Shown here: positions 1-64,000 of the stretch, piece by piece | Numbering within the stretch: position 1 is the stretch's first letter | Layout of the letters: every line of letters begins with the position of its first letter | Assembly (NCBI GenBank): GCA_003945285.1 | Contig: AP019005.1 | Location: forward strand, 434,001-498,000 | Direction of reading: 5' to 3' | Length of the DNA: 64,000 nt | Source of the DNA: Hydrogenimonas sp. | GTDB lineage: Bacteria > Campylobacterota > Campylobacteria > Campylobacterales > Hydrogenimonadaceae | The notes under the pieces: model-generated | Told to the model about the DNA's origin: nothing | Database searches by the model: none | What the model saw: the letters and a program-made list of their open reading frames with translations, nothing else | Program-made: the position numbers and the translations under genes

Positions 1-265
1 TTACTCCAATGAGAAGCAGCGCTTTTTTTACTCTTTGGGAGACGGTAGATTTTCTGCTTATCAGGCTCCCTACAGCAAAATTGAAAAAAACCGATAGTAG
101 TATTATCGGTAGATAGACCGGGTTCCACCAGGAGTAGAAAAAGAGTGAAGCTCCTATCAGGAACAGTTTCGCGACAGTTGCATAACGGAGCCTGTTTATC
201 AGAAAGTAGAGAAAAAAAACTACCGGCAGAAACAGAAATATATATTCAAAACTGTTAAATAACAT
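1..265 (-). CDS. MBOAT-family O-acyltransferase, N-terminal part (AlgI-like), cut by window edge
   Basis: An open frame runs from an ATG at 265 to the window edge and has no stop here, giving 88 residues. The start (MLFNSFEYIFLFLPVVF) and the later FYSWWNPVYLP motif are the usual N-terminus of membrane-bound O-acyltransferases of the AlgI/DltB type, which move acyl groups onto exported polysaccharides. Two hydrophobic segments are visible (about 5-22 and 30-70). It is transcribed away from the WbqC gene next door and fits the polysaccharide context. The catalytic His region would lie outside the window, so the acceptor cannot be inferred. Confidence 0.8.
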   Translation of the reverse strand, partial: MLFNSFEYIFLFLPVVFFLYFLINRLRYATVAKLFLIGASLFFYSWWNPVYLPIILLSVFFNFAVGSLISRKSTVSQRVKKALLLIGV

Positions 266-354
266 AAGATAGATTAATCCTTATTGAAAAAAAGTTGAAA
301 TTCATTAATTTTTTATACTATATAGAATATAATTTTATCATAATTAGTTAAGAA

Positions 355-393
355 CTGATGCTGCGGAGTGTCCGCCACCCTCCGTAACATCGG
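355..393. repeat. Mini-hairpin made of two TIR-like ends of the type-1 repeat
   Basis: CTGATGCTGCGGAG at the left faces CTCCGTAACATCGG at the right; the right arm reverse-complemented is CCGATGTTACGGAG. The arms resemble the ends of the larger repeats at 40.6, 51.0 and 57.1 kb, with almost no interior. It lies in the leader just before the WbqC-family gene and is probably an internally deleted copy. Confidence 0.45.
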
Positions 394-445
394 CCAAGAA
401 CAACCTCTGACTTATAATAGTTCAAAACCAACAGAATGTGGAGTA

Positions 446-1153
446 ATGGAAAAAGTTGTAGGAATGACCCAGTCGAACTATCTGCCGTGGAAAGGTTACT
501 TCGACTATATAAACAGTGTTGACGAGTTCTATTTCTACGACGATGTACAGTATACGAAGCAGGATTGGCGAAACAGAAACCTGATAAAAACACCGAAGGG
601 GGTGGAGTGGCTGACCGTACCGGTAGGGTCAAACAGGGACAGGCTTATATGTGAAGTAGAAATAAGAGACAGCAGCTGGCAAAAAAGTCATTGGGGGAAG
701 ATAGTACAGTACTATCGGAAAGCACGATACTTCAAGATGTACAGAGAATTTTTCGAAGAGTTTTACAGGGGTACCGAGTGGACCAACCTTTCCGATATGA
801 ATCAGACGATGATAAAGAGGATTGCAAGAGAGATCCTGGGTATAGAGACGAAATTCGGCGACTCGCGCCCTTTCAAGCTTACCGGAAAAAAAGAGCAAAG
901 ATATATTCCTCTTTTGAAGGAGGTGGGGTGCACAATCTTTTTGAGCGGTCCGTCCGCCAAAAACTATCTTAAAGAGGAGACTCTCGAAAAAGAGGGGATA
1001 AAACTGGAATGGATGTGTTATGAAGGGTATCCGGAGTATACACAGTTCTACCCGCCGTTCAATCACCATGTATCCATAATCGACCTTATATTCAATGAAG
1101 GTCCTGATGCCAAAGACTATATGTTGAGTTTCGACAAACCGGAAAGAGGGTAG
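446..1153 (+). CDS. WbqC family protein
   Basis: 235 residues from the ATG at 446; the frame stays open upstream to 368, but family members start right at the QSNYLPWKG motif, which supports the inner start. Visible family motifs are QSNYLPWKGYFD near the N-terminus, YDDVQYTKQDWRNRN, and a C-terminal FYPPFNHHVSIIDLIFNEG. WbqC-like proteins occur in O-antigen and flagellin-glycosylation loci and are thought to act in nucleotide-sugar or acyl transfer chemistry; the reaction is not established. It is the only plus-strand polysaccharide gene before the unknown membrane protein. A short GGAG lies just before the start, closer than ideal. Confidence 0.85.
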   Translation: MEKVVGMTQSNYLPWKGYFDYINSVDEFYFYDDVQYTKQDWRNRNLIKTPKGVEWLTVPVGSNRDRLICEVEIRDSSWQKSHWGKIVQYYRKARYFKMYREFFEEFYRGTEWTNLSDMNQTMIKRIAREILGIETKFGDSRPFKLTGKKEQRYIPLLKEVGCTIFLSGPSAKNYLKEETLEKEGIKLEWMCYEGYPEYTQFYPPFNHHVSIIDLIFNEGPDAKDYMLSFDKPERG

Positions 1154-1156
1154 GAG

Positions 1157-1484
1157 GCGAAGCTAATCAGGGTGGATTTGACGGGGGAAATAGAGTTTTT
1201 TCAATATAATGGAAAAAATATATTCAATGCGATGAACAAGAGGCGTGTCGGGGAGATAAAGCAAAAACCTAAAGATATGTTGCCGGTTTTTTGAAATATA
1301 TAGCCGACATCTTTCAGGATTCGTTGAAAAAGTATTTGGATTAAAAAATTTTTTAAAGAACTCTATTGAGACAATCGTGGAACCGCACAAGCCGAACGAA
1401 ATATTATATCAGTGACAGTTTTGCGGCAAGGTTGGATAGAACTCTGCAACGGGGAAAGAGTTACTCGTATTTAGCGGGGGTTTA
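1157..1484 (+). pseudogene. Possible decayed coding remnant
   Basis: No intact gene covers 1154-1500. Three plus-strand open stretches follow one another in different frames and give protein-like sequence: one ending KPKDMLPVF (to about 1294), one with KVFGLKNFLKNS and EPHKPNEILYQ (to about 1414), and one reading SDSFAARLDRTLQRGKSYSY (to 1484). This pattern suggests a gene broken by two frameshifts. I do not recognise the family. Chance open frames are the alternative. Confidence 0.3.
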
Positions 1485-1500
1485 AATTTGAAGGTTGGCA

Positions 1501-3117
1501 ATGGTCGCAAAAAATACTTTTGTGAAAAGTGGGAATGAAAAAATGAATAGAGCCTGGGTGGGAATGTTTATTCTCTATTCACTTTTTTCTGTCGTATTGA
1601 TAAAGCTGGACTTGAGTTATCTCGGAACGGTAGATGATCCGTTTATTAGAGAGTTTGTATATAACGGAGAGAACAGAACACTTATAATGAGCTATCCGCT
1701 CTCAACGCTGCTTGCATATCTTTACAGGATGTTTCCGGAGGTGCAGTGGCTTAGTTGGACATACTTTGTCTATATGGAAATCATCATTGCTATATACTCT
1801 TTCTATATTTCCAGAATGGAAGATATTGCCGTTCGTGCCTCTATGTTTCTGTTCGGACTTATTGTTCTGCTTTTTGCATGGCAGAATATTACCGTTACAC
1901 TTCTTACGCTTTTGCTCATAGTCCTTGCAATGCCGCTCGTAAAGAGGCATCAAATTTTATTTTGGACTCTTTTTCTGCTTGCTTCTCTTCTTCGTGATAC
2001 TATTATAGTTTTCGTTCTACCGCTTATCGCGGTAGGGTATGCAATATTTTTCGATAAAAACTATTTTTCCAAAAAGCGTTTTTTCGCTGTTTTATTCTTG
2101 GTTGCTGCGGTTTTGGCAACTATTCTTTCTCCAAGGTTCGATACGGAGTATCAAAAATGGCTCAGTTTCAATTTTGCCAAGGGTTATTTCAAAGATCTTC
2201 ATGGAAAAGATGTAAAAAATATTTTGACTGATGATGAGAAACTTATAGCCAATTCCTGGTATGCCCAGGATGAGAGCCTTTTGGCTTCGGAAAAAATAAT
2301 TGCTGCCGCAGGTTCCCAGCTCGATCTGGTGTTGCACAGGCTCACTCATCTGGAGCCGAGACAGATTTTGAGCAAGCTTTACCATCATAAAATATTGATA
2401 ATATTGTTGCTGGCCACTTTCTATCTCCTCTTCTATACACAGATGAGTAAGACGAAAAAAGTGTTGTATGCTGTATATATAGTAGGATTTTTCACACTTT
2501 TTTTCATACGTGATGTCAACAGGGTCACATACCCGCTTATATTTTTATGGATTATATTTTTGGTTACAGATCTGTGGAAATTGAAAAAGAGAAGGGAGAT
2601 ATGTGGAGTATTTTTTACAGCCTCTCTATTATTGGCTTTGGATCTACCTATATACAACCAGCAGCACAAGAAGCAGAAGCTTGGCTACGAAAAAGAGCTT
2701 GTGAGTCTAATGAAAAAACATGATTTAATGTACGAACCCGGTTTGGGCTTTCCCTTGCGGATCAATTCGTTTTTTGTAGATGCAGTCTCACAAAACCGTC
2801 TATTTGATGAGAATCACTGGATCTCGAACTATATATTGCCTGCGGGCTGGATGTGCAGACACCCCTATTTCTACAGGTCGCACAATATTACATGGGATAA
2901 AAAGAGGAAATATTCATCCTATTACGACTTCCTTATAGGCGAAGAGTCAGCGTTTATCGGCTCTAAGGAGAGAGATGAAGTTAAAAATGCCAGGATTCTC
3001 GGTATGTACGACAGGCTGTACGGTAAAAACGGGGAGTGTGTTCACAAAATCAAGATAATAGATGAGTCGCAGCACTTTTCGGTGGTGAAGGTGGAAAGGG
3101 TCTGCTCTTCAGGATAA
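1501..3117 (+). CDS. Unrecognised polytopic membrane protein
   Basis: 538 residues from the ATG at 1501, which has AAGG six bases upstream; the frame also offers a TTG at 1495 and an ATG at 1543. Roughly the first 370 residues hold about ten hydrophobic segments with short loops, followed by a soluble tail of about 170 residues. The overall shape resembles polysaccharide polymerases or GT-C transferases, but I see no diagnostic motif, so this is inference from context only. It sits between a WbqC-family gene and the convergent polysaccharide operon. Confidence 0.75.
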   Translation: MVAKNTFVKSGNEKMNRAWVGMFILYSLFSVVLIKLDLSYLGTVDDPFIREFVYNGENRTLIMSYPLSTLLAYLYRMFPEVQWLSWTYFVYMEIIIAIYSFYISRMEDIAVRASMFLFGLIVLLFAWQNITVTLLTLLLIVLAMPLVKRHQILFWTLFLLASLLRDTIIVFVLPLIAVGYAIFFDKNYFSKKRFFAVLFLVAAVLATILSPRFDTEYQKWLSFNFAKGYFKDLHGKDVKNILTDDEKLIANSWYAQDESLLASEKIIAAAGSQLDLVLHRLTHLEPRQILSKLYHHKILIILLLATFYLLFYTQMSKTKKVLYAVYIVGFFTLFFIRDVNRVTYPLIFLWIIFLVTDLWKLKKRREICGVFFTASLLLALDLPIYNQQHKKQKLGYEKELVSLMKKHDLMYEPGLGFPLRINSFFVDAVSQNRLFDENHWISNYILPAGWMCRHPYFYRSHNITWDKKRKYSSYYDFLIGEESAFIGSKERDEVKNARILGMYDRLYGKNGECVHKIKIIDESQHFSVVKVERVCSSG

Positions 3118-3131
3118 AGGTACCTCTATAC

Positions 3132-3833
3132 TCATAACGCATTTAGGAAATTAGTGACTTTCGCCTTCAGCCAGATTACCGTACCCTGAAAATAGTTGCT
3201 GACAAAAGGTCCCAGTCCGAGTTTTTCTATAACGCCGTATGCCAGGTAGTTGAACGGTATTTTTACAGTTTCAAATACCGCATATCTCAGAGCCTGCACA
3301 TCCTTGTAATATTTTTCCCTGTTCCACCACGGAACGTCCGCCCCTATGAAAACGGTTCTAATGCCGGCTTCAGGATACCCGGCAATTTTTGTCAGCATCC
3401 TGACGCGCCGGGTATGGGGCGGGTCGGTAACTATGATCAAAGAGGTGTAGCCATGCTGCAGCATATATTTTTTGATCGATTCTATCTCATCCATTGTGTT
3501 TCCACGTATAGCCAGGGTATCTATATTTTCTCGAGTCAGACCGTTTGACGAAAGGTAAGATTTTTCCGTCCTGTAGACTTTTCCTTTCTCCCTGAGATAG
3601 ATCTGCTGGCAACCGTTTACAATAACTTTACTCTTTAGGGAAAAACCGTTTTGATAGAGCTGAAGAGCTTTTTTTACCCTGAATCCCAGCCAATCGCCCC
3701 CAAGTACCGCTATGATGTCCGCCTTTTGCGGCTTTTGTGAAATATCCAGAATTTTACCTGCACTGAAACCGTAAAAGAGTGTTACGGCAAATAGACCGAA
3801 AAGCAGGTAAAACAGAGATTTGACGTAATTCAT
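3132..3833 (-). CDS. DUF218 (YdcF/ElyC/SanA-like) membrane-anchored protein
   Basis: 233 residues: an N-terminal membrane segment (about 5-27) then a DUF218 domain. Motifs seen are ADIIAVLGGDW after the anchor and LIIVTDPPHTRRVRML in the second half, the typical nucleotide-binding-like core. ElyC and SanA of this family affect envelope and undecaprenyl-phosphate metabolism in E. coli; the exact reaction is unclear. It is the last gene of the polysaccharide operon, and its ATG overlaps the stop of the preceding gene by 4 bases (ATGA). Confidence 0.85.
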   Translation of the reverse strand: MNYVKSLFYLLFGLFAVTLFYGFSAGKILDISQKPQKADIIAVLGGDWLGFRVKKALQLYQNGFSLKSKVIVNGCQQIYLREKGKVYRTEKSYLSSNGLTRENIDTLAIRGNTMDEIESIKKYMLQHGYTSLIIVTDPPHTRRVRMLTKIAGYPEAGIRTVFIGADVPWWNREKYYKDVQALRYAVFETVKIPFNYLAYGVIEKLGLGPFVSNYFQGTVIWLKAKVTNFLNAL

Positions 3834-5569
3834 TCGTTTTCGAACACTATAATTGAAAAACCGTCGATCTCCATACGCTTTTTTTCGACCATTGATATAT
3901 GGTGATATCTGAAAATAGGTTCGTGATTACGATCTATTAAAATAATTCGCCGATATTTGGAAAAAAATCTCTTTAAAACCTGCGGATCTTTTTCAAGACG
4001 CTCAAGGTGTGTGGAGAGAGAGCTATAGACTTGCTGCAGCATCTGAAATCTATTATCTGTATGAAGGTCAAATCTCTGACCGACCTGGATAATTCTTTTG
4101 ATGAGTACCTGGCTTGAATCTTCGCTAAACAGAATATCATGTAGTTTTTTTACATCAATTCCCTGCAAATAGAGATAAATAGCTTCTCGCTTCCAGTAGA
4201 TTTTATTTCCTTCTTCTGATTTTGGGAGAAGAAACTCCGAGTTTCTACTGAATAGTATTTCGCTTTTATATACGAGGGGCAGCCATGTGGCGATATCATT
4301 TACAGTCAATGAGGGCGCGATAATCAGGTCGTCTTTTGCCGGTTCAAGCTGTATTAGAGACCTATATAGAATATAGTTTTCCCTGTTTTTGGACAAACCG
4401 GCCGCCGCCTGTGCAGATGATGCAAGGAGCCCGATTGTTATAAGCAGAAGAGTGCATGCAGATAAAGTAAAATTGAAGACTTTTTTATAGCTCATAAAAT
4501 ATCTATCCAAATGTACTGTTATGTAAAAGAGAACTATTGCAAATACCTGGTTGGCAAAATATGCAAAATGGTGAGTCAGCTGTAGACTTGGATTGAAAAT
4601 AAGATCGGCCAGTTGAAGTATGACGATACTTATGCCTACTGACGCGATGGTGAATTTGACACTTTTGTTTACATTCTGTAGAGCTAAAACCACAAAGGAG
4701 AGTATTAGCAGGATAATATTCGTACCACCAATAATATTTGAAATACGTGAAAAATCCATATCGAGCAGAGACTTGTGAGTATCTCCCACTACAGCGCTGC
4801 CGTTCATGAAGAATGCAAGATCGGCAATGAGAGCGGCTGTAGCAAAGATTATCAGATATTTCCATGGGATAGTTTTTTTATTGATAAGTGAAAATACAAT
4901 AAGAAAAAATGTTGTCACACCCATGACAACCGTATTGTATGGAAAGTTTATAAAAGCTATATATTGAATTATAAAAAGTGCTATCCAGTATATGCTTTTG
5001 CTGTTATCGAAGGCATTTATAAGAAAATAGAGATAAAGCAGCAACAGCGGTGTAGCGATTTGCGGGAAAAATGTTCTTTGCAAAGGCAGCAGTATATGGG
5101 GTGAAAAATCCAGGTTCAAAAAACCTTTCAAGTAGTTTGGAATGTCTGATACCTGGAAAAAAAAGAGTAGTGAAATGCCGAAAATGGTTAAAATAGTATT
5201 TTTGCTGTAGTTGATTTTATTGAAAAGTATGTACGCACATAAGAAAGTGATTGCACTCCAAAGCCAGTTCCAGACTATGAGAGTTAGTGTAAGATTGCCA
5301 ATGATATCATTTAAGATTGAAAAAAGATTGAGCAGGCCAAACTTTAAATAAGTGAATGTATTGGTCGGTACCTGGATATGATACCATGGGTTTTGCGTCA
5401 TTCCGTTTGCATCTATGTTAAGTGCAGTATAGTTCAGGTACAAATAAATATCAGAAGAGAAATCAGGCGGTAGGGGAGACAAGGATATATGGGAAAATGT
5501 TAGTAAAAAAGGAGTTATGTAGATTGTTGGTAAAATAAAAAATGCGATCAATGGAAGATATTTTTTCAT
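3830..5569 (-). CDS. Large polytopic membrane protein of the polysaccharide operon (GT-C-like shape)
   Basis: 579 residues starting at the ATG at 5569, whose ATGA overlaps the stop of the aminotransferase gene; an ATG at 5608 would add 13 residues and a 43-base overlap. About 11 hydrophobic segments fill residues 1-400, with a polar first loop (about 22-60) and a soluble C-terminal domain of about 180 residues. GT-C glycosyltransferases have this layout, but no certain motif is visible. The DNA is clearly more A+T-rich than the flanking housekeeping genes, suggesting transfer with the cluster. Confidence 0.75.
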   Translation of the reverse strand: MKKYLPLIAFFILPTIYITPFLLTFSHISLSPLPPDFSSDIYLYLNYTALNIDANGMTQNPWYHIQVPTNTFTYLKFGLLNLFSILNDIIGNLTLTLIVWNWLWSAITFLCAYILFNKINYSKNTILTIFGISLLFFFQVSDIPNYLKGFLNLDFSPHILLPLQRTFFPQIATPLLLLYLYFLINAFDNSKSIYWIALFIIQYIAFINFPYNTVVMGVTTFFLIVFSLINKKTIPWKYLIIFATAALIADLAFFMNGSAVVGDTHKSLLDMDFSRISNIIGGTNIILLILSFVVLALQNVNKSVKFTIASVGISIVILQLADLIFNPSLQLTHHFAYFANQVFAIVLFYITVHLDRYFMSYKKVFNFTLSACTLLLITIGLLASSAQAAAGLSKNRENYILYRSLIQLEPAKDDLIIAPSLTVNDIATWLPLVYKSEILFSRNSEFLLPKSEEGNKIYWKREAIYLYLQGIDVKKLHDILFSEDSSQVLIKRIIQVGQRFDLHTDNRFQMLQQVYSSLSTHLERLEKDPQVLKRFFSKYRRIILIDRNHEPIFRYHHISMVEKKRMEIDGFSIIVFENE

Positions 5570-6708
5570 TTTTGTAAACTGCTGTAAAAGTTTTTTATTG
5601 TATCGCAAACTTTACCAATCTCATTCAAGCTCAATGCGTCAAACATTGGAAGTCTTAACAGGCGTTCACTTTCTTTCGAAGTATAAATATCCTTCTTGCG
5701 AAAAGCACCGAATTTTCTTCCTACTTCGCTGGAGTGCAGAGGCACATAATGAAAAACTGCAAAAATATTTTCCCCTTTCAGATGTTCCATTAACGCTGTT
5801 CTGGTCCTTAAATCCTTTACCTTGATGTAGAACATATGCGCATTGTGTTTACACTCTTTCGGTACATTGGGAAGCTCTATAAATCCTTTTTCTTCAAGCG
5901 GTTTCAAATTGTCATAATATGTTTGCCAGATCCTCAGTCTTTTTTCATTAATCTCATCTGCCATTTCGAGCTGACCCCATAAGTAAGCGGCCTGCAGTTC
6001 GCTTGGAAGATAACTGCTGCCTACATCGACCCAGCTGTACTTGTCCACCATGCCCCGGAAAAACTGGCTGCGGTTTGTCCCTTTTTCGCGTATGATTTCC
6101 GCACGTTCGGCATAACATTCATCGTTTATGATAAGCAGGCCGCCTTCACCGCCGCTGGTATAGTTTTTTGTCTCGTGGAAACTGTACGTTCCTATATGCC
6201 CGATGGTGCCGAGTGGTTTTCCTTTGTAGGTTGCCATCATTCCCTGTGCGGCATCTTCTATAACAAAAAGACCGTGACGATCGGCTATATCCATTATCGT
6301 GTCCATTTCACATCCTACCCCCGCGTAATGGACCGGCACGATAGCCTTGGTCTTTTCTGTAATAGCAGCTTCTATCAGTTTTTCGTCTATATTCATGGTA
6401 TCCGGACGAATGTCTACAAAAATGATTTTCGCTCCCCTTAGAACAAAAGCGTTGGCGGTAGATACGAATGTATAGCTCGGCATGATTACTTCATCGCCCG
6501 GCTGGATGTCTATAAGCAAAGCCGCCATTTCCAGGGCATGTGTGCATGAAGGAGTAAGGAGTACCTTGGAGCAGCCAAGTTTTTTTTCGAACCATGTGTG
6601 GCATTTTTTTGTAAATGGACCGTCACCGGAAAGTTTTGCATTTTTTATAGCTTGTAGAACATACTGCTCTTCTTTGCCGGTTGTGGTAGGTTTGTTGAAT
6701 GGGGTCAA
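5566..6708 (-). CDS. rffA: dTDP-4-amino-4,6-dideoxyhexose transaminase (WecE/RffA-type)
   Basis: 380 residues, full length for the DegT/DnrJ/EryC1 family. The PLP Schiff-base lysine is K181 in the segment SFHETKNYTSGGEGG, which closely matches E. coli WecE, and ED at 151-152 (VIEDAAQG) is the cofactor acid motif. The enzyme transfers an amino group from glutamate to C4 of the dTDP-4-keto-6-deoxy sugar made by RmlA and RmlB, both encoded upstream in this operon. The acetyltransferase gene just before it overlaps by 4 bases and is the likely next enzyme, giving an N-acetylated aminosugar. The C4 configuration is not certain from sequence. Confidence 0.9.
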   Translation of the reverse strand: MTPFNKPTTTGKEEQYVLQAIKNAKLSGDGPFTKKCHTWFEKKLGCSKVLLTPSCTHALEMAALLIDIQPGDEVIMPSYTFVSTANAFVLRGAKIIFVDIRPDTMNIDEKLIEAAITEKTKAIVPVHYAGVGCEMDTIMDIADRHGLFVIEDAAQGMMATYKGKPLGTIGHIGTYSFHETKNYTSGGEGGLLIINDECYAERAEIIREKGTNRSQFFRGMVDKYSWVDVGSSYLPSELQAAYLWGQLEMADEINEKRLRIWQTYYDNLKPLEEKGFIELPNVPKECKHNAHMFYIKVKDLRTRTALMEHLKGENIFAVFHYVPLHSSEVGRKFGAFRKKDIYTSKESERLLRLPMFDALSLNEIGKVCDTIKNFYSSLQK

Positions 6709-7394
6709 AAGTCTTCCCTAAATATGAATTTTGTGTTTGGTTTAGAGGATAGGAATTCAAAATTATTTTTAATTTTTTCTTCGGACCAATACCACCATTT
6801 TATTTCATTTAATCTATCAATGATTTTTTTCTCAAATCGATATTTGATTACCTTTCCAGGTACTCCTGTGACTATTGCATAATCTGGAACATCTTTTGTT
6901 ACGACAGCGTTTGCGCCAATCACAGCTCCGTTTCCAATAGTAACTCCCCTGGTTATTATAGCACCTGCTGCGATCCAAACATCATGACCTATTTTTAATG
7001 GTTCTGTAAATCTATCGTATGGAATATCTTTGTTGTTGGGCCTGAGCTGGTCATAGTGGTTATAAATAAATGAATGCTGTGCAGTATTATTATAATTATG
7101 GTTTGCTCCACCAATAGATACATTCCAGGAAATAGAGCAGAAATTACCAATAGATGTATGCATAATAACTGTGTTCATTCCGGTGTAAGAGTATCTGCCA
7201 ATTGAAACATGGAATAAATGGTTGTTTCTATCAATGCGACAATTCCGTTCCAGAGTACAATAATCAACGCGACTGAAATTTCCTACAATTGTATTTTCTT
7301 GAAGAGTTGAACTTTTAACCCTTGCACCTTCGTAGATATTTGCACTTTCATCAATTTTACTATCGATGATTTCAAAAGAGTATTTTCGTTTCAT
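6705..7394 (-). CDS. Left-handed beta-helix (hexapeptide) acetyltransferase, CatB/XAT type
   Basis: 229 residues with degenerate hexapeptide repeats at about 15-100 and 135-180 (for example IGHDVWIAAGAIITRGVTIGN). The loop between them holds IGGANHNYNN, where XAT enzymes carry the catalytic His. The ending VTGVPGKVIKYRF is typical of the family. It overlaps the aminotransferase start by 4 bases, so N-acetylation of the 4-amino sugar is the simplest role; O-acetylation is the alternative. It is not a WecD (GNAT) enzyme. The DNA is A+T-rich. Confidence 0.85.
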   Translation of the reverse strand: MKRKYSFEIIDSKIDESANIYEGARVKSSTLQENTIVGNFSRVDYCTLERNCRIDRNNHLFHVSIGRYSYTGMNTVIMHTSIGNFCSISWNVSIGGANHNYNNTAQHSFIYNHYDQLRPNNKDIPYDRFTEPLKIGHDVWIAAGAIITRGVTIGNGAVIGANAVVTKDVPDYAIVTGVPGKVIKYRFEKKIIDRLNEIKWWYWSEEKIKNNFEFLSSKPNTKFIFREDF

Positions 7395-8257
7395 TGTAAA
7401 CTTTTCCCATAATTATTTGCTACATCCAGTGATGCCATATCAAAAGTATATCTGGGGTACCACTGGAAGGTTTTGTAGAATAAGGAGGAATCCATCAAGC
7501 TATATTCAGTTAAATACTTTATCTCTTCTGATATTTTCACCAAATCAGTTCGATCGAAAGCTTTGGCAATAGAGCTGGCCATGTCTGGAATATCTACTAT
7601 TTCACCACTTCCAACGTTAAAAATTCCCTTCCTATCTGAAGCAAGCAATGCTTTTTCAAAAGCATCAACCAAATCTTTTATGTAAATATATTCCCGTTGA
7701 ACCCCTTTGACACTGACAATCAAGGGCTTTCCTTCACTTGCATGGTTGATGAATGTGGCTATAGCACTTTGTGCATATTCGCCTATACCGAAAACTTGAG
7801 CTATTCGTAAAATTTTTATTTTCATCCCTTTGTCATTGTAAAATTTTGCAGCGGCTTCAGATTGAAGTTTTGCGAGTGCGTAGAGATTTTTAGGTTTTGG
7901 AGGAGTTGTCTCTTTCCACGGAGCCGGTGAACTGCCGTAGACGCTCCTACTCGAAACAAAAATTATGTTTTCAATTCCCATCTCATATGCTGTTGCAAAC
8001 AGATTCATATCGATTCTAACGTTATTGAAAAAGTCATCATTTCCTGATATTGGACGTGAAGCAGCTAGATGAATCAATGCGTTACAATCCTTCAAAAGTG
8101 CCTGCAAGGAACTCTTTGAATAGTCTGTCATAAAATAATTGTAACAATTAGTTTTTTCTTTCTTTCTAGCTAAGGCTATGACATTGTATTTTTTCCCAAA
8201 ATGTGATACCACATATTTACCGATAAATCCTGAAGCTCCAGTCACTGCAACATTCAT
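7391..8257 (-). CDS. NAD-dependent epimerase/dehydratase (extended SDR)
   Basis: 288 residues. The Rossmann motif GASGFIG is at 7-13 and the catalytic pair YALAK at 126-130, preceded by SSRSVYG. Extended SDRs of this size epimerise, dehydrate or reduce nucleotide sugars. No subfamily can be assigned, but in this operon a dTDP- or UDP-sugar is the likely substrate. The start overlaps the next gene's end by 4 bases and lies 3 bases after the ATP-grasp stop, so the gene is translationally linked on both sides. Confidence 0.85.
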   Translation of the reverse strand: MNVAVTGASGFIGKYVVSHFGKKYNVIALARKKEKTNCYNYFMTDYSKSSLQALLKDCNALIHLAASRPISGNDDFFNNVRIDMNLFATAYEMGIENIIFVSSRSVYGSSPAPWKETTPPKPKNLYALAKLQSEAAAKFYNDKGMKIKILRIAQVFGIGEYAQSAIATFINHASEGKPLIVSVKGVQREYIYIKDLVDAFEKALLASDRKGIFNVGSGEIVDIPDMASSIAKAFDRTDLVKISEEIKYLTEYSLMDSSLFYKTFQWYPRYTFDMASLDVANNYGKSLQ

Positions 8258-8260
8258 TTA

Positions 8261-9364
8261 TTATTCTACTATGATCTGATAGCCACATTTTTCGAATTTT
8301 TCATTCATGGGTTGGACGATATCCCCCTCTCGATAAAAGAATTCGGAATAGCATGCATTTGGATCAATGGGTTGTTTTCTGAAGGGCTCGTGAGGCCGTT
8401 GGCACAAAAACTCCAATATCGATTTTTTGATGGTAAGGTTTTTGGGAAAATGTGGTGGTTTACCCATCAAATCCTTGACAGTGATATCAAGAAGATCTAT
8501 ATTGGCTGATTTATGTATTTGTCGCCACATATGACATCCATCCAGCCGGGGAGTCACTTCTATGAGATAGGGGGTATCTTCCTCTATCTTGATCTGGAAA
8601 TAGACCGGACCGTTTTCAATTTTGAGCTTATTGGTTATTTCTTTTACCATCTTCAATATGTTTTCATATGCTCTGGTCGATATGGAGGCTGGGATAATAT
8701 GTTTGTGGATTATACCTCCATCGAAATTGTTCCACGATATACGATCGGATGGTAGAAAAAAGAGAATTTCTCCTTTATGGAGGTAGGCATGTGCGGAGAC
8801 TTCGGGACCATCGATCATTCGTTCCATCAGGGCTTTGTTCTGCCTTGAGTGCGATATGGCTGTCTGGTAGGCTTTTCCCAATTCTTCTTTGGAATAGACG
8901 ACGGAAATCCCCCGCTGTCCTTGCGAGTCGACAGGTTTTACAATGGCAGGGAATCCTATATGGTCGACATTGAGTGAATCATCGAGAATCTCGAAAGGTA
9001 CTGATCCGTATGTATCGTTCAACTTCTCTCTGAAGAGATGCTTGTTGTTGCAAAGATAAGCCGTCTCAGATGATATGAAAGTTTTGAGCCCCAATTGTTC
9101 CGCAACCCAACATACGGTGGGCATAGCGACATCCGATCCGATGGAATAGATATACTCGATGGCGTTTTCTTTGGCGTACTCCAAAACGCTCTCTTTGTCC
9201 GTGATATCTATTTTTTCAAATCTATTGACGAGAGAGCGTCCCCTTCCTGCCTCTGTATTGCTAAGTGCATGGATTTTAAGGTCACTATATTGGCGTAAGT
9301 GTTGAAGCAAGTCTACTTGCGCATTGCCTATACCCAAAACTAGAAAATTTTTATTTGCTTTCAT
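8261..9364 (-). CDS. ATP-grasp enzyme, carbamoyl-phosphate synthase-like
   Basis: 367 residues: a PreATP-grasp Rossmann-like domain (about 1-100) then an ATP-grasp fold. The P-loop-like segment is FPAIVKPVDSQGQRG (about 153-167) and the metal-binding end is YLIEVTPRLDGCHMWR. Such enzymes ligate a carboxylate to an amine or thiol with ATP. In sugar clusters they may add an amino acid or another acyl acid to an aminosugar; here that is inference. It overlaps the membrane-protein gene upstream by 14 bases. Confidence 0.8.
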   Translation of the reverse strand: MKANKNFLVLGIGNAQVDLLQHLRQYSDLKIHALSNTEAGRGRSLVNRFEKIDITDKESVLEYAKENAIEYIYSIGSDVAMPTVCWVAEQLGLKTFISSETAYLCNNKHLFREKLNDTYGSVPFEILDDSLNVDHIGFPAIVKPVDSQGQRGISVVYSKEELGKAYQTAISHSRQNKALMERMIDGPEVSAHAYLHKGEILFFLPSDRISWNNFDGGIIHKHIIPASISTRAYENILKMVKEITNKLKIENGPVYFQIKIEEDTPYLIEVTPRLDGCHMWRQIHKSANIDLLDITVKDLMGKPPHFPKNLTIKKSILEFLCQRPHEPFRKQPIDPNACYSEFFYREGDIVQPMNEKFEKCGYQIIVE

Positions 9365-10295
9365 GGTAAACTTCTTTCGTTGTGTGATTTGGTTTGAAAT
9401 TTATATAAAATAACCAACCAATTATACCAACAAATATTTTTGTTAGGTATAAAAGTAGTGAAACCATAACGGCATCGGATACATTTATTCCATAAAGTGC
9501 CATACCGGCAGTCATAACACCTTCACGTACCCCAATTCCGCCAAGAGATATTGGAATGACAGTAGCTATATATACTAGAGGCATTATTGACATAAGATTC
9601 AAAAATGTGATGTTAAGACCAAAATACAGTGAAAATAGATAACTAACAATAATATCTCCAAACTGACCAAGAGCGGAAAGTAAAAGTATAACTACCAAAT
9701 CTTTATACTTTATAGATATTTTTTTATTTATGAGGTATTTAGTAGCAACCAATACCATAATTATGGCAAATATAGACAAGATAATTAACGTGAATCCAAA
9801 ATCCAGTTTTGTTCTTATTGTGTTATTGAATGGTAATGAGAACATCAGAATTAGACCAAGAGCAAAAAGTCCTCCAGTACGTTCGATAAAAACTGCAAGC
9901 AAAGACTTCGTTTTCGAGAGATGATAAACTTTGCTGATGTAGTATAGCCTAATAGCATCTCCTCCTATTGCTCCGGGTATGAATATATTGAAAAATGAAC
10001 CTATGAGATAAAGTTTGTATAAGAGTGGTAGAAAATAGGCTTTTTCTTTTATAAGCATTAGTACGTATTTCCAGCGCACCGTCATAAAAATTAGTGAAAT
10101 TAGCATTACTATAATTGAAACAAATATATACAATATAATATCAGTTCCAAACTTGGCAAGTGTTTCAAAGTCTAACTTTAAAATTAAATATAGCAATAAT
10201 GAAACAGAAATCATTATTTTTGCAACAAGAAGCAAAAGTCTTCTGTTTTTTTTATCATTAGTTTCAGGAAAGTATGTATTTTCAACTATTTTCAT
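9351..10295 (-). CDS. Lysylphosphatidylglycerol synthase TM-region/UPF0104 membrane protein
   Basis: 314 residues with about eight membrane helices. The family signature is seen as FNIFIPGAIGGDAIRLYY near residue 107 and PISLGGIGVREGV near 255. Members of this flippase-like superfamily are found in polysaccharide and lipid-linked sugar clusters. A lipid-carrier transport role is likely but unproven. The gene overlaps GT2 upstream (14 bases) and ATP-grasp downstream. Codon use is strongly A+T-biased compared with rmlA and rmlB. Confidence 0.85.
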   Translation of the reverse strand: MKIVENTYFPETNDKKNRRLLLLVAKIMISVSLLLYLILKLDFETLAKFGTDIILYIFVSIIVMLISLIFMTVRWKYVLMLIKEKAYFLPLLYKLYLIGSFFNIFIPGAIGGDAIRLYYISKVYHLSKTKSLLAVFIERTGGLFALGLILMFSLPFNNTIRTKLDFGFTLIILSIFAIIMVLVATKYLINKKISIKYKDLVVILLLSALGQFGDIIVSYLFSLYFGLNITFLNLMSIMPLVYIATVIPISLGGIGVREGVMTAGMALYGINVSDAVMVSLLLYLTKIFVGIIGWLFYINFKPNHTTKEVYHESK

Positions 10296-11247
10296 ATTGC
10301 TTATCTGTTTTTAGATCAAATGTTGCTTCAGATATAGCATAAAGCGGCCGATCTTTTGTTTCATTGAATATTTTTCCTATGTATAGTCCTAATATGCCGA
10401 GATTTGCAAATAAAAGACCTCCTATAAAATAAATGGAGACCATGACACTTGTCCATCCTGGAACAGGAATACTGTAGACGAAATATTTGATAATTAGCCA
10501 AAAAGCATATAAAATACTCAGAAAAGTAATTAAAAAACCAAACTCAATAGAAAGGCGTAGAGGCTTATTGGAGTGGGCAATAATCGTATCAACAGCTAAG
10601 GATACGAGTTTTCTAAAAGAGTATGAGCTTTGCCCATAGGCTCTTGGAGCATGCTCAATATCGATATTTATCCGTCGAAAGCCCAGCCATGTTACAAATG
10701 GTGCGTAACCTCTATTTTGTTCGCGCATTTTGCGAAAGTATCCTACAACATTTTGTGAAATAATACTGAAGTTTCCTGTGGTTTCATCATGTTCCATACC
10801 GCTTAAAAATTTTAAAGTCTTATTATATATTTTGGAAGTTAGTTTCTTTAAAAAAGTATCTTTTCTCTCTACTCGCCTGCCAAAAACTACATCATAACCC
10901 TCTTGCGCTTTGTTGTAGAGTTTGATTATCTCTTCGGGCTGATCTTGAAGATCGCAATCCATCACTACGACCCACTCTCCCTCGGCGTAGTCCAGTCCTG
11001 CTGTGATAGCTCGATGTTGTCCGAAGTTTCTTGAAAGCTTGATACCTTTCACCCGGGGATCTTTCGCGGATAACTGCAAAATGACATCCCACGCTTCATC
11101 GGGACTGTGATCGTTGACCATGATGATGTCGAAATTTTCCGTGATGGGTGTCAGGGTTTTTACCAACCGTTCATATAGTTCAGGCAAAGCTCTGGCGCAG
11201 CCGTAGACCGGTGTTACGACGGATATATATGGTTGTTTATTCGGCAT
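10282..11247 (-). CDS. Family 2 glycosyltransferase, GtrB/ArnC/DPM1-like
   Basis: 321 residues. An N-terminal GT-A domain carries VTPVYGC near the start and the metal-binding DCD at 97-99 (MDCDLQDQPEEI). Two membrane helices follow at about 228-295, the layout of polyprenyl-phosphate glycosyltransferases such as GtrB and ArnC. It probably loads the finished sugar onto undecaprenyl phosphate at the inner membrane. The adjacent UPF0104 gene, overlapping by 14 bases, could act on that product. It overlaps rmlB by 11 bases. Confidence 0.9.
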   Translation of the reverse strand: MPNKQPYISVVTPVYGCARALPELYERLVKTLTPITENFDIIMVNDHSPDEAWDVILQLSAKDPRVKGIKLSRNFGQHRAITAGLDYAEGEWVVVMDCDLQDQPEEIIKLYNKAQEGYDVVFGRRVERKDTFLKKLTSKIYNKTLKFLSGMEHDETTGNFSIISQNVVGYFRKMREQNRGYAPFVTWLGFRRINIDIEHAPRAYGQSSYSFRKLVSLAVDTIIAHSNKPLRLSIEFGFLITFLSILYAFWLIIKYFVYSIPVPGWTSVMVSIYFIGGLLFANLGILGLYIGKIFNETKDRPLYAISEATFDLKTDKQYENS

Positions 11248-12373
11248 TGTATCTCTCCAGGTACCATTCGACAGTTTTGACTATGCCGCTTTCGAAGTTT
11301 TCATCTGCCTTCCAGCCGAGCTCGTTTTCTATTTTTGTTGCATCTATGGCATAGCGGCGGTCGTGGCCGGGGCGGTCTTCTACAAATGTTATGAGGCTTT
11401 TATAGGTTTTGGGTTTCGGGTTTTGGGCGGGGAAACGGGTGTTCTTTTCTATCGGGTAGAGTTCATCCAGAATTTCACATATCTTGTTTGCGATGTAGAG
11501 GTTGTCCCGCTCATTGCGGCCGCCGATGTTGTAGGTTTCGCCCGCCGAGCCCCTGTGATAGGCCAGGTCTATCCCTTTGCAGTGGTCAAGCACGTAGAGC
11601 CAGTCACGTATGTTTCGGCCGTCTCCGTAGATGGGTATGGCTCTTCCTTTCAAGGCGTTTCTGATGATGGTAGGGATGAGCTTTTCGTCATGCTGCTTGG
11701 GCCCGTAGTTGTTAGAGCAGTTTGTAATTACGGTATTCATGCCGTAGGTGTGATGGTAGCTTCTGACTATCATGTCGCTCGAGGCCTTGGAGGCGGAGTA
11801 GGGTGAGTTGGGCGCATATGGGGTCTCTTCGGTAAAAAGCCCGGTCTCCCCCAGCGTACCGTATACTTCGTCCGTGCTGATGTGGTGGAATCTGGGGAGA
11901 GTTTGGTCGGTCGATAGTCGATGGCCGATGGCCGATAGTGATTTTTGTGAATATTTTTCTTTGTACCGAAAGGGTCCGCTCATCCAGTGCCTGTAGGCTA
12001 CGTCAAGCAGTGTAAATGTGCCGTTTACGTTGGTCTCGATGAAAATACCGGGGTTTTTTATGGAGTTGTCCACATGGCTTTCGGCAGCGAAGTGGATGAC
12101 ACCTTTTATGTCGTAGGTGTCGAAAATATGTTCGACCAGCTCCCGGTTACAGATATCTCCTTTTACGAAAGTATAGCGCGGATGGTCTTCGACCTCTTTG
12201 AGGTTTTCAAGGTTCCCGGCATAGGTCAGCAGATCGAGGTTCACCAGATGATACCCGGGATACTTTTCCAGAAAGTAGGGAATGAAGTTGCTGCCGATAA
12301 ATCCGGCACAACCGGTCACCAGAATGTGTACAGGGTGCGGCTGCCGGGATGCGGTATATGGTTTTTCAGGCAT
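11237..12373 (-). CDS. rmlB: dTDP-glucose 4,6-dehydratase, with two in-frame repeat insertions
   Basis: 378 residues, longer than the usual 330-360. It makes dTDP-4-keto-6-deoxy-glucose from dTDP-glucose. Motifs seen are GCAGFIG at 21-27, HFAAESHVDNS, HHISTDEVYG with the catalytic TDE, and YSASKASSD with the catalytic Tyr and Lys. Two insertions are unusual: about residues 137-160 (SQKSLSAIGHRLSTDQTLP), coded by CGATGGC-like heptads, and about 311-322 (around AQNPKPKT), coded by TTTTGGG-like heptads. Both lie in variable loops, so activity may be kept. The N-terminal extension (about 14 residues) overlaps the upstream relic. Confidence 0.95.
   Translation of the reverse strand: MPEKPYTASRQPHPVHILVTGCAGFIGSNFIPYFLEKYPGYHLVNLDLLTYAGNLENLKEVEDHPRYTFVKGDICNRELVEHIFDTYDIKGVIHFAAESHVDNSIKNPGIFIETNVNGTFTLLDVAYRHWMSGPFRYKEKYSQKSLSAIGHRLSTDQTLPRFHHISTDEVYGTLGETGLFTEETPYAPNSPYSASKASSDMIVRSYHHTYGMNTVITNCSNNYGPKQHDEKLIPTIIRNALKGRAIPIYGDGRNIRDWLYVLDHCKGIDLAYHRGSAGETYNIGGRNERDNLYIANKICEILDELYPIEKNTRFPAQNPKPKTYKSLITFVEDRPGHDRRYAIDATKIENELGWKADENFESGIVKTVEWYLERYNAE
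11403..11430. repeat. TTTTGGG-type heptad insertion inside rmlB
   Basis: The top strand reads GGTTTTGGGTTTCGGGTTTTGGGC. In the rmlB frame it codes QNPKPKT just before the conserved LITFVEDRPGHD block, where other RmlB proteins have only a short linker. The same heptads occur at 28,230-28,258, and in the opposite sense at 15,102-15,139. Confidence 0.6.
11904..11941. repeat. CGATGGC/CGATAGT heptad insertion inside rmlB
   Basis: The top strand reads CGGTCGATAGTCGATGGCC followed by GATGGCCGATAGTG, a heptad-like tandem array. It codes SAIGHRLS within an insertion that precedes the conserved RFHHISTDEVYG block. It keeps the frame. Confidence 0.55.
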
Positions 12374-12581
12374 TTGGGTTTTCCGTTTTTCTTTTTAAAG
12401 AGTTTATCAAACCATATATTATTTTAAGGACTGTTTCACATCCGTTTATATTGGATAAAACGGAATATACGGCTCCAATCATCCGGCCGACCGGTCGAAA
12501 TTTTTCACCCGGGTGAAATTGATCCAGCCGCTCATGATCACTCAAAACCAAACCCTCCAAATTCCATACCCTCCTACCCAC
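12366..12581 (-). pseudogene. Internally deleted four-helix-bundle (S23/IVP) protein relic
   Basis: The 71-codon frame starts with GTG next to the rmlA stop and runs into rmlB by 8 bases. Residues 22-46 (FHPGEKFRPVGRMIGAV, then YSVLSNIN) line up with the family signature F-P-x-E-E-K-F-x-L-x-x-Q-x-R-R-A-A-V-S-I-P-S-N-I-A-E-G. The ending GLINSLKRKTENPNA is a typical C-terminus of this family; the intact copy at 14,669-15,007 ends LTGLINNIK. The middle helices are missing (71 against about 122 residues) and the signature is worn, so I call it a relic. Short repeat words flank it (ATAGTAGATAGTGGGTAGG at the right). Confidence 0.5.
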
Positions 12582-13450
12582 TATCTACTATGCGCCATCT
12601 CTACCATATACTGCCCATATTCCGATTTCAAATATGGCTTGGCTAACTCAATAAGCTGTTTGGAGCTTATCCACCCTTTGTAGTGGGCGATCTCCTCTAT
12701 ACAGGCCACTTTGTAGCCCTGCCTGTGCTCTATGGTCCTTATAAACTGGCTCGCTTCGGCCAGGCTCTCGTGTGTTCCGGTATCGAGCCAGGCGTAACCG
12801 CGCCTTAGCAGTTGAACTTCAAGTTTGCCACGTTTGAGGTACTCCTGGTTGACGGATGTTATCTCAAGTTCTCCTCTTGCGGAGGGCTTTACGTTTTTGG
12901 CTATCTCTATTACATCGTTGTCGTAAAAGTAGAGACCGGTCACCGCAAAGTTGCTTCTCGGTTTTTCAGGCTTCTCTTCTATAGAGAGCACTTTCAGGTT
13001 TTCATCAAATTCTACAACACCGAAGCGCTCCGGATCTTTCACCTGGTAGCCGAAAATAGTGGCCCCGTCTCTTTTAGATGCGGCCTTTTCCAAAATTGGG
13101 GTCAGGCCGGGACCGTAGAAGATGTTGTCGCCCAGTATGAGGCAGACGTTGTCGTCACCTATAAACTCTTCGCCTATGATGAATGCCTGAGCTAGGCCGT
13201 CGGGACTCTCCTGAACGGCATAACTGAATCTCATACCGAGATGAGTTCCGTCCCCCAGAAGCTCTTCGAATCTCCCCAGATCGTTCGGTGTGGAGATAAT
13301 CAATACCTCTTTGATCCCTGCCAGCATGATGACGGAAAGGGGATAGTATATCATCGGCTTGTCGTATATGGGCAGGAGCTGTTTGCTTATAACCTCGGTT
13401 ATAGGGTACAGGCGCGTACCGCTACCGCCGGCTAGAATTATCGCTTTCAT
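12581..13450 (-). CDS. rmlA: Glucose-1-phosphate thymidylyltransferase
   Basis: 289 residues, full length. It makes dTDP-glucose from glucose-1-phosphate and dTTP and feeds RmlB. The N-terminus has the nucleotidyltransferase motif GGSGTRLYP (8-16), then [17 protein letters not shown]; the central [10 protein letters not shown] and later [16 protein letters not shown] are typical of RmlA. It is the first gene of the minus-strand polysaccharide operon. The last codons (HSR) fall within repeat-like DNA that continues past the stop, so the natural C-terminus may have been altered slightly. Confidence 0.95.
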
Positions 13451-13653
13451 GAGATATTCGTTCTTTTAATTTGGAATTAATAGATTTTCGGACTATATAT
13501 CATATTCGATATCAATAGTAATGAAAAAATAATTATAGTGTGTTTAAACCGGATAGAAATTCAACAAACGTACTGGAAAAGATGGTGGGACAATCTCTTT
13601 TTAAAAAGTTTTTCAATATAATAATACGCTAAAACACAACAAAAAGATATAAA
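13451..13653. promoter_or_regulatory. Divergent promoter region between rmlA and cysD
   Basis: This A+T-rich 203-base spacer must start both operons. A good -10 box (TATAAT, 13,617-13,622) lies 31 bases before the cysD ATG; no clear TTGACA-like -35 box is seen, as is common in this phylum. For the minus strand several TATA-rich stretches lie at 13,490-13,545 but none stands out. No operator palindrome was found. Confidence 0.45.
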
Positions 13654-14562
13654 ATGAGTGAATCTGCAATAACACATCTGAAACAGTTGGAAGCCGAAAG
13701 TATCTATATTTTAAGAGAAGTGGCATCGACATTTGCCAATCCTGTCATGATGTACTCCATCGGCAAAGACAGTTCTGTAATGCTCCATCTTGCCATGAAA
13801 GCCTTCTATCCGGCGAAACCTCCTTTTCCGCTTCTTCATGTCGATACGCTATGGAAGTTCAAAGAGATGATTGAGTTTCGCGACCGCAGGGTCAAGGAGC
13901 TTGGAGTCGATCTGATTGTACACAGCAACCCCGAAGGTATTGAGATGGGGATAAACCCTTTTGTGCACGGCTCTAAAGTCCATACCGACATTATGAAGAC
14001 GCAGGCTCTGAAGCAGGCGCTAAATGCGGGTGGATACGATGCCGTTATAGGAGGGGCGAGGCGAGATGAAGAGAAGAGCCGGGCAAAAGAGCGGATTTTC
14101 TCCTTCAGGGACAAAAACCATAGATGGGACCCGAAAAACCAGAGGCCGGAGCTCTGGAGTCTTTTCAATACCAAAATCCACAAAGGCGAGAGTGTACGTG
14201 TCTTTCCTCTTTCGAACTGGACCGAGCTTGATATCTGGCAGTACATCTATCTTGAGAATATTCCCATCGTTCCGCTCTATTTTGCGAAAGAACGTCCTGT
14301 CGTGGAGTATGAAGGTGCCAAGATCATGGTGGATGACGACCGAATGCCGGAAGAGCTGAGAAAAAAGGCGAAAATGGAAAAGGTGCGCTTCAGAACCCTG
14401 GGCTGCTACCCGCTCAGCGGCGCCATTGAGTCGAATGCATCCACACTGCCCCAGGTAATCCAGGAGATGCTGCTGAGCCGAAGCAGTGAGCGTGAAGGAA
14501 GGTTGATAGACAAAGACCAGGAGGGGTCGATGGAGAAGAAGAAGATAGAGGGGTATTTTTAA
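13654..14562 (+). CDS. cysD: Sulfate adenylyltransferase subunit 2
   Basis: 302 residues, the usual CysD length. With CysN it forms APS from sulfate and ATP. The PP-loop motif [15 protein letters not shown] lies at about 31-45; [21 protein letters not shown] and [10 protein letters not shown] are further family blocks. The start follows a TATAAT promoter, with only a weak ribosome site. The normal partner cysN does not follow at once: a four-helix-bundle gene and repeat words separate them by about 520 bases. A perfect 6-bp hairpin (AAACGC, loop GAA, GCGTTT; 14,561-14,575) sits just at the stop. Confidence 0.97.
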
Positions 14563-14580
14563 ACGCGAAGCGTTTAGGGA

Positions 14581-14612
14581 GCGTGCAGCCGGCAGCGTGC
14601 AGTTTGCAGTAG
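14581..14612. repeat. GCAG-word repeat, left flank of the four-helix-bundle gene
   Basis: GCGTGCAGCCGGCAGCGTGC followed by AGTTTGCAGTAGG repeats the words GTGCAG, GGCAG and TTGCAG at seven- to eight-base intervals. The same words appear in reverse-complement sense at 15,006-15,039 beyond the gene. Confidence 0.5.
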
Positions 14613-14668
14613 GAAAGAGGAATTGAAGAGTTTACGGTTTGCAATATTTATGTTTCGGGGATCTGTTT

Positions 14669-15007
14669 ATGAAGTGTGAAAACCTGGATGTCTGGAAACG
14701 GGCTGCGGCGTTGAGTGCTGAAATTTATATTTATCTGGAAGAGTGTAGGAATTTCGGTTTTAAAGAGCAGTTGACCAGATCCGGTCTGTCTGTGCCCAGC
14801 AATATTGCCGAAGGAATGGAACGTATGTCGAACCAGGAAAAAAGAAGATTTTTGGATATCGCAAGAGCATCGCTGGCGGAAGCAAGAACACAGATTTATA
14901 TCGGGATGAAAATCAACTACATTACCAGGGAAAGAGGTAAAATATGGCTCGAGGAGTCAGAAAATATAGCTAGAATGCTTACAGGACTGATAAACAACAT
15001 AAAGTAA
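14669..15007 (+). CDS. Four-helix-bundle protein (S23/IVP, avd-like)
   Basis: 112 residues from the ATG at 14,669, which follows GGGGA by eight bases; an upstream ATG at 14,639 is less likely. The family signature is clear: NLDVWKRA at the start, LTRSGLSVPSNIAEG in the middle, then NQEKRRFLDIARASLAEARTQ and a final LTGLINNIK. This family was first found in intervening sequences of 23S rRNA genes and is related to the Avd protein of diversity-generating retroelements; its cellular role is unknown. Here it lies inside the cysD-cysN operon, framed by repeat words in opposite senses, as if inserted as a cassette. Confidence 0.85.
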   Translation: MKCENLDVWKRAAALSAEIYIYLEECRNFGFKEQLTRSGLSVPSNIAEGMERMSNQEKRRFLDIARASLAEARTQIYIGMKINYITRERGKIWLEESENIARMLTGLINNIK

Positions 15008-15039
15008 ACTGCATGCTGCATACTGCACGCTGCAAACTC
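15006..15039. repeat. GCAG-word repeat in reverse sense, right flank of the four-helix-bundle gene
   Basis: AACTGCATGCTGCATACTGC followed by ACGCTGCAAACT contains CTGCACGC and CTGCAAACT, reverse complements of GCGTGCAG and AGTTTGCAG at 14,595-14,609, though in a different order. Word repeats in opposite sense on either side set off the gene as a unit. Confidence 0.5.
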
Positions 15040-15083
15040 ATACGTAAAAAATTTTCGAATAACCAAATATAAGCGAGCAATCA

Positions 15084-16619
15084 ATGACAAACAAAACAGA
15101 TAAACCCAAAACCCAAAACCCAACCTCCCAAAACCTCCTAGACTCCGATATCATCGGCTACCTGAAAGAGCATGAGAACAAAGAGATGCTTCGGTTTATA
15201 ACATGCGGCAGTGTCGATGACGGCAAGTCGACTCTTATCGGGCGGCTGCTTTATGACAGCAAGATGATATTCGAAGACCAGATCGCCGCCGCCAAAAACG
15301 AGACCAGGAAGTATGGTACCGTAGGGGATGCCGAGATAGATTTTGCGCTTTTGGTAGACGGGCTTCAGAGTGAGAGGGAGCAGGGCATAACTATAGATGT
15401 GGCTTACCGCTTCTTCTCTACCGACAAGCGAAAATATATCATCGCCGACACGCCGGGGCACGAGCAGTATACCCGCAATATGGTCACTGGGGGCAGTACG
15501 GCCGATCTTGCCGTTATTTTGATAGATGCCAGAAAGGGTGTTTTGACCCAGACGAGACGGCACTCGTTTCTTGTAGGTCTGTTGGGCATACGCAACATTG
15601 TGGTTGCGATCAACAAGATGGATCTTGTCGATTACAGTGAAGAGCGTTTCGGGGAGATTGCTTCGGACTATAGGCAGATGTATGAAAAGCTCAAATTCTC
15701 ACTGCCTTACAAGAGCTTTCACCAAAAGATCGACTTCATTCCCATCTCCGCTCTGAAGGGTGACAATGTGGTTGAAGCATCCGGGAATATGCCCTGGTAC
15801 GAGGGAGATGCCCTTCTGCCCTATCTGGACGGTGTGAAGATAGAGAGAAGCGACTTTCAGGCTTTTCGTTTTCCTGTGCAGTATGTGAACCGTCCGAATC
15901 TAGACTTTCGCGGTTTTGCCGGTACCATAGCTTCCGGCGGTGTGGCGGAGGGTGATCGTATTGTTGTTTACCCTTCGAAGAAGAGCTCTGCTGTTAAATC
16001 TATTGTTCCTCCGGTTAGTCCGGAGGTGTTAGCGGGCAGCGGTCAGAATGCAGTTAGCAGTGGGCAGAATGCAGTGGGCAGTGGGCAGTGTGTTGCCGGG
16101 GTTGAGGAGGCTTTTGCTCCTTTGGCGGTTACCTTGACTCTTAGTGACGAGATCGATATCTCCCGGGGTGATCTGATGGTCAGGGAGGGTGAGAAAGAGC
16201 CCTATTTCAGTGACAGTTTTGAAGCGATGCTTGTCTGGATGGATGAAGAGCCTCTTAAAAACAGGGAGTATATCGTCAAACTATACTCCAAGGAGGTCAA
16301 TGCGGTTGTAGGTGCCATCATGTTCAAGCGTGATGTCAATAGCTGGGAGAAGCTGGAGGCGAAGAGTCTGGAGTTGAACGACATAGCCCGTGTGAAGATC
16401 GATCTTAATGAAAAAGTGGCGTTCGATCTCTATGAAGAGAACAAGCGTACGGGAGCTTTTATATTGATCGACAAGCTTACAAACAATACCGTGGCCGCAG
16501 GTATGATTGCCGGTATCTCTACAAAACAGAAAAGAGAGAGAGTCTATACCGAATCCGAAAAGGCGCTGAACGCTTTCATCAGAGAGCACTTTCCCGAGTG
16601 GGAGTGTAAAGCCATATGA
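15084..16619 (+). CDS. cysN: Sulfate adenylyltransferase subunit 1 (GTPase), with repeat-coded additions
   Basis: 511 residues. The GTPase subunit of ATP sulfurylase drives APS formation by CysD. G1 is GSVDDGKST (42-50), G3 is DTPGHEQYTRNM and G4 is NKMD. Two parts are odd. The N-terminus (KPKTQNPTSQN) is coded by ACCCAAA heptads, the reverse complement of the TTTTGGG words seen elsewhere. Residues about 316-336 (GSGQNAVSSGQNAVGSGQ) are coded by GGCAGTG-type words in domain 2, where other CysN proteins go straight into the EEAFA block. Both keep the frame and spare the catalytic motifs. Confidence 0.95.
   Translation: MTNKTDKPKTQNPTSQNLLDSDIIGYLKEHENKEMLRFITCGSVDDGKSTLIGRLLYDSKMIFEDQIAAAKNETRKYGTVGDAEIDFALLVDGLQSEREQGITIDVAYRFFSTDKRKYIIADTPGHEQYTRNMVTGGSTADLAVILIDARKGVLTQTRRHSFLVGLLGIRNIVVAINKMDLVDYSEERFGEIASDYRQMYEKLKFSLPYKSFHQKIDFIPISALKGDNVVEASGNMPWYEGDALLPYLDGVKIERSDFQAFRFPVQYVNRPNLDFRGFAGTIASGGVAEGDRIVVYPSKKSSAVKSIVPPVSPEVLAGSGQNAVSSGQNAVGSGQCVAGVEEAFAPLAVTLTLSDEIDISRGDLMVREGEKEPYFSDSFEAMLVWMDEEPLKNREYIVKLYSKEVNAVVGAIMFKRDVNSWEKLEAKSLELNDIARVKIDLNEKVAFDLYEENKRTGAFILIDKLTNNTVAAGMIAGISTKQKRERVYTESEKALNAFIREHFPEWECKAI
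15102..15139. repeat. ACCCAAA heptads at the cysN N-terminus
   Basis: AACCCAAAACCCAAAACCCA followed by ACCTCCCAAAACCTCC lies within the first codons of cysN, coding PKTQNPTSQN. It matches the reverse complement of the TTTTGGG words in rmlB and after argC. Confidence 0.55.
16031..16090. repeat. GGCAGTG-type words inserted in cysN
   Basis: AGCGGGCAGC, AGTTAGCAGTGGGCAG and GCAGTGGGCAGTGGGCAG occur in a row within cysN, coding an Ala/Gly/Ser/Gln-rich stretch. The same words (GTGGGTAGTGGGCAGCGGGC) open the intergenic array at 28,156. The insertion is in frame. Confidence 0.6.
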
Positions 16620-16663
16620 GTGCGGCCGCACTATTTTCGGAAGCAGGGTAGAGGTCTTTTTCA

Positions 16664-17389
16664 ATGTATCGTGAGACCAACATACGTTCAATCGTCAAAG
16701 GGATAAGCTGGCGCTTCGTCGCCACAGGTACGACAATTACGATTGTCTATCTCTTTTTCGGGCGGCTAGATCTTGCCGTAGCGGCGGGTGTGATAGAGAC
16801 CGGTCTCAAAGTGGCTCTTTACTGGGGGCACGAGAAGATATGGCAGCGCATCAGGTTCGGAAAAAAACGAATAGAACCTTTCAATGTGTGGTTTACGGGC
16901 CTGCCGTTGAGCGGAAAGAGTACCATTGCCGATAAGGTTTACGAAAAGCTTCAGAAACTCGATATTCCCCTGGAGCGTATAGATTCGAAAGATATCAGAG
17001 AGCTCATCCCCGACCTGGGTTACACCAGAGAAGAGAGAAACAGGCATATGAAGCGGATAGGCCACCTGATACAGACGCTGCAGAAAAACTCCATATCTAC
17101 GGTCGCCTCTTTCGTATCTCCCTACCGTGAATCGAGAAAAGCGATACGTACGATGGTGAAGAACAACATCGTAGTCTATGTAAAGGCCGATATACAAACA
17201 TGCCGGAAACGTGACTACAAAGGTGTCTATGAGAAGGCTTTGAACGGTGAGCTCAAAAACTTTACCGGTATCAGTGATGTCTATGAGGAACCTAAGCATG
17301 CCGAGATCGTGATCGATACCGAAAAGGTAGATCCAGATGAAGCTGCCGAAACCGTTTACAGGTATATCAAAAAGCACTACATAAAATAA
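16664..17389 (+). CDS. DUF2061 membrane domain fused to a divergent adenylylsulfate-kinase domain
   Basis: 241 residues. Residues 1-65 match DUF2061 (IRSIVKGISWRFVATGTT, ending YWGHEKIWQRI), with two hydrophobic helices. Residues 72-241 are CysC-like: Walker A GLPLSGKST (79-87), then YTREERNRHMKRIGHL and SFVSPYRESRKAIR. The usual [10 protein letters not shown] block is replaced by DSKDIRELIP, so substrate contacts differ from the canonical CysC encoded next. It could be a membrane-tethered APS kinase or act on another sulfated or phosphorylated nucleotide. It lies 44 bases after cysN and 6 before cysC. Confidence 0.85.
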   Translation: MYRETNIRSIVKGISWRFVATGTTITIVYLFFGRLDLAVAAGVIETGLKVALYWGHEKIWQRIRFGKKRIEPFNVWFTGLPLSGKSTIADKVYEKLQKLDIPLERIDSKDIRELIPDLGYTREERNRHMKRIGHLIQTLQKNSISTVASFVSPYRESRKAIRTMVKNNIVVYVKADIQTCRKRDYKGVYEKALNGELKNFTGISDVYEEPKHAEIVIDTEKVDPDEAAETVYRYIKKHYIK

Positions 17390-17401
17390 GAGGAAGTGAA
17401 A

Positions 17402-18025
17402 TTGGGTACTGAAAAGGGTAATGAAAATATCGTGTGGCACAGCCACAAAATCACCAAAGAGCAGCGTTCGGCACTCAAAAAGCAGAGGCCGTGCATATTG
17501 TGGTTTACCGGCCTCAGCGGTTCCGGCAAGTCTACGATAGCCAATGCCGTAGAGGGAAGACTCTACGAGATGGGAAAACACACCTATCTTCTGGACGGCG
17601 ACAACATACGCCACGGGCTCAACAGGGAGTTGGGATTCAGCGATGAGGACAGGGTTGAAAACATCCGCCGCATAGGAGAGGTATGCAAACTCTTTGTGGA
17701 TAGCGGCATAATTGTTCTTTCCGCTTTCATATCGCCGTTTCGCAGCGACAGGGAAAAAGTGAGAAGGCTGGTGGAAGAGGATGAGTTCGTAGAGATTTAT
17801 GTAGATGTACCGCTTGAGGTTTGCGAAAGTAGGGACCCCAAAGGGCTCTATAAAAAGGCCAGAAAAGGTGAAATAGGAGACTTTACCGGCATAAGTTCAC
17901 CGTACGAAGCACCGGAAAATCCTGAAATAAGACTTTCGGCGCATCAACAGAGTGTCGAAGAGTCGGTCGATCAGATTATAGAGTATTTGAAGGAGAGAGG
18001 ATACCTGGATGAAAAAAAGCAGTAG
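17402..18025 (+). CDS. cysC: Adenylyl-sulfate kinase
   Basis: 207 residues from TTG at 17,402, which has AGGA seven bases upstream; GTG at 17,396 would leave the ribosome site touching the start. All canonical motifs are present: Walker [36 protein letters not shown] and [11 protein letters not shown] with the family serine. The enzyme phosphorylates APS to PAPS in the cytoplasm. It follows the DUF2061-kinase paralogue and overlaps cysQ by 17 bases. No PAPS reductase (cysH) is in the window, so PAPS may go to sulfotransferases or to a reductase coded elsewhere. Confidence 0.95.
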
Positions 18026-18857
18026 TTTCAGCTCGATCGATCTTGACGATATTGTCGGGATTGCCTTAGAGGCTGGTAGAGCGGTTATGGATATATATGA
18101 AAAGGATTTCGAAGTCGAATACAAAGAGGACAGCTCTCCTCTTACGGAAGCGGATCTTCGTGCGAATGAGATCATCTGTTCCGGGCTTGAAAAGCTTTGG
18201 CCGGAAATTCCTATGCTTTCCGAAGAGAATAGTGAGGTTTCCTATGATGAGCGTAGAGAGTGGGAGTTTTTCTGGTGCATAGACCCCATTGACGGAACCA
18301 AGGAGTTCATAAAAAAGAGCGGTGAATTTACGATAAACATAGCCCTGGTTCATAAAGATACCCCGGTAGTGGGTGTTGTTTTCGCTCCCGCACTGAAAGA
18401 GATATATTTTTCAAAAAAGGGAAGCGGTGCATGGAAGAGTTCTGTAAACGGTGACTGGAGTCTTAATGAGGACAGCAGGGTGAGGCTGTCCGGGGATTCG
18501 AAAGAGGGAAGTTTTGCCGAAAAAAAAGAGCTTGTCGTGGTGGCCAGCAAATCTCACCTGAACGAGGAGACAAAAAATTTCATTAACTCTCTCGAGCAGG
18601 ATGGGAGTCAAATAAGCAGAATATCCAAAGGGAGTTCTTTGAAACTCCTCATGGTCGCTGAAGGTACGGCAGATATCTACCCGAGGCTGGGACCTACTAT
18701 GGAGTGGGATACGGCTGCGGCAGATGCTATAGTCAGGGAGAGCGGGAAAATGACATATGTAGCCGACGGAGTATCGATACTTGATGATATAGAGAGACTC
18801 TCTCCCCTCGTATATAACAAAAAGAATTTATTAAACCCATGGTTTATAGTCTGTTGA
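18009..18857 (+). CDS. cysQ: 3'(2'),5'-bisphosphate nucleotidase
   Basis: 282 residues, inositol-monophosphatase superfamily. Metal-binding motifs are SEEN (LSEENSE, about 73-79), [16 protein letters not shown] (about 94-109) and [10 protein letters not shown] near the C-terminus. It hydrolyses PAP or PAPS and limits their build-up during PAPS use. It ends the sulfate-activation operon, overlapping cysC by 17 bases. The next gene is preceded by a riboswitch, so transcription probably begins anew after this stop. Confidence 0.93.
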
Positions 18858-18914
18858 ACTAATTGCAGTGGTTTATTGTGAACTTATAAACTTTATGCAA
18901 TAATTGCCGATACT

Positions 18915-18996
18915 GTATACAGTAGTTGCCAAACCTGTTGTGAAGCAGGGACGGAAAGCCATGGGTCTTTGGTTGCAAAGATCGCCAGGTTGCCTC
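18915..18996 (+). promoter_or_regulatory. Cyclic di-GMP-I (GEMM) riboswitch
   Basis: The sequence follows the GEMM-I consensus: GCCAAACC, hairpin P2 (CCTG...CAGG), the core GGGACGGAAAGCCATGGG (consensus GACGCAAAGCC), hairpin P3 (TCTTTG, loop GTTG, CAAAGA) and the closing CGCCAGGTTGCC. One core base differs (GACGG for GACGC). A palindrome TACTGTATACAGTA lies directly before it (18,911-18,924). Class I aptamers bind c-di-GMP and control membrane, adhesion and exported-protein genes. The next gene starts 240 bases downstream. Confidence 0.88.
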
Positions 18997-19236
18997 TTTT
19001 AAGAGTAATTGTTCTATGGTGAAATCTCCCATAGGCGCACCCTAAAGCCTCCTTCCCTCTTCTCAAACATTTTTGTCTAGCTGTTTTCTTTAAAGCATCG
19101 TGCAGGATTCATTAATGAGAATGAATATAGCTTGTAACGATAGTCAAAGTTATATTAAAATATAGGCTTTACCGGATTAGGTTCGCCTAATAATGAATAC
19201 CGCACCCACTATTGAATGACTTTAGGAGGTCATCCC
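18997..19236 (+). promoter_or_regulatory. Leader between the riboswitch and the DUF1800-type gene
   Basis: This 240-base leader holds no gene. Seen in it: hairpin CTATGG...CCATAG (19,014-19,034), the stretch CCTCCT (19,048-19,053), which exactly complements the Shine-Dalgarno AGGAGG at 19,224-19,229, and a perfect UUCG hairpin ATTAGG-TTCG-CCTAAT (19,176-19,191). There is no hairpin with a clean T-run. Control of translation through the CCTCCT pairing is therefore more likely than a terminator, but this is inference. Confidence 0.4.
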
Positions 19237-20874
19237 ATGCTCAGGCACATTATTTCGATTTTTGTCGCAACGACATTTACCCTCATCCTCTTGACAGGCT
19301 GCGGAGGGGCGGCTACAGATGCGGCTACGGGCGATGAAGTGTCATTCTCTTCCGATGAAGACTCCGCTCCCGTCGTAGCCGCATCTTTCTCTTTCGAGGC
19401 TATAGACGATGAGAGCTTCAACTCCTTGAGTGAAGAGGATAGACTCTACGTTGCCAGAAAACTCTACTCGACCATATATAGAGGGGTGGAGTATAAAACA
19501 CTTAAAGAGCAGGTAGAGAGCGGGAGATTCATAAACGATTTTTCAAAACGCCTTTATGCGATTGTAGAGCAGCCGGATCTGACGAAGATGGAGGCTTATA
19601 TACCGTTTGATCCATCTTTGGAAGATCATCGTGATGCTGCTGACTCGACCGAAAGATATGCGGGAAATATAAAACAGGAGATATTCAGCAGACTGCACTA
19701 TTTGGAAATGGGCCGTAAATATTTCAATGAGTGGATTGCATACGTACTTACCCAGACGATTCTCTTTTCCCCGGCAAGAGAGGTGGAGAGTGTTACACCT
19801 TTTCCGGAGTTTATACGCAACGTCTACTACAGACTGGTCAACAGACTGGATGAGGGCAAGAGTGTAAAAGAGATAGTATATGAGCATATGATCTCCAAAG
19901 AGAACTGGGGACGTTTCAGGAGTCCTGAAGACAACGGGCGTGAGATGTTGGAGATATGGCTTGGAAACTACAATGACGAGCCGGTCCCGGTGGTTGCCGA
20001 AGCATTGAAAAACTGGAGATTTGAGCGCTATTACGACCCTTCTGCCGGGTGGGAAGTCTACGATTTTTACCATGATGAGCCTGGTGTAGATCTTAACGAG
20101 TCGGTAGAGCTTTTCGGCTTTACCCTAAAAAACGGCTACGACTTTTTCAAAATGGTGACTGAGCATCCAGACTTCATGCCTACCGTTGTAGCCAGAATTG
20201 TAGACTACTTTTTTCCGACGATGAGTGAAAGTGAACGTGCTGAAATCGTCGGGGGAATATTGCAGAATAAGCCCGAGACTTTCCAGCAGATATTTGCACA
20301 GATTCTCTTTTCAAAGAAGTATCTGTTCGAGTCGGACAAGGTCAAGAGCGTAGAGGAAGTTTTCTACCCTATGGTACAGGCTTTACCATATCATATGACC
20401 AAATATGTCTGGGGCTCAACTTGGGCATCCAATATAAAAGGGCTTGGAGCCGCCATGAATTTTTCCAACCAAAAGTCGATGTGGAACAAGCTAGGCAGGG
20501 ATAACGACCTGCCTACGGATACACTCAGTATCAACTATTTTCACCAATATGTCAGAAGCGGGATACTTCTGGCGCAGTGTGATGACCCAACCAGCCCATA
20601 CCAGGAGGGGATCGTCTTTGGATGGCTCGATGATAGACTCGACTATACGACTATGGAGTCGTATGTAGACGGAATATTCCTGGAAGTTCTGGGGCGACAT
20701 GCAAAAGAGGGTGAGGTTAAGATGCTTGTAGATGTCGCAAAAGGTGCAGGTTGGGATGAGAAGTTCCAAGAGTGGTCTTGGCAGCGGTTCTACCTTTCCA
20801 AGCTGGTTAGAGACTATATAAGCAGACTTACCGAAGTGTATAGGTATAAGCGTATAGAAGGAGCTGCAGAATGA
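19237..20874 (+). CDS. Divergent DUF1800-type lipoprotein
   Basis: 545 residues from the ATG at 19,237, which has a perfect AGGAGGT six bases upstream. The signal peptide ends in the lipobox LLTGC, so it is a lipoprotein. A DUF1800-like pattern is visible: SPEDNGREMLEIWLGNYNDE then VVAEALKNWRF resembles the family's ENYARELMELFTLG..YTE block, and the later VVARIVDYFFPT and IFAQILFSKKYLF blocks resemble its FI.RKLW and RALFLSPEF blocks. DUF1800 genes usually pair with DUF1501 genes, as here (4-base overlap). The function is unknown; an envelope role under c-di-GMP control is inferred. Confidence 0.75.
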   Translation: MLRHIISIFVATTFTLILLTGCGGAATDAATGDEVSFSSDEDSAPVVAASFSFEAIDDESFNSLSEEDRLYVARKLYSTIYRGVEYKTLKEQVESGRFINDFSKRLYAIVEQPDLTKMEAYIPFDPSLEDHRDAADSTERYAGNIKQEIFSRLHYLEMGRKYFNEWIAYVLTQTILFSPAREVESVTPFPEFIRNVYYRLVNRLDEGKSVKEIVYEHMISKENWGRFRSPEDNGREMLEIWLGNYNDEPVPVVAEALKNWRFERYYDPSAGWEVYDFYHDEPGVDLNESVELFGFTLKNGYDFFKMVTEHPDFMPTVVARIVDYFFPTMSESERAEIVGGILQNKPETFQQIFAQILFSKKYLFESDKVKSVEEVFYPMVQALPYHMTKYVWGSTWASNIKGLGAAMNFSNQKSMWNKLGRDNDLPTDTLSINYFHQYVRSGILLAQCDDPTSPYQEGIVFGWLDDRLDYTTMESYVDGIFLEVLGRHAKEGEVKMLVDVAKGAGWDEKFQEWSWQRFYLSKLVRDYISRLTEVYRYKRIEGAAE

Positions 20875-22205
20875 GACGAAGAGACTTTATAAAAACCACA
20901 CTCAGTATTATGGCGGCCGCGGGTCTGGCTCCTGATCTGCTTAGGGCGACGGAGATGGCGACTCTACCTCTGGGAGATGTATCGCTGGATAAAAATATTT
21001 ACAGCGCAAATCAGGCCCAGACACTACTGGTATTTCTGGTCGGAGGGATGAGCGACTTTGTAGGCAACGCCACGCACCTGGAGCAGATAAGAAAAGAGGA
21101 TCTTTCCGAAAAGCCGTATCCTGAAACGGGGTTTACAGTGACTAAAGACGGCTTCTGGCAGGAGGGGGGCGGTGCCGCTCTTCAGAGTATGCTTGATGAC
21201 GATACGCTTCAGACAACATATTTCAGGACGAGTATGGCGAAAGATGAGAGCCGCTCGCACGGCCTGAATCAAAGAAGATTTATGCACGGTCATCCTACTA
21301 TAGAGTCCGGGATGCCGATTACACTGCTGCATGTGCTAAACAGGTACAATCTGGTGGATGAGAATACACTTATGCCCTATGTCAGGCTGAGGGGAGGGCT
21401 TCAGTTTTACGATGACAGGGGAGTGGGCTATACTCTGCCCGGACATCTGCGCCCTGTCACTATAGAGGCTCCCAATAGTATCGGCGGCAGTATGAGCAAC
21501 CCTTACCAGAGAGACAGTATATGGGATGATGAAGCTATAGAGAGTGCTATAGAGAACTACAGCTACGAGATGAATGACTTCAACGATCCTATCTCATCCG
21601 CCATGCAAAGAAGAAAAGCTATAAGCGATTTTATAGAAAAGATTAGAAGTGAGCCGCTGCCGGACGGCGTGGAGTATCCCGCCACACTGACAGGCGGTAC
21701 GATAGAGACCGCTATGCGTATTCTCATCTCCAATCCTGATACCAAAGTGGTAAGCACCGAGCCCGCCAACAGGTGGGATGACCATTCCGGTGCTCTAACG
21801 GGCCATAAAGTGCATGCGACAGAGCTTTTCGAAGCTATTTTCGCCGCCATGAAGCATATGAAAGCGGCCGGAAGGGACAATATCAATATCGTAGTCTACG
21901 GGGACTTCGGAAGAAACTACAACATTAACGGAAGCGACGGTTGGGACCACGGCAATAACCAGGTGGTCTACTGGTTCGGAGGGGAACGCTATCTCAACAG
22001 CCTGGGCGTGGTGGGCGAGACCGATCTTCATGTCTGGATGAAAAAGGCGCGTCTCTACAGCCGCCCGAAAGAGGGGAGTTTCGAGTTCGAACCCTACAGC
22101 ATAGCGTCTACTTTCTACAGGTTGTACGGTATAACCAACCCGGAAGTTTTGACGGGAGGATACGGAATTATCTCACCGGCCGGTCAGAACTTTCTGAAAG
22201 TGTAG
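20871..22205 (+). CDS. DUF1501 exported protein (alkaline-phosphatase superfamily-like)
   Basis: 444 residues. A twin-arginine-type signal (RRRDFIKTTLSIMAAAGLAP) starts the protein. The core has LLVFLVGGMSDFVG, a middle SHGLNQRRFMHGH, and DDHSGALTGHK and YGDFGRN..GSDGWDHGNNQ toward the C-terminus, as in DUF1501 proteins related to sulfatases and phosphatases. It overlaps the DUF1800-type gene by 4 bases and so shares its riboswitch. Its substrate is unknown. Cell-surface or periplasmic action is expected from the signal. Confidence 0.88.
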   Translation: MRRRDFIKTTLSIMAAAGLAPDLLRATEMATLPLGDVSLDKNIYSANQAQTLLVFLVGGMSDFVGNATHLEQIRKEDLSEKPYPETGFTVTKDGFWQEGGGAALQSMLDDDTLQTTYFRTSMAKDESRSHGLNQRRFMHGHPTIESGMPITLLHVLNRYNLVDENTLMPYVRLRGGLQFYDDRGVGYTLPGHLRPVTIEAPNSIGGSMSNPYQRDSIWDDEAIESAIENYSYEMNDFNDPISSAMQRRKAISDFIEKIRSEPLPDGVEYPATLTGGTIETAMRILISNPDTKVVSTEPANRWDDHSGALTGHKVHATELFEAIFAAMKHMKAAGRDNINIVVYGDFGRNYNINGSDGWDHGNNQVVYWFGGERYLNSLGVVGETDLHVWMKKARLYSRPKEGSFEFEPYSIASTFYRLYGITNPEVLTGGYGIISPAGQNFLKV

Positions 22206-22216
22206 ACTGTCTCTGA

Positions 22217-22239
22217 AAGCCGCTTTTCACCGGCGGCTT
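22217..22239. terminator. Hairpin between convergent genes
   Basis: AAGCCGC and GCGGCTT form a perfect 7-bp stem (22,217-22,223 with 22,233-22,239) just after the DUF1501 stop and touching the stop of the convergent gene. The right side is pyrimidine-rich (CTCTCCTTTTTCTC), so it may end plus-strand transcription. Confidence 0.5.
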
Positions 22240-23267
22240 CACCCTCTCCTTTTTCTCTTCTCTTTTTTACGTCTTTTGATGCGCTGGTCGAACAGGTTTA
22301 GCATTATGAAAAAGAGTATTCCAAAAAGAATCAAAGACATGAAGTTGTCCGAATGTCTGAGCTGCACGCCTATGATAGTAAAAGCTATTTGTATGTATAC
22401 AAGCAGGATTACCGTGTAAGGGATATCTTCGTAGCGCTTGTAGAGTATATGGTGCATATGTGTCTTGTCTGCCGAGAAGATGGAGAGGCCGCGCTGCTTT
22501 CTGCGTACCATTACGATGAATGTGTCGAGCACCGGCAGGACCACTATGAAAAGGACCGCCATAGGCTCTATGAACTCCATCGCCCTGATAGCCAGAACGG
22601 CGACGATGAAGCCGAGGGTCAAAGATCCGCTGTCTCCCATGAATACTCTGGCCGGATGCCAGTTGAAGATGAGAAAGGCCGCCACTCCCGCCATCGTTAC
22701 GGCCGAGAGCATAATCATCAGCTCATCGCGGTTCGAGTAGCCTATCCAGAAAAACGCCCCCAGCATCACCATTGAAATGGTACCGGCAAGACCGTCGAGG
22801 CCGTCGGTCAGGTTGAGAGCGTTTGTAAAGCCGGTTATCGCGAAGACCGTAAAGGGTACGGCTATGAGAAGAGGCAGATCTATTTCGTAGCCTATGTAGT
22901 GCCCCAGAGATTTTATGTAGATCCCTTTTACGCAGAGCAGCAGGGCGGCTGTGATGATGAAAAAAAACTTCTTTTTCGGCGGAAGACCCGCGTAATCATC
23001 CAGCAGGCCCGCAACAAAGACTATAGCAATTGCGACATAGACGTAGTAGTATTCCTGGAGCCGGTTGAGATCGAAAACGACCGCGGTGAAAGATACCAGC
23101 AGGAGTGCCGTAACGAAACATACACCCGCTCCCCTGGGAATCGGGGTTTTGTGCATGCTTCTCTCGTTGGGAATATCCACCATCCCTATTTTTTCGGCAT
23201 TTTTTATGAAAAGGATTGTGCATACCAGGGTAATGGTAAATGTTATGAGCATCAAAATAAAAATCAT
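22239..23267 (-). CDS. WecA/MraY-like undecaprenyl-phosphate sugar-1-phosphate transferase
   Basis: 342 residues with about ten membrane helices. Catalytic motifs are LLDDYAGLPPKKKFF (the DD pair), ALNLTDGLDGLAG and NWHPARVFMGDSGS, all typical of the PNPT family. WecA-type members transfer a HexNAc-1-phosphate to undecaprenyl phosphate and start O-antigen or other glycan synthesis; MraY (murein) is usually larger. The C-terminal tail is very basic (RRKKEKRKRRG). It stands alone, with a decayed repeat upstream. Confidence 0.9.
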   Translation of the reverse strand: MIFILMLITFTITLVCTILFIKNAEKIGMVDIPNERSMHKTPIPRGAGVCFVTALLLVSFTAVVFDLNRLQEYYYVYVAIAIVFVAGLLDDYAGLPPKKKFFFIITAALLLCVKGIYIKSLGHYIGYEIDLPLLIAVPFTVFAITGFTNALNLTDGLDGLAGTISMVMLGAFFWIGYSNRDELMIMLSAVTMAGVAAFLIFNWHPARVFMGDSGSLTLGFIVAVLAIRAMEFIEPMAVLFIVVLPVLDTFIVMVRRKQRGLSIFSADKTHMHHILYKRYEDIPYTVILLVYIQIAFTIIGVQLRHSDNFMSLILFGILFFIMLNLFDQRIKRRKKEKRKRRG

Positions 23268-23329
23268 CGGATTCCTGTCAGCTTATTGAACCCATGTCGC
23301 GCGAAAACCCGGCAGAGGCAGATTTCCAG

Positions 23330-23504
23330 CGGGGAGCCATCGTCCCCGAAATTCCTAAAACTACAAACCGTAGATTTTTGGAGAATGCTATCCCGAATCA
23401 GCAAATAGAATAGATGGGTATGTCCGACTGCTATGATTGTAACGAGTTCATCTATATCTGGACTCGGGATAACCGCCTTTACGCAACATCAGCTACACAA
23501 TATC
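23330..23504. repeat. Decayed type-1 repeat copy
   Basis: The 339 bases between the WecA-like gene and tcdA have no gene. GCGGGGAGCCATCGTCCCC, then CTAAAACTACAAACCGTAG and ATTTTTGGAGAATG follow the same order as the GGCGGGGA..GTCCCC..CTAAAGCTACGAAATC..GATTTCGAGATGATG core of intact copies, with many changes. ACGCAACATCAG at 23,492-23,503 resembles the element's end (GCGTAACATCAG). Confidence 0.4.
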
Positions 23505-23606
23505 TAATACCTACCATTGAGGCAAAAGTTTTCCTATTTGATAATATGTTATTCTAGCGTAACAGTAGTTTAAAAGAGATTAACAGGGGTTGTTTCCACA
23601 GGATAT

Positions 23607-24242
23607 CTACGACTCCAGAATCTTTCTGACGGCGGCCGAGCACATTGCCAGACCGAAAGATCCGGTTACTCCGACAAAACTCCCTTTTTGTGTGCACTTC
23701 GGGGTTTCCGGACTGAAAAGTGCCGGGTAGTCCCCCTTGAAGCCGCTCTTTTTGAGTTCATAGCGGATTTTTCTGGCAAAGGGGTCTCCGTGGGTTTTCC
23801 ATATGGAGGCGATCTCTATTTTGGTGGGGTCCAGCTTTCTGGCCCCGCCTGTAGCGCTTATGAGCTTCGGCCACGTTTTGTGTGCGATTGCGATTTTGGC
23901 GCGTATGTCGTCGATGGCGTCGAGTACCAGGTTGTATGGCGAAAAGTCGAAACTCTCCACCCATTCGGTATCTATCCTGGCCTCTATCGGGGTTACCGTC
24001 GGGTAGAGCTCCGCCAGTCTGCTCACCTTTACGGCACCCACCTTTTCGCTTCCGATCTGCCGGTTCTGGTTCGTTACGTCGTATCTGTCGAAGTCGACTA
24101 TGGTCACATCTTCGACACCGCTTCTGAAGAGGCAGTCGAGACAGAAGCTGCCTACTCCTCCGACACCCAGAAGCAGCACCTTCGCGCTTCTGAGCTTTTC
24201 GAAATCATCCCCCATCAACATACGGCAGCGTTCGTACCTCAT
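23607..24242 (-). CDS. tcdA: tRNA threonylcarbamoyladenosine dehydratase-like ThiF/E1 protein
   Basis: 211 residues from the ATG at 24,242, which overlaps the surE stop as ATGA. The adenylation fold shows LLLGVGGVGSF near residue 28, the VDFDRYDVTNQNRQ motif and later CTQKGSFVGVTGSFG. TcdA (CsdL) cyclises t6A37 in tRNA using ATP. The protein is shorter than E. coli TcdA (268), as other members in this phylum also appear to be. A different ThiF-family role remains possible. Confidence 0.82.
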   Translation of the reverse strand: MRYERCRMLMGDDFEKLRSAKVLLLGVGGVGSFCLDCLFRSGVEDVTIVDFDRYDVTNQNRQIGSEKVGAVKVSRLAELYPTVTPIEARIDTEWVESFDFSPYNLVLDAIDDIRAKIAIAHKTWPKLISATGGARKLDPTKIEIASIWKTHGDPFARKIRYELKKSGFKGDYPALFSPETPKCTQKGSFVGVTGSFGLAMCSAAVRKILES

Positions 24243-25018
24243 AGCCACTTCTCCAGTCGCGGTATATCTTCATGGCTTGTCAGGTCGAGTTGGACAGGGG
24301 TAATGGAGACGTAGTCGGCTTTGATCGCTTCGAAGTCACAGAGCCGGTTTTCATCTGGAATCCACTCGAGCGGGTGGAGCCCCAGCCAGTAGTACTCCTC
24401 CCCTCTCGGATTGCGGTGCATATGTGCATCGTTTCCGTAGAGGCGGAAGCCCGCCTTGGTGATTTTGTACCCTTGGCACTCTTCGGGCTTTACGGGAGGT
24501 ACGTTTATATTCAGAAAGCGGCGTTCGCCGAGCGGAAAACCCTCTTCGAGAACCTTTTTGCATATTTTGTAGGCAGCCTCTTTGGCAAGTTCGAAGCCGA
24601 GCTCATCGATGCTCTGGCAGCGGCTTCTGCAGACCTGGCTTATGGCGATGCCGGGAATCCCCTGCAGCACCGCTTCCATAGCTGCCGCGGCCGTTCCGCT
24701 GTAGGTGATGTCTTCACCCATGTTGGCCCCTTTGTTGATGCCGCTTACGACCAGATCGGGCTGGCGATCCTCGTCGAAAAGGGCATATTTGCTCAGGTAG
24801 ACGCAGTCGGTCGGGGTTCCGTCGTCGAGTTTGAAAAAGTCGTCGTCTAGCTCCACGAAACGTAGCGGTCGCGTCAATGTAAGACTGTGGCCGCAGGCCG
24901 ACTTTTCCAGTGTCGGCGCCACTACGGTCACGTGGCCTAGAGGCCTGAGCGCCTCTACCAGCGCGTGGAGTCCTTCAGATTCGAAACCGTCGTCGTTTGT
25001 AATCAGTATTCTTTTCAT
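24239..25018 (-). CDS. surE: 5'/3'-nucleotidase SurE
   Basis: 259 residues, the usual SurE length. The metal site is ITNDDGFESEGL (DD at 8-9) and the second block is SGINKGANMGEDITYSGTAAAAMEA. SurE removes phosphate from nucleoside monophosphates and short polyphosphates. It forms a two-gene operon with tcdA through a 4-base overlap. The C-terminal part (IKADYVSITPVQLDLTSHE) is also typical of SurE. Confidence 0.95.
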   Translation of the reverse strand: MKRILITNDDGFESEGLHALVEALRPLGHVTVVAPTLEKSACGHSLTLTRPLRFVELDDDFFKLDDGTPTDCVYLSKYALFDEDRQPDLVVSGINKGANMGEDITYSGTAAAAMEAVLQGIPGIAISQVCRSRCQSIDELGFELAKEAAYKICKKVLEEGFPLGERRFLNINVPPVKPEECQGYKITKAGFRLYGNDAHMHRNPRGEEYYWLGLHPLEWIPDENRLCDFEAIKADYVSITPVQLDLTSHEDIPRLEKWL

Positions 25019-25065
25019 CCTGTCCTGTCCGGAATTTTTGGTGTATTATAATACAATATACGATA

Positions 25066-25210
25066 CTGATATTGCGTATAATTTCTTAGCCTCTGGATTT
25101 GAGCGAAAAAATATCGTTTGACCGAAATCTACGATTTCGTAGGTTCAGGGGGTGCAGGGGACGGTAACTCCCCGCCAAAGCTTGGGCTTGGCTCAAGCTT
25201 TGCGTAACAG
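25066..25210. repeat. Composite type-1/type-2 palindromic element
   Basis: The left end CTGATATTGCGTA faces TTGCGTAACAG at the right. The first part (CTCTGGATTTGAGCGAAAAA) matches the type-2 element at 50,832; from 25,118 on it matches type 1 in reverse sense, with three hairpins: CGAAATC/GATTTCG, GGGGACGG/CTCCCC and AAGCTTGGGC/GCTCAAGCTT. It fills the gap between surE and the small gene before lpxB. Confidence 0.6.
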
Positions 25211-25245
25211 TTGGTAGAACAGTGAAAATCGTGTAAGGATAGTGA

Positions 25246-25605
25246 GTGAAACATCTTCCCGTTGCCCTGCTGGGCGGTATAGTCTACTTTATCGGCGAAG
25301 AGGGGGTCTTGTATTCGCTGCGCGAGGGGAAGAGAGTTCTAGAGTGTGACGAACTTGCCAGGCCGGTCGCCATCTGTGCCGGTGTCGGCGGATGCGGGAA
25401 CTACCGTATTTTCATAGCCGATGCAGAAGACAGGGGGCTCAAAGTGTTCGATCCGCTGAACCGGCGCCTCGATCTTCTCGCCACGCTTCCAGAAACCCCG
25501 CTCGGAATCTCGAAAGAGGAGTGCAGGCTCGTCGTTGCCGTTGAGGGCGGTATCGTGGAGTTCGATCTGAAGAGTCTGAAAATCGTGGGGAGTTTTGCGC
25601 TGTGA
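25246..25605 (+). CDS. Small conserved-looking protein upstream of lpxB, beta-propeller-like
   Basis: 119 residues from GTG at 25,246, with AAGGA six bases upstream. The sequence alternates short hydrophobic strands (VYFIGEEGVLYSL, RIFIADAEDRGLKVFDP, GIVEFDLKSLKIV) like blades of a WD or NHL propeller, but there are only enough for two or three. Its stop overlaps the lpxB start by 4 bases, so it is a real, co-translated gene. I do not recognise the family. Confidence 0.7.
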   Translation: MKHLPVALLGGIVYFIGEEGVLYSLREGKRVLECDELARPVAICAGVGGCGNYRIFIADAEDRGLKVFDPLNRRLDLLATLPETPLGISKEECRLVVAVEGGIVEFDLKSLKIVGSFAL

Positions 25606-26630
25606 AGCTGCTTGTAAGCGCACTGGAGCCGTCGGCCAACCTCCACCTGAAGTATCTGCTCGAAAAGCTAGAAGGTGTCGAGATATCCGGAATATTCGAC
25701 CGTCAGCTGGGAGAGCCTCTCTACGGGATGGATGAGTTTTCGGTTATGGGTGTCGTGGATGTCCTTTCCAAATATTTCAAAGGGAAAGAGGCGGTTGCGG
25801 AGATGGCCTCTTTGGCCAGAGAGTGCGACAAAGTGCTTCTCATAGATGCTCCCGCTTTCAATATTCCGCTGGCGAAAGAGATAAAGAAGAGATATCCCAA
25901 TAAGGAGGTCATCTACTACATATTGCCGAAGGTGTGGGCATGGAAACGTAAAAGAGCCGCCCTGGTGGATCGTTACTGCGACCGTCTCGCCTCCATCTTC
26001 CCGTTCGAGTCGAAGTTTTACGAAAGGGCCGAGTATGTGGGCAACCCGCTGCTCGATGAGATAGAAACGGGGCGGAAGCCGGACCCCGATAGAGAGACCA
26101 TAGCCTTTCTGCCCGGAAGCAGAAGGGGCGAGATCACCCGCCTGATGCCTGTTTTCAAGGAGACAGCGGCCGGGCTTGAGGGGCGTAGAAAACTGCTTGT
26201 CATTCCATCTTTCGTAGATGAGAAGAAGATAGCGGAGTGGTACGGCGATATAAGCGGTTTCGAGGTGGTGAACGATACGCACGAAGCGGTTGCGCAGAGC
26301 CACTTCGCCTTTGTGTGCAGCGGTACGGCGACGCTGGAGACCGCACTTATAGGCACCCCTTTCGTGCTGGTATACAAAGCCCGTCCGCTCGACTACGCCA
26401 TAGGGCGTTTTTTCGTCAAACTCCCCCATGTGGGTCTTGCAAATATCATAATGGATTTCGAGGGGCGATCTGTCGTGCATCCGGAGATTTTTCAGGAGGA
26501 TGTGAACCCGCGGAATCTTCTGAACCTGTACGGAAGCGTCGATCGTGACCTGTTTGAGAGAAAAAGTCGTGAACTGCGGGAGATTTTGAAGCACGGCAGC
26601 GCTTCCGCGGTCGCAAAGATGATACAATAA
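25602..26630 (+). CDS. lpxB: Lipid-A-disaccharide synthase
   Basis: 342 residues (E. coli 382; shorter forms are usual here), GT19 family. It joins UDP-2,3-diacylglucosamine to lipid X. Typical blocks: SALEPSANLHLKYLLEKL at the start (family SaGExSgd..), YYILPKVWAWKRKR, FPFESKFYERA, FLPGSRRGEI and VCSGTATLETAL with PFVLVYKA. The start is GTG overlapping the previous stop. The LpxH-like enzyme for the preceding step is coded at 28.3 kb. Confidence 0.95.
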   Translation: MKLLVSALEPSANLHLKYLLEKLEGVEISGIFDRQLGEPLYGMDEFSVMGVVDVLSKYFKGKEAVAEMASLARECDKVLLIDAPAFNIPLAKEIKKRYPNKEVIYYILPKVWAWKRKRAALVDRYCDRLASIFPFESKFYERAEYVGNPLLDEIETGRKPDPDRETIAFLPGSRRGEITRLMPVFKETAAGLEGRRKLLVIPSFVDEKKIAEWYGDISGFEVVNDTHEAVAQSHFAFVCSGTATLETALIGTPFVLVYKARPLDYAIGRFFVKLPHVGLANIIMDFEGRSVVHPEIFQEDVNPRNLLNLYGSVDRDLFERKSRELREILKHGSASAVAKMIQ

Positions 26631-26651
26631 TCAAAAAAATTGGAGAGTTTT

Positions 26652-27143
26652 ATGCAGAAAGAGCCGATGACCGAATACGGTTTCAAGAAACTGAGCGAAG
26701 AGCTGGAGTACCTGAAGTCGCAGGCGCGGCCGGCGGTCGCCAAAGAGATAGAAAAAGCACGTGAACTGGGCGATCTGAAGGAGAATGCGGAGTACCATGC
26801 CGCAAAAGAGAAGCAGGGGATGATGGAGGCCAGAATAGCCGAGTTGGAAGATATTCTCGGTCGTGCGCAGGTTGTAGACCCTTCCAAGCTTGAGCACAAG
26901 CGTGTCAGCTTCGGTTCCACGGTTACGCTGATCGATCTAGATACCGACGAAGAGGTTACATATACGATAGTCGGTGCAAGCGAAGCGAACCCGGACAAGG
27001 GGCTGATCTCCTACCACTCTCCGCTTTCGCGCCAGCTTATCGGCAAGGAGCCCGGGGACGAGGTGCGCATGAAGCTTCCCGGCGGCGAAAAAGAGTATGA
27101 GATAGAGCAGGTCTGCTACAAAGAGATCTGTTTCGGGGCTTGA
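26652..27143 (+). CDS. greA: Transcription elongation factor GreA
   Basis: 163 residues from ATG at 26,652, six bases after GGAG. An N-terminal coiled coil (about 8-75) contains ARELGDLKENAEYHAAKEKQ with the acidic tip residues that enter the RNA polymerase channel. The C-terminal FKBP-like domain shows FGSTVTLIDLDTDEE, SYHSPLSRQLIGK and GDEV. GreA rescues backtracked RNA polymerase by stimulating transcript cleavage. It lies between lpxB and argC in a compact run. Confidence 0.97.
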   Translation: MQKEPMTEYGFKKLSEELEYLKSQARPAVAKEIEKARELGDLKENAEYHAAKEKQGMMEARIAELEDILGRAQVVDPSKLEHKRVSFGSTVTLIDLDTDEEVTYTIVGASEANPDKGLISYHSPLSRQLIGKEPGDEVRMKLPGGEKEYEIEQVCYKEICFGA

Positions 27144-27145
27144 AG

Positions 27146-28153
27146 ATGACTCCCGTTGCCGTGATCGGTGCCAGCGGATATACCGGGCTGGAGCTCATAA
27201 AGATTCTTCTGCAGCATCCGGAATTCGAACTTGTCTACGTGGCTGCAAGCGAAGGCGGGCTCTCTACCGATGCGATGCATCCGGCACTGGCAAAGGTTTT
27301 TTCCGTTCCGGTGGAGAAAGCGGATGCCGCAGAAGTCGCGAAGAGGGCGGAGCTCGCTTTTCTCGCGCTGCCGCACAAAACCGCTATGGGATTCGCGTCC
27401 GAGCTTCTTGAGCGCGGGGTGAAGGTGGTCGATCTTTCGGCCGACTACCGCCTGAAGCAGGAGACCTACGAAGAGTACTACTGTCCGCACGAGGATGAGA
27501 AGAACCTTCCGGAATCGGTCTACGGCCTTCCGGAGTTTTACCGAGAAAAGATAAAGAGGAGCCGTCTTGTAGCCAACCCGGGGTGCTATCCGACCGCTTC
27601 GCTGCTGGGGCTTCTGCCTTTTATCCCCCACATCAAAGAGGGATCGCCTCTGTATATAGACGCAAAAAGCGGCGTCAGCGGCGCCGGCAAGAAGCTTTCG
27701 GCCTCTACGCACTATGTAAACATAAACGAGAATATATTCGCCTACAACCCGATCACTCACCGCCACGCTCCGGAGATAGCCGAAAAGATAGACGACCTCT
27801 TCGTTACGCAGGTGGATGTGAACTTCGTTCCCCACCTGATTCCGGTTACGAGGGGAATGCTCTGCAGCGTATATATGCAGGTCGAAAACAAGATAGACCC
27901 GGTTGAGGTTCTGAACGATATATATAAAGATGAGCCTTTTGTGCGTGTAAGAACCGAGCCGGTCGACATAAAGTCGGTGGCCGGCACAAACTTCTGCGAC
28001 ATATTCGCAGTAAGAAACGGAAACTCCCTCTTTATCTCCTCGGCCATTGACAATCTGTTGAGGGGTGCCAGTTCGCAGGCCGTGGTGAATGCGAATATAG
28101 TCTGCGGTTTCGATGAGGGGATGGGGATACCCAGATTTGCTTATGTACCTTAG
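27146..28153 (+). CDS. argC: N-acetyl-gamma-glutamyl-phosphate reductase
   Basis: 335 residues from ATG at 27,146, three bases past the greA stop; a TTG at 27,140 is also in frame. It reduces N-acetylglutamyl phosphate with NADPH in arginine synthesis. Motifs: GASGYTGLELIKIL at the N-terminus, the catalytic Cys in NPGCYPTAS and the HRHAPEI block. The length fits the family. A dense heptad array follows its stop. Confidence 0.96.
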   Translation: MTPVAVIGASGYTGLELIKILLQHPEFELVYVAASEGGLSTDAMHPALAKVFSVPVEKADAAEVAKRAELAFLALPHKTAMGFASELLERGVKVVDLSADYRLKQETYEEYYCPHEDEKNLPESVYGLPEFYREKIKRSRLVANPGCYPTASLLGLLPFIPHIKEGSPLYIDAKSGVSGAGKKLSASTHYVNINENIFAYNPITHRHAPEIAEKIDDLFVTQVDVNFVPHLIPVTRGMLCSVYMQVENKIDPVEVLNDIYKDEPFVRVRTEPVDIKSVAGTNFCDIFAVRNGNSLFISSAIDNLLRGASSQAVVNANIVCGFDEGMGIPRFAYVP

Positions 28154-28155
28154 AT

Positions 28156-28261
28156 ATAGTGGGTAGTGGGCAGCGGGCAGCTGGCAGTTGGCAGTAGGTT
28201 ATAGGTTGTAGGTTATAGGTTGTAGGTTGCAGGTTTTGGGTTTTGGGTTTTGGGTTTTTGT
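28156..28261. repeat. Intergenic heptad array with three word types
   Basis: Going right: GTGGGTAGTGGGCAGCGGGC and CTGGCAGTTGGCAGTA, then GGTTATAGGTTGTAGGTTAT repeated, then GGTTTTGGGTTTTGGGTTTT. Three tandem word types merge in about 106 bases between argC and the LpxH-like gene. The same word types are inserted in rmlB and cysN. Confidence 0.75.
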
Positions 28262-28272
28262 GAGGAGTTGTT

Positions 28273-29010
28273 TTGGGTTGTGAGGTTGTTTTGCGGGAGG
28301 GGGCTTGGTTTATTGCCGATTCTCACTATGCCCGTTACAATACCGCGCTTTATGACTTTCTTTCGAAACTTTCGCCTGATGATCTGCCGCCCCAGATCTT
28401 TCTGATGGGTGATATTTTCGATCTTCTTTTCGGGTATGCACGAAATTCGATTCAACCAAACAGAAAAATGGTCGATCTTTTACAACAGATTGCCAGGCAA
28501 TGCGAGGTGATCTATCTTGAGGGCAATCACGATTTCGGCCTTGAACCGCTCTTCGGCGGGGTGATCAGAGTCGTTCCGCGCTCCGGGCAGCCGCTTATGG
28601 CAAGGTTCGCGGAACATAGCGTAGCTCTCCATCACGGAGATACTCTCCAGGGGGTCGGCTACGAAATCTATACGGCTCTGATACGCAACACTCTGGTCGA
28701 CCGTCTGCTGAATATGCTCGACACTGCGACAGACGGTGCGGTTATAGGGTGGCTGGAGCGTTACAACCGGAAGAAGAGGCCCTGTTACAAGATAGATGAT
28801 TTTGAAAAGCTGATGCGAAAGCGTCTGGACATTTTAAAAGAGAGATACGACTTCGATATCTGGATCGAGGGTCACTTTCACCAGAATGTCCGGTTCGACT
28901 ATGAGCATTTGAGCTACTTCAATCTTCCCGCGTTTGCCTGTGCCAATACATACACTGTCATCCGCCTTGAAGGAGACTCCGTGGAGTTCGAGGAGAGGCG
29001 CATGACGTAA
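28273..29010 (+). CDS. lpxH: UDP-2,3-diacylglucosamine diphosphatase-like metallophosphatase
   Basis: 245 residues from TTG at 28,273, with GAGGAG five bases upstream. Calcineurin-like metal motifs are ADSHY (D-x-H), GDIFD, GNHDFG, HGD (HHGDTL) and GHFHQN. LpxH removes UMP from UDP-diacylglucosamine to give lipid X for LpxB, coded 1.6 kb upstream. The second motif reads GDIFDLLFG rather than the common GDIFEAWIG, so it is a divergent LpxH type; another membrane-lipid phosphatase is possible. The start region overlaps repeat-rich DNA, so the first dozen residues are uncertain. Confidence 0.8.
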   Translation: MGCEVVLREGAWFIADSHYARYNTALYDFLSKLSPDDLPPQIFLMGDIFDLLFGYARNSIQPNRKMVDLLQQIARQCEVIYLEGNHDFGLEPLFGGVIRVVPRSGQPLMARFAEHSVALHHGDTLQGVGYEIYTALIRNTLVDRLLNMLDTATDGAVIGWLERYNRKKRPCYKIDDFEKLMRKRLDILKERYDFDIWIEGHFHQNVRFDYEHLSYFNLPAFACANTYTVIRLEGDSVEFEERRMT

Positions 29011-29020
29011 AAGGCGCAAC

Positions 29021-29971
29021 ATGGGATCAAAAGGCGACATACTGCAAGTCGGCTCCAATGAGCTGGAACTGGTGGATTTCCGTATCTTCAAAGAGGAGAA
29101 CGGCAAGGTCTACGAAGGTATCTACGGTATTAACGTCTCCAAGGTAAGAGAGATCATCAAATATCCGAAACTTACCGAACTTCCGGGCGTACCGGATTTC
29201 ATAGAGGGCATATTCGACCTCAGGGGTGTTGTAATACCGGTGGTCGATCTCGCCAAATGGATGGGTATATCTCCCCCGCAGAACCAGGAGATTCATCCAC
29301 GTGTAATCATCGCAGAGTTCAACAATATTCTCATAGGTTTCGTCGTTCATGAAGCGAAGAGGATACGCCGCATAAACTGGGGCGATATAGAGCCGGCTAC
29401 GTTTACATCCGGAGACGGTGTTCTGGACAAGAGCAAGATTACCGGTGTGACCAGAATCGAGAACGACGAGGTGCTTCTCATTCTCGATCTCGAAAGTGTA
29501 GTCGAAGAGCTGGGATTCTACCAACCGGATGTGGATGCTGAGGTGACGGTAGACAAATTCACGGGAATGGCTATGGTTCTGGACGACAGCCTTACAGCCA
29601 GGAAGATAGTGAAAGAGGCCCTCCAGAAGATGGGTTTTGCGGTAGTCGAGGCGAAAGACGGCCAGGAGGCACTGGAGAAACTCGAAGAGCTCTATGAGCA
29701 CTATGGACCAAGGCTGACGGATGAGATGAAGATCATAGTTTCAGATGTGGAGATGCCTAGAATGGACGGATTCCACTTCGCGGCCAGGGCCAAGGAGGAC
29801 CCACGTTTCGAAGAGATTCCTATCGTCTTCAACTCCTCGATCAGCGACCACTTCAGCGAGGAGCGCGGCAGAGATGCCGGCGGTGAGGGATACATGGTCA
29901 AGTTCGACGCAAACGTCTTTTACTCGGAGATTTCCAAGATTGTGCGCTCGCATATCAAGACGGCTTCATAA
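29021..29971 (+). CDS. cheV: Chemotaxis coupling protein CheV (CheW-receiver)
   Basis: 316 residues: a CheW-like domain (about 14-165, with RGVVIPVVDLAKWMG) and a receiver domain (about 185-312) with the phospho-acceptor Asp in IIVSDVEMPRMDG. CheV links receptors to CheA and is tuned by phosphorylation. It is first in a cheV-cheA-cheW run, the arrangement known from Campylobacter and Helicobacter. It starts 11 bases after the LpxH-like stop. Confidence 0.95.
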   Translation: MGSKGDILQVGSNELELVDFRIFKEENGKVYEGIYGINVSKVREIIKYPKLTELPGVPDFIEGIFDLRGVVIPVVDLAKWMGISPPQNQEIHPRVIIAEFNNILIGFVVHEAKRIRRINWGDIEPATFTSGDGVLDKSKITGVTRIENDEVLLILDLESVVEELGFYQPDVDAEVTVDKFTGMAMVLDDSLTARKIVKEALQKMGFAVVEAKDGQEALEKLEELYEHYGPRLTDEMKIIVSDVEMPRMDGFHFAARAKEDPRFEEIPIVFNSSISDHFSEERGRDAGGEGYMVKFDANVFYSEISKIVRSHIKTAS

Positions 29972-29982
29972 AGGATTAGGTG

Positions 29983-32439
29983 ATGGATGAATTTCAGGAG
30001 ATTTTGGAAGACTTTTTGATTGAGGCGTTCGAGATGATCGAACAGCTCGATAACGATCTTATCGAGCTCGAAAACAGCCCGGACGATCTCGATCTGTTGA
30101 ACCGTATATTTCGTGTCGCCCATACCATCAAGGGCTCCAGTTCGTTTCTCAATTTCGATGTTCTGACGCATCTTACCCACCATATGGAGGATGTGCTCAA
30201 CAAGGCGAGGAGGGGCGAGTTGAGAATTACCCCCGAAGTCATGGATGTGGTTTTGGAGTCTACCGACAAGATGAAGGGGCTCCTGGAACATATCAGGGAG
30301 ACGGGCAGTGATGAGGGGGCGATAGATGTGGCTCCTACCGTAAAACGTCTGGAAGCGATTCTAAACGGAGGCCAGATAGAGGAGGAGACTCCAGCCGCCG
30401 CAGAGCCTGAACCTGAGCCTGAGCCGCAGCCCGAGCAGAAGGATATATCCGAGATGAGCGAAGAGGAGGTGGAGGCCGAGATAGAGCGTCTGCTTGCCGA
30501 GCGTCAGGAGGAGGACCGAAAGCGCAGGGAGGCGAAAAGAGCGGCCGAAGCTGCCGGTGAAGAGCCGCCGTCTAGCGAAGAGAAGGATCTTTCCGAGATG
30601 AGCGAGGAGGAGGTGGAGGCCGAGATAGAGCGTCTGCTTGCCGAGAGACAGGAGGAGGACCGAAAGCGCAGGGAGGCGAAAAAGAGGGCCCAAAAGGAGA
30701 GTGGGGAGAGTCCGGAGCCGAAAAGAGAGGAGCAGCCGAAGCAGGCTGCCGCACCTCGGAAGAAGGAGGAGTCGAAACCGGCTCAGAAAGAGCGGAAAAC
30801 CACCGTGGAGCAGACGATCCGTGTGGATGTGAAGCGGCTTGACGACCTGATGAACCTTATAGGTGAACTCGTGCTGGGCAAAAACAGGCTGCTGAAAATC
30901 TATGACGATGTAGAGGAGCGTTACGAGGGCGAGCAGTTTCTCGAAGAGCTAAACCAGGTTGTCTCTTCGGTTTCGCTCGTTACCACGGATCTGCAGATAG
31001 CGGTAATGAAGACTAGAATGCTTCCTATAGGTAAGGTCTTCAACAAGTTCCCGAGAATGGTACGTGACCTTTCAAGAGAGCTTCACAAGGAGATAGAGCT
31101 TGTCATAAGCGGTGAAGAGACGGAACTTGACAAATCTATCGTCGAGGAGATAGGCGATCCGCTCGTGCATATCATCAGAAACTCCTGCGACCACGGCATA
31201 GAGCGTCCGGAGGAGAGGGTCGCCAAAGGGAAGCCGCCCAAGGGGACGGTAGAGCTGAAGGCCTACAACGAGGGGAACCATATCATCATCGAGATCGTCG
31301 ACGACGGTAAAGGGCTCGATCCGGAGATGTTGAAGATGAAGGCTGTGGAGAAGGGTCTCATAAGTGAGAAAGAGGCCGATCAGATGAGCGACAAAGAGGC
31401 ATATATGCTTATCTTCAAACCGGGCTTCTCCACAGCGGCGCAGGTGACAAACGTATCGGGACGAGGTGTCGGTATGGATGTCGTAAGAAGCAATATAGAG
31501 AAGTTAAACGGTATCATCGAGATCGACTCCGAGGTTGGTAAGGGAACGACGCTGAAGCTCAAGATTCCTTTGACCCTGGCTATCATACAGTCGCTGCTTG
31601 TGAGTGTGCAGGAGGAGTACTATGCGATTCCTTTGGCATCGGTACTCGAAACAGTAAGAATCACCCCCGACGAGATTCAGAGTGTAGAGGGGCGCAGCGT
31701 TCTGAGGCTGCGTGACGAAGTGCTCTCCCTTGTACACCTGGTTGATCTTTTCGATGTAGAGAGAGTCTTCAGCATGGGTGAGCACGCATATGTGGTCATT
31801 ATAGGAATCGCCGAGACCAAGATCGGCCTTATTGTCGATTCGCTGATCGGGCAGGAAGAGGTCGTTATCAAATCTCTGGGAGAGTATCTAAAAGGCATAG
31901 AGGGTATTGCAGGTGCCACTATCAGGGGAGACGGAAGGGTGACTCTCATTGTCGATGTAGGCGCCCTTATGGATCTGGCGAAAAATGTCAAGAGTTCCAT
32001 GCAGAATCTTGAAGACAGCATTGTAAAGAGCGAGAAGAGCTCTCCCGCAGATTACAATGTCCTTGTCATAGATGACAGCAAAACGGATAGAACCATAATG
32101 AAAAAAGCTCTGGAGCCTCTTGGTGTAAGCATAACTGAGGCGACAAACGGGGTGGAGGCTCTAAATCTCATGAAAGATGGCAGCAAGAGCTTCGATGCAG
32201 CCCTCGTCGATATAGAGATGCCGCGTATGGACGGCTATACACTCGCCGCGGAGATCAGAAAGTTCAACAAGTTCAAATCGATCCCCCTTATCGCCGTAAC
32301 CAGCCGTACAAGCAGGAGCGACAGGATGCGCGGAGTCGAAGTGGGTATGACAGAATATATAACCAAACCGTACACTCCGGAGTATCTTATGAACGTAGTG
32401 GCAAGAAATATAAATCTGAATGTGGAGCAGACATCATGA
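29983..32439 (+). CDS. cheA: Chemotaxis histidine kinase CheA with fused receiver (CheAY)
   Basis: 818 residues. HPt domain with the phosphorylated His at 47 (AHTIKGSSSF), an acidic and basic linker (about 135-275), dimerisation and HATPase domains (DHGIERPEE, DDGKGLDPE, SGRGVGMDVV), a CheW-like domain, and a C-terminal receiver (about 695-815; DIEMPRMDGYT). CheA-receiver fusions are typical of this phylum. The linker holds a near-perfect duplication: SEMSEEEVEAEIERLLAERQ and the residues after it occur twice, 48 codons apart. The start at 29,983 is preferred to the in-frame GTG three bases earlier. Confidence 0.96.
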   Translation: MDEFQEILEDFLIEAFEMIEQLDNDLIELENSPDDLDLLNRIFRVAHTIKGSSSFLNFDVLTHLTHHMEDVLNKARRGELRITPEVMDVVLESTDKMKGLLEHIRETGSDEGAIDVAPTVKRLEAILNGGQIEEETPAAAEPEPEPEPQPEQKDISEMSEEEVEAEIERLLAERQEEDRKRREAKRAAEAAGEEPPSSEEKDLSEMSEEEVEAEIERLLAERQEEDRKRREAKKRAQKESGESPEPKREEQPKQAAAPRKKEESKPAQKERKTTVEQTIRVDVKRLDDLMNLIGELVLGKNRLLKIYDDVEERYEGEQFLEELNQVVSSVSLVTTDLQIAVMKTRMLPIGKVFNKFPRMVRDLSRELHKEIELVISGEETELDKSIVEEIGDPLVHIIRNSCDHGIERPEERVAKGKPPKGTVELKAYNEGNHIIIEIVDDGKGLDPEMLKMKAVEKGLISEKEADQMSDKEAYMLIFKPGFSTAAQVTNVSGRGVGMDVVRSNIEKLNGIIEIDSEVGKGTTLKLKIPLTLAIIQSLLVSVQEEYYAIPLASVLETVRITPDEIQSVEGRSVLRLRDEVLSLVHLVDLFDVERVFSMGEHAYVVIIGIAETKIGLIVDSLIGQEEVVIKSLGEYLKGIEGIAGATIRGDGRVTLIVDVGALMDLAKNVKSSMQNLEDSIVKSEKSSPADYNVLVIDDSKTDRTIMKKALEPLGVSITEATNGVEALNLMKDGSKSFDAALVDIEMPRMDGYTLAAEIRKFNKFKSIPLIAVTSRTSRSDRMRGVEVGMTEYITKPYTPEYLMNVVARNINLNVEQTS
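30442..30684. repeat. Tandem duplication in the CheA linker
   Basis: A segment of about 99 bases at 30,442-30,540 recurs at 30,586-30,684, 144 bases apart, with only a few changes at the DNA level. Both code the same charged helix (EEEVEAEIERLLAERQEEDR). The near-identity suggests recent duplication within the linker between the HPt and dimerisation domains. Confidence 0.8.
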
Positions 32440-32933
32440 GCAATCAACTGGAGAAGGTTCTGCAAAAACAGCAGCAACAGCAGAAAGCGCCTGATGAGGG
32501 TGAAATAGAAAATGTGATCCAACTTGTCGGCTTTATGGTCGGAGAGGAGGAGTTTGCCGTACCGATTCTGGGAATTCAGGAGATTATAAAGCCGATAGAG
32601 TATACCAGAGTGCCCAAAACACCGCCGTATGTTCTCGGAGTTTTCAATCTCAGAGGCAGTGTGCTTCCTCTTATCGATCTGCGTATGAAGTTCGGTCTAT
32701 CCAAATCTAAAGAGAATGAAGATACCCGCTATATGGTGATAAAACACAACGATGAGGTAGCCGGTTTCGTCATAGACCGCCTGACACAGGCTACCAGGAT
32801 AAAGGAGAGTGCTATCGATCCCGCTCCGGAGACTCTCAACGACGAGCAGAATCTTATCTACGGAGTGGGTAAGCAGAAGGAGAAGCTGATCTCTATTCTA
32901 AATGTCGAGGCCCTTTTGAAGCGCGACTTTTAG
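32436..32933 (+). CDS. cheW: Chemotaxis coupling protein CheW
   Basis: 165 residues. After a Gln-rich start (KQQQQQKA) comes a CheW domain: VGFMVGEEEFAVPILGIQEII, VLGVFNLRGSVLPLIDLR and the closing VGKQKEKLISILNVEALL. It bridges receptors and CheA. The ATGA overlap with cheA implies coupled translation and fixed stoichiometry. Confidence 0.96.
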   Translation: MSNQLEKVLQKQQQQQKAPDEGEIENVIQLVGFMVGEEEFAVPILGIQEIIKPIEYTRVPKTPPYVLGVFNLRGSVLPLIDLRMKFGLSKSKENEDTRYMVIKHNDEVAGFVIDRLTQATRIKESAIDPAPETLNDEQNLIYGVGKQKEKLISILNVEALLKRDF

Positions 32934-33850
32934 GAGCGGGAGCGCAGCAGCTTTTTCGCCAGCGTGAAGCGGTTCGCAGTCATCAGATGGATTTTCGGAT
33001 GAATCTCTCTGACCGATTCGAAAATAGCACTGCTCAGGGCCAGCCCTCTCTTCTCCTCCTCTTCCTCCCCTTTTCTGTGTGCTTCGTAGAGTTCGTCAAT
33101 CCATTTTTTCGGGACGTCTATTCCCGGCACGTGCGATGCCAGGAACTGGGCGGTGCGGAGTTTCGTGACGGGGAAGAGTCCCAGAATCAGCACCCCTTTT
33201 CCGTTTCCGCTAAGATCTTTGGCCTCCTCGAAAAGCTCCAGCAGTTTCAGGGCGTTCTCGGTATCGAAAACCGGCTGGGTGATTATGCCCAACGCTCCGT
33301 GTTCAAGTTTTTTCGTAAATTTCTTCAGAAGTGTTTTTGGATTTTTCGCAAAGGCGTTGCTGACGGCGAAAGGGTATATCGGGCGGGGTTTGATGCCGAA
33401 TTCACGCCCTGCATAGTCGATGCCGGCATTGAAGCATTTGATGATATCCAGAAGCATCGTACTGTCGGCTTCGAACACACCTTTTGAGGCTGGCTGGTCG
33501 CTTATCTTGGCCGGGTCTCCCGTGAGAGCCAGTACGGCCCTTACATCTATCGAGTTTGCACCCAGCAGGTCGGACTGAAGGGCTATCTTGTTCCTGTCTC
33601 TCATGCTCATGGTGGCCAGCACCGGTTTTTTGAACCGCTCCTGAAGCTGCATGGCCGCTATTATGGAGTTGAATTTGAGTTTCGCAAGCGGATTGTCGGT
33701 TGTGCTGAAACCGTCTACATACTCCGCTATACCCAGTTTTTCTATGGTGTCGATGACCGGGGTGAATGAGGCGTCGTGCCTCGGAGTGGTTTCCAGCGTT
33801 ATATACTCCGCTTTGGGGTCTTGAAGTTTCTCTATTAATTGTTCGAACAT
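32930..33850 (-). CDS. metF: Methylenetetrahydrofolate reductase family protein
   Basis: 306 residues with the MTHFR TIM-barrel pattern: LETTPRHDASFTPVIDTIEKL at the N-terminus (the place of the usual EFFPPK), VLALTGDPAK and GALGIITQPVFDTE in the middle, and LGLFPVTKLRTAQFLASHVPGI, the usual P..PI.....F......PG..VP block. It makes 5-methyl-THF for methionine or takes part in one-carbon flow. It is convergent with cheW, overlapping it by 4 bases. The symbol follows the family; the first motif is divergent. Confidence 0.8.
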   Translation of the reverse strand: MFEQLIEKLQDPKAEYITLETTPRHDASFTPVIDTIEKLGIAEYVDGFSTTDNPLAKLKFNSIIAAMQLQERFKKPVLATMSMRDRNKIALQSDLLGANSIDVRAVLALTGDPAKISDQPASKGVFEADSTMLLDIIKCFNAGIDYAGREFGIKPRPIYPFAVSNAFAKNPKTLLKKFTKKLEHGALGIITQPVFDTENALKLLELFEEAKDLSGNGKGVLILGLFPVTKLRTAQFLASHVPGIDVPKKWIDELYEAHRKGEEEEEKRGLALSSAIFESVREIHPKIHLMTANRFTLAKKLLRSRS

Positions 33851-33944
33851 CTGATTCCGTTATCTGCTTGTTAATTTGGTTTGGATATTATATCACTTGT
33901 TTTACAGCCCGCAACCGTTTGCGGGGCCAAAGGAGAAGATTTTC

Positions 33945-34568
33945 ATGAAACTTGCGGTATTCGATTTCGACTCCACGCTGATGGACGGTGAGACGATCGA
34001 CTTTCTCGCCGAACCGTTGGGACTGAAGGAGAAGGTGGCGGTGATAACGGAGCGCGCCATGCGCGGCGAGCTCGACTTTTTCGAGAGTCTTACGACAAGA
34101 GTACAGCTTCTCGAGGGGCTGGAGGCGGAGAAGGTGGATGAGATCTGTCGCAATCTGCCCTACATGCCCGGTGCGAAAGAGGCGATAAGCGGACTCAAGA
34201 GTATTGGTTACCGCGTCGTCGTCTTCAGCGGAGGCTTCAGAAATGCCACTTCATATGCCAAGGAGATATTGGGGTTCGATGCCGACTTTTCAAATGTTCT
34301 GCACACCAGGGACGGCCGGCTGACAGGCCTTGTAGGCGGAGATATGATGTTCGACTTCTCCAAAGGAGATATGCTTGTCAGGCTGCAGAATCTTCTCGGG
34401 GTGACTCCGGGGGATACGGTCGTTGTCGGTGACGGCGCGAATGACCGAAGTATGTTCGCCCATGCCGAAACGAAGGTAGCCTTCTGCGCCAAGGAGATTT
34501 TGAAAAAAGAGGCCAATGTCGTCATAGAGACGAAAGATCTCACCCAGATTCTGCCGCATGTCTCTTAG
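33945..34568 (+). CDS. serB: Phosphoserine phosphatase
   Basis: 207 residues from ATG at 33,945, seven bases after AGGAGAAG. The HAD motifs are complete: FDFDSTLMDGETID (nucleophile and acid Asp), FSGGFR, and VGDGANDRSMF. SerB makes serine from phosphoserine. It lacks the N-terminal ACT-like domain of the E. coli enzyme, like other short SerB proteins. It overlaps the ABC exporter gene by 11 bases. Confidence 0.92.
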   Translation: MKLAVFDFDSTLMDGETIDFLAEPLGLKEKVAVITERAMRGELDFFESLTTRVQLLEGLEAEKVDEICRNLPYMPGAKEAISGLKSIGYRVVVFSGGFRNATSYAKEILGFDADFSNVLHTRDGRLTGLVGGDMMFDFSKGDMLVRLQNLLGVTPGDTVVVGDGANDRSMFAHAETKVAFCAKEILKKEANVVIETKDLTQILPHVS

Positions 34569-36339
34569 CCTCCAATCTATTTTCGACTCCGTAAAGCGGT
34601 ATAAGAAGGAGCTTGTCGCCGGCAATGCGGTCGCGCTTCTTGCCGCAGCGGTGAGTGTGCCCACCCCTTTGCTGATTCCGGTACTGGTGGATGAGGTACT
34701 GCTGAAAAAGAGCCACACCGTAACCGGCTGGATAGATACATATATCGCTCCTATGCAGACAGTCGGCTACGTTTTGACCATTCTTCTAGCCACGGTTCTG
34801 CTGCGTATCGCCTACACCGGATTGAGTATAGTGCAGACAAAGATATTTATGCAGATATCCAAAGATGTGACCTACCGCATTAGAACGGATGCGCTGGAGC
34901 ATCTTAAACGTATATCGATGAAGGCTTACGAGACCTCCCGGTCCGGCGCCGTAGCCTCCAAACTGGTTACGGACGTCGAGACGGTAGACTCCTTCATAGC
35001 GTCCACTGTCAGCAGGCTCATCGTATCTGTTCTCTCGCTCGTCGGAATTGCCGGAGTACTGCTCTGGATACACTGGGGGCTGGCACTCTTCATCATCGTT
35101 CTCAATCCGCTGGTCATAACGTTCACCACAAAGCTGGCAAGGAAGGTCTCCAGGCTGAAAAAGGAGGAGAACAGGGCCATCGAAGCTTTCCAGTCGGCGT
35201 TGACAGAGACGCTCGATCTTTTCGGGCAGATCCGGGCTTCGAACCAGGAGGAGAGGTTTTTCGCCAAACTCAGAGGGCGTGCCTACGATGTGAAAGAGCG
35301 CAGTGTAGAGTTCGGATGGAAGAGTGACGCCGCAAGTCGTGTTTCGTACCTCACATTTCTCGCGGGTTATGAGGTTTTCAGAGCGGCAAGCATACTGGCC
35401 GTCGCCTTCTCCGATCTGAGTATAGGTATGATGCTGGCCGTTTTCGGGTATCTGTGGTATATGGTTACACCGGTTCAGGATATTTTGGGAATCCAGTACG
35501 CCCTCCACAATGCCAGAGCGGCCGTGGAGCGCATAAACGAGGTCCTAAAGATGCCTACGGAGCCTCACTACCCGCACATAAAGAACCCTTTTACCGCCGA
35601 CAGGGTGGGGGTTCGGCTGGAGGGTGTCAGTTTCGGATACTCCGCCGACTCCTACGTGCTCAAAGATGTAGATTTCCGGGCCGAGCCTTCGCAGCGGGTC
35701 GCCCTGGTAGGTGCGAGCGGGTCGGGAAAGACTACACTCGCCCAGCTCATAGTCGGTTTCTACCCGGTCGAAAAGGGCTCTCTCCTTTTCAACGGAACCG
35801 ATGTGAAAGAGATAGGGCTGGATGTCGTCAGGGAGCATGTGAACCTGGTGCTTCAGAGCCCGAAGCTGTTTCACGACACCGTGAGATTCAACATAACGCT
35901 CGGCAAGGATGTCCCGGAGCAAAAGATATGGGAGGCGCTGGAGATGGCGCAGATGAAAGATGTGGTAGAGCGGTTCGATAAGGGGCTCGATACCGTGGTC
36001 GGCAGAGAGGGTATCAAACTCTCGGGAGGTCAGAGGCAGCGTATAGCGATAGCCAGGATGGTCGTAGCCGATCCCAAGATAGCGATACTGGACGAATCAA
36101 CGTCGGCTCTCGATGTTCACACCGAGGCGCACCTCTACGATGCGCTGGAGCCCTTTTTCGAATCGCGTACCACGCTAATGATAGCGCACAGGCTCAGTAC
36201 GATTCGCAAAGCGGACTACATATATGTACTAGAAAACGGCCGTATAGCGGAAGAGGGGACACACGAAGAGCTTCTGAAAGAGGAGGGAATTTACATGGGA
36301 TATATCAAACAGTCGGAGAGTTGTCATGGAGTGGTTTGA
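34558..36339 (+). CDS. ABC exporter half-transporter (MsbA-like)
   Basis: 593 residues: six-helix transmembrane domain (about 18-305) and ATPase domain (about 340-580). Motifs: Walker A VGASGSGKTT, signature LSGGQRQR, Walker B IAILDESTSALD and H-loop IAHRLST. Such half-transporters dimerise and export lipids, peptides or drugs. Adjacency to uppP hints at an envelope substrate such as lipid A or a lipid-linked glycan, but the sequence does not decide it. It overlaps serB and uppP at its ends. Confidence 0.9.
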   Translation: MSLSLQSIFDSVKRYKKELVAGNAVALLAAAVSVPTPLLIPVLVDEVLLKKSHTVTGWIDTYIAPMQTVGYVLTILLATVLLRIAYTGLSIVQTKIFMQISKDVTYRIRTDALEHLKRISMKAYETSRSGAVASKLVTDVETVDSFIASTVSRLIVSVLSLVGIAGVLLWIHWGLALFIIVLNPLVITFTTKLARKVSRLKKEENRAIEAFQSALTETLDLFGQIRASNQEERFFAKLRGRAYDVKERSVEFGWKSDAASRVSYLTFLAGYEVFRAASILAVAFSDLSIGMMLAVFGYLWYMVTPVQDILGIQYALHNARAAVERINEVLKMPTEPHYPHIKNPFTADRVGVRLEGVSFGYSADSYVLKDVDFRAEPSQRVALVGASGSGKTTLAQLIVGFYPVEKGSLLFNGTDVKEIGLDVVREHVNLVLQSPKLFHDTVRFNITLGKDVPEQKIWEALEMAQMKDVVERFDKGLDTVVGREGIKLSGGQRQRIAIARMVVADPKIAILDESTSALDVHTEAHLYDALEPFFESRTTLMIAHRLSTIRKADYIYVLENGRIAEEGTHEELLKEEGIYMGYIKQSESCHGVV

Positions 36340-37090
36340 CGCGGTTATACTGGGAATAGTCGAGGGCGTTACGGAGTTTCTTCCCGTCTCTTCAACGGGC
36401 CATCTTATACTCGCTTCCAAGTTGATGGGAATAGATCAGACGGATGTTCACAAGACCTTCGAAGTCGTTATACAGCTTGGGTCGATACTGGCGGTGATCT
36501 TCGCATTCAGGGATAAGATATTTTCAAATATCGAGCTCTGGAAAAGGCTGATCGTGGGATTTCTTCCTACCGCCGTACTGGGTTTTACCCTCTACAAGAC
36601 CATCAAGTCACTCTTCGCACCGGAGACGGTGGCGTATATGCTCATTGCCGGAGGTATCGCTTTCATAGTCATAGAGCTCTTCTACAAAGAGAAGGAGCAC
36701 CATGTCGCACATGTGGAGGATGTCAGCTACAAACAGGCATTCATGATAGGTCTCTTTCAGTCTCTCGCCATGGTGCCGGGTACCTCGCGCTCCGGTGCGA
36801 CTATTATAGGCGGGCTTCTGATCGGCCTGAAACGAAAGACCGCTACCGAGTTCAGCTTTCTTCTGGCCGTACCCACGATGCTTGCGGCGACAGCCTACGA
36901 CATACTCAAAAACTACAAAAGTTTCGCACTCGATGATCTCCAGTCGCTTGCGATAGGATTTGTAACCGCTTTTGTCGTCGCGCTTATGATAATCCGCTGG
37001 TTTCTCTCATTCGTCAAAAAACACACTTTCATTCCTTTCGGTATATATCGTATAATAGTGGGAATCATTTTTTTGGCGGTGGTCCTATGA
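36326..37090 (+). CDS. uppP: Undecaprenyl-diphosphatase
   Basis: 254 residues, about eight membrane helices. The two catalytic motifs are present: GVTEFLPVSSTGHLIL (14-29) and PGTSRSGATIIGGLLIGL. The enzyme recycles undecaprenyl diphosphate, needed by the WecA-like, MurC-fed and GT2 pathways coded in this window. It overlaps the ABC gene by 14 bases and the Sel1 gene by 4. Confidence 0.96.
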   Translation: MEWFDAVILGIVEGVTEFLPVSSTGHLILASKLMGIDQTDVHKTFEVVIQLGSILAVIFAFRDKIFSNIELWKRLIVGFLPTAVLGFTLYKTIKSLFAPETVAYMLIAGGIAFIVIELFYKEKEHHVAHVEDVSYKQAFMIGLFQSLAMVPGTSRSGATIIGGLLIGLKRKTATEFSFLLAVPTMLAATAYDILKNYKSFALDDLQSLAIGFVTAFVVALMIIRWFLSFVKKHTFIPFGIYRIIVGIIFLAVVL

Positions 37091-37779
37091 GCAGTTATTT
37101 CGATATGGCGGCGCAGCTTTACAGTGACGGTGACAAAAGATCGGCTTTCAACGCCTTTTTGGAGCTTGCGCTGGACGGTGATGTGCAGGCGCAGGCGATG
37201 GTGGGGTATATGCTTGAAAACGGTGAAGGTACGGAGCAGAACATAGCCGAAGCGATCGGCTGGTATGAGCGTGCCGCGGCGGCGGGAAGCGATGTCGCCG
37301 ACTTCAACCTCGGACATATTTTTCGCAGCGGAAAGGCGGGGGCCGTGGATGAGGGTCGTGCCTTCAACCACTTCATGAAAGCGGCGCGCGCCGGAAACGT
37401 ACATGCGATGTTCGAGACGGCCCAGATGCTGGAATATGGAGCGGGAACGCAAAAGAGCCTCGAGCGAGCAGCCGCCTGGTACGAATCGGCGGGCAGATAC
37501 GGCCATACCGAGGCGCAGAACTGCATAGGGGCTATGTATCAGGAGGGTCACGGCGTGCCGGTGGATTATGCGAGAGCGAAAGAGTGGTACGAGATGGCTG
37601 CCAAAGAGCGGCATCCCCGTGCCATGTACAACCTCGGTATGCTCTACGACAGGGGACTCGGTGTCGAGCGTGATCACGAAAAGGCGCTGGAGTGGTGCCG
37701 TAAAGCGGCCCATGCCGGTCATGAAAAGGCGCGTGATATCATTCGCCGTCTTCAGGAAGAGGGGAAGATAGTGTTTTGA
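37087..37779 (+). CDS. Sel1-repeat (TPR-like) protein
   Basis: 230 residues built of about five to six Sel1 repeats of 36 residues, each with a pattern such as AQAMVGYMLENGEGTEQN or AMYNLGMLYDRGLGVERD. No signal peptide is evident. Related Hcp proteins of Helicobacter are secreted and cysteine-rich; this one has few cysteines, so a cytoplasmic adaptor is more likely. It overlaps the CAP-domain gene by 4 bases. Confidence 0.88.
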   Translation: MSSYFDMAAQLYSDGDKRSAFNAFLELALDGDVQAQAMVGYMLENGEGTEQNIAEAIGWYERAAAAGSDVADFNLGHIFRSGKAGAVDEGRAFNHFMKAARAGNVHAMFETAQMLEYGAGTQKSLERAAAWYESAGRYGHTEAQNCIGAMYQEGHGVPVDYARAKEWYEMAAKERHPRAMYNLGMLYDRGLGVERDHEKALEWCRKAAHAGHEKARDIIRRLQEEGKIVF

Positions 37780-39056
37780 GAAGGGTACTCCTCGCTCTTG
37801 CGGTAGCCGGAGTCGCCTACTGGGCCTATATCGATCTCGTTGTCGTGAAAAAGGTCGACGAGGTAGCGGAGCGGAGTCTTCGACAGGACTCTTTCAGAGA
37901 TCCTGTCATAGAGGGAATGGAAGCGCGGCTCTACCTCAACTCTCTGCGTGAAAAGGCCGGTCTTCCATCTTTTATGGGGAGCGGAAATCTGGAAAAGAGT
38001 GCCGCTTCCCATGCGGCCTACCTTGCGAAAAACCGTGCAAACGGTCACAACCAGAGCCCATCTTTTCCCGGTTTCAGCGGGGAGACACCTTCGGACCGCG
38101 CGGTAGGTGCGGGCTACCCCTCGAGAGTGGTGAGAGAGAATCTCTCGAGCGGAAACATCGACTTCAAAGATTCGGTCGACGGTCTCTTCGCGGCCATATA
38201 CCACCGTTTCGGTTTTCTGGATTCTACGATGGACGAGATCGGCATAGCGTATGCCGAAGACTCTTCCGGCAGGCGGATATATGTCTACGATATGGGCAGC
38301 TACGGCGTTGCCGGGCTCTGCAGAGAGGATGAGCGTTTCAGCAGGGGGAAATATCTGATAGGCGTATGCGCCGAGAGAGAGAAGAGGATATCGGCGGCGA
38401 GGTTTGAAAAGGTACTCGATATAAACAGGAGACAGTCGCCGAAGATCATACTGTGGCCCTACGACGGTCAGGAGGATGTGCCTCCCGCATTTTTCGAGGA
38501 GATTCCCGATCCGCTGCCGGAGTACTCCGTGAGCGGTTATCCTATCAGCATAATCTTCAACGGGTACTATTTCAAGAGAGTGAAAGTGGTGTCGTTCAGG
38601 CTCTATAGCAGCAGCGGCTCGGAGGAGATTCCGGTACGTCTTATGGATGCCGTAAGTGATCCCAACCTTCTTTTGAAGAAGAACCAGTTCGCCGTTTTCC
38701 CTCTCAAAAGGCTCGAATACGGAACCGGGTATACGGCGACGGTTCACTATATCGCCGACGGGAAAGCCGGAACGAAGGAGTGGAGCTTCAAAACAAGAAG
38801 TTTTGACAACGATATTCTTGAAGTGGAGGGGAGTGAAGCAACGTTCGGGGTGGTGCCCGGAAAAAGCTATGTGCTCTATCTGAAGCCGCACGGCCCCAAC
38901 GATACATTGAAAAAAGTACTCCACCCGAGAGGTACGGCGGTGGAGAAGATAGATGCCAACACTCTCCTGCTCAAAATATCGGAGGATATCGACGAACCGT
39001 TCGTAGTGGAGGCTGGCGGAAGAAGAGTCACCCTGCAGCCGCAAATAGGCGGGTGA
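37776..39056 (+). CDS. CAP/SCP-domain exported or membrane-anchored protein
   Basis: 426 residues from TTG overlapping the previous stop (TTGA). A hydrophobic N-terminal helix (3-20) anchors or exports it. Residues about 45-185 form a CAP domain: ARLYLNSLREKAGLP, SAASHAAYLAKNR, HNQSP, RENLSS and AIYHRFGFLDSTMDEIGIAY. The remaining 240 residues look like beta-sandwich modules. CAP proteins act outside the cytoplasm with varied roles, some on lipids or peptides; no role is set for this type. Confidence 0.85.
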   Translation: MRRVLLALAVAGVAYWAYIDLVVVKKVDEVAERSLRQDSFRDPVIEGMEARLYLNSLREKAGLPSFMGSGNLEKSAASHAAYLAKNRANGHNQSPSFPGFSGETPSDRAVGAGYPSRVVRENLSSGNIDFKDSVDGLFAAIYHRFGFLDSTMDEIGIAYAEDSSGRRIYVYDMGSYGVAGLCREDERFSRGKYLIGVCAEREKRISAARFEKVLDINRRQSPKIILWPYDGQEDVPPAFFEEIPDPLPEYSVSGYPISIIFNGYYFKRVKVVSFRLYSSSGSEEIPVRLMDAVSDPNLLLKKNQFAVFPLKRLEYGTGYTATVHYIADGKAGTKEWSFKTRSFDNDILEVEGSEATFGVVPGKSYVLYLKPHGPNDTLKKVLHPRGTAVEKIDANTLLLKISEDIDEPFVVEAGGRRVTLQPQIGG

Positions 39057-39094
39057 ACCGCTCGGCAGTGGTGCAGGAGATCGGGGCAGAGGCT

Positions 39095-39946
39095 CTACTT
39101 CTCCGTTGCACGGAAGTATGCGGCTCTGCCTGAAAGAACCTTTTCGAAACCCTCCGGAACGAAGGAGATATCGGCATGCCCCAGGAAGAGCACTCCCCCC
39201 GGTTTCAGAACGCTTCGCAGCTGTGAGAGCGCTTTTCGTTTCTCTTCGTCGGTGAAGTAGATCATCATGTTTCTGGAGAGTACGGCGTCGAATTTTCCAA
39301 GAAGATAGAACTCTTTGTCGAAAATGTTGTGGTATGCAAAGCTTGTATATCTTTTGAATACCGGATCGATGCACCGCTTATCTCCATCTTTCGTGAAGTA
39401 CCTCTCTCTCGTCTCTTCCGGCAGCTGTGATACTGAGCGTTCGGAGTAGCAGCCTATTTCAGCCCTGGCCAGGGCATCGCTGTTTATATCTATCCCCGTT
39501 ATGTGCAGAGATGGGGGAATCGATGAGTTCTCCTGCAGATAAAGAAGGATGGAGTAGACCTCTTCACCGCTTGAGCATGGAGCGCTGAGAACGGAAGAGC
39601 AGCGGTTTTTGCATATAAGCTCCGCCAGGGTCTTTATCTGGTCGAGCTCCCTGTAGAAGTAGGTTTCACCTACCGTCAGCGCATTTATGAGCGATCTTTT
39701 CAGGCTGGAGGAGCTTCGCATCTTCTCTGCAAGCTCTCCAAACGAAACGAATCCGTTCTTTATGGCGAAACGCTCTATTTTCCGCATGGTAACGGCCTCC
39801 TGCCTCCGATAGTCGAGGCCGAACTCGTTTTTGATCTCTTTCAGAATCTCTTTGGCATCCCTCTCCTCGAAGTTGTGCTGCACCACTACCGGTTTGCCGT
39901 TCTCCTTTTCGCCGTCGCTCTTCTCTCTTTTGAACCATGATAACAT
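39095..39946 (-). CDS. cheR: Chemotaxis protein methyltransferase CheR
   Basis: 283 residues. The N-terminal helical domain carries LINALTVGETYFYRE, and the SAM-binding domain has APCSSGEEVYSILLYL, GIDINSDALARAEIG and LSRNMMIYF. CheR methylates glutamates of chemoreceptors. Its start touches the cheB stop, so the two are co-translated. An MCP gene lies 1.3 kb away. Confidence 0.95.
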   Translation of the reverse strand: MLSWFKREKSDGEKENGKPVVVQHNFEERDAKEILKEIKNEFGLDYRRQEAVTMRKIERFAIKNGFVSFGELAEKMRSSSSLKRSLINALTVGETYFYRELDQIKTLAELICKNRCSSVLSAPCSSGEEVYSILLYLQENSSIPPSLHITGIDINSDALARAEIGCYSERSVSQLPEETRERYFTKDGDKRCIDPVFKRYTSFAYHNIFDKEFYLLGKFDAVLSRNMMIYFTDEEKRKALSQLRSVLKPGGVLFLGHADISFVPEGFEKVLSGRAAYFRATEK

Positions 39947-40509
39947 CAGGCTATGCTCCTTATCTTTTGTGCAATATCCTCTATGGAGAGTACGGCGGAG
40001 GCGGCACCCAGCTCCGCAGCCGCCTTCGGCATACCGTAGACTACCGATGTCGCCTCATCCTGTGCAACCGTTTCGCAGCCCGACTCTCTAAGCCTCAAAA
40101 GCCCCTCTGCCCCGTCTGAGCCGATTCCGCTGAGCAGGAACGGGTATATCGGGACCTCTTTCATCTTCGCGGCGGAGAGAAAGAGGGTGTCGATTGTCGG
40201 GTGGTAGAACCCCTCTGCTTTTTCCGTCGTCTCCAGATAGATATCTCTACCTTTCCTGTAGATCGCCGCCGTATCGCTCAGGATGTATAGTCCCCCTCCG
40301 GAGACTCTGCATCGACCGGCGACCGAGACCGAGTCAAGGCCGCTTATTCTTCCGAGCCTCTTCGCGAAAGAGTCGAGAGAGAGGGGGTCCATATGCTGGG
40401 CTATGACAACCGCAGCACCCATTCCCGAAGGGAGTGAGGAGACGATGGTCTCAATGAGCCCCGGCCCGCCGGTAGATGCGCCGATGAGTATCAGTTTTTC
40501 AGGTGCCAA
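39946..40509 (-). CDS. cheB: Chemotaxis methylesterase CheB, catalytic domain only
   Basis: 187 residues from TTG at 40,509. Only the methylesterase domain is present: the catalytic Ser in IGASTGGPG (near 11), His in VIAQHMDP (near 39) and Asp in GIGSDGAEGLL. The N-terminal receiver of typical CheB is absent, as in Campylobacter. Activity is therefore not set by phosphorylation in the classic way. It demethylates or deamidates receptors modified by CheR. Confidence 0.93.
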   Translation of the reverse strand: MAPEKLILIGASTGGPGLIETIVSSLPSGMGAAVVIAQHMDPLSLDSFAKRLGRISGLDSVSVAGRCRVSGGGLYILSDTAAIYRKGRDIYLETTEKAEGFYHPTIDTLFLSAAKMKEVPIYPFLLSGIGSDGAEGLLRLRESGCETVAQDEATSVVYGMPKAAAELGAASAVLSIEDIAQKIRSIA

Positions 40510-40608
40510 TTGTTAGGATCCTATCTTTTTATGGGTGATGCTTCTCTTTGTGCACCTTATTTATGTGGACTTATTCTAAATCGGGAAATTTTCAAAATAA
40601 TTTACTTA

Positions 40609-40752
40609 CTGATGTTACGCAAAGCTTGAGCCAAGCCCAAGCTTTGGCGGGGAGTGACCGTCCCCTGCACCCCCCTAAAGCTACGAAATCATAGATTTCG
40701 AGATGACCTTACGCAAAATCTGCACGCCGAACGGGATATGCCCTGCTGGAGG
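40609..40752. repeat. Type-1 palindromic element joined to a type-2 fragment
   Basis: It starts CTGATGTTACGCAAAGCTTG and runs through the three type-1 hairpins (AAGCTTG..CAAGCTT, GGGGA..TCCCC, CGAAATC..GATTTCG) to GAGATGA at 40,705. It then changes to CTTACGCAAAATCTGCACGC and further sequence matching the right half of the element at 50,832 in reverse sense. The 401 bases between cheB and the next gene otherwise hold only leader hairpins. Confidence 0.7.
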
Positions 40753-40806
40753 TTAAAGTCGGTAAACCCGGGTTGAAAACGAAACGGATCTGAAATTTTC
40801 GGGCCC

Positions 40807-40890
40807 TATAATATGGCAATAGAGGGTATGGTTTCATACCTCTGAGGTGCAGAAAGGTTGAGACAAACGGCTTTGTGACTTTAGCCGTTT
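40807..40890 (+). promoter_or_regulatory. Promoter box and two leader hairpins before the 102-residue gene
   Basis: TATAAT lies at 40,807-40,812. After it come hairpin GGTATG-GTTT-CATACC (40,825-40,840) and a second perfect stem AAACGGCT...AGCCGTTT followed by TTT (about 40,866-40,891), just before the ribosome site AAAGGAG. The second hairpin resembles an intrinsic terminator and could attenuate the gene. No ligand class is recognised. Confidence 0.4.
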
Positions 40891-40910
40891 TTGACAGAAA
40901 GGAGCTTGCA

Positions 40911-41219
40911 ATGGCTACAGAGATTACCAAATACCATATCATCTTCTATGGCAGCCCGAGGGGGTATCAGACAAACCGGGCTCAGATAGCACTCTACGAT
41001 AAAAACAACAAGGTAAAGGCGTACGTTCGCTTCAACGATCCCGGTATGTTTTTCGAAAACGATTATGAGAGAAACGGTATCATCCGTATGCATCTGCCGA
41101 GTTCGATGTTCCAAAACGTTCTGGATGTTTTGCGCAACGAGAAACCTCTCTTTATCTATTTTGCGCAAAACCGCGGCTTCCTCTCGACATCTACGGAGCC
41201 TGTGGGAGAGGAGGAGTAG
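40911..41219 (+). CDS. Conserved-looking small protein of unknown function
   Basis: 102 residues from ATG at 40,911, six bases after AAAGGAG. The sequence begins TEITKYHIIFYGSPRGYQTN and has a strand-rich core with YVRFNDPGMFFENDY. No signal peptide, membrane helix or cysteine pair is seen. The strong ribosome site and hairpins upstream indicate an expressed gene of its own. I cannot name the family. Confidence 0.75.
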   Translation: MATEITKYHIIFYGSPRGYQTNRAQIALYDKNNKVKAYVRFNDPGMFFENDYERNGIIRMHLPSSMFQNVLDVLRNEKPLFIYFAQNRGFLSTSTEPVGEEE

Positions 41220-41225
41220 ATATAT

Positions 41226-41249
41226 GCGGTCTCGTCTCTGCGAGACCGC
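41226..41249. terminator. Bidirectional hairpin between convergent genes
   Basis: GCGGTCTCG and CGAGACCGC form a perfect 9-bp stem with loop TCTCTG. It lies 7 bases after the small-protein stop and 13 before the MCP stop. No long T-run follows on either side. Confidence 0.7.
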
Positions 41250-41261
41250 TCAAGTTCAGTA

Positions 41262-42836
41262 TCAGGTCTTGAATAGGCCCAGTTTGTGGTTCAGCTCCTC
41301 TGTGAGTTTGCTTAGGTGCTCGGCGGCACCTGCGATCTCTTCGACGCTTCTTGCGTTCTGTGTCGAGATGTCGGTTATGTTCTTCATATTCTCTATGACA
41401 TCCTGCATCTCCCGGGCGATCTCGTTGGAGTTTCTGGCGGACTCCCTGCTGACCTCTGCCGCTTCGTTGAGTACCCCGTTTACACTGCTTATTTCGCTCT
41501 TCACCTCGGCGACCTGAGTTACCGCCGCTTCGAAATCTTTCGCGTTCGCCTGCATTTCGCCGCTTATATCGTTTATAGACTGTATGACAAGGTTTATTGT
41601 GGCGGTGATCTCCGAGAGACTCTTCTGTGTCCGTTCGGCCAGCTTTCTCACCTCGTCGGCCACGACCGCGAAGCCTCTTCCGTGTTCTCCGGCGCGTGCC
41701 GCCTCTATTGCTGCGTTGAGAGCGAGTAGATTGGTCTGGTCGGCTATGTCGCTGATGATATCCAGCACCTCCTTGACCCCGTTAGCCTCCTCCTGCAGAT
41801 GGATAATGTTCTGTGCCAGATCGGACTCTTTCGCCCCGGTATTGTTTATCGTATCCAGAAGGTTGCTTATGCTGCCGTTTGCCTGCTCCAGCGTCTGAGC
41901 CGCCTGAAGTACGTTCTTCTCGCTTGCGTTGACACTCTCTACCGTAGCCCGAAGCGCTTCGAACACCTCCTCCCCGGTCTTTGAAGTGTCTGCAACGAGT
42001 GCGGCTTCATCTTCGGCTCTGCGGCCTATCTCCAGGGCGGTTGCCGAAAGTTCGGCGGCTACGGAAGAGTTTTCGCTTCCGTTGGATTTGGTTTCGGCGA
42101 TAGTGTTGTGAACTTTGTCGATGAAGAGGTTTATCTTTTGGGCAAGAGTCCCGATCTCGTTTTTACCTATAACCGGAATCCTCTTGGTCAAATCCCCGTC
42201 GCTGCTTGCAAGATCCTCCGCGGCATCCTGGATAGTTCTCAGGTTTTTCGTTATGAATCCCGATACAAAGAGGGCTATCACTACCGCCAGAACGACTGCG
42301 GCTATGCCAGTAACGAGCATAACCGTTTCGAAGGTCAGAACCCTTTTATGACTCTTTTCAATCGATCCCTTTTGAAGATCTGCAATCTCTTTGTGTAGAT
42401 CTTCGAGTCTTCCTATAATCTCTTTATGCAGTTTTTCAGATCTTCGAAGAGCATCTTCGGGGCGCTGTTTGATTATGTCGTCATAGGCTCCTATGCTCTT
42501 GCCTATCTCATCAAGAAGCGACTTAAAACGGCTCTGTGTGAGTCTGGACTTCAACTTTTCGAGTGTGGAGTTCACAACTTCGCGCCTCTTTCTATAACCC
42601 TTCAGGCTATCCGAACTTCCGTCCGCAAGATAGAGATTTGCCCATATTATGCTTTCGAGCATGTTTTTTTGGGTTTCGGCCACCATTGCCATAAGTTCAT
42701 CAGATTTTCGTATCTCTTTTATGCCCTGTTCGGACGTAGAGATCGCCTTTATCGCCAGAGCTACGTTTACGGCAAGAAGCACTATAACCGCCGCGAACGA
42801 CACCAGTAGAATTTTTCTCATGCTCATATTGTTCAT
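41262..42836 (-). CDS. Methyl-accepting chemotaxis protein
   Basis: 524 residues. First membrane helix about 9-29, periplasmic four-helix-type sensor (about 30-170, with [20 protein letters not shown]), second helix about 175-197, HAMP (about 198-255) and a signalling domain with the conserved tip [21 protein letters not shown]. The C-terminus (NHKLGLFKT) has no NWETF-type tether for CheR. The ligand is unknown. It is near, though not in an operon with, cheR and cheB. Confidence 0.95.
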
Positions 42837-42860
42837 CTTTCCGCCTTTAGAAAGTATTTT

Positions 42861-43244
42861 TCAATGCTTTGAAAAAGCTGTGTTGATTTCGACTTCAATC
42901 ATTGTTCTCCCGGAGTAGATAGATTGTATCATGTAGGTCTCAATTTCATGGATATCCTCCTTGTAAGTTGGCCGGTAGCCAATACATAACTTCTTACATA
43001 TGGGTTCCAAGAGAATATTTGATGTTTTGTCTTTGCAATCGGCTGTTTCCGTCGATCCACGATATTCTTCAAGTATTCTCAGTTCGACCGGAGAGTAAGT
43101 GAAGCGAAAGTACGGTTTTTGTACCATTTCTTCCTGAAACTGCCTGTGCTCTTTGTCATAAGAATTCGACAATATTTTTTCTAAGTCGAAGAAAACTGAG
43201 TGTATGACTCCCAAGTCCGAAAAGCAGACGCTCCTCCCGATCAT
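42861..43244 (-). CDS. Unknown small protein upstream of the MCP gene
   Basis: 127 residues ending 24 bases before the MCP start on the same strand. It holds three cysteines in its second half (ADCKDK, PICKKLCIGY) and an acidic or aromatic mix without membrane helices. The ATG at 43,244 lacks a clear ribosome site, so the true start may be further in. I do not recognise it; position suggests co-transcription with the MCP. Confidence 0.5.
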   Translation of the reverse strand: MIGRSVCFSDLGVIHSVFFDLEKILSNSYDKEHRQFQEEMVQKPYFRFTYSPVELRILEEYRGSTETADCKDKTSNILLEPICKKLCIGYRPTYKEDIHEIETYMIQSIYSGRTMIEVEINTAFSKH

Positions 43245-43268
43245 ATCCGGTGTGAACTCTTTTGCTGA

Positions 43269-43302
43269 CTGATGCTATGTAAAGTGGGCTCTGCCCAATA
43301 TT
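43269..43302. repeat. Solo left end of a type-1 element
   Basis: CTGATGCTATGTAAAGTGGG followed by CTCTGCCCA keeps the element's end and a short hairpin (TGGGC..GCCCA) in place of AAGCTTGGGC..GCCCAAGCTT. The rest of the element is missing. It lies between the small gene and the AEC transporter stop. Confidence 0.45.
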
Positions 43303-43374
43303 CTAAATGTTAATATAATAATCGACCATTACCCAGCATGGTTAAACGGTATAGTTCCGCTTCGTGTTGCGGAT

Positions 43375-44277
43375 TTAGTGGAGAAAGGGCCACAGAAGTG
43401 CGAAGTAGAGGAGAAAGAAGAGTGAACTGGCGAATACCAGTGCGGCTGTATCTTTCGGCAGGCAGTTGAATAGTGCGGCGAAGTTGACATTGGCTACTGC
43501 AAGAGGAGTTATGAGTTCCATCAGTAGAATTGACAGAACGAAAGGGGTCAGGCCGCTGAATTGCAGAACCAGATATGCCGTGCCCGGCAGTATGAAAAAC
43601 TTGACCGCCCCTACAGCCTTTAGAAGTCTCATATCCAGATGTTCTACACGCACGCCTGCAAGGTAGATTCCGAAAAGAAGCAGCTGGATGACGATAGAGG
43701 CATACGCCCCGAGCTTGAGGTTGGCCTCGACGGCTTCAGGTATTTCGATACCGGCGGCATTTATGCAGAGCGCAGCCAGGGCGCTCCAGAGTATCGGCAT
43801 CTTGAGGACATTGAAAACCGACTCTCTCGGGCTGTAGCTGCCGGAGGAGTAGATATATACGCCTATCGTGTTTACGAAAAGCACGTTTGCCAGATTTATC
43901 ATGGTGGTGTAGGGTACACTCGCCTCCCCGAAGATGGCTATGCCGAGCGGTATGCCCAGGTTGGCTGTGTTTCCGACAAGTGAAGCGACCAGAAAAACGG
44001 CCCGTCTCTTTTTGTCCGGAAAGAGCTTCCCGGAGATGGTGAGCATAACGAGAAAAAGTAGCGACACTATCGCCAGATACCAGGCCGGAGCCTCGAAAAC
44101 ATCCGGGTTCAACGGCTCCGCCGTAAGGCCCCAGAATGTCAGGAAAGGTTGCAGTATGTAGACAGAAACAAGTATGAGCGACCGCTCATGCAGTTCATCT
44201 TTGAACCGCCACTTGGCAAAAGCCCCGAGCGCTACGAAAAAGTATATTCCGAGAATGGAGACAAGCAGCTCGATCAT
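43375..44277 (-). CDS. AEC-family permease (auxin efflux carrier type)
   Basis: 300 residues with about ten membrane helices in two halves. Family blocks: ALGAFAKWRFKDE near the N-terminus, a central GNTANLGIPLGIAIFG with the conserved N and P residues, and VLSILLMELITPLAVANVNFAAL near the end. AEC carriers move organic acids such as malate or malonate, or other small anions. Substrate cannot be read from sequence. Confidence 0.9.
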   Translation of the reverse strand: MIELLVSILGIYFFVALGAFAKWRFKDELHERSLILVSVYILQPFLTFWGLTAEPLNPDVFEAPAWYLAIVSLLFLVMLTISGKLFPDKKRRAVFLVASLVGNTANLGIPLGIAIFGEASVPYTTMINLANVLFVNTIGVYIYSSGSYSPRESVFNVLKMPILWSALAALCINAAGIEIPEAVEANLKLGAYASIVIQLLLFGIYLAGVRVEHLDMRLLKAVGAVKFFILPGTAYLVLQFSGLTPFVLSILLMELITPLAVANVNFAALFNCLPKDTAALVFASSLFFLLYFALLWPFLH

Positions 44278-44339
44278 GACCGAAAGTATAGTATAATCAG
44301 GTTTAAAAACGAATCCCGAATCTTGAAATAGAATAGTTT

Positions 44340-44575
44340 GAAATCGTTGCGATGCTTGTGGTCAGGCGGTTTCGGGAAAATTTGAGGCACACCCGTCAGG
44401 TGCGTCGACGGTTTTCGCCAAAGTGCATGGCTGCAACGGTCGTGACGAGTTCTTCTATCTCTATTTCGGGATTTGGGGAATGTTGCACAGAAAGTGTAAC
44501 ATCGTCTTGAAATCTGCTATTTCGAAGCTTTTGGGGGTACGGGAGAGGGGCACTCTCCGCCAAAACCGAAAGCTG
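44340..44575. repeat. Decayed type-1 repeat in the gap before a two-gene operon
   Basis: The 316 bases from 44,278 to 44,593 have no convincing gene. GTGTAACATCGTCTTGAAATC (first 20 at 44,494-44,513), TTCGAAGCTTTTGGGGG and CTCTCCGCCAAAACC follow the order of a type-1 element in reverse sense, with substitutions. The left part (GGTCAGGCGGTTTCGGG) is less clear. Confidence 0.4.
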
Positions 44576-44593
44576 ATTTTAAAAGGGGTTGAT

Positions 44594-44830
44594 ATGACAA
44601 AAGATGAGATAATGAGAGAGCTTCGCGCATACGAAGACCGCAGAGACGAGTTCTACAGGTTCCTGGATGAACATATTCCGCATGACGCCTCAACGGGACT
44701 TTATGATTTCAGAAACAAGGTGATGCTCGATGCGGAGAAGGTGTACGAACTTTTCCACAAACTCGATTATCAGGCGAGAAAGATCCGCGGTATCGTAGTG
44801 AACGAGATAATCGAAAAGGGAGAGGGTTGA
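44594..44830 (+). CDS. Small helical protein of unknown function
   Basis: 78 residues from ATG at 44,594, with AAGGGG upstream; the frame is open further upstream but that part is repeat DNA. It is charged and helical (DEIMRELRAYEDRRDEFYRF, ending VNEIIEKGEG). Its stop overlaps the start of the following membrane-protein gene by 4 bases (TTGA), so both are made together. No family recognised. Confidence 0.7.
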   Translation: MTKDEIMRELRAYEDRRDEFYRFLDEHIPHDASTGLYDFRNKVMLDAEKVYELFHKLDYQARKIRGIVVNEIIEKGEG

Positions 44831-45195
44831 CACTCCTTTTCCTTCTCATAGCGGCTGCCGCCGGTGTCGTGGTGCTGATATACGAGATAAAGCTGCGTGA
44901 AGAGAATCTGCGGAAGCTAAAAAACTATCTTGCGGGTTTGGTGCACGACGGAACTCTTACGGATCGGGAGAAGCTGCGCCGGGTTATCGAACTTTTCAGT
45001 GAAAACGGTTATGCAATAGATGATATGAAAAGCGGCTTTATGGTCGTCAGCAGGAGGGAGTTCAGCGTAGGCGCGGCACTATTGTGGTTTGCCGTAGGGG
45101 GAGTGGGCCTTTTGATCTACCTGATCTACTACTTTCTGAAAAAGCCCAGACGGCTGAATGTGGATCTCAACAGCGGTGAGATAGGCTATCTCTGA
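44827..45195 (+). CDS. Small membrane protein with two helices
   Basis: 122 residues from TTG. Hydrophobic helices at about 3-18 and 80-102 frame a soluble segment with KLKNYLAGLVHDGTLTDREK and RRVIELFSENGYAI. The tail KPRRLNVDLNSGEIGYL is polar. It is coupled to the preceding 78-residue gene. I cannot assign a family; a short membrane complex of the two proteins is a guess. Confidence 0.65.
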   Translation: MTLLFLLIAAAAGVVVLIYEIKLREENLRKLKNYLAGLVHDGTLTDREKLRRVIELFSENGYAIDDMKSGFMVVSRREFSVGAALLWFAVGGVGLLIYLIYYFLKKPRRLNVDLNSGEIGYL

Positions 45196-45310
45196 GTACC
45201 CACGCGGCAGAGGGTATGGATAGTGAAAGCACCTATAAAACCCCCTAGGCCGAAGCGATGATGCGTTCACGTTTCACCGCCTGCGCTGTGAATACCGGGA
45301 TATATCCTCT

Positions 45311-45793
45311 CTAAACTTTGGCAAGGTCTTCGAAAGCGCGTGCGTTTACCGGGCGGTTTACAAGCAGTTTCGAATATTCGTCCAGAAATCTGAAGTAGGA
45401 CTCCACTATTTCCGGCTCAACGTCCGATGCCTCCTCCTGAAGCACTTCGCGCCATGTTCCTAGCCATTCGGTACGGTGCTTTTCGTTTATGCTGAACGGT
45501 TTGTGCATCTTTATCTGGTCTACGTGGCCCATCTCTTCGCTGTATCGCTTCGGGCCGCCGGCTATCTCTGCGAAATATTTTCCGTTGTGCTCTTTGATTC
45601 TCTCGATCTCCTCCTCTTCCTGCGGGAAGAAGAAGGCGATATCGCTCTCTACTATTTTGTCGTAGAAGAGCCCTATCAGTCTCCTGAAGCCCTCATCGCC
45701 TCCGACGGCTCCGTAAAAGCGCGGATCGGGCAGCGGGATATCTGCCTCTTCGGGTAGATTTTCGGGATCGTAGGGTGTTATTGCCAGATTCAT
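45311..45793 (-). CDS. Truncated haemoglobin, group II-like
   Basis: 160 residues. The globin pattern is visible: FYGAVGGDEGFRRLIGLFYDKI (helix B region), AEIAGGPKRYSEEMGHV, then the proximal His in MHKPFSI followed by RTEWLGTWREVL with the Trp usual in group II. An N-terminal extension of about 25 residues (PYDPENLPEEADIPLPDP) precedes the globin. It binds haem and may handle O2 or NO. It stands alone, convergent with the genes to its left. Confidence 0.85.
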   Translation of the reverse strand: MNLAITPYDPENLPEEADIPLPDPRFYGAVGGDEGFRRLIGLFYDKIVESDIAFFFPQEEEEIERIKEHNGKYFAEIAGGPKRYSEEMGHVDQIKMHKPFSINEKHRTEWLGTWREVLQEEASDVEPEIVESYFRFLDEYSKLLVNRPVNARAFEDLAKV

Positions 45794-45909
45794 CCGCTCT
45801 CTCCTTTTTTGTAGTGTACTTTACCATAGTGAAAAGATTTTTACGATAAGTTACCGTAAAAACAGTCTAAAAAACCGAACAGTGTATCAATCGGTGAAAG
45901 AAGAGAGCG

Positions 45910-46815
45910 ATGAAATTTGTAATACTGGATACTGAAACGACCGGTACCGAGGAGAACGACAGGATATGCCAGCTCGCCTTTATCGTCGCTAACCGGCAGC
46001 TTGTAGGAACCGCCATAGAGGAGGTGCATGAAGATCTCTGCAAACCGCCGCTGCCTATCTCCTACGGCGCGATGGCGGTTCACCACATAACAAACGAGAT
46101 GGTCCAAAAGAGGCCTCCGTGTATAGAGACTGATAGTTACAGGCGTCTTTTGGAGCTCAACGTTCCCGGGAATATTCTCGTTATACAGAATGCGCCGTTC
46201 GATCTTGCGATGCTTGAGAAAGAGGGATTCGAATTGAAGATGCGGCTCATTGACACGCTTCGGTGCCTCAAACATCTCTACCCCGACCTTGAATCGCACG
46301 GCCTGCAGTATGCCAGATATATGTTCGGGCTCTACAGGAGCGAGCAGAAAGAGGCGAAGTCGATAGGGCTTAAGATTCAGGCCCACGATGCGCTTGGCGA
46401 TGTTCTGGTGCTGAAGCTTCTACTGGATATGCTGCTCTCCGAATACTCTCCGGAAGAGCTAATAGAACTTACGAAGAAACCGATAACGTATAAAACGTTC
46501 AGATTCGGCAAATACAGGGGTGAAGAGATTTTGGAGGTGGCTAAAAAAGATCCCGGTTACCTTGAGTGGATGCTTATGGAGAAAGAGGGCGAAGAGGGGC
46601 TGGATGAAGATTGGCGCCAGACTCTGCAAAAGGCTCTGGAAATCGCCGAAGATGAAGCTGTATGGCTCTTTCCTTTCGGAAAGTACAAAGGGCAGAGCAT
46701 AGAGGAGATAGCGGCTCACGATGTCGGCTACCTGAAATGGAGCCTTGAAAATATGGATAAGCTTTCAGATGGAATGAAAAGGGCTATAGAGAAGATAGTT
46801 GCCGGTAGAGTGTAG
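45910..46815 (+). CDS. DnaQ-like 3'-5' exonuclease with two ExoX-type C-terminal modules
   Basis: 301 residues. The DEDDh exonuclease domain (about 1-180) has LDTETTG (D7, E9), NAPFDLAML and HDALGDVLVL. Two similar modules follow: FRFGKYRGEEILEVAKKDPG..YLEWML (about 198-222) and FPFGKYKGQSIEEIAAHDVG..YLKWSL (about 256-280), the short domain found once at the end of exodeoxyribonuclease X-like proteins. A repair or proofreading nuclease is likely. The doubled module is less usual. Confidence 0.88.
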   Translation: MKFVILDTETTGTEENDRICQLAFIVANRQLVGTAIEEVHEDLCKPPLPISYGAMAVHHITNEMVQKRPPCIETDSYRRLLELNVPGNILVIQNAPFDLAMLEKEGFELKMRLIDTLRCLKHLYPDLESHGLQYARYMFGLYRSEQKEAKSIGLKIQAHDALGDVLVLKLLLDMLLSEYSPEELIELTKKPITYKTFRFGKYRGEEILEVAKKDPGYLEWMLMEKEGEEGLDEDWRQTLQKALEIAEDEAVWLFPFGKYKGQSIEEIAAHDVGYLKWSLENMDKLSDGMKRAIEKIVAGRV

Positions 46816-46849
46816 ATTTCAAAGAGTCCGGTTTGAAGAGATAAAAATA

Positions 46850-46869
46850 GCCGGACCGAAAGGCCCGGC
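46850..46869 (-). terminator. Intrinsic terminator of the cytochrome c pair
   Basis: On the minus strand GCCGGGCC-TTTC-GGTCCGGC forms an 8-bp stem with one mismatch, followed by TATTTTTATC. It lies about 25 bases after the stop of the left cytochrome gene and faces the convergent exonuclease gene. Confidence 0.8.
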
Positions 46870-46894
46870 CCGGAAAAGAAATCGGAAGTAATGC

Positions 46895-47194
46895 TTACTT
46901 CAGACCGTGGATATACTCTGCGAGAGCCTGGATATCGGCATCGCTGAGAGATTTGACCTGAGTTTTCATCATCATACCCATACCGTGGACGTTTCTTTTA
47001 CCCTCTTTGTAGGCTTTGAGGTCCTCTACGAGAGTAGCTACATCCATACCGCCGATAACTGCAGATTTGCCGAGAGCTTTTTTCTCACCTTTTGCGCCGT
47101 GGCATCCTGCACACTTCTTGTAGAGTGCGGCTCCGTCAGCCATTACGAGTGAAGCCGCGCCTGCGAGCATCAGTGCGAGTGTAACTTTTTTCAT
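46895..47194 (-). CDS. Small class I cytochrome c, copy 1
   Basis: 99 residues: signal peptide (KKVTLALMLAGAASLVMA), a single haem site CAGCH in LYKKCAGCHGAKGEKK, and a later Met cluster (MGMMMK) for the sixth ligand. Small periplasmic monohaem cytochromes like this (c553 type) carry electrons between membrane complexes such as bc1 and terminal reductases or oxidases. The coding sequence is identical to the next copy, including the region before the start. Confidence 0.93.
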   Translation of the reverse strand: MKKVTLALMLAGAASLVMADGAALYKKCAGCHGAKGEKKALGKSAVIGGMDVATLVEDLKAYKEGKRNVHGMGMMMKTQVKSLSDADIQALAEYIHGLK

Positions 47195-47240
47195 TTTGTT
47201 CTCCTTCTTGATTTTAGATTGCTTTATACTTGAGGCTGAA

Positions 47241-47540
47241 TTACTTCAGACCGTGGATATACTCTGCGAGAGCCTGGATATCGGCATCGCTGAGAGATTT
47301 GACCTGAGTTTTCATCATCATACCCATACCGTGGACGTTTCTTTTACCCTCTTTGTAGGCTTTGAGGTCCTCTACGAGAGTAGCTACATCCATACCGCCG
47401 ATAACTGCAGATTTGCCGAGAGCTTTTTTCTCACCTTTTGCGCCGTGGCATCCTGCACACTTCTTGTAGAGTGCGGCTCCGTCAGCCATTACGAGTGAAG
47501 CCGCGCCTGCGAGCATCAGTGCGAGTGTAACTTTTTTCAT
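47241..47540 (-). CDS. Small class I cytochrome c, copy 2
   Basis: 99 residues, identical to copy 1 in protein and DNA. It is the upstream copy in the transcript and keeps its own ribosome site. No sequence divergence means either a very recent duplication or continuing gene conversion. Doubling the dose of the electron carrier is the simplest effect. Confidence 0.93.
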   Translation of the reverse strand: MKKVTLALMLAGAASLVMADGAALYKKCAGCHGAKGEKKALGKSAVIGGMDVATLVEDLKAYKEGKRNVHGMGMMMKTQVKSLSDADIQALAEYIHGLK

Positions 47541-47595
47541 TTTGTTCTCCTTTATAAAAAATTATAATTAGAAATTGTACCAGAGTGTCGCTGAA

Positions 47596-47928
47596 TTAGC
47601 AAGAAGGTACATTTCCGCTGTCGTTTGCATACTCGTATGCAAAGTCGTAAAGATCGTCTATATACTTCTTGAACTTGTCGCTGTGGAAGTATTTGTCACC
47701 TTTGGGGCAGAGTTTCCCCATCTCGTCGGCGAACTTGCCGCTCTCTTTTATCTCTTCCCACTCATCCTGGGAATGTTTTGCCGCAAATTTGGCTCCGTTG
47801 AAGCCGCAGAGCTTTTTGACTTTCTTTTGATAGATCTTCTGGCCTCTCTCGACATCGGCAGATGCCGTCGTGGCCGTCAGGCTCATCAAAAAAAAGCCGG
47901 CCGCAAGCAGCGAAAGTAGCTTTCTCAT
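47596..47928 (-). CDS. Periplasmic cytochrome c-like protein lacking a haem motif
   Basis: 110 residues with a signal peptide (KLLSLLAAGFFLMSLTATTASA). The mature part (VERGQKIYQKKVKKLCGFNG, then FAAKHSQDEWEEIKESGKFA and LCPKG) resembles the small cytochrome c fold, and GQKIYQKKVKKLC sits where a CxxCH is expected, but only one Cys and no CH follow. Three Cys in all (two mid, one at the C-terminus, NVPSC) could form a disulfide. A small SD (AGGAGG) precedes the start. The role is unknown. Confidence 0.8.
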   Translation of the reverse strand: MRKLLSLLAAGFFLMSLTATTASADVERGQKIYQKKVKKLCGFNGAKFAAKHSQDEWEEIKESGKFADEMGKLCPKGDKYFHSDKFKKYIDDLYDFAYEYANDSGNVPSC

Positions 47929-48004
47929 CTAAACCTCCTAGTTTTTGATATCCACATTGTAAAAGAGAATCGTGGAGTTATCGTGAAAAGGATTCTATCA
48001 CAAA

Positions 48005-48343
48005 CTATTCGATCTTGCCAAATACCTTATATTTCTCCCAATAGATGTCTATGGCTCTTCTAAGCTCCTCGTCCGAGAGTTTCGTCTTCGGCATAAGCCC
48101 GTATCTGGATACGAGTTCATCCGTGGCGAGTGAAGCCTTTTTTCTAGGGTGTTTGAGATAGTTTCTAAGAGCCTTTTTCACCCTGCGTTCACTGCTGTAT
48201 TTGAGCAGGTAGTTGAAGAAGAATTTATCGAGAGAGACCGGTAGTTTCCGATGACATTCGACGCAGTTTCGTTCATAGACATTTATATCCGATGCCGCAG
48301 CGACGGCGGTTATGAGTAGAATTGTAACAGTCAGACGTCCCAT
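48005..48343 (-). CDS. Monohaem c-type cytochrome-like protein
   Basis: 112 residues with a signal peptide (about 1-18) and one haem site CVECH (ERNCVECHRKLP). The middle is very basic (YSSERRVKKALRNYLKHPRKK), and GLMPKTKLSDEELRRAIDIYWEKY gives the usual C-terminal helix with a possible Met ligand. It is the last gene in the trxC operon, overlapping the sensor kinase by 13 bases. It may deliver electrons or sense redox together with the kinase. Confidence 0.85.
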   Translation of the reverse strand: MGRLTVTILLITAVAAASDINVYERNCVECHRKLPVSLDKFFFNYLLKYSSERRVKKALRNYLKHPRKKASLATDELVSRYGLMPKTKLSDEELRRAIDIYWEKYKVFGKIE

Positions 48344-49527
48344 CGTACCGCAACCTCCGATCCCTCGCCCTTTTTGGAGTGGATATCTATTTTCAGGCCA
48401 TATTCGGCGGCGATCATCGCCACGATATTGAGCCCTATCCCGAAACCGCCGACGCCGCTGTCGAAGCGTTTGTAGCGTTTGAAAACCTCTTTGATCTGCT
48501 CCTCCTCCATGCCTATGCCGCTATCTTTGACGAGAAGCTCCCCGGGGCGCAGCCGTACGAATATCTCACCTCCTCTTCGGTTGTATTTTACGGCGTTGGA
48601 GAGTAGATTGTCAATTAGGCGTGCCATTTTGTTCTCATCTATATATAGTGTTACACCGGGCTGTATGTCGGTTTCGAAGCAGATCTTTTTGGACTCTCCG
48701 AGAATTCTGAAGTAGTCTATTCTCTCTTGTACGAGCCTGCTTATATCTACAACGCTGTCCTGGGATACGATCTTGTGACCGAGAGTTATGTAGGTCAGGT
48801 CCTGATATATGGTGCTTACGGTTCTGGCACCGATCTCTATGCGCCTGATCTTCCTGGCCGTTTTTGGGTCCAGATTCTCTTTCTCTATCATCTCAATATT
48901 GCTGAGAATAGCGCTGACCGGGGTGTTCAGCTCATGGGTCGTATCTTTTATGAAGCGGTCAAGAAGGTGGATGGCGTCTCTCATGGGTGCGAGAAAGAGA
49001 CGCATCAGCACCACTCCTGCTACTAGAAAAATGACTAACGATAGCCCGCCGTAGACAAGTATGTTCCTCCATGCCTGGACGAACCACTCTCTGTCGTCAT
49101 CTATCTCTACAACCGTATATTTGGTTCCCAGGTAGTAGGAGTCGAGAACGTGAATATACTGTATCACTCCGTCAGCGGTGTATATCACCTTCTCCAGCTG
49201 CACCCCTTCCGGATATTTGAGCGTGGAGAATATCTGTACATGGTCGGCGTCGTATATGGCGGAGCGGTAGAGAGGGTTTCTTGGGTAGGTTCTGTAGCGG
49301 TCGAAATAGATATGAAGCAGTTTCAGTCCGTCTATGAGCTCCTTCGAGTACTCTTCGAGCTCCAGCCTTTTTGTCTGCAGCATAAGATCTTTTTGAAGTT
49401 TGAAATATATAGTAGATCCGAGTATCAGTATCATGAATACCAGGAAGGAGTACAGCCCGATGAAGCGAACGAGTGTGATTCGTTCGCTACGGTTGATACC
49501 TGTAGCCGTAGCGTTTGATGCTGACAA
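48331..49527 (-). CDS. Membrane sensor histidine kinase
   Basis: 398 residues: membrane helix about 22-44, periplasmic sensor of about 110 residues, helix about 155-178, then HisKA with the His in DTTHELNTPVSAILSN and an HATPase domain (NLLSNAVKYN, DSGIGM, GFGIGLNIV). No clear HAMP domain. It pairs with the OmpR-type regulator just upstream (41-base overlap). Operon partners suggest a thiol or redox signal in the periplasm, but this is inference. Confidence 0.92.
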   Translation of the reverse strand: MSASNATATGINRSERITLVRFIGLYSFLVFMILILGSTIYFKLQKDLMLQTKRLELEEYSKELIDGLKLLHIYFDRYRTYPRNPLYRSAIYDADHVQIFSTLKYPEGVQLEKVIYTADGVIQYIHVLDSYYLGTKYTVVEIDDDREWFVQAWRNILVYGGLSLVIFLVAGVVLMRLFLAPMRDAIHLLDRFIKDTTHELNTPVSAILSNIEMIEKENLDPKTARKIRRIEIGARTVSTIYQDLTYITLGHKIVSQDSVVDISRLVQERIDYFRILGESKKICFETDIQPGVTLYIDENKMARLIDNLLSNAVKYNRRGGEIFVRLRPGELLVKDSGIGMEEEQIKEVFKRYKRFDSGVGGFGIGLNIVAMIAAEYGLKIDIHSKKGEGSEVAVRWDV

Positions 49528-50161
49528 TTTTATCTTTCCCGATTATTTTTCTTAGATTCTTTATATAGGTACGAAGAGAGGATTCGCTCGGTGTCTCGTT
49601 GTAACTCCAGAGGTGTTCATATATGGTTTCGTGCCCTATCACCTCTGCCGGCCGGCTCAAGAAGAGTTTCAGAAGGGCTAGCTCCTTCGGCTGCAAAGAG
49701 GCCGGCTCGTCCCCTACGTAAAGGGTGCTTCCGACACTGTCGAAAGTTATTCCCGGAGCTATCTCCACCCGTGGACTATCTTTATGGGAAAAGTTCCTTT
49801 TGAGCAGCGACTCCATCCGAAGAAGCAGCTCTTTGAGTGCGAAGGGCTTTCTTATGTAGTCGTCGGCCCCGCTTTCGTAACCCTCTTCGAGATCTTCGAG
49901 CGAATCGAGAGATGTTATGAATATGGCCGGGGTCTCTACCCCGTCCGAGCGGGCCGCCTTCAACAGGTTAAAACCGTTGGTTCCGGGAACGTTCACATCG
50001 AGCAGGAGCAGGTCGTAGCGCTTTTCATAAAGCTTCTCCTCCGCTTCGTCACCGCTGTATGCGCTCTCTACCTCGAACCCCTCATCCTCTAAAAACTCGG
50101 TAATGGTGTCGCTGAGGTTGGTATCGTCTTCTAGCAGGAAAACTCTATTTTTTTTCGACAT
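49487..50161 (-). CDS. OmpR-family response regulator
   Basis: 224 residues: receiver domain (about 5-118; phospho-Asp in LLLLDVNVPGTNGF, Lys in DDYIRKPFA) and winged-helix DNA-binding domain (about 130-222; SLQPKELALLKLFLSR, ending SIKRYGYRYQP). It acts with the kinase encoded next. Targets are unknown; its own operon is a candidate. It overlaps the DUF1104 gene by 17 bases. Confidence 0.95.
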   Translation of the reverse strand: MSKKNRVFLLEDDTNLSDTITEFLEDEGFEVESAYSGDEAEEKLYEKRYDLLLLDVNVPGTNGFNLLKAARSDGVETPAIFITSLDSLEDLEEGYESGADDYIRKPFALKELLLRMESLLKRNFSHKDSPRVEIAPGITFDSVGSTLYVGDEPASLQPKELALLKLFLSRPAEVIGHETIYEHLWSYNETPSESSLRTYIKNLRKIIGKDKIVSIKRYGYRYQP

Positions 50162-50378
50162 TCGTAATCTCTTCCCTCTTTTTTCTGTAGAGCCTCTTCT
50201 CCTCCGGGGTCATCGTCGCCTCTCTCTTTTTAAGTTCATGCAGGATGATAGAAACGTTTTTGCCGCCCGGATGGAGAGAGGCTATAAGCTCCTGGGTACT
50301 CCTCTCCGCATAATCTATGGCCCATGCAAAGGTGATGGATGTGAGTGTCGCAAGCAGCAGGCGCAGCATGAGCCTCAA
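50145..50378 (-). CDS. DUF1104 periplasmic protein
   Basis: 77 residues: signal peptide (LRLLLATLTSITFAWA) then a short helical domain with STQELIASL, HELKKREATMTPEEKRLYRKK, the DUF1104 pattern known mainly from Campylobacterota. The function is unknown; its helical charged form resembles periplasmic regulators such as CpxP. Position between trxC and a two-component system suggests a sensor partner. Overlaps both neighbours. Confidence 0.8.
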   Translation of the reverse strand: MRLMLRLLLATLTSITFAWAIDYAERSTQELIASLHPGGKNVSIILHELKKREATMTPEEKRLYRKKREEITNVEKK

Positions 50379-50809
50379 CCTGTATGTCTGGCTACGAGCT
50401 CCGCTATCTGCTGAGCCGGCAGCGCTCCGCTTACACGGTCGACCTCGCGACCCCCTTTGAAAACGATGATTGTGGGAATCCCGCGTATACCGAACGGTGC
50501 GGCCAACTGCTGGTACTGCTCCGTATTAACCTTCGCGAATTGCGCCTTGAGGGGAAAACGTTCCGCAGCCTCCGCGTACGCCGGGGCCATCATACGGCAG
50601 GGACCGCACCAGGGCGCCCAGAAATCGACTACGACCGGAATATCGCTTTTTTGTATGTGTATCTGGAAGGTTTCTGGTGTGAGCTCCACCGGATGGGTGT
50701 CGAGCAGTGAGTTATGGCAGTAGCCGCAGTTCGCTTTGTTGTAGTGCTCTTTGAGCGGAATTCTGTTAACTTTGTGGCAGTGTGGACATACTACATGAAT
50801 ATTGCTCAT
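50375..50809 (-). CDS. trxC: Thioredoxin 2 with N-terminal zinc ribbon
   Basis: 144 residues. Two CxxC pairs near the N-terminus (CPHCHK at 9 and CGYCHN at 28) form the zinc site of TrxC. The thioredoxin active site is DFWAPWCGPCRMM, with cis-Pro in IRGIPTIIVFKGG. TrxC reduces disulfides and responds to oxidative stress in E. coli. It starts the operon trxC-DUF1104-regulator-kinase-cytochrome. A type-2 repeat begins 23 bases upstream of its start. Confidence 0.95.
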   Translation of the reverse strand: MSNIHVVCPHCHKVNRIPLKEHYNKANCGYCHNSLLDTHPVELTPETFQIHIQKSDIPVVVDFWAPWCGPCRMMAPAYAEAAERFPLKAQFAKVNTEQYQQLAAPFGIRGIPTIIVFKGGREVDRVSGALPAQQIAELVARHTG

Positions 50810-50831
50810 CGTGACTCCTTTTTACTTATTA

Positions 50832-50996
50832 CTGACCTTACGCAAAATCTGTCAGCCCCGGGATTTGAGCGGAAAAATATCGTTTAAAAAACCGCGCTTG
50901 CCCGTCAGGGCGCCGGAGGCGTCAGCGGTTTTTAGATATTTTGCAGCGTCCCGCAGGGCAAATCCCGCTCGGCGTGCGGATTTTGCGTAAGGTCAG
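50832..50996. repeat. Type-2 palindromic element with perfect 18-bp terminal inverted repeats
   Basis: CTGACCTTACGCAAAATC at the left is exactly matched by GATTTTGCGTAAGGTCAG at the right. The 165-base interior holds further inverted segments (GGGATTTGAGCGG against CCGCTC..., AACCGC...GCGGTT). No coding frame of note. Its two halves recur as fragments at 25.1 and 40.7 kb. Confidence 0.85.
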
Positions 50997-51003
50997 TTGT
51001 TTA

Positions 51004-51119
51004 TTACGCAAAGCTTGAGCAGAGCCCAAGCTTTGGCGGGGACTGACCGTCCCCTGCACCCCCTAAAGCTACGAAATCGCAGATTTCGAGATGATGTTAC
51101 GCCGTTTGCGTAACATCAG
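51004..51119. repeat. Type-1 palindromic element
   Basis: It begins TTACGCAAAGCTTGAGC directly after the type-2 element, runs through GGCGGGGA, GTCCCC, CTAAAGCTACGAAATC and GATTTCGAGATGATGTTACG, and ends GCGTAACATCAG. The left end lacks the outer CTGATG, so this copy is slightly truncated. Interior identity to the copies at 40.6 and 57.1 kb is high. Confidence 0.85.
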
Positions 51120-51240
51120 TAGTTATCATTTTATGCAAAAATGGTCCGAAGTCTTTGTTCGGCAGGGGGTGACCCGCTAATAAATCTTTAAAGCTGCAAA
51201 ACGAAGATCCCGGGATGATGTTACACGATTTTCGCGTACG
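51120..51240. repeat. Decayed type-1-like repeat
   Basis: TTATGCAAAAATGG, GGCAGGGGGTGACCC, TAAAGCTGCAAAACG and GATGATGTTACACGATTTTCG keep the order of type-1 blocks with many changes. It extends the repeat cluster (50,832-51,576) that fills the 815 bases between trxC and the aminotransferase. Confidence 0.35.
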
Positions 51241-51410
51241 GTTCCATCGTCACCGTTTCGGCCGCTATGGAACTAAACATACCCGGAAACCGATCTGTTT
51301 ACAGCTTCGGCTTCGGCTGCTACTCTAATTTTACCTCAATTTTTGGAGCTCTTTTGTACAATAGGTATCAAAAAGCCGGTAAACCAAAATTTGAGTCTAA
51401 AGAAAAAATC

Positions 51411-51576
51411 GAGACGGGTCGGCAAAACCTGTACGCAGGTGCGATTTGCCCTTCGGGGTGCTGCAGCGGAGCTGAAAACCGCAAATTCCTACGGAACCCT
51501 TCGGGCAGGAGCGGTTTTCTTAACGCCCCGCTGCAGCTCAAATCGCAATGCTGGCAGATTTTGCCGACCCGTCTCT
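51411..51576. repeat. Type-3 palindromic element
   Basis: GAGACGGGTCGGCAAAA at the left is an exact inverted match to TTTTGCCGACCCGTCTC at the right, 166 bases apart. Inner arms also pair (GTGCGATTTG against CAAATCGCAA; TGCTGCAGCGG..GAAAACCGC against GCGGTTTTC..CCGCTGCAGC), so one strand could fold into a single long hairpin. Its ends differ from types 1 and 2. Confidence 0.8.
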
Positions 51577-51624
51577 TTGTCTATCTCCGTTTTGGATTAC
51601 CGTGTATCAAAAAAGGGGTTGTCA

Positions 51625-52752
51625 TTGCAATTTGAGACCTACCCGTTCGAAAAGCTGACCATGCTTCTGGAGGGTATTACGCCGGCGGCCGGGTATGAGC
51701 CCGTAACTCTCACCATAGGCGAACCGCAGTTCGATACGCCGGAGTTTATAACCGAAGCCCTCTGCCGAAACGGAGCTCTGCTGAAAAAGTATCCCAAGAC
51801 GGCGGGTGAGCCGGAACTGAGAGAGGCTATGCGCGGCTTTGTCAAAAGGCGGTTCCATGTGGACTTGGACGATTCGCAGATAATACCCACATTCGGGACC
51901 AGGGAACTCCTTTTCAACTTCCCGCAGTTTCTGCTGGCCGATATAAAGAGGCCCATGATGGCATACACGAACCCCTTCTACCAGATATACGAAGGGGCAG
52001 CGGTGGCTTCCGGGGCGAAGGTTCTGCACCTGAATCTTTTGAAAGAGAACGGCTTTCTGCCGAGAATGGACGAGGCGGAACTCGCCGGTTGCAACCTGGT
52101 CATTTTGAACTTCCCGAACAACCCGACGGCATCAGTCATGGATATCGGAACGATGGCCGAGTGGGTGAAGCTCGCCATAGAGTACGACTTCGTACTGCTC
52201 AACGACGAGTGCTACAGCGAGATATATACCCATACACCGCCGCCGTCGATTCTTCAGGCCTCTATAGAGGCCGACAACCCGACTTTCAGGAACGTTTTGG
52301 CTATAAATTCGGTCTCGAAACGCTCCAGTGCACCGGGGCTGCGCAGCGGGTTCATAGCGGGTGACGATACGATTCTTAAACGCTACATGCGCTACCGCAC
52401 ATATGTCGGATGCGCCTCTCCGCTCCCGCTTCAGGCCGCGGCTGCCGCCGCCTGGAGCGACGAGGAGCATGTAATGGGCTTTCGAGCGAAATACAGGGGG
52501 AATTTCGAGCTGGCGAGAGAGATTCTGGGCATAGAGGTTCCCGAAGCCACATTCTACATCTGGCTGGAGGTGGGTGACGAGCTGGAGTTTACAAAGAGGC
52601 TCTACGAGCGCTACAATGTCAAAGTCCTGCCGGGAAGTTTTCTCGGGCGCGAAGGTGTCGGGCAGGGGTATGTCAGAATAGCGCTGGTCGAGGAGGCTTC
52701 GCGCACCGTAGATGCGCTGAAACGGATAAAAGAGTGTATGGAAAACAGGTAG
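51625..52752 (+). CDS. dapC: PLP aminotransferase, probable succinyldiaminopimelate transaminase
   Basis: 375 residues from TTG at 51,625, six bases after GGGG; the open frame reaches back to 51,343 through repeat DNA, which is not part of the protein. Fold-type I class I/II: FEKLTMLLEGITP start, LTIGEPQFDTPEF, NFPNNPTASV, NDECYSEIYT and the PLP lysine in NSVSKRSSAPGLRSGF. Campylobacterota members of this type are assigned to lysine/DAP synthesis; substrate is inferred from that. Murein use of DAP fits with murC nearby. Confidence 0.8.
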   Translation: MQFETYPFEKLTMLLEGITPAAGYEPVTLTIGEPQFDTPEFITEALCRNGALLKKYPKTAGEPELREAMRGFVKRRFHVDLDDSQIIPTFGTRELLFNFPQFLLADIKRPMMAYTNPFYQIYEGAAVASGAKVLHLNLLKENGFLPRMDEAELAGCNLVILNFPNNPTASVMDIGTMAEWVKLAIEYDFVLLNDECYSEIYTHTPPPSILQASIEADNPTFRNVLAINSVSKRSSAPGLRSGFIAGDDTILKRYMRYRTYVGCASPLPLQAAAAAAWSDEEHVMGFRAKYRGNFELAREILGIEVPEATFYIWLEVGDELEFTKRLYERYNVKVLPGSFLGREGVGQGYVRIALVEEASRTVDALKRIKECMENR

Positions 52753-52753
52753 C

Positions 52754-52877
52754 CGATGATACGCGAAAAATGAGCAAAACCCATTTTTCGGCGGGAACTA
52801 ATCGTCCCCTGCACCCCCCCCTAAAGCTACGAAATCGCAGATTTCGAGATGATGTTACGCTGTTTGCGTAACATCAG
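52754..52877. repeat. Type-1 palindromic element, left part worn
   Basis: The right half is intact (GTCCCCTGCACCCCCC, CTAAAGCTACGAAATCGCAG, GATTTCGAGATGATGTTACG) and ends GCGTAACATCAG at 52,877. The left half (CGATGATACGCGAAAAATGA) has drifted. It provides the DNA just before the ribosome site of the next gene. Confidence 0.7.
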
Positions 52878-52897
52878 GATCAATAAAAGGAATGAAA

Positions 52898-53479
52898 ATG
52901 GAAAAAAATGAGTTTGAAGATCTGAAAAACAATCCGCAGTTCATGCTCGATCTGGGCCAGCGTGAAGAGGCTGCGGTTAAAGCGAAAGATATTGCCGGCA
53001 TGTACGAGGTTCTGGATACCGCCGTTATGCTGGACCTGCCTGCCGAGAGGCTCAACCGTCTCTATACGGAGATTCTTCAGAGTGCCTTCGACCGGCTGGC
53101 GGAGAAGCTCACCGAATCGTCGTTTTTCGATATAACGGACAGAACCGACCTCTATACGCTCCGCGGCATTTATGAGCACGGCATAGAGCGATACAGCGAA
53201 AACGACTTCAAGGGGGCCAAAGAGATCTTTCTCATCATACACCACACCGCCGCCGACGAGACTCTGAGCGAAGCTATGATGCCGCATATTGCCGCGGCCG
53301 CTTCGAAGATGCCTCTCGATGATTTCATAGATGAGCTGGTCGATACCGAGAACCCGAACGAGAGTGAAACCTACGGATTTTTTCTTACAAACTTCAAACC
53401 TTCGGTGGAGGGGTTCATGAAGGAGAAGAGCGCGACTCTTCAGAGTGCACTCGATGAGCTGGAGACGCTGAAGAAGTGA
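52898..53479 (+). CDS. Conserved-looking helical protein upstream of murC
   Basis: 193 residues from ATG at 52,898, seven bases after AAAGG; ATG at 52,892 is too close. It is acidic and helical throughout, with a TPR-like middle (YTLRGIYEHGIERYSENDFK, then GAKEIFLIIHHTA). No membrane helix. Its stop overlaps the murC GTG start by 4 bases, so it is translated with murC. I do not recognise the family; a chaperone-like or scaffold role would be a guess. Confidence 0.75.
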   Translation: MEKNEFEDLKNNPQFMLDLGQREEAAVKAKDIAGMYEVLDTAVMLDLPAERLNRLYTEILQSAFDRLAEKLTESSFFDITDRTDLYTLRGIYEHGIERYSENDFKGAKEIFLIIHHTAADETLSEAMMPHIAAAASKMPLDDFIDELVDTENPNESETYGFFLTNFKPSVEGFMKEKSATLQSALDELETLKK

Positions 53480-54792
53480 GAATCCATTTTATCGGAATCG
53501 GGGGCATAGGCATCTCGGCGCTGGCCAAGTTCATGGCCGGCGAAGGTCATACCGTAAGCGGGTCTGACCTGCGCCAGAGCGAGATTACGGACGAGCTTGC
53601 ACACAAATTCGGGGCGAAGATAACCATTCCGCACCACGCCGAGGCTGTAGAGGGTGCCGATATCGTCATCCATTCGGCGGCGGTGAGGAAGAACAACCCT
53701 GAGTATATACGTGCGAAGGAGCTGGGTATTCCGCTCTTTGCGCGGAAAGATGCCCTGAAGTTCATTCTCGGAAAGAAGAGGGTCTTTGCTGTTGGCGGTG
53801 CGCACGGAAAGAGCACTACTTCCGCGATGCTGGCTGAGCTTCTTCCGGGGGCCAATGCCGTCATTGGGGCTATCTCCAAGGCGTTTCACTCCAATGTCCG
53901 CACGGTGCGCGGTGACGATGTGGTTTTCGAGGCGGATGAGAGCGATGCGAGTTTTCTCAACTGCAATCCCTACATGGCGATCGTTACCAATGTCGAGCCC
54001 GAGCATATGGAGTACTACGACTACGACCTGGATCGTTTCCATGCAGCCTACGAGGAGTTTCTGCGTCTGGCGTCTGTCAGGGTGGTAAACGGTGAGGACC
54101 CCTTCTTGCGCGGAGTAGAGCTCGAGGCGGTCAGGCTCTACCCCGGGAGGGATATAGGCAATATAGAGTATGTGCTGGTAGACAGTGAGCCGTATACCAG
54201 GTTCGACCTGGCCGGTATGGGACGATTCGAAGTCTTCGGAATAGGCGAGCATATAGCCCTTGACGCGTCGCTGGCCATACTTGCGGCGGTCACCGCTGGT
54301 GCCGATCCGGAAGAGGTCAGGAAGAGGTTGAAAGAATACAGAGGAATAAAGAAGCGTTTCGACATAATCGACAAGAGAGATGGTTTGGTCGTTATAGATG
54401 ACTACGGCCACCACCCTACGGAGATCAAAGCGACTATGGAGGCTCTGAAGATATATGCCGAAATGCTCGGTTTTTCCGGAATAAAAGCCATATGGCAGCC
54501 GCACAAATACAGCCGTACCATAGACAACCTCCAGGGTTTCGTGGACTCTTTCGGGGGTGTCGACGAGCTTGTGATACTGCCCATATGGGCGGCAGGCGAG
54601 GTGGAGGTTCCCGTCGATCTGCAGGGGGCTTTCTCGGGTTACGATCTGACCATGGCCGAGAGAGTTACAAAAGAGGATTCTAAGGTGAAGATTCTCGATA
54701 GAAGAGGGCAGCTTCTAAAGAGCTTCGACAGCGGCCTGGTGGTTGCGTTCGGGGCGGGTGACATCACCTACCAGATCAGAGGGCTAAAGTAG
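53476..54792 (+). CDS. murC: UDP-N-acetylmuramate-L-alanine ligase
   Basis: 438 residues from GTG. The N-terminal Rossmann motif is FIGIGGIGISALA, the ATP site GGAHGKSTTSAML, then EADESDASFL, NVEPEHMEYY and DDYGHHPTEIKATM, all typical of MurC. It adds L-Ala to UDP-MurNAc in the cytoplasm, the first step of the murein peptide. It overlaps the helical protein upstream by 4 bases and mutS2 by one. Confidence 0.96.
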   Translation: MRIHFIGIGGIGISALAKFMAGEGHTVSGSDLRQSEITDELAHKFGAKITIPHHAEAVEGADIVIHSAAVRKNNPEYIRAKELGIPLFARKDALKFILGKKRVFAVGGAHGKSTTSAMLAELLPGANAVIGAISKAFHSNVRTVRGDDVVFEADESDASFLNCNPYMAIVTNVEPEHMEYYDYDLDRFHAAYEEFLRLASVRVVNGEDPFLRGVELEAVRLYPGRDIGNIEYVLVDSEPYTRFDLAGMGRFEVFGIGEHIALDASLAILAAVTAGADPEEVRKRLKEYRGIKKRFDIIDKRDGLVVIDDYGHHPTEIKATMEALKIYAEMLGFSGIKAIWQPHKYSRTIDNLQGFVDSFGGVDELVILPIWAAGEVEVPVDLQGAFSGYDLTMAERVTKEDSKVKILDRRGQLLKSFDSGLVVAFGAGDITYQIRGLK

Positions 54793-57026
54793 TGCGTGAA
54801 GAGATTTCCAAGTTAAAGAGCGGTGAGGTGAAAATAGCCGAGCAGCTCGATCTGCAGGGGTATGTAGAGAGGATAAGAGAGCTCTTCGCCCGCGACAAAC
54901 CTCTATATCTCGAAGGCGACAGGGGGTTGCACTTCAGGTTTGTAAAAGAGCTTGCAGATATCGACTTCAAAGCTCCACCCAAGGTTAAAAACCTGGACGA
55001 TCTCTGGATGCGCCTCTCGAAGCAGGCGGTCCCGCAGCCGGCCGAAATATTCGAAGCGGTAAAGATCGTGCGCTATTTTATCTATCTGAAAAGCCTGAAA
55101 ATAGAGGGTGAAGCGGGTGAATGGCTCAAAAGTATCGAAATACCGGCAGAGATTAGAGAGATAGAGTCGATGTTCGACGAAAAGGGGAGGCTTCTCGAGA
55201 GTGTCGACGAGCGGCTGGCATCTTTGCACAGCGCGCTGAAGCAGAACAGGGAGTCTATACGCCAGACACTCTCGCGTATGGTGGGAAGTCAGAAGCTTGC
55301 CCCCTATCTGGTCGACAGGCAGATCCATTATATAAACGAAGAGGAGGCGCTTCTGGTTCGCGGCGGATTCAACCGTGTTCTGAAAGGATCCATCATAGGC
55401 CGTACGACCGGCGGCTTTTTCTACGTCCTGCCCGAAGCAATTGGAAAGCTGAAGGAGAGAGAGGCGGGCATAGCCGGCAGACTGGAGGAGGTCTACTACG
55501 AGATATCGAAAAAGATCGGTACCGCAATGGGCGGGTGGCTGAAATTTTTCCGCTTTATAGACAGGGCCTTCGACCGTTTCGACCACTACCAGGCCAGGAT
55601 AGCCCTGGCGCGTATGCAGGACCTTGTATTCATACTTCCGGAGTCTTCGAACTCCATAGTCCTGACCGATTTCGTCCATCCGGCTCTTACGCATCCGAAA
55701 CCGGTAAATATAGATTTCAGCAGGCCGGTGTTGATGATTACAGGTGTAAATGCCGGAGGAAAGACGATGCTGCTGAAGTCGATTCTCGCATCTGCCTGGC
55801 TTGCGAAACATCTTCTGCCTATGAGGTGCAACCCGAACAGGACCCGTATAGGGAGCTTCCGCAGGATCGAGGCGATAATAGAGGACCCCCAGAGTGTAAA
55901 GAACGACATCTCCACGTTTGCGGGACGGATGAGAGAGTTTTCACGCCTCTTCGGCCAAAACGGAGTACTGGTCGGAGTCGACGAAATAGAGCTGGGAACC
56001 GACAGTGACGAAGCGGCAAGCCTCTTCAAGGTCATGATAGAGGAGCTGGTAAAAAGGGATATCAAGATCGTCATCACCACCCACCACAAGCGTCTGGCGG
56101 CGATGATGGCCGGTGACGGGAGAGTGGAGCTGGCCGCTGCTCTCTACGACGAGAAGAACAGAATCCCGACTTACACCTTTCTGCAGGGTATCATAGGTAA
56201 AAGCTACGCATTCGAAACCGCCGAGAGGTACGGTGTTCCGAAGAACATAGTCAAGCTCGCAAGGATCGAGTACGGCGAGGACAAGGAGAGGCTCAACGAA
56301 CTCATAGAGCGCTCCAGCACCCTAGAAAAAGAGCTTCGCCAAAAGAGAGAGGAGCTCGAGAGAGAGATAGAGGAGCTGGAGCGTGAGAAGGAGCGCTACA
56401 GAGAGCTGAACGACTCTATGGAGGCTGAACTCTATGCCAAGAAGCGGGAGCTCGAAAAGATATACGAGGAGGCGACCAGAGAGGCCAGAAAAGCTCTGAA
56501 GATGAGAGATGAAAGATCGATCCACAGGCAGCTCGACCGTGCACACAAAAGTGTGAAAAGGGCTAAGATAGAGGCTCCGAAGAGGGTGGAGAAGTTCAAA
56601 GTGGGCGATACGGTAAAGTACCGCAAGAACAGGGGGGTCATCGTGGCTTTGAAGGCCAAAGAGGCAACTATCGAAGTGGAAGGAATAAAGTTTCGTGTTC
56701 CGCTTGGCGAGCTGAAGCGCTCCGGGAACCCGCCTCCCTCTCCCAAGCCCAGGAGCAGCGTCACCCTTGAGCGAAACAGTGCGACTGCCGGTGTCAAACT
56801 GGACCTCCACGGACTCAGGGCCGACGAGGCTGTAGAGAGACTCGACAGGTTCATATCGGATGCTCTTTTGGCGGGATTCGACGAGGTATTGGTCTATCAC
56901 GGTATCGGTACCGGAAAACTTGCCCATGCGGTGCGCACCTTTCTGAAAGGGCATCCGAGTGTAAAGTCGTTCCATGACGCTCCGCCGCATATGGGAGGCT
57001 TCGGCGCCACCGTAGTTGAGCTCTGA
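54792..57026 (+). CDS. mutS2: MutS2 family ATPase/endonuclease
   Basis: 744 residues from GTG. Core MutS-like domains (about 1-300), ATPase (ITGVNAGGKTMLLKSILAS Walker A; VGVDEIELGTDSDEAAS Walker B; ITTHHKRLAAM), a long coiled coil (about 500-590, EKELRQKREELEREIEELER) and a C-terminal Smr domain with LDLHGLRADEA and VYHGIGTGKL, which gives nuclease activity. MutS2 opposes recombination or rescues collided ribosomes, depending on the species. The linkage to murC is by a one-base overlap. Confidence 0.94.
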   Translation: MREEISKLKSGEVKIAEQLDLQGYVERIRELFARDKPLYLEGDRGLHFRFVKELADIDFKAPPKVKNLDDLWMRLSKQAVPQPAEIFEAVKIVRYFIYLKSLKIEGEAGEWLKSIEIPAEIREIESMFDEKGRLLESVDERLASLHSALKQNRESIRQTLSRMVGSQKLAPYLVDRQIHYINEEEALLVRGGFNRVLKGSIIGRTTGGFFYVLPEAIGKLKEREAGIAGRLEEVYYEISKKIGTAMGGWLKFFRFIDRAFDRFDHYQARIALARMQDLVFILPESSNSIVLTDFVHPALTHPKPVNIDFSRPVLMITGVNAGGKTMLLKSILASAWLAKHLLPMRCNPNRTRIGSFRRIEAIIEDPQSVKNDISTFAGRMREFSRLFGQNGVLVGVDEIELGTDSDEAASLFKVMIEELVKRDIKIVITTHHKRLAAMMAGDGRVELAAALYDEKNRIPTYTFLQGIIGKSYAFETAERYGVPKNIVKLARIEYGEDKERLNELIERSSTLEKELRQKREELEREIEELEREKERYRELNDSMEAELYAKKRELEKIYEEATREARKALKMRDERSIHRQLDRAHKSVKRAKIEAPKRVEKFKVGDTVKYRKNRGVIVALKAKEATIEVEGIKFRVPLGELKRSGNPPPSPKPRSSVTLERNSATAGVKLDLHGLRADEAVERLDRFISDALLAGFDEVLVYHGIGTGKLAHAVRTFLKGHPSVKSFHDAPPHMGGFGATVVEL

Positions 57027-57068
57027 TTTCACTTTTTACACCGCTTCCAGTATAATTTGTCTGAATAA

Positions 57069-57193
57069 CTGATCTTATGTAAAAAGCGTAACATCATCTC
57101 GAAATCTGCGATTTCGTAGCTTCAGGGGGGGGTGCAGGGGACGGCCGGTCCCCGCCAAAGCTTGGGCTTCGCCCAAGCTTTGCGTAAGATCAG
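57069..57193. repeat. Type-1 palindromic element with TIRs and 7-bp direct flanks (MITE-like)
   Basis: The 125-bp element begins CTGATCTTATGTAAA and ends TTTGCGTAAGATCAG (13 of 15 TIR bases match). TGAATAA stands directly before (57,062-57,068) and directly after it (57,194-57,200), as expected of a target-site duplication. Inside are three hairpins: CGAAATC/GATTTCG, GGGGAC/GTCCCC and AAAGCTTGGGC/GCCCAAGCTTT. It lies between mutS2 and the flavoprotein gene and carries no gene. Confidence 0.88.
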
Positions 57194-57214
57194 TGAATAA
57201 TAATGGAGTGAAAG

Positions 57215-58168
57215 ATGGAAAAGATACACAACCTCGTAATTGTAGGTGCAGGTCCCGCCGGAATCGCCACGGCGGTAGAGAGCTATATACTCGGAATACG
57301 GGATATAGTGGTTCTGGAGAAGGATCAGAATCACAATGCCACGATTCGGAAATATTACAAAGATAACAAGCGTGTAGACAAAGACTGGAAGGGCCAGAAG
57401 GTCGAACTCGACGGCAACATCTACTTCGTGGACGGAACGAAAGAGAGCACTCTCGATTTTTTCGATGAGATCATCGCACACCACTCGGTGGAGCTCCGAA
57501 CCCATACGGAGGTTCAAAAGATTGTCAAAAAGGGCGATATATTCGATGTAATGATTCCGGGAGGAAGCGTAAAAGCGCGATATGTCGTAGTCACGATAGG
57601 GCGTATGGGCAAGCCCAACAAGCCCGACTACAAGATACCGGCTTCGATAAAGAAGAGGGTCAACTACACCCTTGACGAGTGCGGAGAGGGTGAGAAGGTG
57701 CTCATCGTGGGAGGCGGAGATTCCGCCGTGGAGTACGCCGTCGATCTTGCCGAGAAAAACGATGTGACCATCTGTTACAGGCGCGAAACCTTCAGGCGGG
57801 CCAACCCTACCAATCAGAGCGCGATAGCGAACGCTATAGCCCATGGAGAGGTGAAGCCCTATCTCGGGGTGAATATCGAGGGCCTGGAAGATGACAACGG
57901 GAAGGTCCGTGTCATTTTTGCCGAGAGGGAGCCGGAGAGTTTCGACAGGGTTGTGTACGCTATCGGCGGTACTACACCGAGTGCCTTTTTGCAGGGTTCA
58001 GGTATCCGTGTCGAAGATGGAAAACCTGTGCATGACGAGAACTACATGACGGATGTTCCGGGGCTATATGTGGCGGGAGATATTACACAGGAGTCTGGAG
58101 GCTCCATAGCCCTCGGACTGAATCACGGCTATGCGATAGCCCGCCATATTACCGGTCGGATGATATAA
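57215..58168 (+). CDS. FAD/NAD(P)-dependent oxidoreductase, YpdA/thioredoxin reductase-like
   Basis: 317 residues. FAD site VIVGAGPAGIATAVE (8-22), a second dinucleotide site LIVGGGDSAVEYAVDLA (about 162-178), and a C-terminal DVPGLYVAGDITQESGGSIALGLNHGY FAD block. The catalytic CxxC of thioredoxin reductase is absent, so it is not a classical TrxB; YpdA-type disulfide reductases or ferredoxin-NADP reductases have this layout. The Firmicute YpdA acts on bacillithiol disulfide, but that substrate is not expected here. The ribosome site (GGAG) follows the MITE. Confidence 0.8.
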   Translation: MEKIHNLVIVGAGPAGIATAVESYILGIRDIVVLEKDQNHNATIRKYYKDNKRVDKDWKGQKVELDGNIYFVDGTKESTLDFFDEIIAHHSVELRTHTEVQKIVKKGDIFDVMIPGGSVKARYVVVTIGRMGKPNKPDYKIPASIKKRVNYTLDECGEGEKVLIVGGGDSAVEYAVDLAEKNDVTICYRRETFRRANPTNQSAIANAIAHGEVKPYLGVNIEGLEDDNGKVRVIFAEREPESFDRVVYAIGGTTPSAFLQGSGIRVEDGKPVHDENYMTDVPGLYVAGDITQESGGSIALGLNHGYAIARHITGRMI

Positions 58169-58220
58169 AGAGCCGTTGACGGGGTGATGAAACAGCAGTG
58201 AAAAGAGGGAGCCGGAGATA

Positions 58221-60518
58221 GTGATAGGCAAGGTGTTGGACCGATTCGTACCGCAAGAGAGTGTGCTTCACCGGTTTATGCGTGAACATCTGCTTGTCAT
58301 GCTATGCAGGAAGGCTCCTGTGACAATGGGCGCCATAGTTGTCATGGCGACTCTGATTCTGGTGACTCTCCAACCCTTCACTAACCCTTACCTTATATGG
58401 GGATGGTACTTTTGTGTAACCATTCTGAGCCTGCTGCGTCTGTTCAAAGCAGTAAGCGGCTGTTCCGGGAGTGTGAAACCTCTGGATGAGCGTTACGCCT
58501 CATTCCGGAAAGAGGCTCTTTTGATGGCGGTGTTGTGGGGGGCTGCATCATTTGCCCTCTACCCGCAGGGAGAACCGCTGTATGAGGTACTGCTGGTTCT
58601 CTCTATTGTTATGATAGCCTCTGCAAGTGCGGCAAACCTGGCTGCCGACCGCGTTATAGCGGAGATCAATATCTACCTTCTGCTCTTCCCGGCCGCTATA
58701 AGGGTTATGATTGTCGGCGATCTTTTCCATGCCGTTCTTTCTGTTGCAATCGTTCTTTACGCTCTACTGCTAATAATGAGCATAAGGCAGATCGGGTCTC
58801 TCCTGCAGAAGGGGATCAGGCAGCATGGAGAACTCGGAGAGCTCCAGAGCAGGATGCGGATGCTGCTTGAGCAGACCCCTGCCGGAATATTCCACTGCGA
58901 TACGGATTTGAAGATAGTGGAGTGCAACCGGGTCTTTACGGAGATACTTGGAGTCTCCAAAGAGGAGTTGATAGGGCTGGACCTTAACGGTATGAAAGAC
59001 AGAAAACTTCTCGATATCATGAAGCGTGTACTGGGTGAAAAACGTACTCTCGGGTATAACGGCCCGTATACAAGTATGTTGAGCGGCAAAAAGATCTGGA
59101 TAAGCGCAACAATCGCCCCGTTGATAGGTTCGGAAGGGGAGCTGGAAGGGGCCATTGGGGTTGTCGAGGATAAGACCAGGGAACATGAAGCACTTGAGAG
59201 AGCCGAGTTTCTGGCCTATCACGACCCTCTTACTTCTCTTCCAAACAGAAAGCTTCTCGGAGACAGATTCGACTCCCAGATAGCCCAGGCGGGAAGAAAA
59301 GGGCACTATTCGGCGCTCCTTTTTCTAGACCTGGACCGCTTCAAACATATAAACGATACATACGGTCACAATATCGGGGACGAGCTTCTGAAAGAGAGTG
59401 CAGCAAGACTCTTGAAAGTGCTTAGAAAAAGCGATACCGTTTGCCGTCTCGGTGGTGACGAATTCATTATATTCCTCCCGATGATAAGTGAAAATCTGAC
59501 GGAGAGTGTCAACCATACTCTATTGGTGAGTCAGAAGATACACAAGACACTGGCCGAGCCGTTCTATATAGAGAAGCATACACTTCATGTATCGACGAGT
59601 ATAGGGGCCGTAATGATCGGAACCAGGGGCGAGTCTTTGGATGAGGTTCTAAGGTGTGCCGATATCGCAATGTACCATGCAAAGAGGCTGGGAAGGGGTG
59701 TAACCAGTTTCTATGAAGATTTTATGGATGAGCAGATAAAAAAGAGTATTCGTATGGAGAAGGAGCTCGCAGATGCGATAGAGCAGGGTGAGCTGAAACT
59801 CTATTACCAGCCTATCGTAGATATATCAACCAACGAGGTAGTTGGAGCTGAAGCACTCTTGAGATGGGAGCATCCAAGCGGTATGACGATACTGCCTTCG
59901 GAGTTTATTCCCGTAGCCGAAGAGTCGCATCTGATCCACCGTATGGGTGAGTGGGTTATAAACAGCGTCTGCCTCGCACTGAAAAGGTGGGAGTCTGATG
60001 GTAGGAGTATCCCCCCGTATGTCGGCATAAACCTGAGCCCAAAGCAGCTGCGCTACAACGGATTTTTCGAACAGGCGTCAGGAATCATCGAAAGCTGCGG
60101 TATCGATCCCGGCAAGATCAAGTTCGAAATTACGGAGAATCTTCTTATCGAAGACAGTGAACTTGCCAGGGAGCTTATAGGGCGATTCAAAGCGCGGGGG
60201 ATAGGATTTATAATCGACGATTTCGGTACGGGCTACTCATCCCTCTCCTACCTGAAGAAGTTTGAGTTCGAGGTGATCAAAATAGATAAATCATTTGTAG
60301 GCGATATATTGAAAGATAAAGGAGACATTGCACTCGTAAAAGCGATATTGGATATTGCCAAACAGTTCAACTATAGAGTCATTGCCGAAGGGGTAGAGAG
60401 CAGAGAACAGAGGGAAAAGCTGAAGGAGCTCGACCCCTCCATACTCTATCAGGGTTATCTCTACAGCCGGCCCCTGTGCGAGGCGGAGTTTTTAAAGCTG
60501 TTGGAGAAAACCGGTTAA
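58221..60518 (+). CDS. Membrane GGDEF-EAL protein with PAS domain
   Basis: 765 residues from GTG. About five to six membrane helices (30-205) form an N-terminal sensor, followed by a PAS domain (about 210-320), GGDEF (about 325-490) and EAL (about 505-760). GGDEF is intact (RLGGDEFIIFL) and preceded by an inhibitory RxxD site (RKSD) five residues before. EAL is intact (AEALLRWEHP), with NLSPKQLR, ITENLLIED, DDFGTGYSSLSYL and the later AEGVES. Both synthesis and breakdown of c-di-GMP are possible. It may set the level read by the riboswitch at 18.9 kb, by inference only. Confidence 0.94.
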   Translation: MIGKVLDRFVPQESVLHRFMREHLLVMLCRKAPVTMGAIVVMATLILVTLQPFTNPYLIWGWYFCVTILSLLRLFKAVSGCSGSVKPLDERYASFRKEALLMAVLWGAASFALYPQGEPLYEVLLVLSIVMIASASAANLAADRVIAEINIYLLLFPAAIRVMIVGDLFHAVLSVAIVLYALLLIMSIRQIGSLLQKGIRQHGELGELQSRMRMLLEQTPAGIFHCDTDLKIVECNRVFTEILGVSKEELIGLDLNGMKDRKLLDIMKRVLGEKRTLGYNGPYTSMLSGKKIWISATIAPLIGSEGELEGAIGVVEDKTREHEALERAEFLAYHDPLTSLPNRKLLGDRFDSQIAQAGRKGHYSALLFLDLDRFKHINDTYGHNIGDELLKESAARLLKVLRKSDTVCRLGGDEFIIFLPMISENLTESVNHTLLVSQKIHKTLAEPFYIEKHTLHVSTSIGAVMIGTRGESLDEVLRCADIAMYHAKRLGRGVTSFYEDFMDEQIKKSIRMEKELADAIEQGELKLYYQPIVDISTNEVVGAEALLRWEHPSGMTILPSEFIPVAEESHLIHRMGEWVINSVCLALKRWESDGRSIPPYVGINLSPKQLRYNGFFEQASGIIESCGIDPGKIKFEITENLLIEDSELARELIGRFKARGIGFIIDDFGTGYSSLSYLKKFEFEVIKIDKSFVGDILKDKGDIALVKAILDIAKQFNYRVIAEGVESREQREKLKELDPSILYQGYLYSRPLCEAEFLKLLEKTG

Positions 60519-60868
60519 AGATTCATCTTCTTCAGGTCACCATGGTATACGATATCTTCCGCCCTGATCGAGTCGTCGTTGAGCATTTCAGGAACATTCG
60601 GGCCTGTTTCCAGCTTTGAGCGCTCTTTTTCCAGCTCCTCTTCACTGTACGCCATCATCATATCGGCGGCGATCACATGTGGAACGGCCTGTATTTTTTT
60701 TACTTTCGCTATCTCCTCTCCCACATCTTCACCTTCGACGGTAACGATTATCTTCCCGATAGATTTGTCGTGAAAGTGGTAGTCGCAGAAGTCTGCGTTT
60801 TTGAGTGTTTCAACTACTTCGTCAACATATTCGCTTCTGACCTGTACTACGATGCTCGATATGTTCAT
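60515..60868 (-). CDS. napD: NapD-family nitrate reductase maturation chaperone
   Basis: 117 residues from ATG at 60,868, which overlaps the napL stop (ATGA) and follows GGAGGT; an upstream start would add 4 residues. NapD binds the Tat signal of NapA and delays export until the cofactor is loaded. The ferredoxin-like core has ISSIVVQVRSEYVDEVVETL, HDKSIGKIIVTVEGED and the ending VIAADMMMAYSEEE. The tail of about 35 residues is longer than in E. coli NapD. It is the last gene of the nap operon. Confidence 0.9.
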   Translation of the reverse strand: MNISSIVVQVRSEYVDEVVETLKNADFCDYHFHDKSIGKIIVTVEGEDVGEEIAKVKKIQAVPHVIAADMMMAYSEEELEKERSKLETGPNVPEMLNDDSIRAEDIVYHGDLKKMNL

Positions 60869-61827
60869 GGTAACCTCCAAATTAAAATTTTGTTGTCGTC
60901 ACTGGAGCTTATAAGCTCTTTGTCGTTTATGAAAATGATGGTATTTAGTGTAGAGTTCTGCCCTGTAAGGCGGTATTTCATCTCTTTGGTTGAGTTGTCG
61001 AAAATTCCTATATCGTTCTTTTCGTTTAGGCTGAAAGCGCTCAGAGAAGCATCCTTGTTCAAAGCTCCCGCATATACCAGAAAATCGGTTTCGTATATAG
61101 TCATACTGCCCGAAGGGAGCCTGTAGAGTACCGCCTTTCTATCTTGGCCGCAGGCCAATACGCTTCTGTTTTTATAATCGACCTTGAATACGTTGTCTTT
61201 GTTTCCCCCTTCGAGCTTTTTCAGAACTTTTCCGCTCTTTACATCGACTATATATACTATTCCCGACTCGCATGTGCTGGCCACCTTCGTATGATCTTCG
61301 TTCAACTGAAAGTCGGAGAAGACAGATAGACTCAGTTTGTTTCTGTAAAGCTCTTTTTTTGTAGAAATCTCAAACAGAATCAGCTCGTCGCTCATAGTGG
61401 CTATAAGCAGATGGTCGTCATCTACGAAGCGGACTTCTCTCATCGAGATATGGGCCTTTTTATCGAGCAGACGCTCCGTTTTTCCGCTCTCCCGTATATA
61501 GAGTATTCTCTCTCCCCCCTCATCCTGTACCAGAAGAAGAACTCTATTTCCGCTTCTGTCCACATCTACACCGAATACTTTCGGCTCTATCTCGTCTCCC
61601 ATAAAGTCATGAATCTTTTTGAACTTGACTTCAGAAAGGAGTTTGCGGCTCTTCCAGTCGTAAACTTCCATCTTCCCCGCATCTGTAGCGGCGTAAAGTT
61701 TCTCTCCTTTTACAACTATCTCTACAACGTTGCCCTCCACCTCGATTGTTGCGTGCGGCTTTACGACTTCCGGTGCCGCAAAAAGCATCACGGAGGCGGC
61801 AAGCATCAGCCAGAGACTCTTCATCAT
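60865..61827 (-). CDS. napL: NapL, periplasmic beta-propeller of the nap cluster
   Basis: 320 residues with a signal peptide (KSLWLMLAASVMLFAAPEVV). The mature protein is a repeated strand pattern like WD40 (GKLYAATDAGKMEVYDW, LLIATMSDELILFEIS, SGIVYIVDVKSGKVL, ELISSSDDNKILIWRLP), giving six to seven blades. NapL occurs in nap clusters of Campylobacterota; its role is not settled, and a function in electron supply or maturation is supposed. It lies between napF and napD. Confidence 0.88.
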   Translation of the reverse strand: MMKSLWLMLAASVMLFAAPEVVKPHATIEVEGNVVEIVVKGEKLYAATDAGKMEVYDWKSRKLLSEVKFKKIHDFMGDEIEPKVFGVDVDRSGNRVLLLVQDEGGERILYIRESGKTERLLDKKAHISMREVRFVDDDHLLIATMSDELILFEISTKKELYRNKLSLSVFSDFQLNEDHTKVASTCESGIVYIVDVKSGKVLKKLEGGNKDNVFKVDYKNRSVLACGQDRKAVLYRLPSGSMTIYETDFLVYAGALNKDASLSAFSLNEKNDIGIFDNSTKEMKYRLTGQNSTLNTIIFINDKELISSSDDNKILIWRLP

Positions 61828-61838
61828 CTATATTCCTT

Positions 61839-62339
61839 TCAGATCGATGTGATGTTTATTGCGCCGGACGGGCAGACAGGAATACACCATCCGCATCCCG
61901 TGCACCTCTTCGGATCGATTTCGGGCCTGAAGAGCCCGAGAAAAGCTATCGCATCCTCAAGGCACGGATCTTTGCAGCTGCTGCATATTGTATGGTGCCA
62001 GGCCATACACTTCAGAACGTCTATATCCACTTCTGCCTTTATGAAGTTTACACCTGCATCGCTTAAAACTCCCGCTTCACATCCCTTCATGCAGTCGTCG
62101 CAGAAGGTGCACCCTCTGCTTGAAAAAGAAAGTTCAGGCGTTCCGTCGCTTCCGATAGTTATTATCTCCTCTTCACACACTTTGGCACACTGTTTGTCTA
62201 TACAGTCGGGACAGAGTCTGTGAAAAAGATCCGGGTCACTGTTGTATGGCGGTCTTATAGGCGCCCGTTTTTCTCTCTTCTCCCCTTTCAATGCCGAGGA
62301 GAGAGAGGCAAAAATGCCTCTTCTCCCTTCGTCTACCAT
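61839..62339 (-). CDS. napF: Ferredoxin-type protein NapF
   Basis: 166 residues from ATG at 62,339, two bases past the napB stop; the frame is open further into napB but that is not coding. Iron-sulfur motifs: CPDCIDKQCAKVC, CTFCDDCMKGC, a partial third set (CMAWHHTICSSCKDPC) and CTGCGWCIPVC. NapF is thought to help activate or load NapA in the cytoplasm. The start KMVDEGRRGIFASL resembles NapF proteins. The third cluster is irregular. Confidence 0.93.
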   Translation of the reverse strand: MVDEGRRGIFASLSSALKGEKREKRAPIRPPYNSDPDLFHRLCPDCIDKQCAKVCEEEIITIGSDGTPELSFSSRGCTFCDDCMKGCEAGVLSDAGVNFIKAEVDIDVLKCMAWHHTICSSCKDPCLEDAIAFLGLFRPEIDPKRCTGCGWCIPVCPSGAINITSI

Positions 62340-62340
62340 C

Positions 62341-62916
62341 TTATTTGACACCTTCGTTGAGTGTGTCGATAAGGTTGGACTTGCTCTTTTCTGAGGGGTT
62401 TCTATAGTACGGCTCGAACGTGTTTTTGACAAGTGTCGGAACGTTCGCCTGCGGAACATGGCACTGAGAGCAGTTGAATCGCTGCTCGGCAAGGTGATCC
62501 AGCATCTTCTGGGTTCTGAAATCCATGAAGTGTGTCTTCGGAATCGGTGTGGCACCGACACTTTTGGCGACATCCGGCATATGGCATCCCAGGCATGCAT
62601 TGTTGTCTTTTTTGATCGGAAGAAGTCCGTCTACACTGTGCGGGATCAGCGGAGGAGCGTTTTCATACGATCTCTGGAATCGCTCCGCGCTTCCCGGTGC
62701 GGCGGAGGTGTACTGCGCTCTTACCGGTGCAGTTGTCTGCTCTGTATAGAGGTTCTCTTTTCGAAGTCCGAGCTCCTCCTCTGTCACTATCGGAGCGTTG
62801 GCGGAGTTCAACTCCTGTTCATCCATCTGTACGGCACTCTCCGCGGTTTTGTTGGCACAGGCACTCATGCCCAGAACCAGCGCAGCTGAAAGCGCCATTA
62901 GAATCATCTTTTTCAT
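62341..62916 (-). CDS. napB: Dihaem cytochrome NapB
   Basis: 191 residues. Signal peptide with a lipoprotein-like end (LGMSACANK). Two haem sites CLGCH (ACLGCHMPDVAKS) and CSQCH (NCSQCHVPQANVP), with PLIPHSVDGLLPI and KTHFMDFRT giving the distal His ligands. NapB passes electrons to NapA in the periplasm. It overlaps napH by 4 bases and is followed by napF. Confidence 0.95.
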   Translation of the reverse strand: MKKMILMALSAALVLGMSACANKTAESAVQMDEQELNSANAPIVTEEELGLRKENLYTEQTTAPVRAQYTSAAPGSAERFQRSYENAPPLIPHSVDGLLPIKKDNNACLGCHMPDVAKSVGATPIPKTHFMDFRTQKMLDHLAEQRFNCSQCHVPQANVPTLVKNTFEPYYRNPSEKSKSNLIDTLNEGVK

Positions 62917-63743
62917 CTCTTTTCTCCTTTGGCTTTACTTGTTGCAAAATCTCTAATACTAAACCCTAGTGCATCATCGTCGCACACTTCTATACAGCGT
63001 GCGCAGTTGACACATTCACCCATATTTACCGTCGTACTCTCTTTTCCTATCATAAAAAGCACTTCACTCTCCGGACAGACCTCTTTGCACTTCATGCAGA
63101 GTGTACAGTTGGGTTCATTGTGACGCACCCTTACAAGGCTGAAGCGGCCTATGAGCGAGTAGGCGCCGCCGAGCGGGCAGATGTGCCCGCACCACCCGTT
63201 TTTCACCCCGAAGAGGTCGAACAGAAAGATTGCGAGCAGCACTGCGCCTGTCATACCCATCCCGAAGATGACTCCCCGGTTGAAGATGGTTATCGGGCTT
63301 ACAAGTTCGAATGCCGCTACTCCCGTAATCGCCGAGACGATCAGGGAGAGAACCAGCACCCAGTACCTGGCGTTGCGGCTGACCCACACTTTTCTCTCCG
63401 CCTTGTCGAGCAGAAGTTTACGTCTGAGCCAGTTGGCAAGGTCCGTCACCATATTTACCGGACAGACCCAGCTGCAAAACGCCCGCCCGCCTATAATGCC
63501 GTAAAAGATAACGACTATGGCCGCGCCGATAAAGACGTCTATCCCCATTACGGCACCTGCGGAAAGCATCTGCAGTATCGCGAACGGATCTGCAAGTGGC
63601 ACGGTTTGAAAGAGCGTCGAGGAGCTCAGAGTTCCTGTCAGAACTTTCCAGCCGTACGCATTGGCGGAAAAGTAGAGGAAAAGCAGGCCTATCTGGGTCA
63701 AACGGCGCAATATTAGATAGCGCATTTTGAATATTTTACTCAT
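62913..63743 (-). CDS. napH: Quinol-oxidising iron-sulfur membrane protein NapH
   Basis: 276 residues from ATG at 63,743, with GGGG upstream inside napG; ATG at 63,758 would lengthen it by 5. Four to five membrane helices with the CSWVCPVNMVTD and CGHICPLGG motifs between, then two 4Fe-4S sets at the C-terminus (CTLCMKCKEVCPE, CVNCARCIEVC). With NapG it moves electrons from menaquinol toward NapB, replacing NapC in this phylum. It overlaps napG by 8 bases. Confidence 0.95.
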   Translation of the reverse strand: MSKIFKMRYLILRRLTQIGLLFLYFSANAYGWKVLTGTLSSSTLFQTVPLADPFAILQMLSAGAVMGIDVFIGAAIVVIFYGIIGGRAFCSWVCPVNMVTDLANWLRRKLLLDKAERKVWVSRNARYWVLVLSLIVSAITGVAAFELVSPITIFNRGVIFGMGMTGAVLLAIFLFDLFGVKNGWCGHICPLGGAYSLIGRFSLVRVRHNEPNCTLCMKCKEVCPESEVLFMIGKESTTVNMGECVNCARCIEVCDDDALGFSIRDFATSKAKGEKR

Positions 63744-64000
63744 CGAAAAGCCCCTCATCCATATTCAGGTAATCCTGAGCCCTCTTTTCACTGCGTTCCG
63801 TTTTTGTCTGCAGTTTGGAAAGATCGCGCTGCTTGATGCGCTCCTGATCCTTCTCACTCCACCCTTTTACGTAGTAGTCGCCGGGTTTACCCATCGCTAC
63901 CTCTCTGGGCAGAACGAAAATAGCGGCCTTTTCGGTCACGCAGGCATGCTCGCACAAACCGCACCCGGTGCAGTGGTCGGCATGAACGATCGGAACCAGT
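63736..64000 (-). CDS. napG: Iron-sulfur protein NapG, C-terminal part, cut by window edge
   Basis: The frame enters from the right edge and reads HADHCTGCGLCEHACVTEKA, then VLPREVAMGKPGDYYVKGW, ending DYLNMDEGLFDE: 87 residues with one 4Fe-4S set visible. This is the C-terminal end of NapG, the periplasmic partner of NapH. The rest of the gene, and probably napA before it, lie outside. Confidence 0.93.
   Translation of the reverse strand, partial: LVPIVHADHCTGCGLCEHACVTEKAAIFVLPREVAMGKPGDYYVKGWSEKDQERIKQRDLSKLQTKTERSEKRAQDYLNMDEGLFDE

Follow-up and report, generated by a model that had tools for sequence, protein, structure and literature searches.

A graded heptad array in Hydrogenimonas and its likeness to the solo left arms of S23/IVS-class elements

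Between two genes of Hydrogenimonas sp. there is a short G-rich array in which one seven-base word passes into another and then into a third. The question raised by this locus is what kind of sequence the array is and how its words came to differ. It was analyzed within a window of 64,000 nucleotides, which is the whole stretch of DNA studied here, and the features discussed are presented in Table 1; the gene names asd, cysD, cysN and rfbB are those which we take to apply to the window genes. We consider it probable that the array is a solo left arm of an S23/IVS-class element, either as a relic or as an array seeded by such an arm or its descendant, with words that have drifted in register.

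Table 1. Heptad features of the window and the genes beside or around them.
Feature	Position	Strand	Remarks
Target array	28157..28258	+	Words GGGTAG/GGGCAG, AGGTTA/AGGTTG and GGGTTTT in the same register; probable solo left arm
asd-type semialdehyde dehydrogenase, upstream gene	27140..28153	+	Pfam PF22698/PF01118
Calcineurin-like phosphoesterase, downstream gene	28273..29010	+	PF00149
Left heptad arm of S23 element	14580..14622	+	GCAGYNT words
S23 gene between cysD and cysN	14669..15007	+	PF05635, E 2.2e-31
Right heptad arm of S23 element	15009..15034	-	Word of left arm, inverted
AAACCCA array at cysN start	15102..15123	-	Matches right arm of same-site S23 element in G080 (same genus)
In-frame heptad insert, cysN loop	16036..16090	+	GCAGTGG type; absent from that loop in G080 and G128
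GGTTTTG heptads	11405..11427	+	Inside minus-strand NDP-sugar dehydratase (rfbB-like) ORF 11237-12373
GTCGATA heptads	11910..11936	+	Inside ORF 11237-12373; word of S23 arms at G000:C1 1849 kb; short, could be chance

The array consists of 14 full 7-bp units in a single register, in the order TGGGTAG, TGGGCAG, CGGGCAG, CTGGCAG, TTGGCAG, TAGGTTA, TAGGTTG, TAGGTTA, TAGGTTG, TAGGTTG, CAGGTTT, TGGGTTT, TGGGTTT, TGGGTTT, with TAG before the first full unit, a single T after the last, and a constant position of the GG within each word. Its period-7 score was 57.5, far above chance expectation, since the score did not exceed 12.0 when the complete 64-kb window was dinucleotide-shuffled 60 times. Adjacent units differed by 1, 1, 1, 1, 4, 1, 1, 1, 0, 2, 2, 0 and 0 letters. 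This total of 15 changes compares with a mean of 33.4 when the order of the units was shuffled, and none of 20,000 shuffles gave so low a value. The words therefore change gradually, apart from a single abrupt step from TTGGCAG to TAGGTTA. The first-pass annotation, which had described heptad word types merging into one another with graded change between them, was correct on both points. The same phenomenon was observed in a very long solo array elsewhere in the genome (L003, G000:C1 1367651-1367900), whose words pass from TTTTTAG via TTTGCAG and CTGGTAG into TGGGTAG without a change of register. Stacked independent insertions are possible but not needed to produce the three words of the target, because two arrays of the genome keep one register through several words.

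It had also been suggested that the TTTTGGG part could form a G-quadruplex, but the canonical pattern (four GGG runs with loops of 1-7) was absent from the target, where GGG runs occur only as three at 28161 and three at 28238. An element which acts through folding of its G-rich strand would be in keeping with the G-richness of one strand and the two-layer G motifs present in the target, and GGGNATC heptads of Xanthomonas and Nostoc form quadruplexes in vitro (PMC4692102). Against this reading stand the missing run of four GGG and the arms of the same class, described below, whose words are poor in G runs (for example AATTAAA and GCAGTTT), and we regard it as very improbable.

A DNA search of the 2,193,435-bp genome (G000) with the target array returned 9 places, and a search by word pattern gave 57 overlapping matches, divided 18 to 39 between the two strands. 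Related words were therefore spread throughout the genome, and the array is not unique, uniqueness being the outcome which the first-pass annotation had said would tell against its view. Within the window, six further heptad stretches were found (Table 1). One of them is an in-frame insert in a loop of cysN; in G054 the insert in that loop is built of a different word, the one found in the S23 arms of G054 itself. The array at the start of cysN may be a remnant of an earlier element, judging from its match in G080. Elsewhere in the genome, AATTAAA heptads form an inverted pair about 100 bp apart with no S23 gene between them, a MITE-like hairpin (L285, G000:C1 732348-732481), and hairpins resembling it were seen in L248 (7514-7638) and L263 (848-924).

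PF05635 is the S23 four-helix bundle, the protein of 23S rRNA 'intervening sequences' (IVSs). An S23 gene lies between inverted heptad arrays in the element at 14580-15034 of the window, and all 3 S23 genes of the genome (3/3) lie between such arrays, with the words GCAGYNT, GTCGATR and AATTAAA, respectively. That arrays of this kind serve as the inverted arms of small S23 elements was not visible to the first-pass annotation. The element class consists of a single S23/PF05635 gene flanked on either side by a tandem array, the two arrays being inverted relative to each other and built of words of 7 bp or, less often, 8 bp. In a census of the genus, 24 of 31 S23 loci had both arms, 5 had one and 2 had none.

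The generality of this arrangement was assessed with a scan of species genomes for S23, from which the best 80 of 583 confirmed loci were used. These 80 span Bacteroidota, Nitrospirae, SAR324, Clostridia, Planctomycetes, candidate phyla and others. When the 200 bp beside each S23 match were compared with control stretches 700 bp away, period 7 exceeded the threshold in 25/80 upstream and 29/80 downstream flanks versus 2/78 and 2/77 controls, period 8 in 19/80 and 19/80 flanks versus none of the controls on either side, and period 14 (twice 7) in 19 and 18 flanks versus 2 and 2 controls; each remaining period within 4-15 was found in at most 3 flanks. With a laxer threshold, the same best 80 of 583 loci had the same period on both sides in 42 cases, differing periods in 5, an array on one side only in 26 and none in 7. 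A larger set was assembled from the S23 loci fetched, comprising 162 distinct stretches with at least 150 bp on either side, and here arrays were present on both sides in 105, on one side in 46 and on neither in 11. Periods were equal in 101 of the 105 two-armed loci (period 7 in 79, period 8 in 19, period 6 in 2 and period 9 in 1) and disagreed in 4. Period-8 arms form a subset of S23 loci, mainly in Bacteroidota (L117, L142, L155 and others), and the period follows the S23 lineage.

Within an element, the right array matches the left array as its reverse complement, a match not shared with the arrays of other loci. Compared in inverted orientation, the right and left arms of one element gave a mean local score of 20.1, versus 4.6 in direct orientation and 6.5 against other loci; the summed inverted score was 1584 for period 7 (n=79) versus no more than 652 in 5000 permutations, and 364 for period 8 (n=19) versus no more than 252. 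Reading toward the ORF, G exceeded C in 190/210 arms. S23 elements are thus found in many phyla, with the same word inverted in both arms and different words in different elements. Two of them sit among CRISPR genes, between cas6 and cas4 in Anabaena sp. 90 (L224) and between cas10 and cmr3 in Picosynechococcus PCC 7003 (L306). A phage origin of S23 elements was considered and set aside, as a single query had no S23 match in 50,697 phage records.

Plasmids provided pairs of filled and empty sites. An S23 match to the query used was found in 37 of 72,556 plasmid records, mostly cyanobacterial. The ORF with its arms is present in Trichormus variabilis and Scytonema plasmids, whereas Nostoc linckia and N. 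carneum have an undisturbed gap with flanks about 97% identical to those of the filled sites, and the sequence GTAAT, which occurs once in the empty site, flanks the insert on either side. The same pattern, with TTCTA, was seen when pNsp_a of Nostoc ATCC 53789 was compared with pNsp_c and a C057 plasmid. Compared with three relatives, Aulosira has an insertion at which about 10 bp of the target are missing, and the cas10-cmr3 gap that is filled in PCC 7003 is empty in PCC 7002. A Nostoc N6 plasmid has an S23 gene that is split by a further insertion, a 182-bp element (L304 1551-1732) with inverted heptad arms and no S23, accompanied by a target duplication of 0-1 bp. A fixed target duplication had looked promising from GTAAT and TTCTA (5 bp twice) and was rejected after 0-1 bp was found once and a loss of about 10 bp once. 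At least on cyanobacterial plasmids, the ORF and its arms were inserted together.

Partial forms were also found. At the Trichormus site, plasmid pC052_E of Nostoc C052 holds only a left array and an S23 stump (L295); this is a decayed copy, a solo array in the making. At a TraM-gene site, two plasmids carry an S23 element and a third carries an S23-less hairpin of similar word. There are therefore hairpins that lack S23 as well as a one-armed relic, with the same words. The filled and empty sites, together with the insert in the cysN loop, provide evidence for the word-inserting process that the first-pass annotation had supposed. That annotation had cast the target as the source or a reporter of this process; heptad arrays do enter genes and intergenic gaps, but nothing marks the target as a source, and it fits better as a relic or product. 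Its interpretation as a whole was supported in part.

The placement of the elements relative to transcription was strongly biased, as was found on checking the strand bias that the annotation had singled out for study. In the 105 two-armed S23 loci the upstream gene was co-directional in 73, opposite in 2 and undetermined in 30, and the downstream gene was co-directional in 72, opposite in 2 and undetermined in 31; both neighbors were co-directional in 61 and opposite in 1. The distance from the upstream stop codon to the first base of the left array had a median of -3 bp (n=69; quartiles -8 and 5). Half of the tested solo arrays were placed as left arms are, with the stop of a long open frame on the G-rich strand no more than 25 bp from the array start (15/30, versus 3/30 for the mirror case on the other strand, in a count based on open frames rather than proven genes), and the other 15/30 break this rule. 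Such a bias may come from targeting or from the loss of badly placed copies.

The target is placed in the same way. Its flanking genes both lie on the plus strand, its 7-bp tandem units are G-rich on the sense strand, it starts 3 bp behind the stop codon of the co-directional upstream gene, and it ends shortly before the phosphoesterase gene. The S23 arms at 14580 (L009) in the same genome share its GCAG word, and S23 arms in G080, of the same genus, share its GGGTTTT word; AGGTTGTA was absent from the S23 arms of the genus census. No inverted partner was found before the next gene, the array being single and direct, and there is no S23/PF05635 ORF at the target, the only 3 PF05635 genes of the genome being located elsewhere. 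As it is without an S23 ORF, the target was filed as a solo arm at most and not as a complete element. An Rfam search of the window returned no RNA family at the array. The sole match was a c-di-GMP-I-GGC riboswitch at 18919-18998 (+), just over the gathering score and upstream of ORF 19216-20874.

Location at gene junctions in sense orientation would also suit a regulatory repeat used by a protein or the ribosome, either for control of phosphoesterase translation or as an all-frame stop between coupled genes. Left arms contained all-frame stop codons more often than shuffled words did (57/101 versus a column-shuffled mean of 40.4 and maximum of 54), and a translational role was proposed by MacGregor for TAACTGA arrays, according to PMC4679880. 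We nevertheless hold this explanation to be improbable, since at the target gap the word, and even the presence of an array, varies among species of the genus, which argues against a conserved sequence-specific role. Three-frame stops received modest support as the reason for periods 7 and 8: these may be common, and 6 and 9 rare, because a period not divisible by three spreads stops over all frames.

The relatives of the target site were as follows. The phosphoesterase gene was found in 16 of 18 genomes of the genus, G000 included. In the corresponding gap, arrays built of GGGATTT and TTTTTAG words occur in G128 and G080, and G161, G105, G054 and G023 have other words or short stretches; no array was found there in G003, G194, G067 or G093. 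Neither an S23 gene nor an inverted partner was found at the gap in G000 or in those relatives whose phosphoesterase gene was found, and for this reason we infer, rather than observe, that the target derives from an element.

These observations also suit a plain heptanucleotide simple-sequence repeat, produced by on-site replication slippage in an intergenic gap and then altered by further slippage and point mutation. The target, with its tandem 7-bp units in an intergenic position, has the form of such a repeat, its units change stepwise, other species have arrays of other words in the gap where no S23 gene is found, and some S23-free genomes have arrays. Heptameric repeats are, moreover, common in bacteria according to passages of PMC4692102. 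The likeness to S23 arms would then reflect a shared repeat chemistry, the S23 elements using what slippage offers. Slippage alone leaves unexplained the restriction to periods 7 and 8, the place and polarity of the arrays, their concentration in S23 genomes and the words shared with arms of the same genome, and we judge this explanation unlikely.

The last two points rest on comparisons across genomes. In 20-kb stretches taken at preset positions from five S23-free and five S23-bearing genomes, there were 0 heptad arrays in 400 kb of the former versus 22 in 400 kb of the latter, kinship being ignored; S23 arms accounted for 4 of these 22, and other periods did not separate the two sets of five genomes likewise. 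Among 199 genomes of the order, a period-7 GG-ladder was found in 31/63 with S23 versus 21/136 without (p 1.4e-6, kinship ignored). Eight genomes were dropped from a further ladder test as having, or being suspected by family of having, G-homopolymer ends: G-homopolymer matches were seen in G013, G014, G061 and G145, and G032, G047, G074 and G112 were dropped by family and hit pattern. The S23-free genomes with a ladder then numbered 14/128, G023 of the same genus among them. A period-8 ladder was tried as a neutral control and rejected as not neutral, since S23 arms of period 8 exist; it was found in 11/63 genomes with S23 versus 13/136 without when all genomes were counted (p 0.16), and in 11/63 versus 5/128 after the eight were dropped (p 0.004). 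In 24/33 cases a solo array resembled the S23 arms of its own genome more closely than it did, on average, those of other genomes (p 8e-5), and this held in 15/22 when G000, whose set was mostly found using the target as query, was left out; 9/33 were not more like the arms of their own genome.

The arms were also compared with the kinship of the S23 proteins. Counted as alike at a score of at least 15, arms at unrelated sites were alike in 2-6% of pairs with distant S23 proteins versus 22% (n=74) and 50% (n=6) in the two closest S23 classes, and the nearest S23 relative at an unrelated site had the same period in 85/98 cases (shuffled mean 67, maximum 82 of 5000). At related sites, similar S23 genes sometimes have wholly different arms. 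The cysD-cysN site, for instance, holds S23 with different words in G000, G080, G128 and G054, a solo array in G023 and nothing in G150. The arms thus travel with the ORF, yet the words turn over, both arms together.

Under the favored reading, in which the target derives from an S23 element, its three words would have arisen by slippage in steps of 7 bp, by point change and by conversion, in register, with arrays elsewhere in the genome. In a transcript, paired arms may form a hairpin around the S23 ORF, by analogy with 23S rRNA IVSs, and arms would be kept as long as pairing and period persist, whatever their sequence.

In one genome, G085, three S23 copies are located within 23S rRNA genes, and inverted heptad arms flank the one whose surroundings were read (L197), so that a true 23S rRNA IVS carries arms of this kind as well. 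In the IVS of Coxiella burnetii, tandem heptamers precede the S23p ORF and vary in number between strains, the IVS RNA is excised by RNase III, and the IVS is called a 'selfish genetic element' and S23p a hypothetical protein, as stated in passages of PMC4990558. These IVSs thus share with the present elements an S23/PF05635 ORF, pairing inverted flanks and, in the Coxiella passages of the same source, heptamers before the ORF (PMC4990558). The elements described here differ in their position between genes for proteins, where they stand at stop codons in sense orientation, and in having words specific to each element, and the target differs further in having no S23 ORF.

Several other systems are comparable. 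MITE and REP sequences are small, have inverted ends and move as non-autonomous copies, in which they resemble forms such as the 182-bp Nostoc N6 insert; unlike theirs, the ends of S23 elements appear to be set by period and pairing, with no shared terminal sequence and no fixed target duplication. Avd of diversity-generating retroelements is also an S23-like protein. Among described heptameric repeats, the GGGNATC repeats of Xanthomonas and Nostoc have 7-bp units which lie mostly outside genes, on the sense strand behind stop codons, and form 70 and 75 convergent inverted pairs in two Xanthomonas genomes; they differ in having one dominant word per genome, compared with many words here, and S23 has 0 occurrences in that paper (PMC4692102). 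TAACTGA repeats of Beggiatoaceae, Cyanobacteria and Bacteroidetes are likewise 7-bp, intergenic and present in distant lineages with no evident mechanism, but consist of a single word located upstream of start codons and read as translational signals, and S23 again has 0 occurrences (PMC4679880). Our search, which covered literature other than bioRxiv deposits and most subscription papers, found none linking S23/PF05635 genes outside rRNA with heptad arrays.

A broader possibility, which we raise tentatively, is that these elements represent an undescribed kind of mobile element with no known recombinase. Its ends would be recognized by their 7/8-bp period and complementarity, and it would insert into genomes in sense orientation at the stop codons that end transcribed genes, perhaps through an RNA step in which S23 handles the nucleic acid. 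The heptad repeats of many bacteria, the target included, would then be footprints of such elements, and the rRNA IVS their best-known member. Two old puzzles meet here, the role of the widespread S23/IVS protein and the origin of bacterial heptameric repeats. If the arrays are arms and relics of S23 elements, both puzzles become open to testing: plasmids exist that are nearly identical but differ in having the element, and the strand and stop-codon preferences would give sharp predictions. Arrays that enter genes in frame, as in cysN, would also supply new protein loops.

Apart from its heptad features, the window contains a tandem duplication at 46895-47552 (period 346, 1.9 copies, 100% matches), within which lie two minus-strand ORFs of 99 aa (46895-47194 and 47241-47540).
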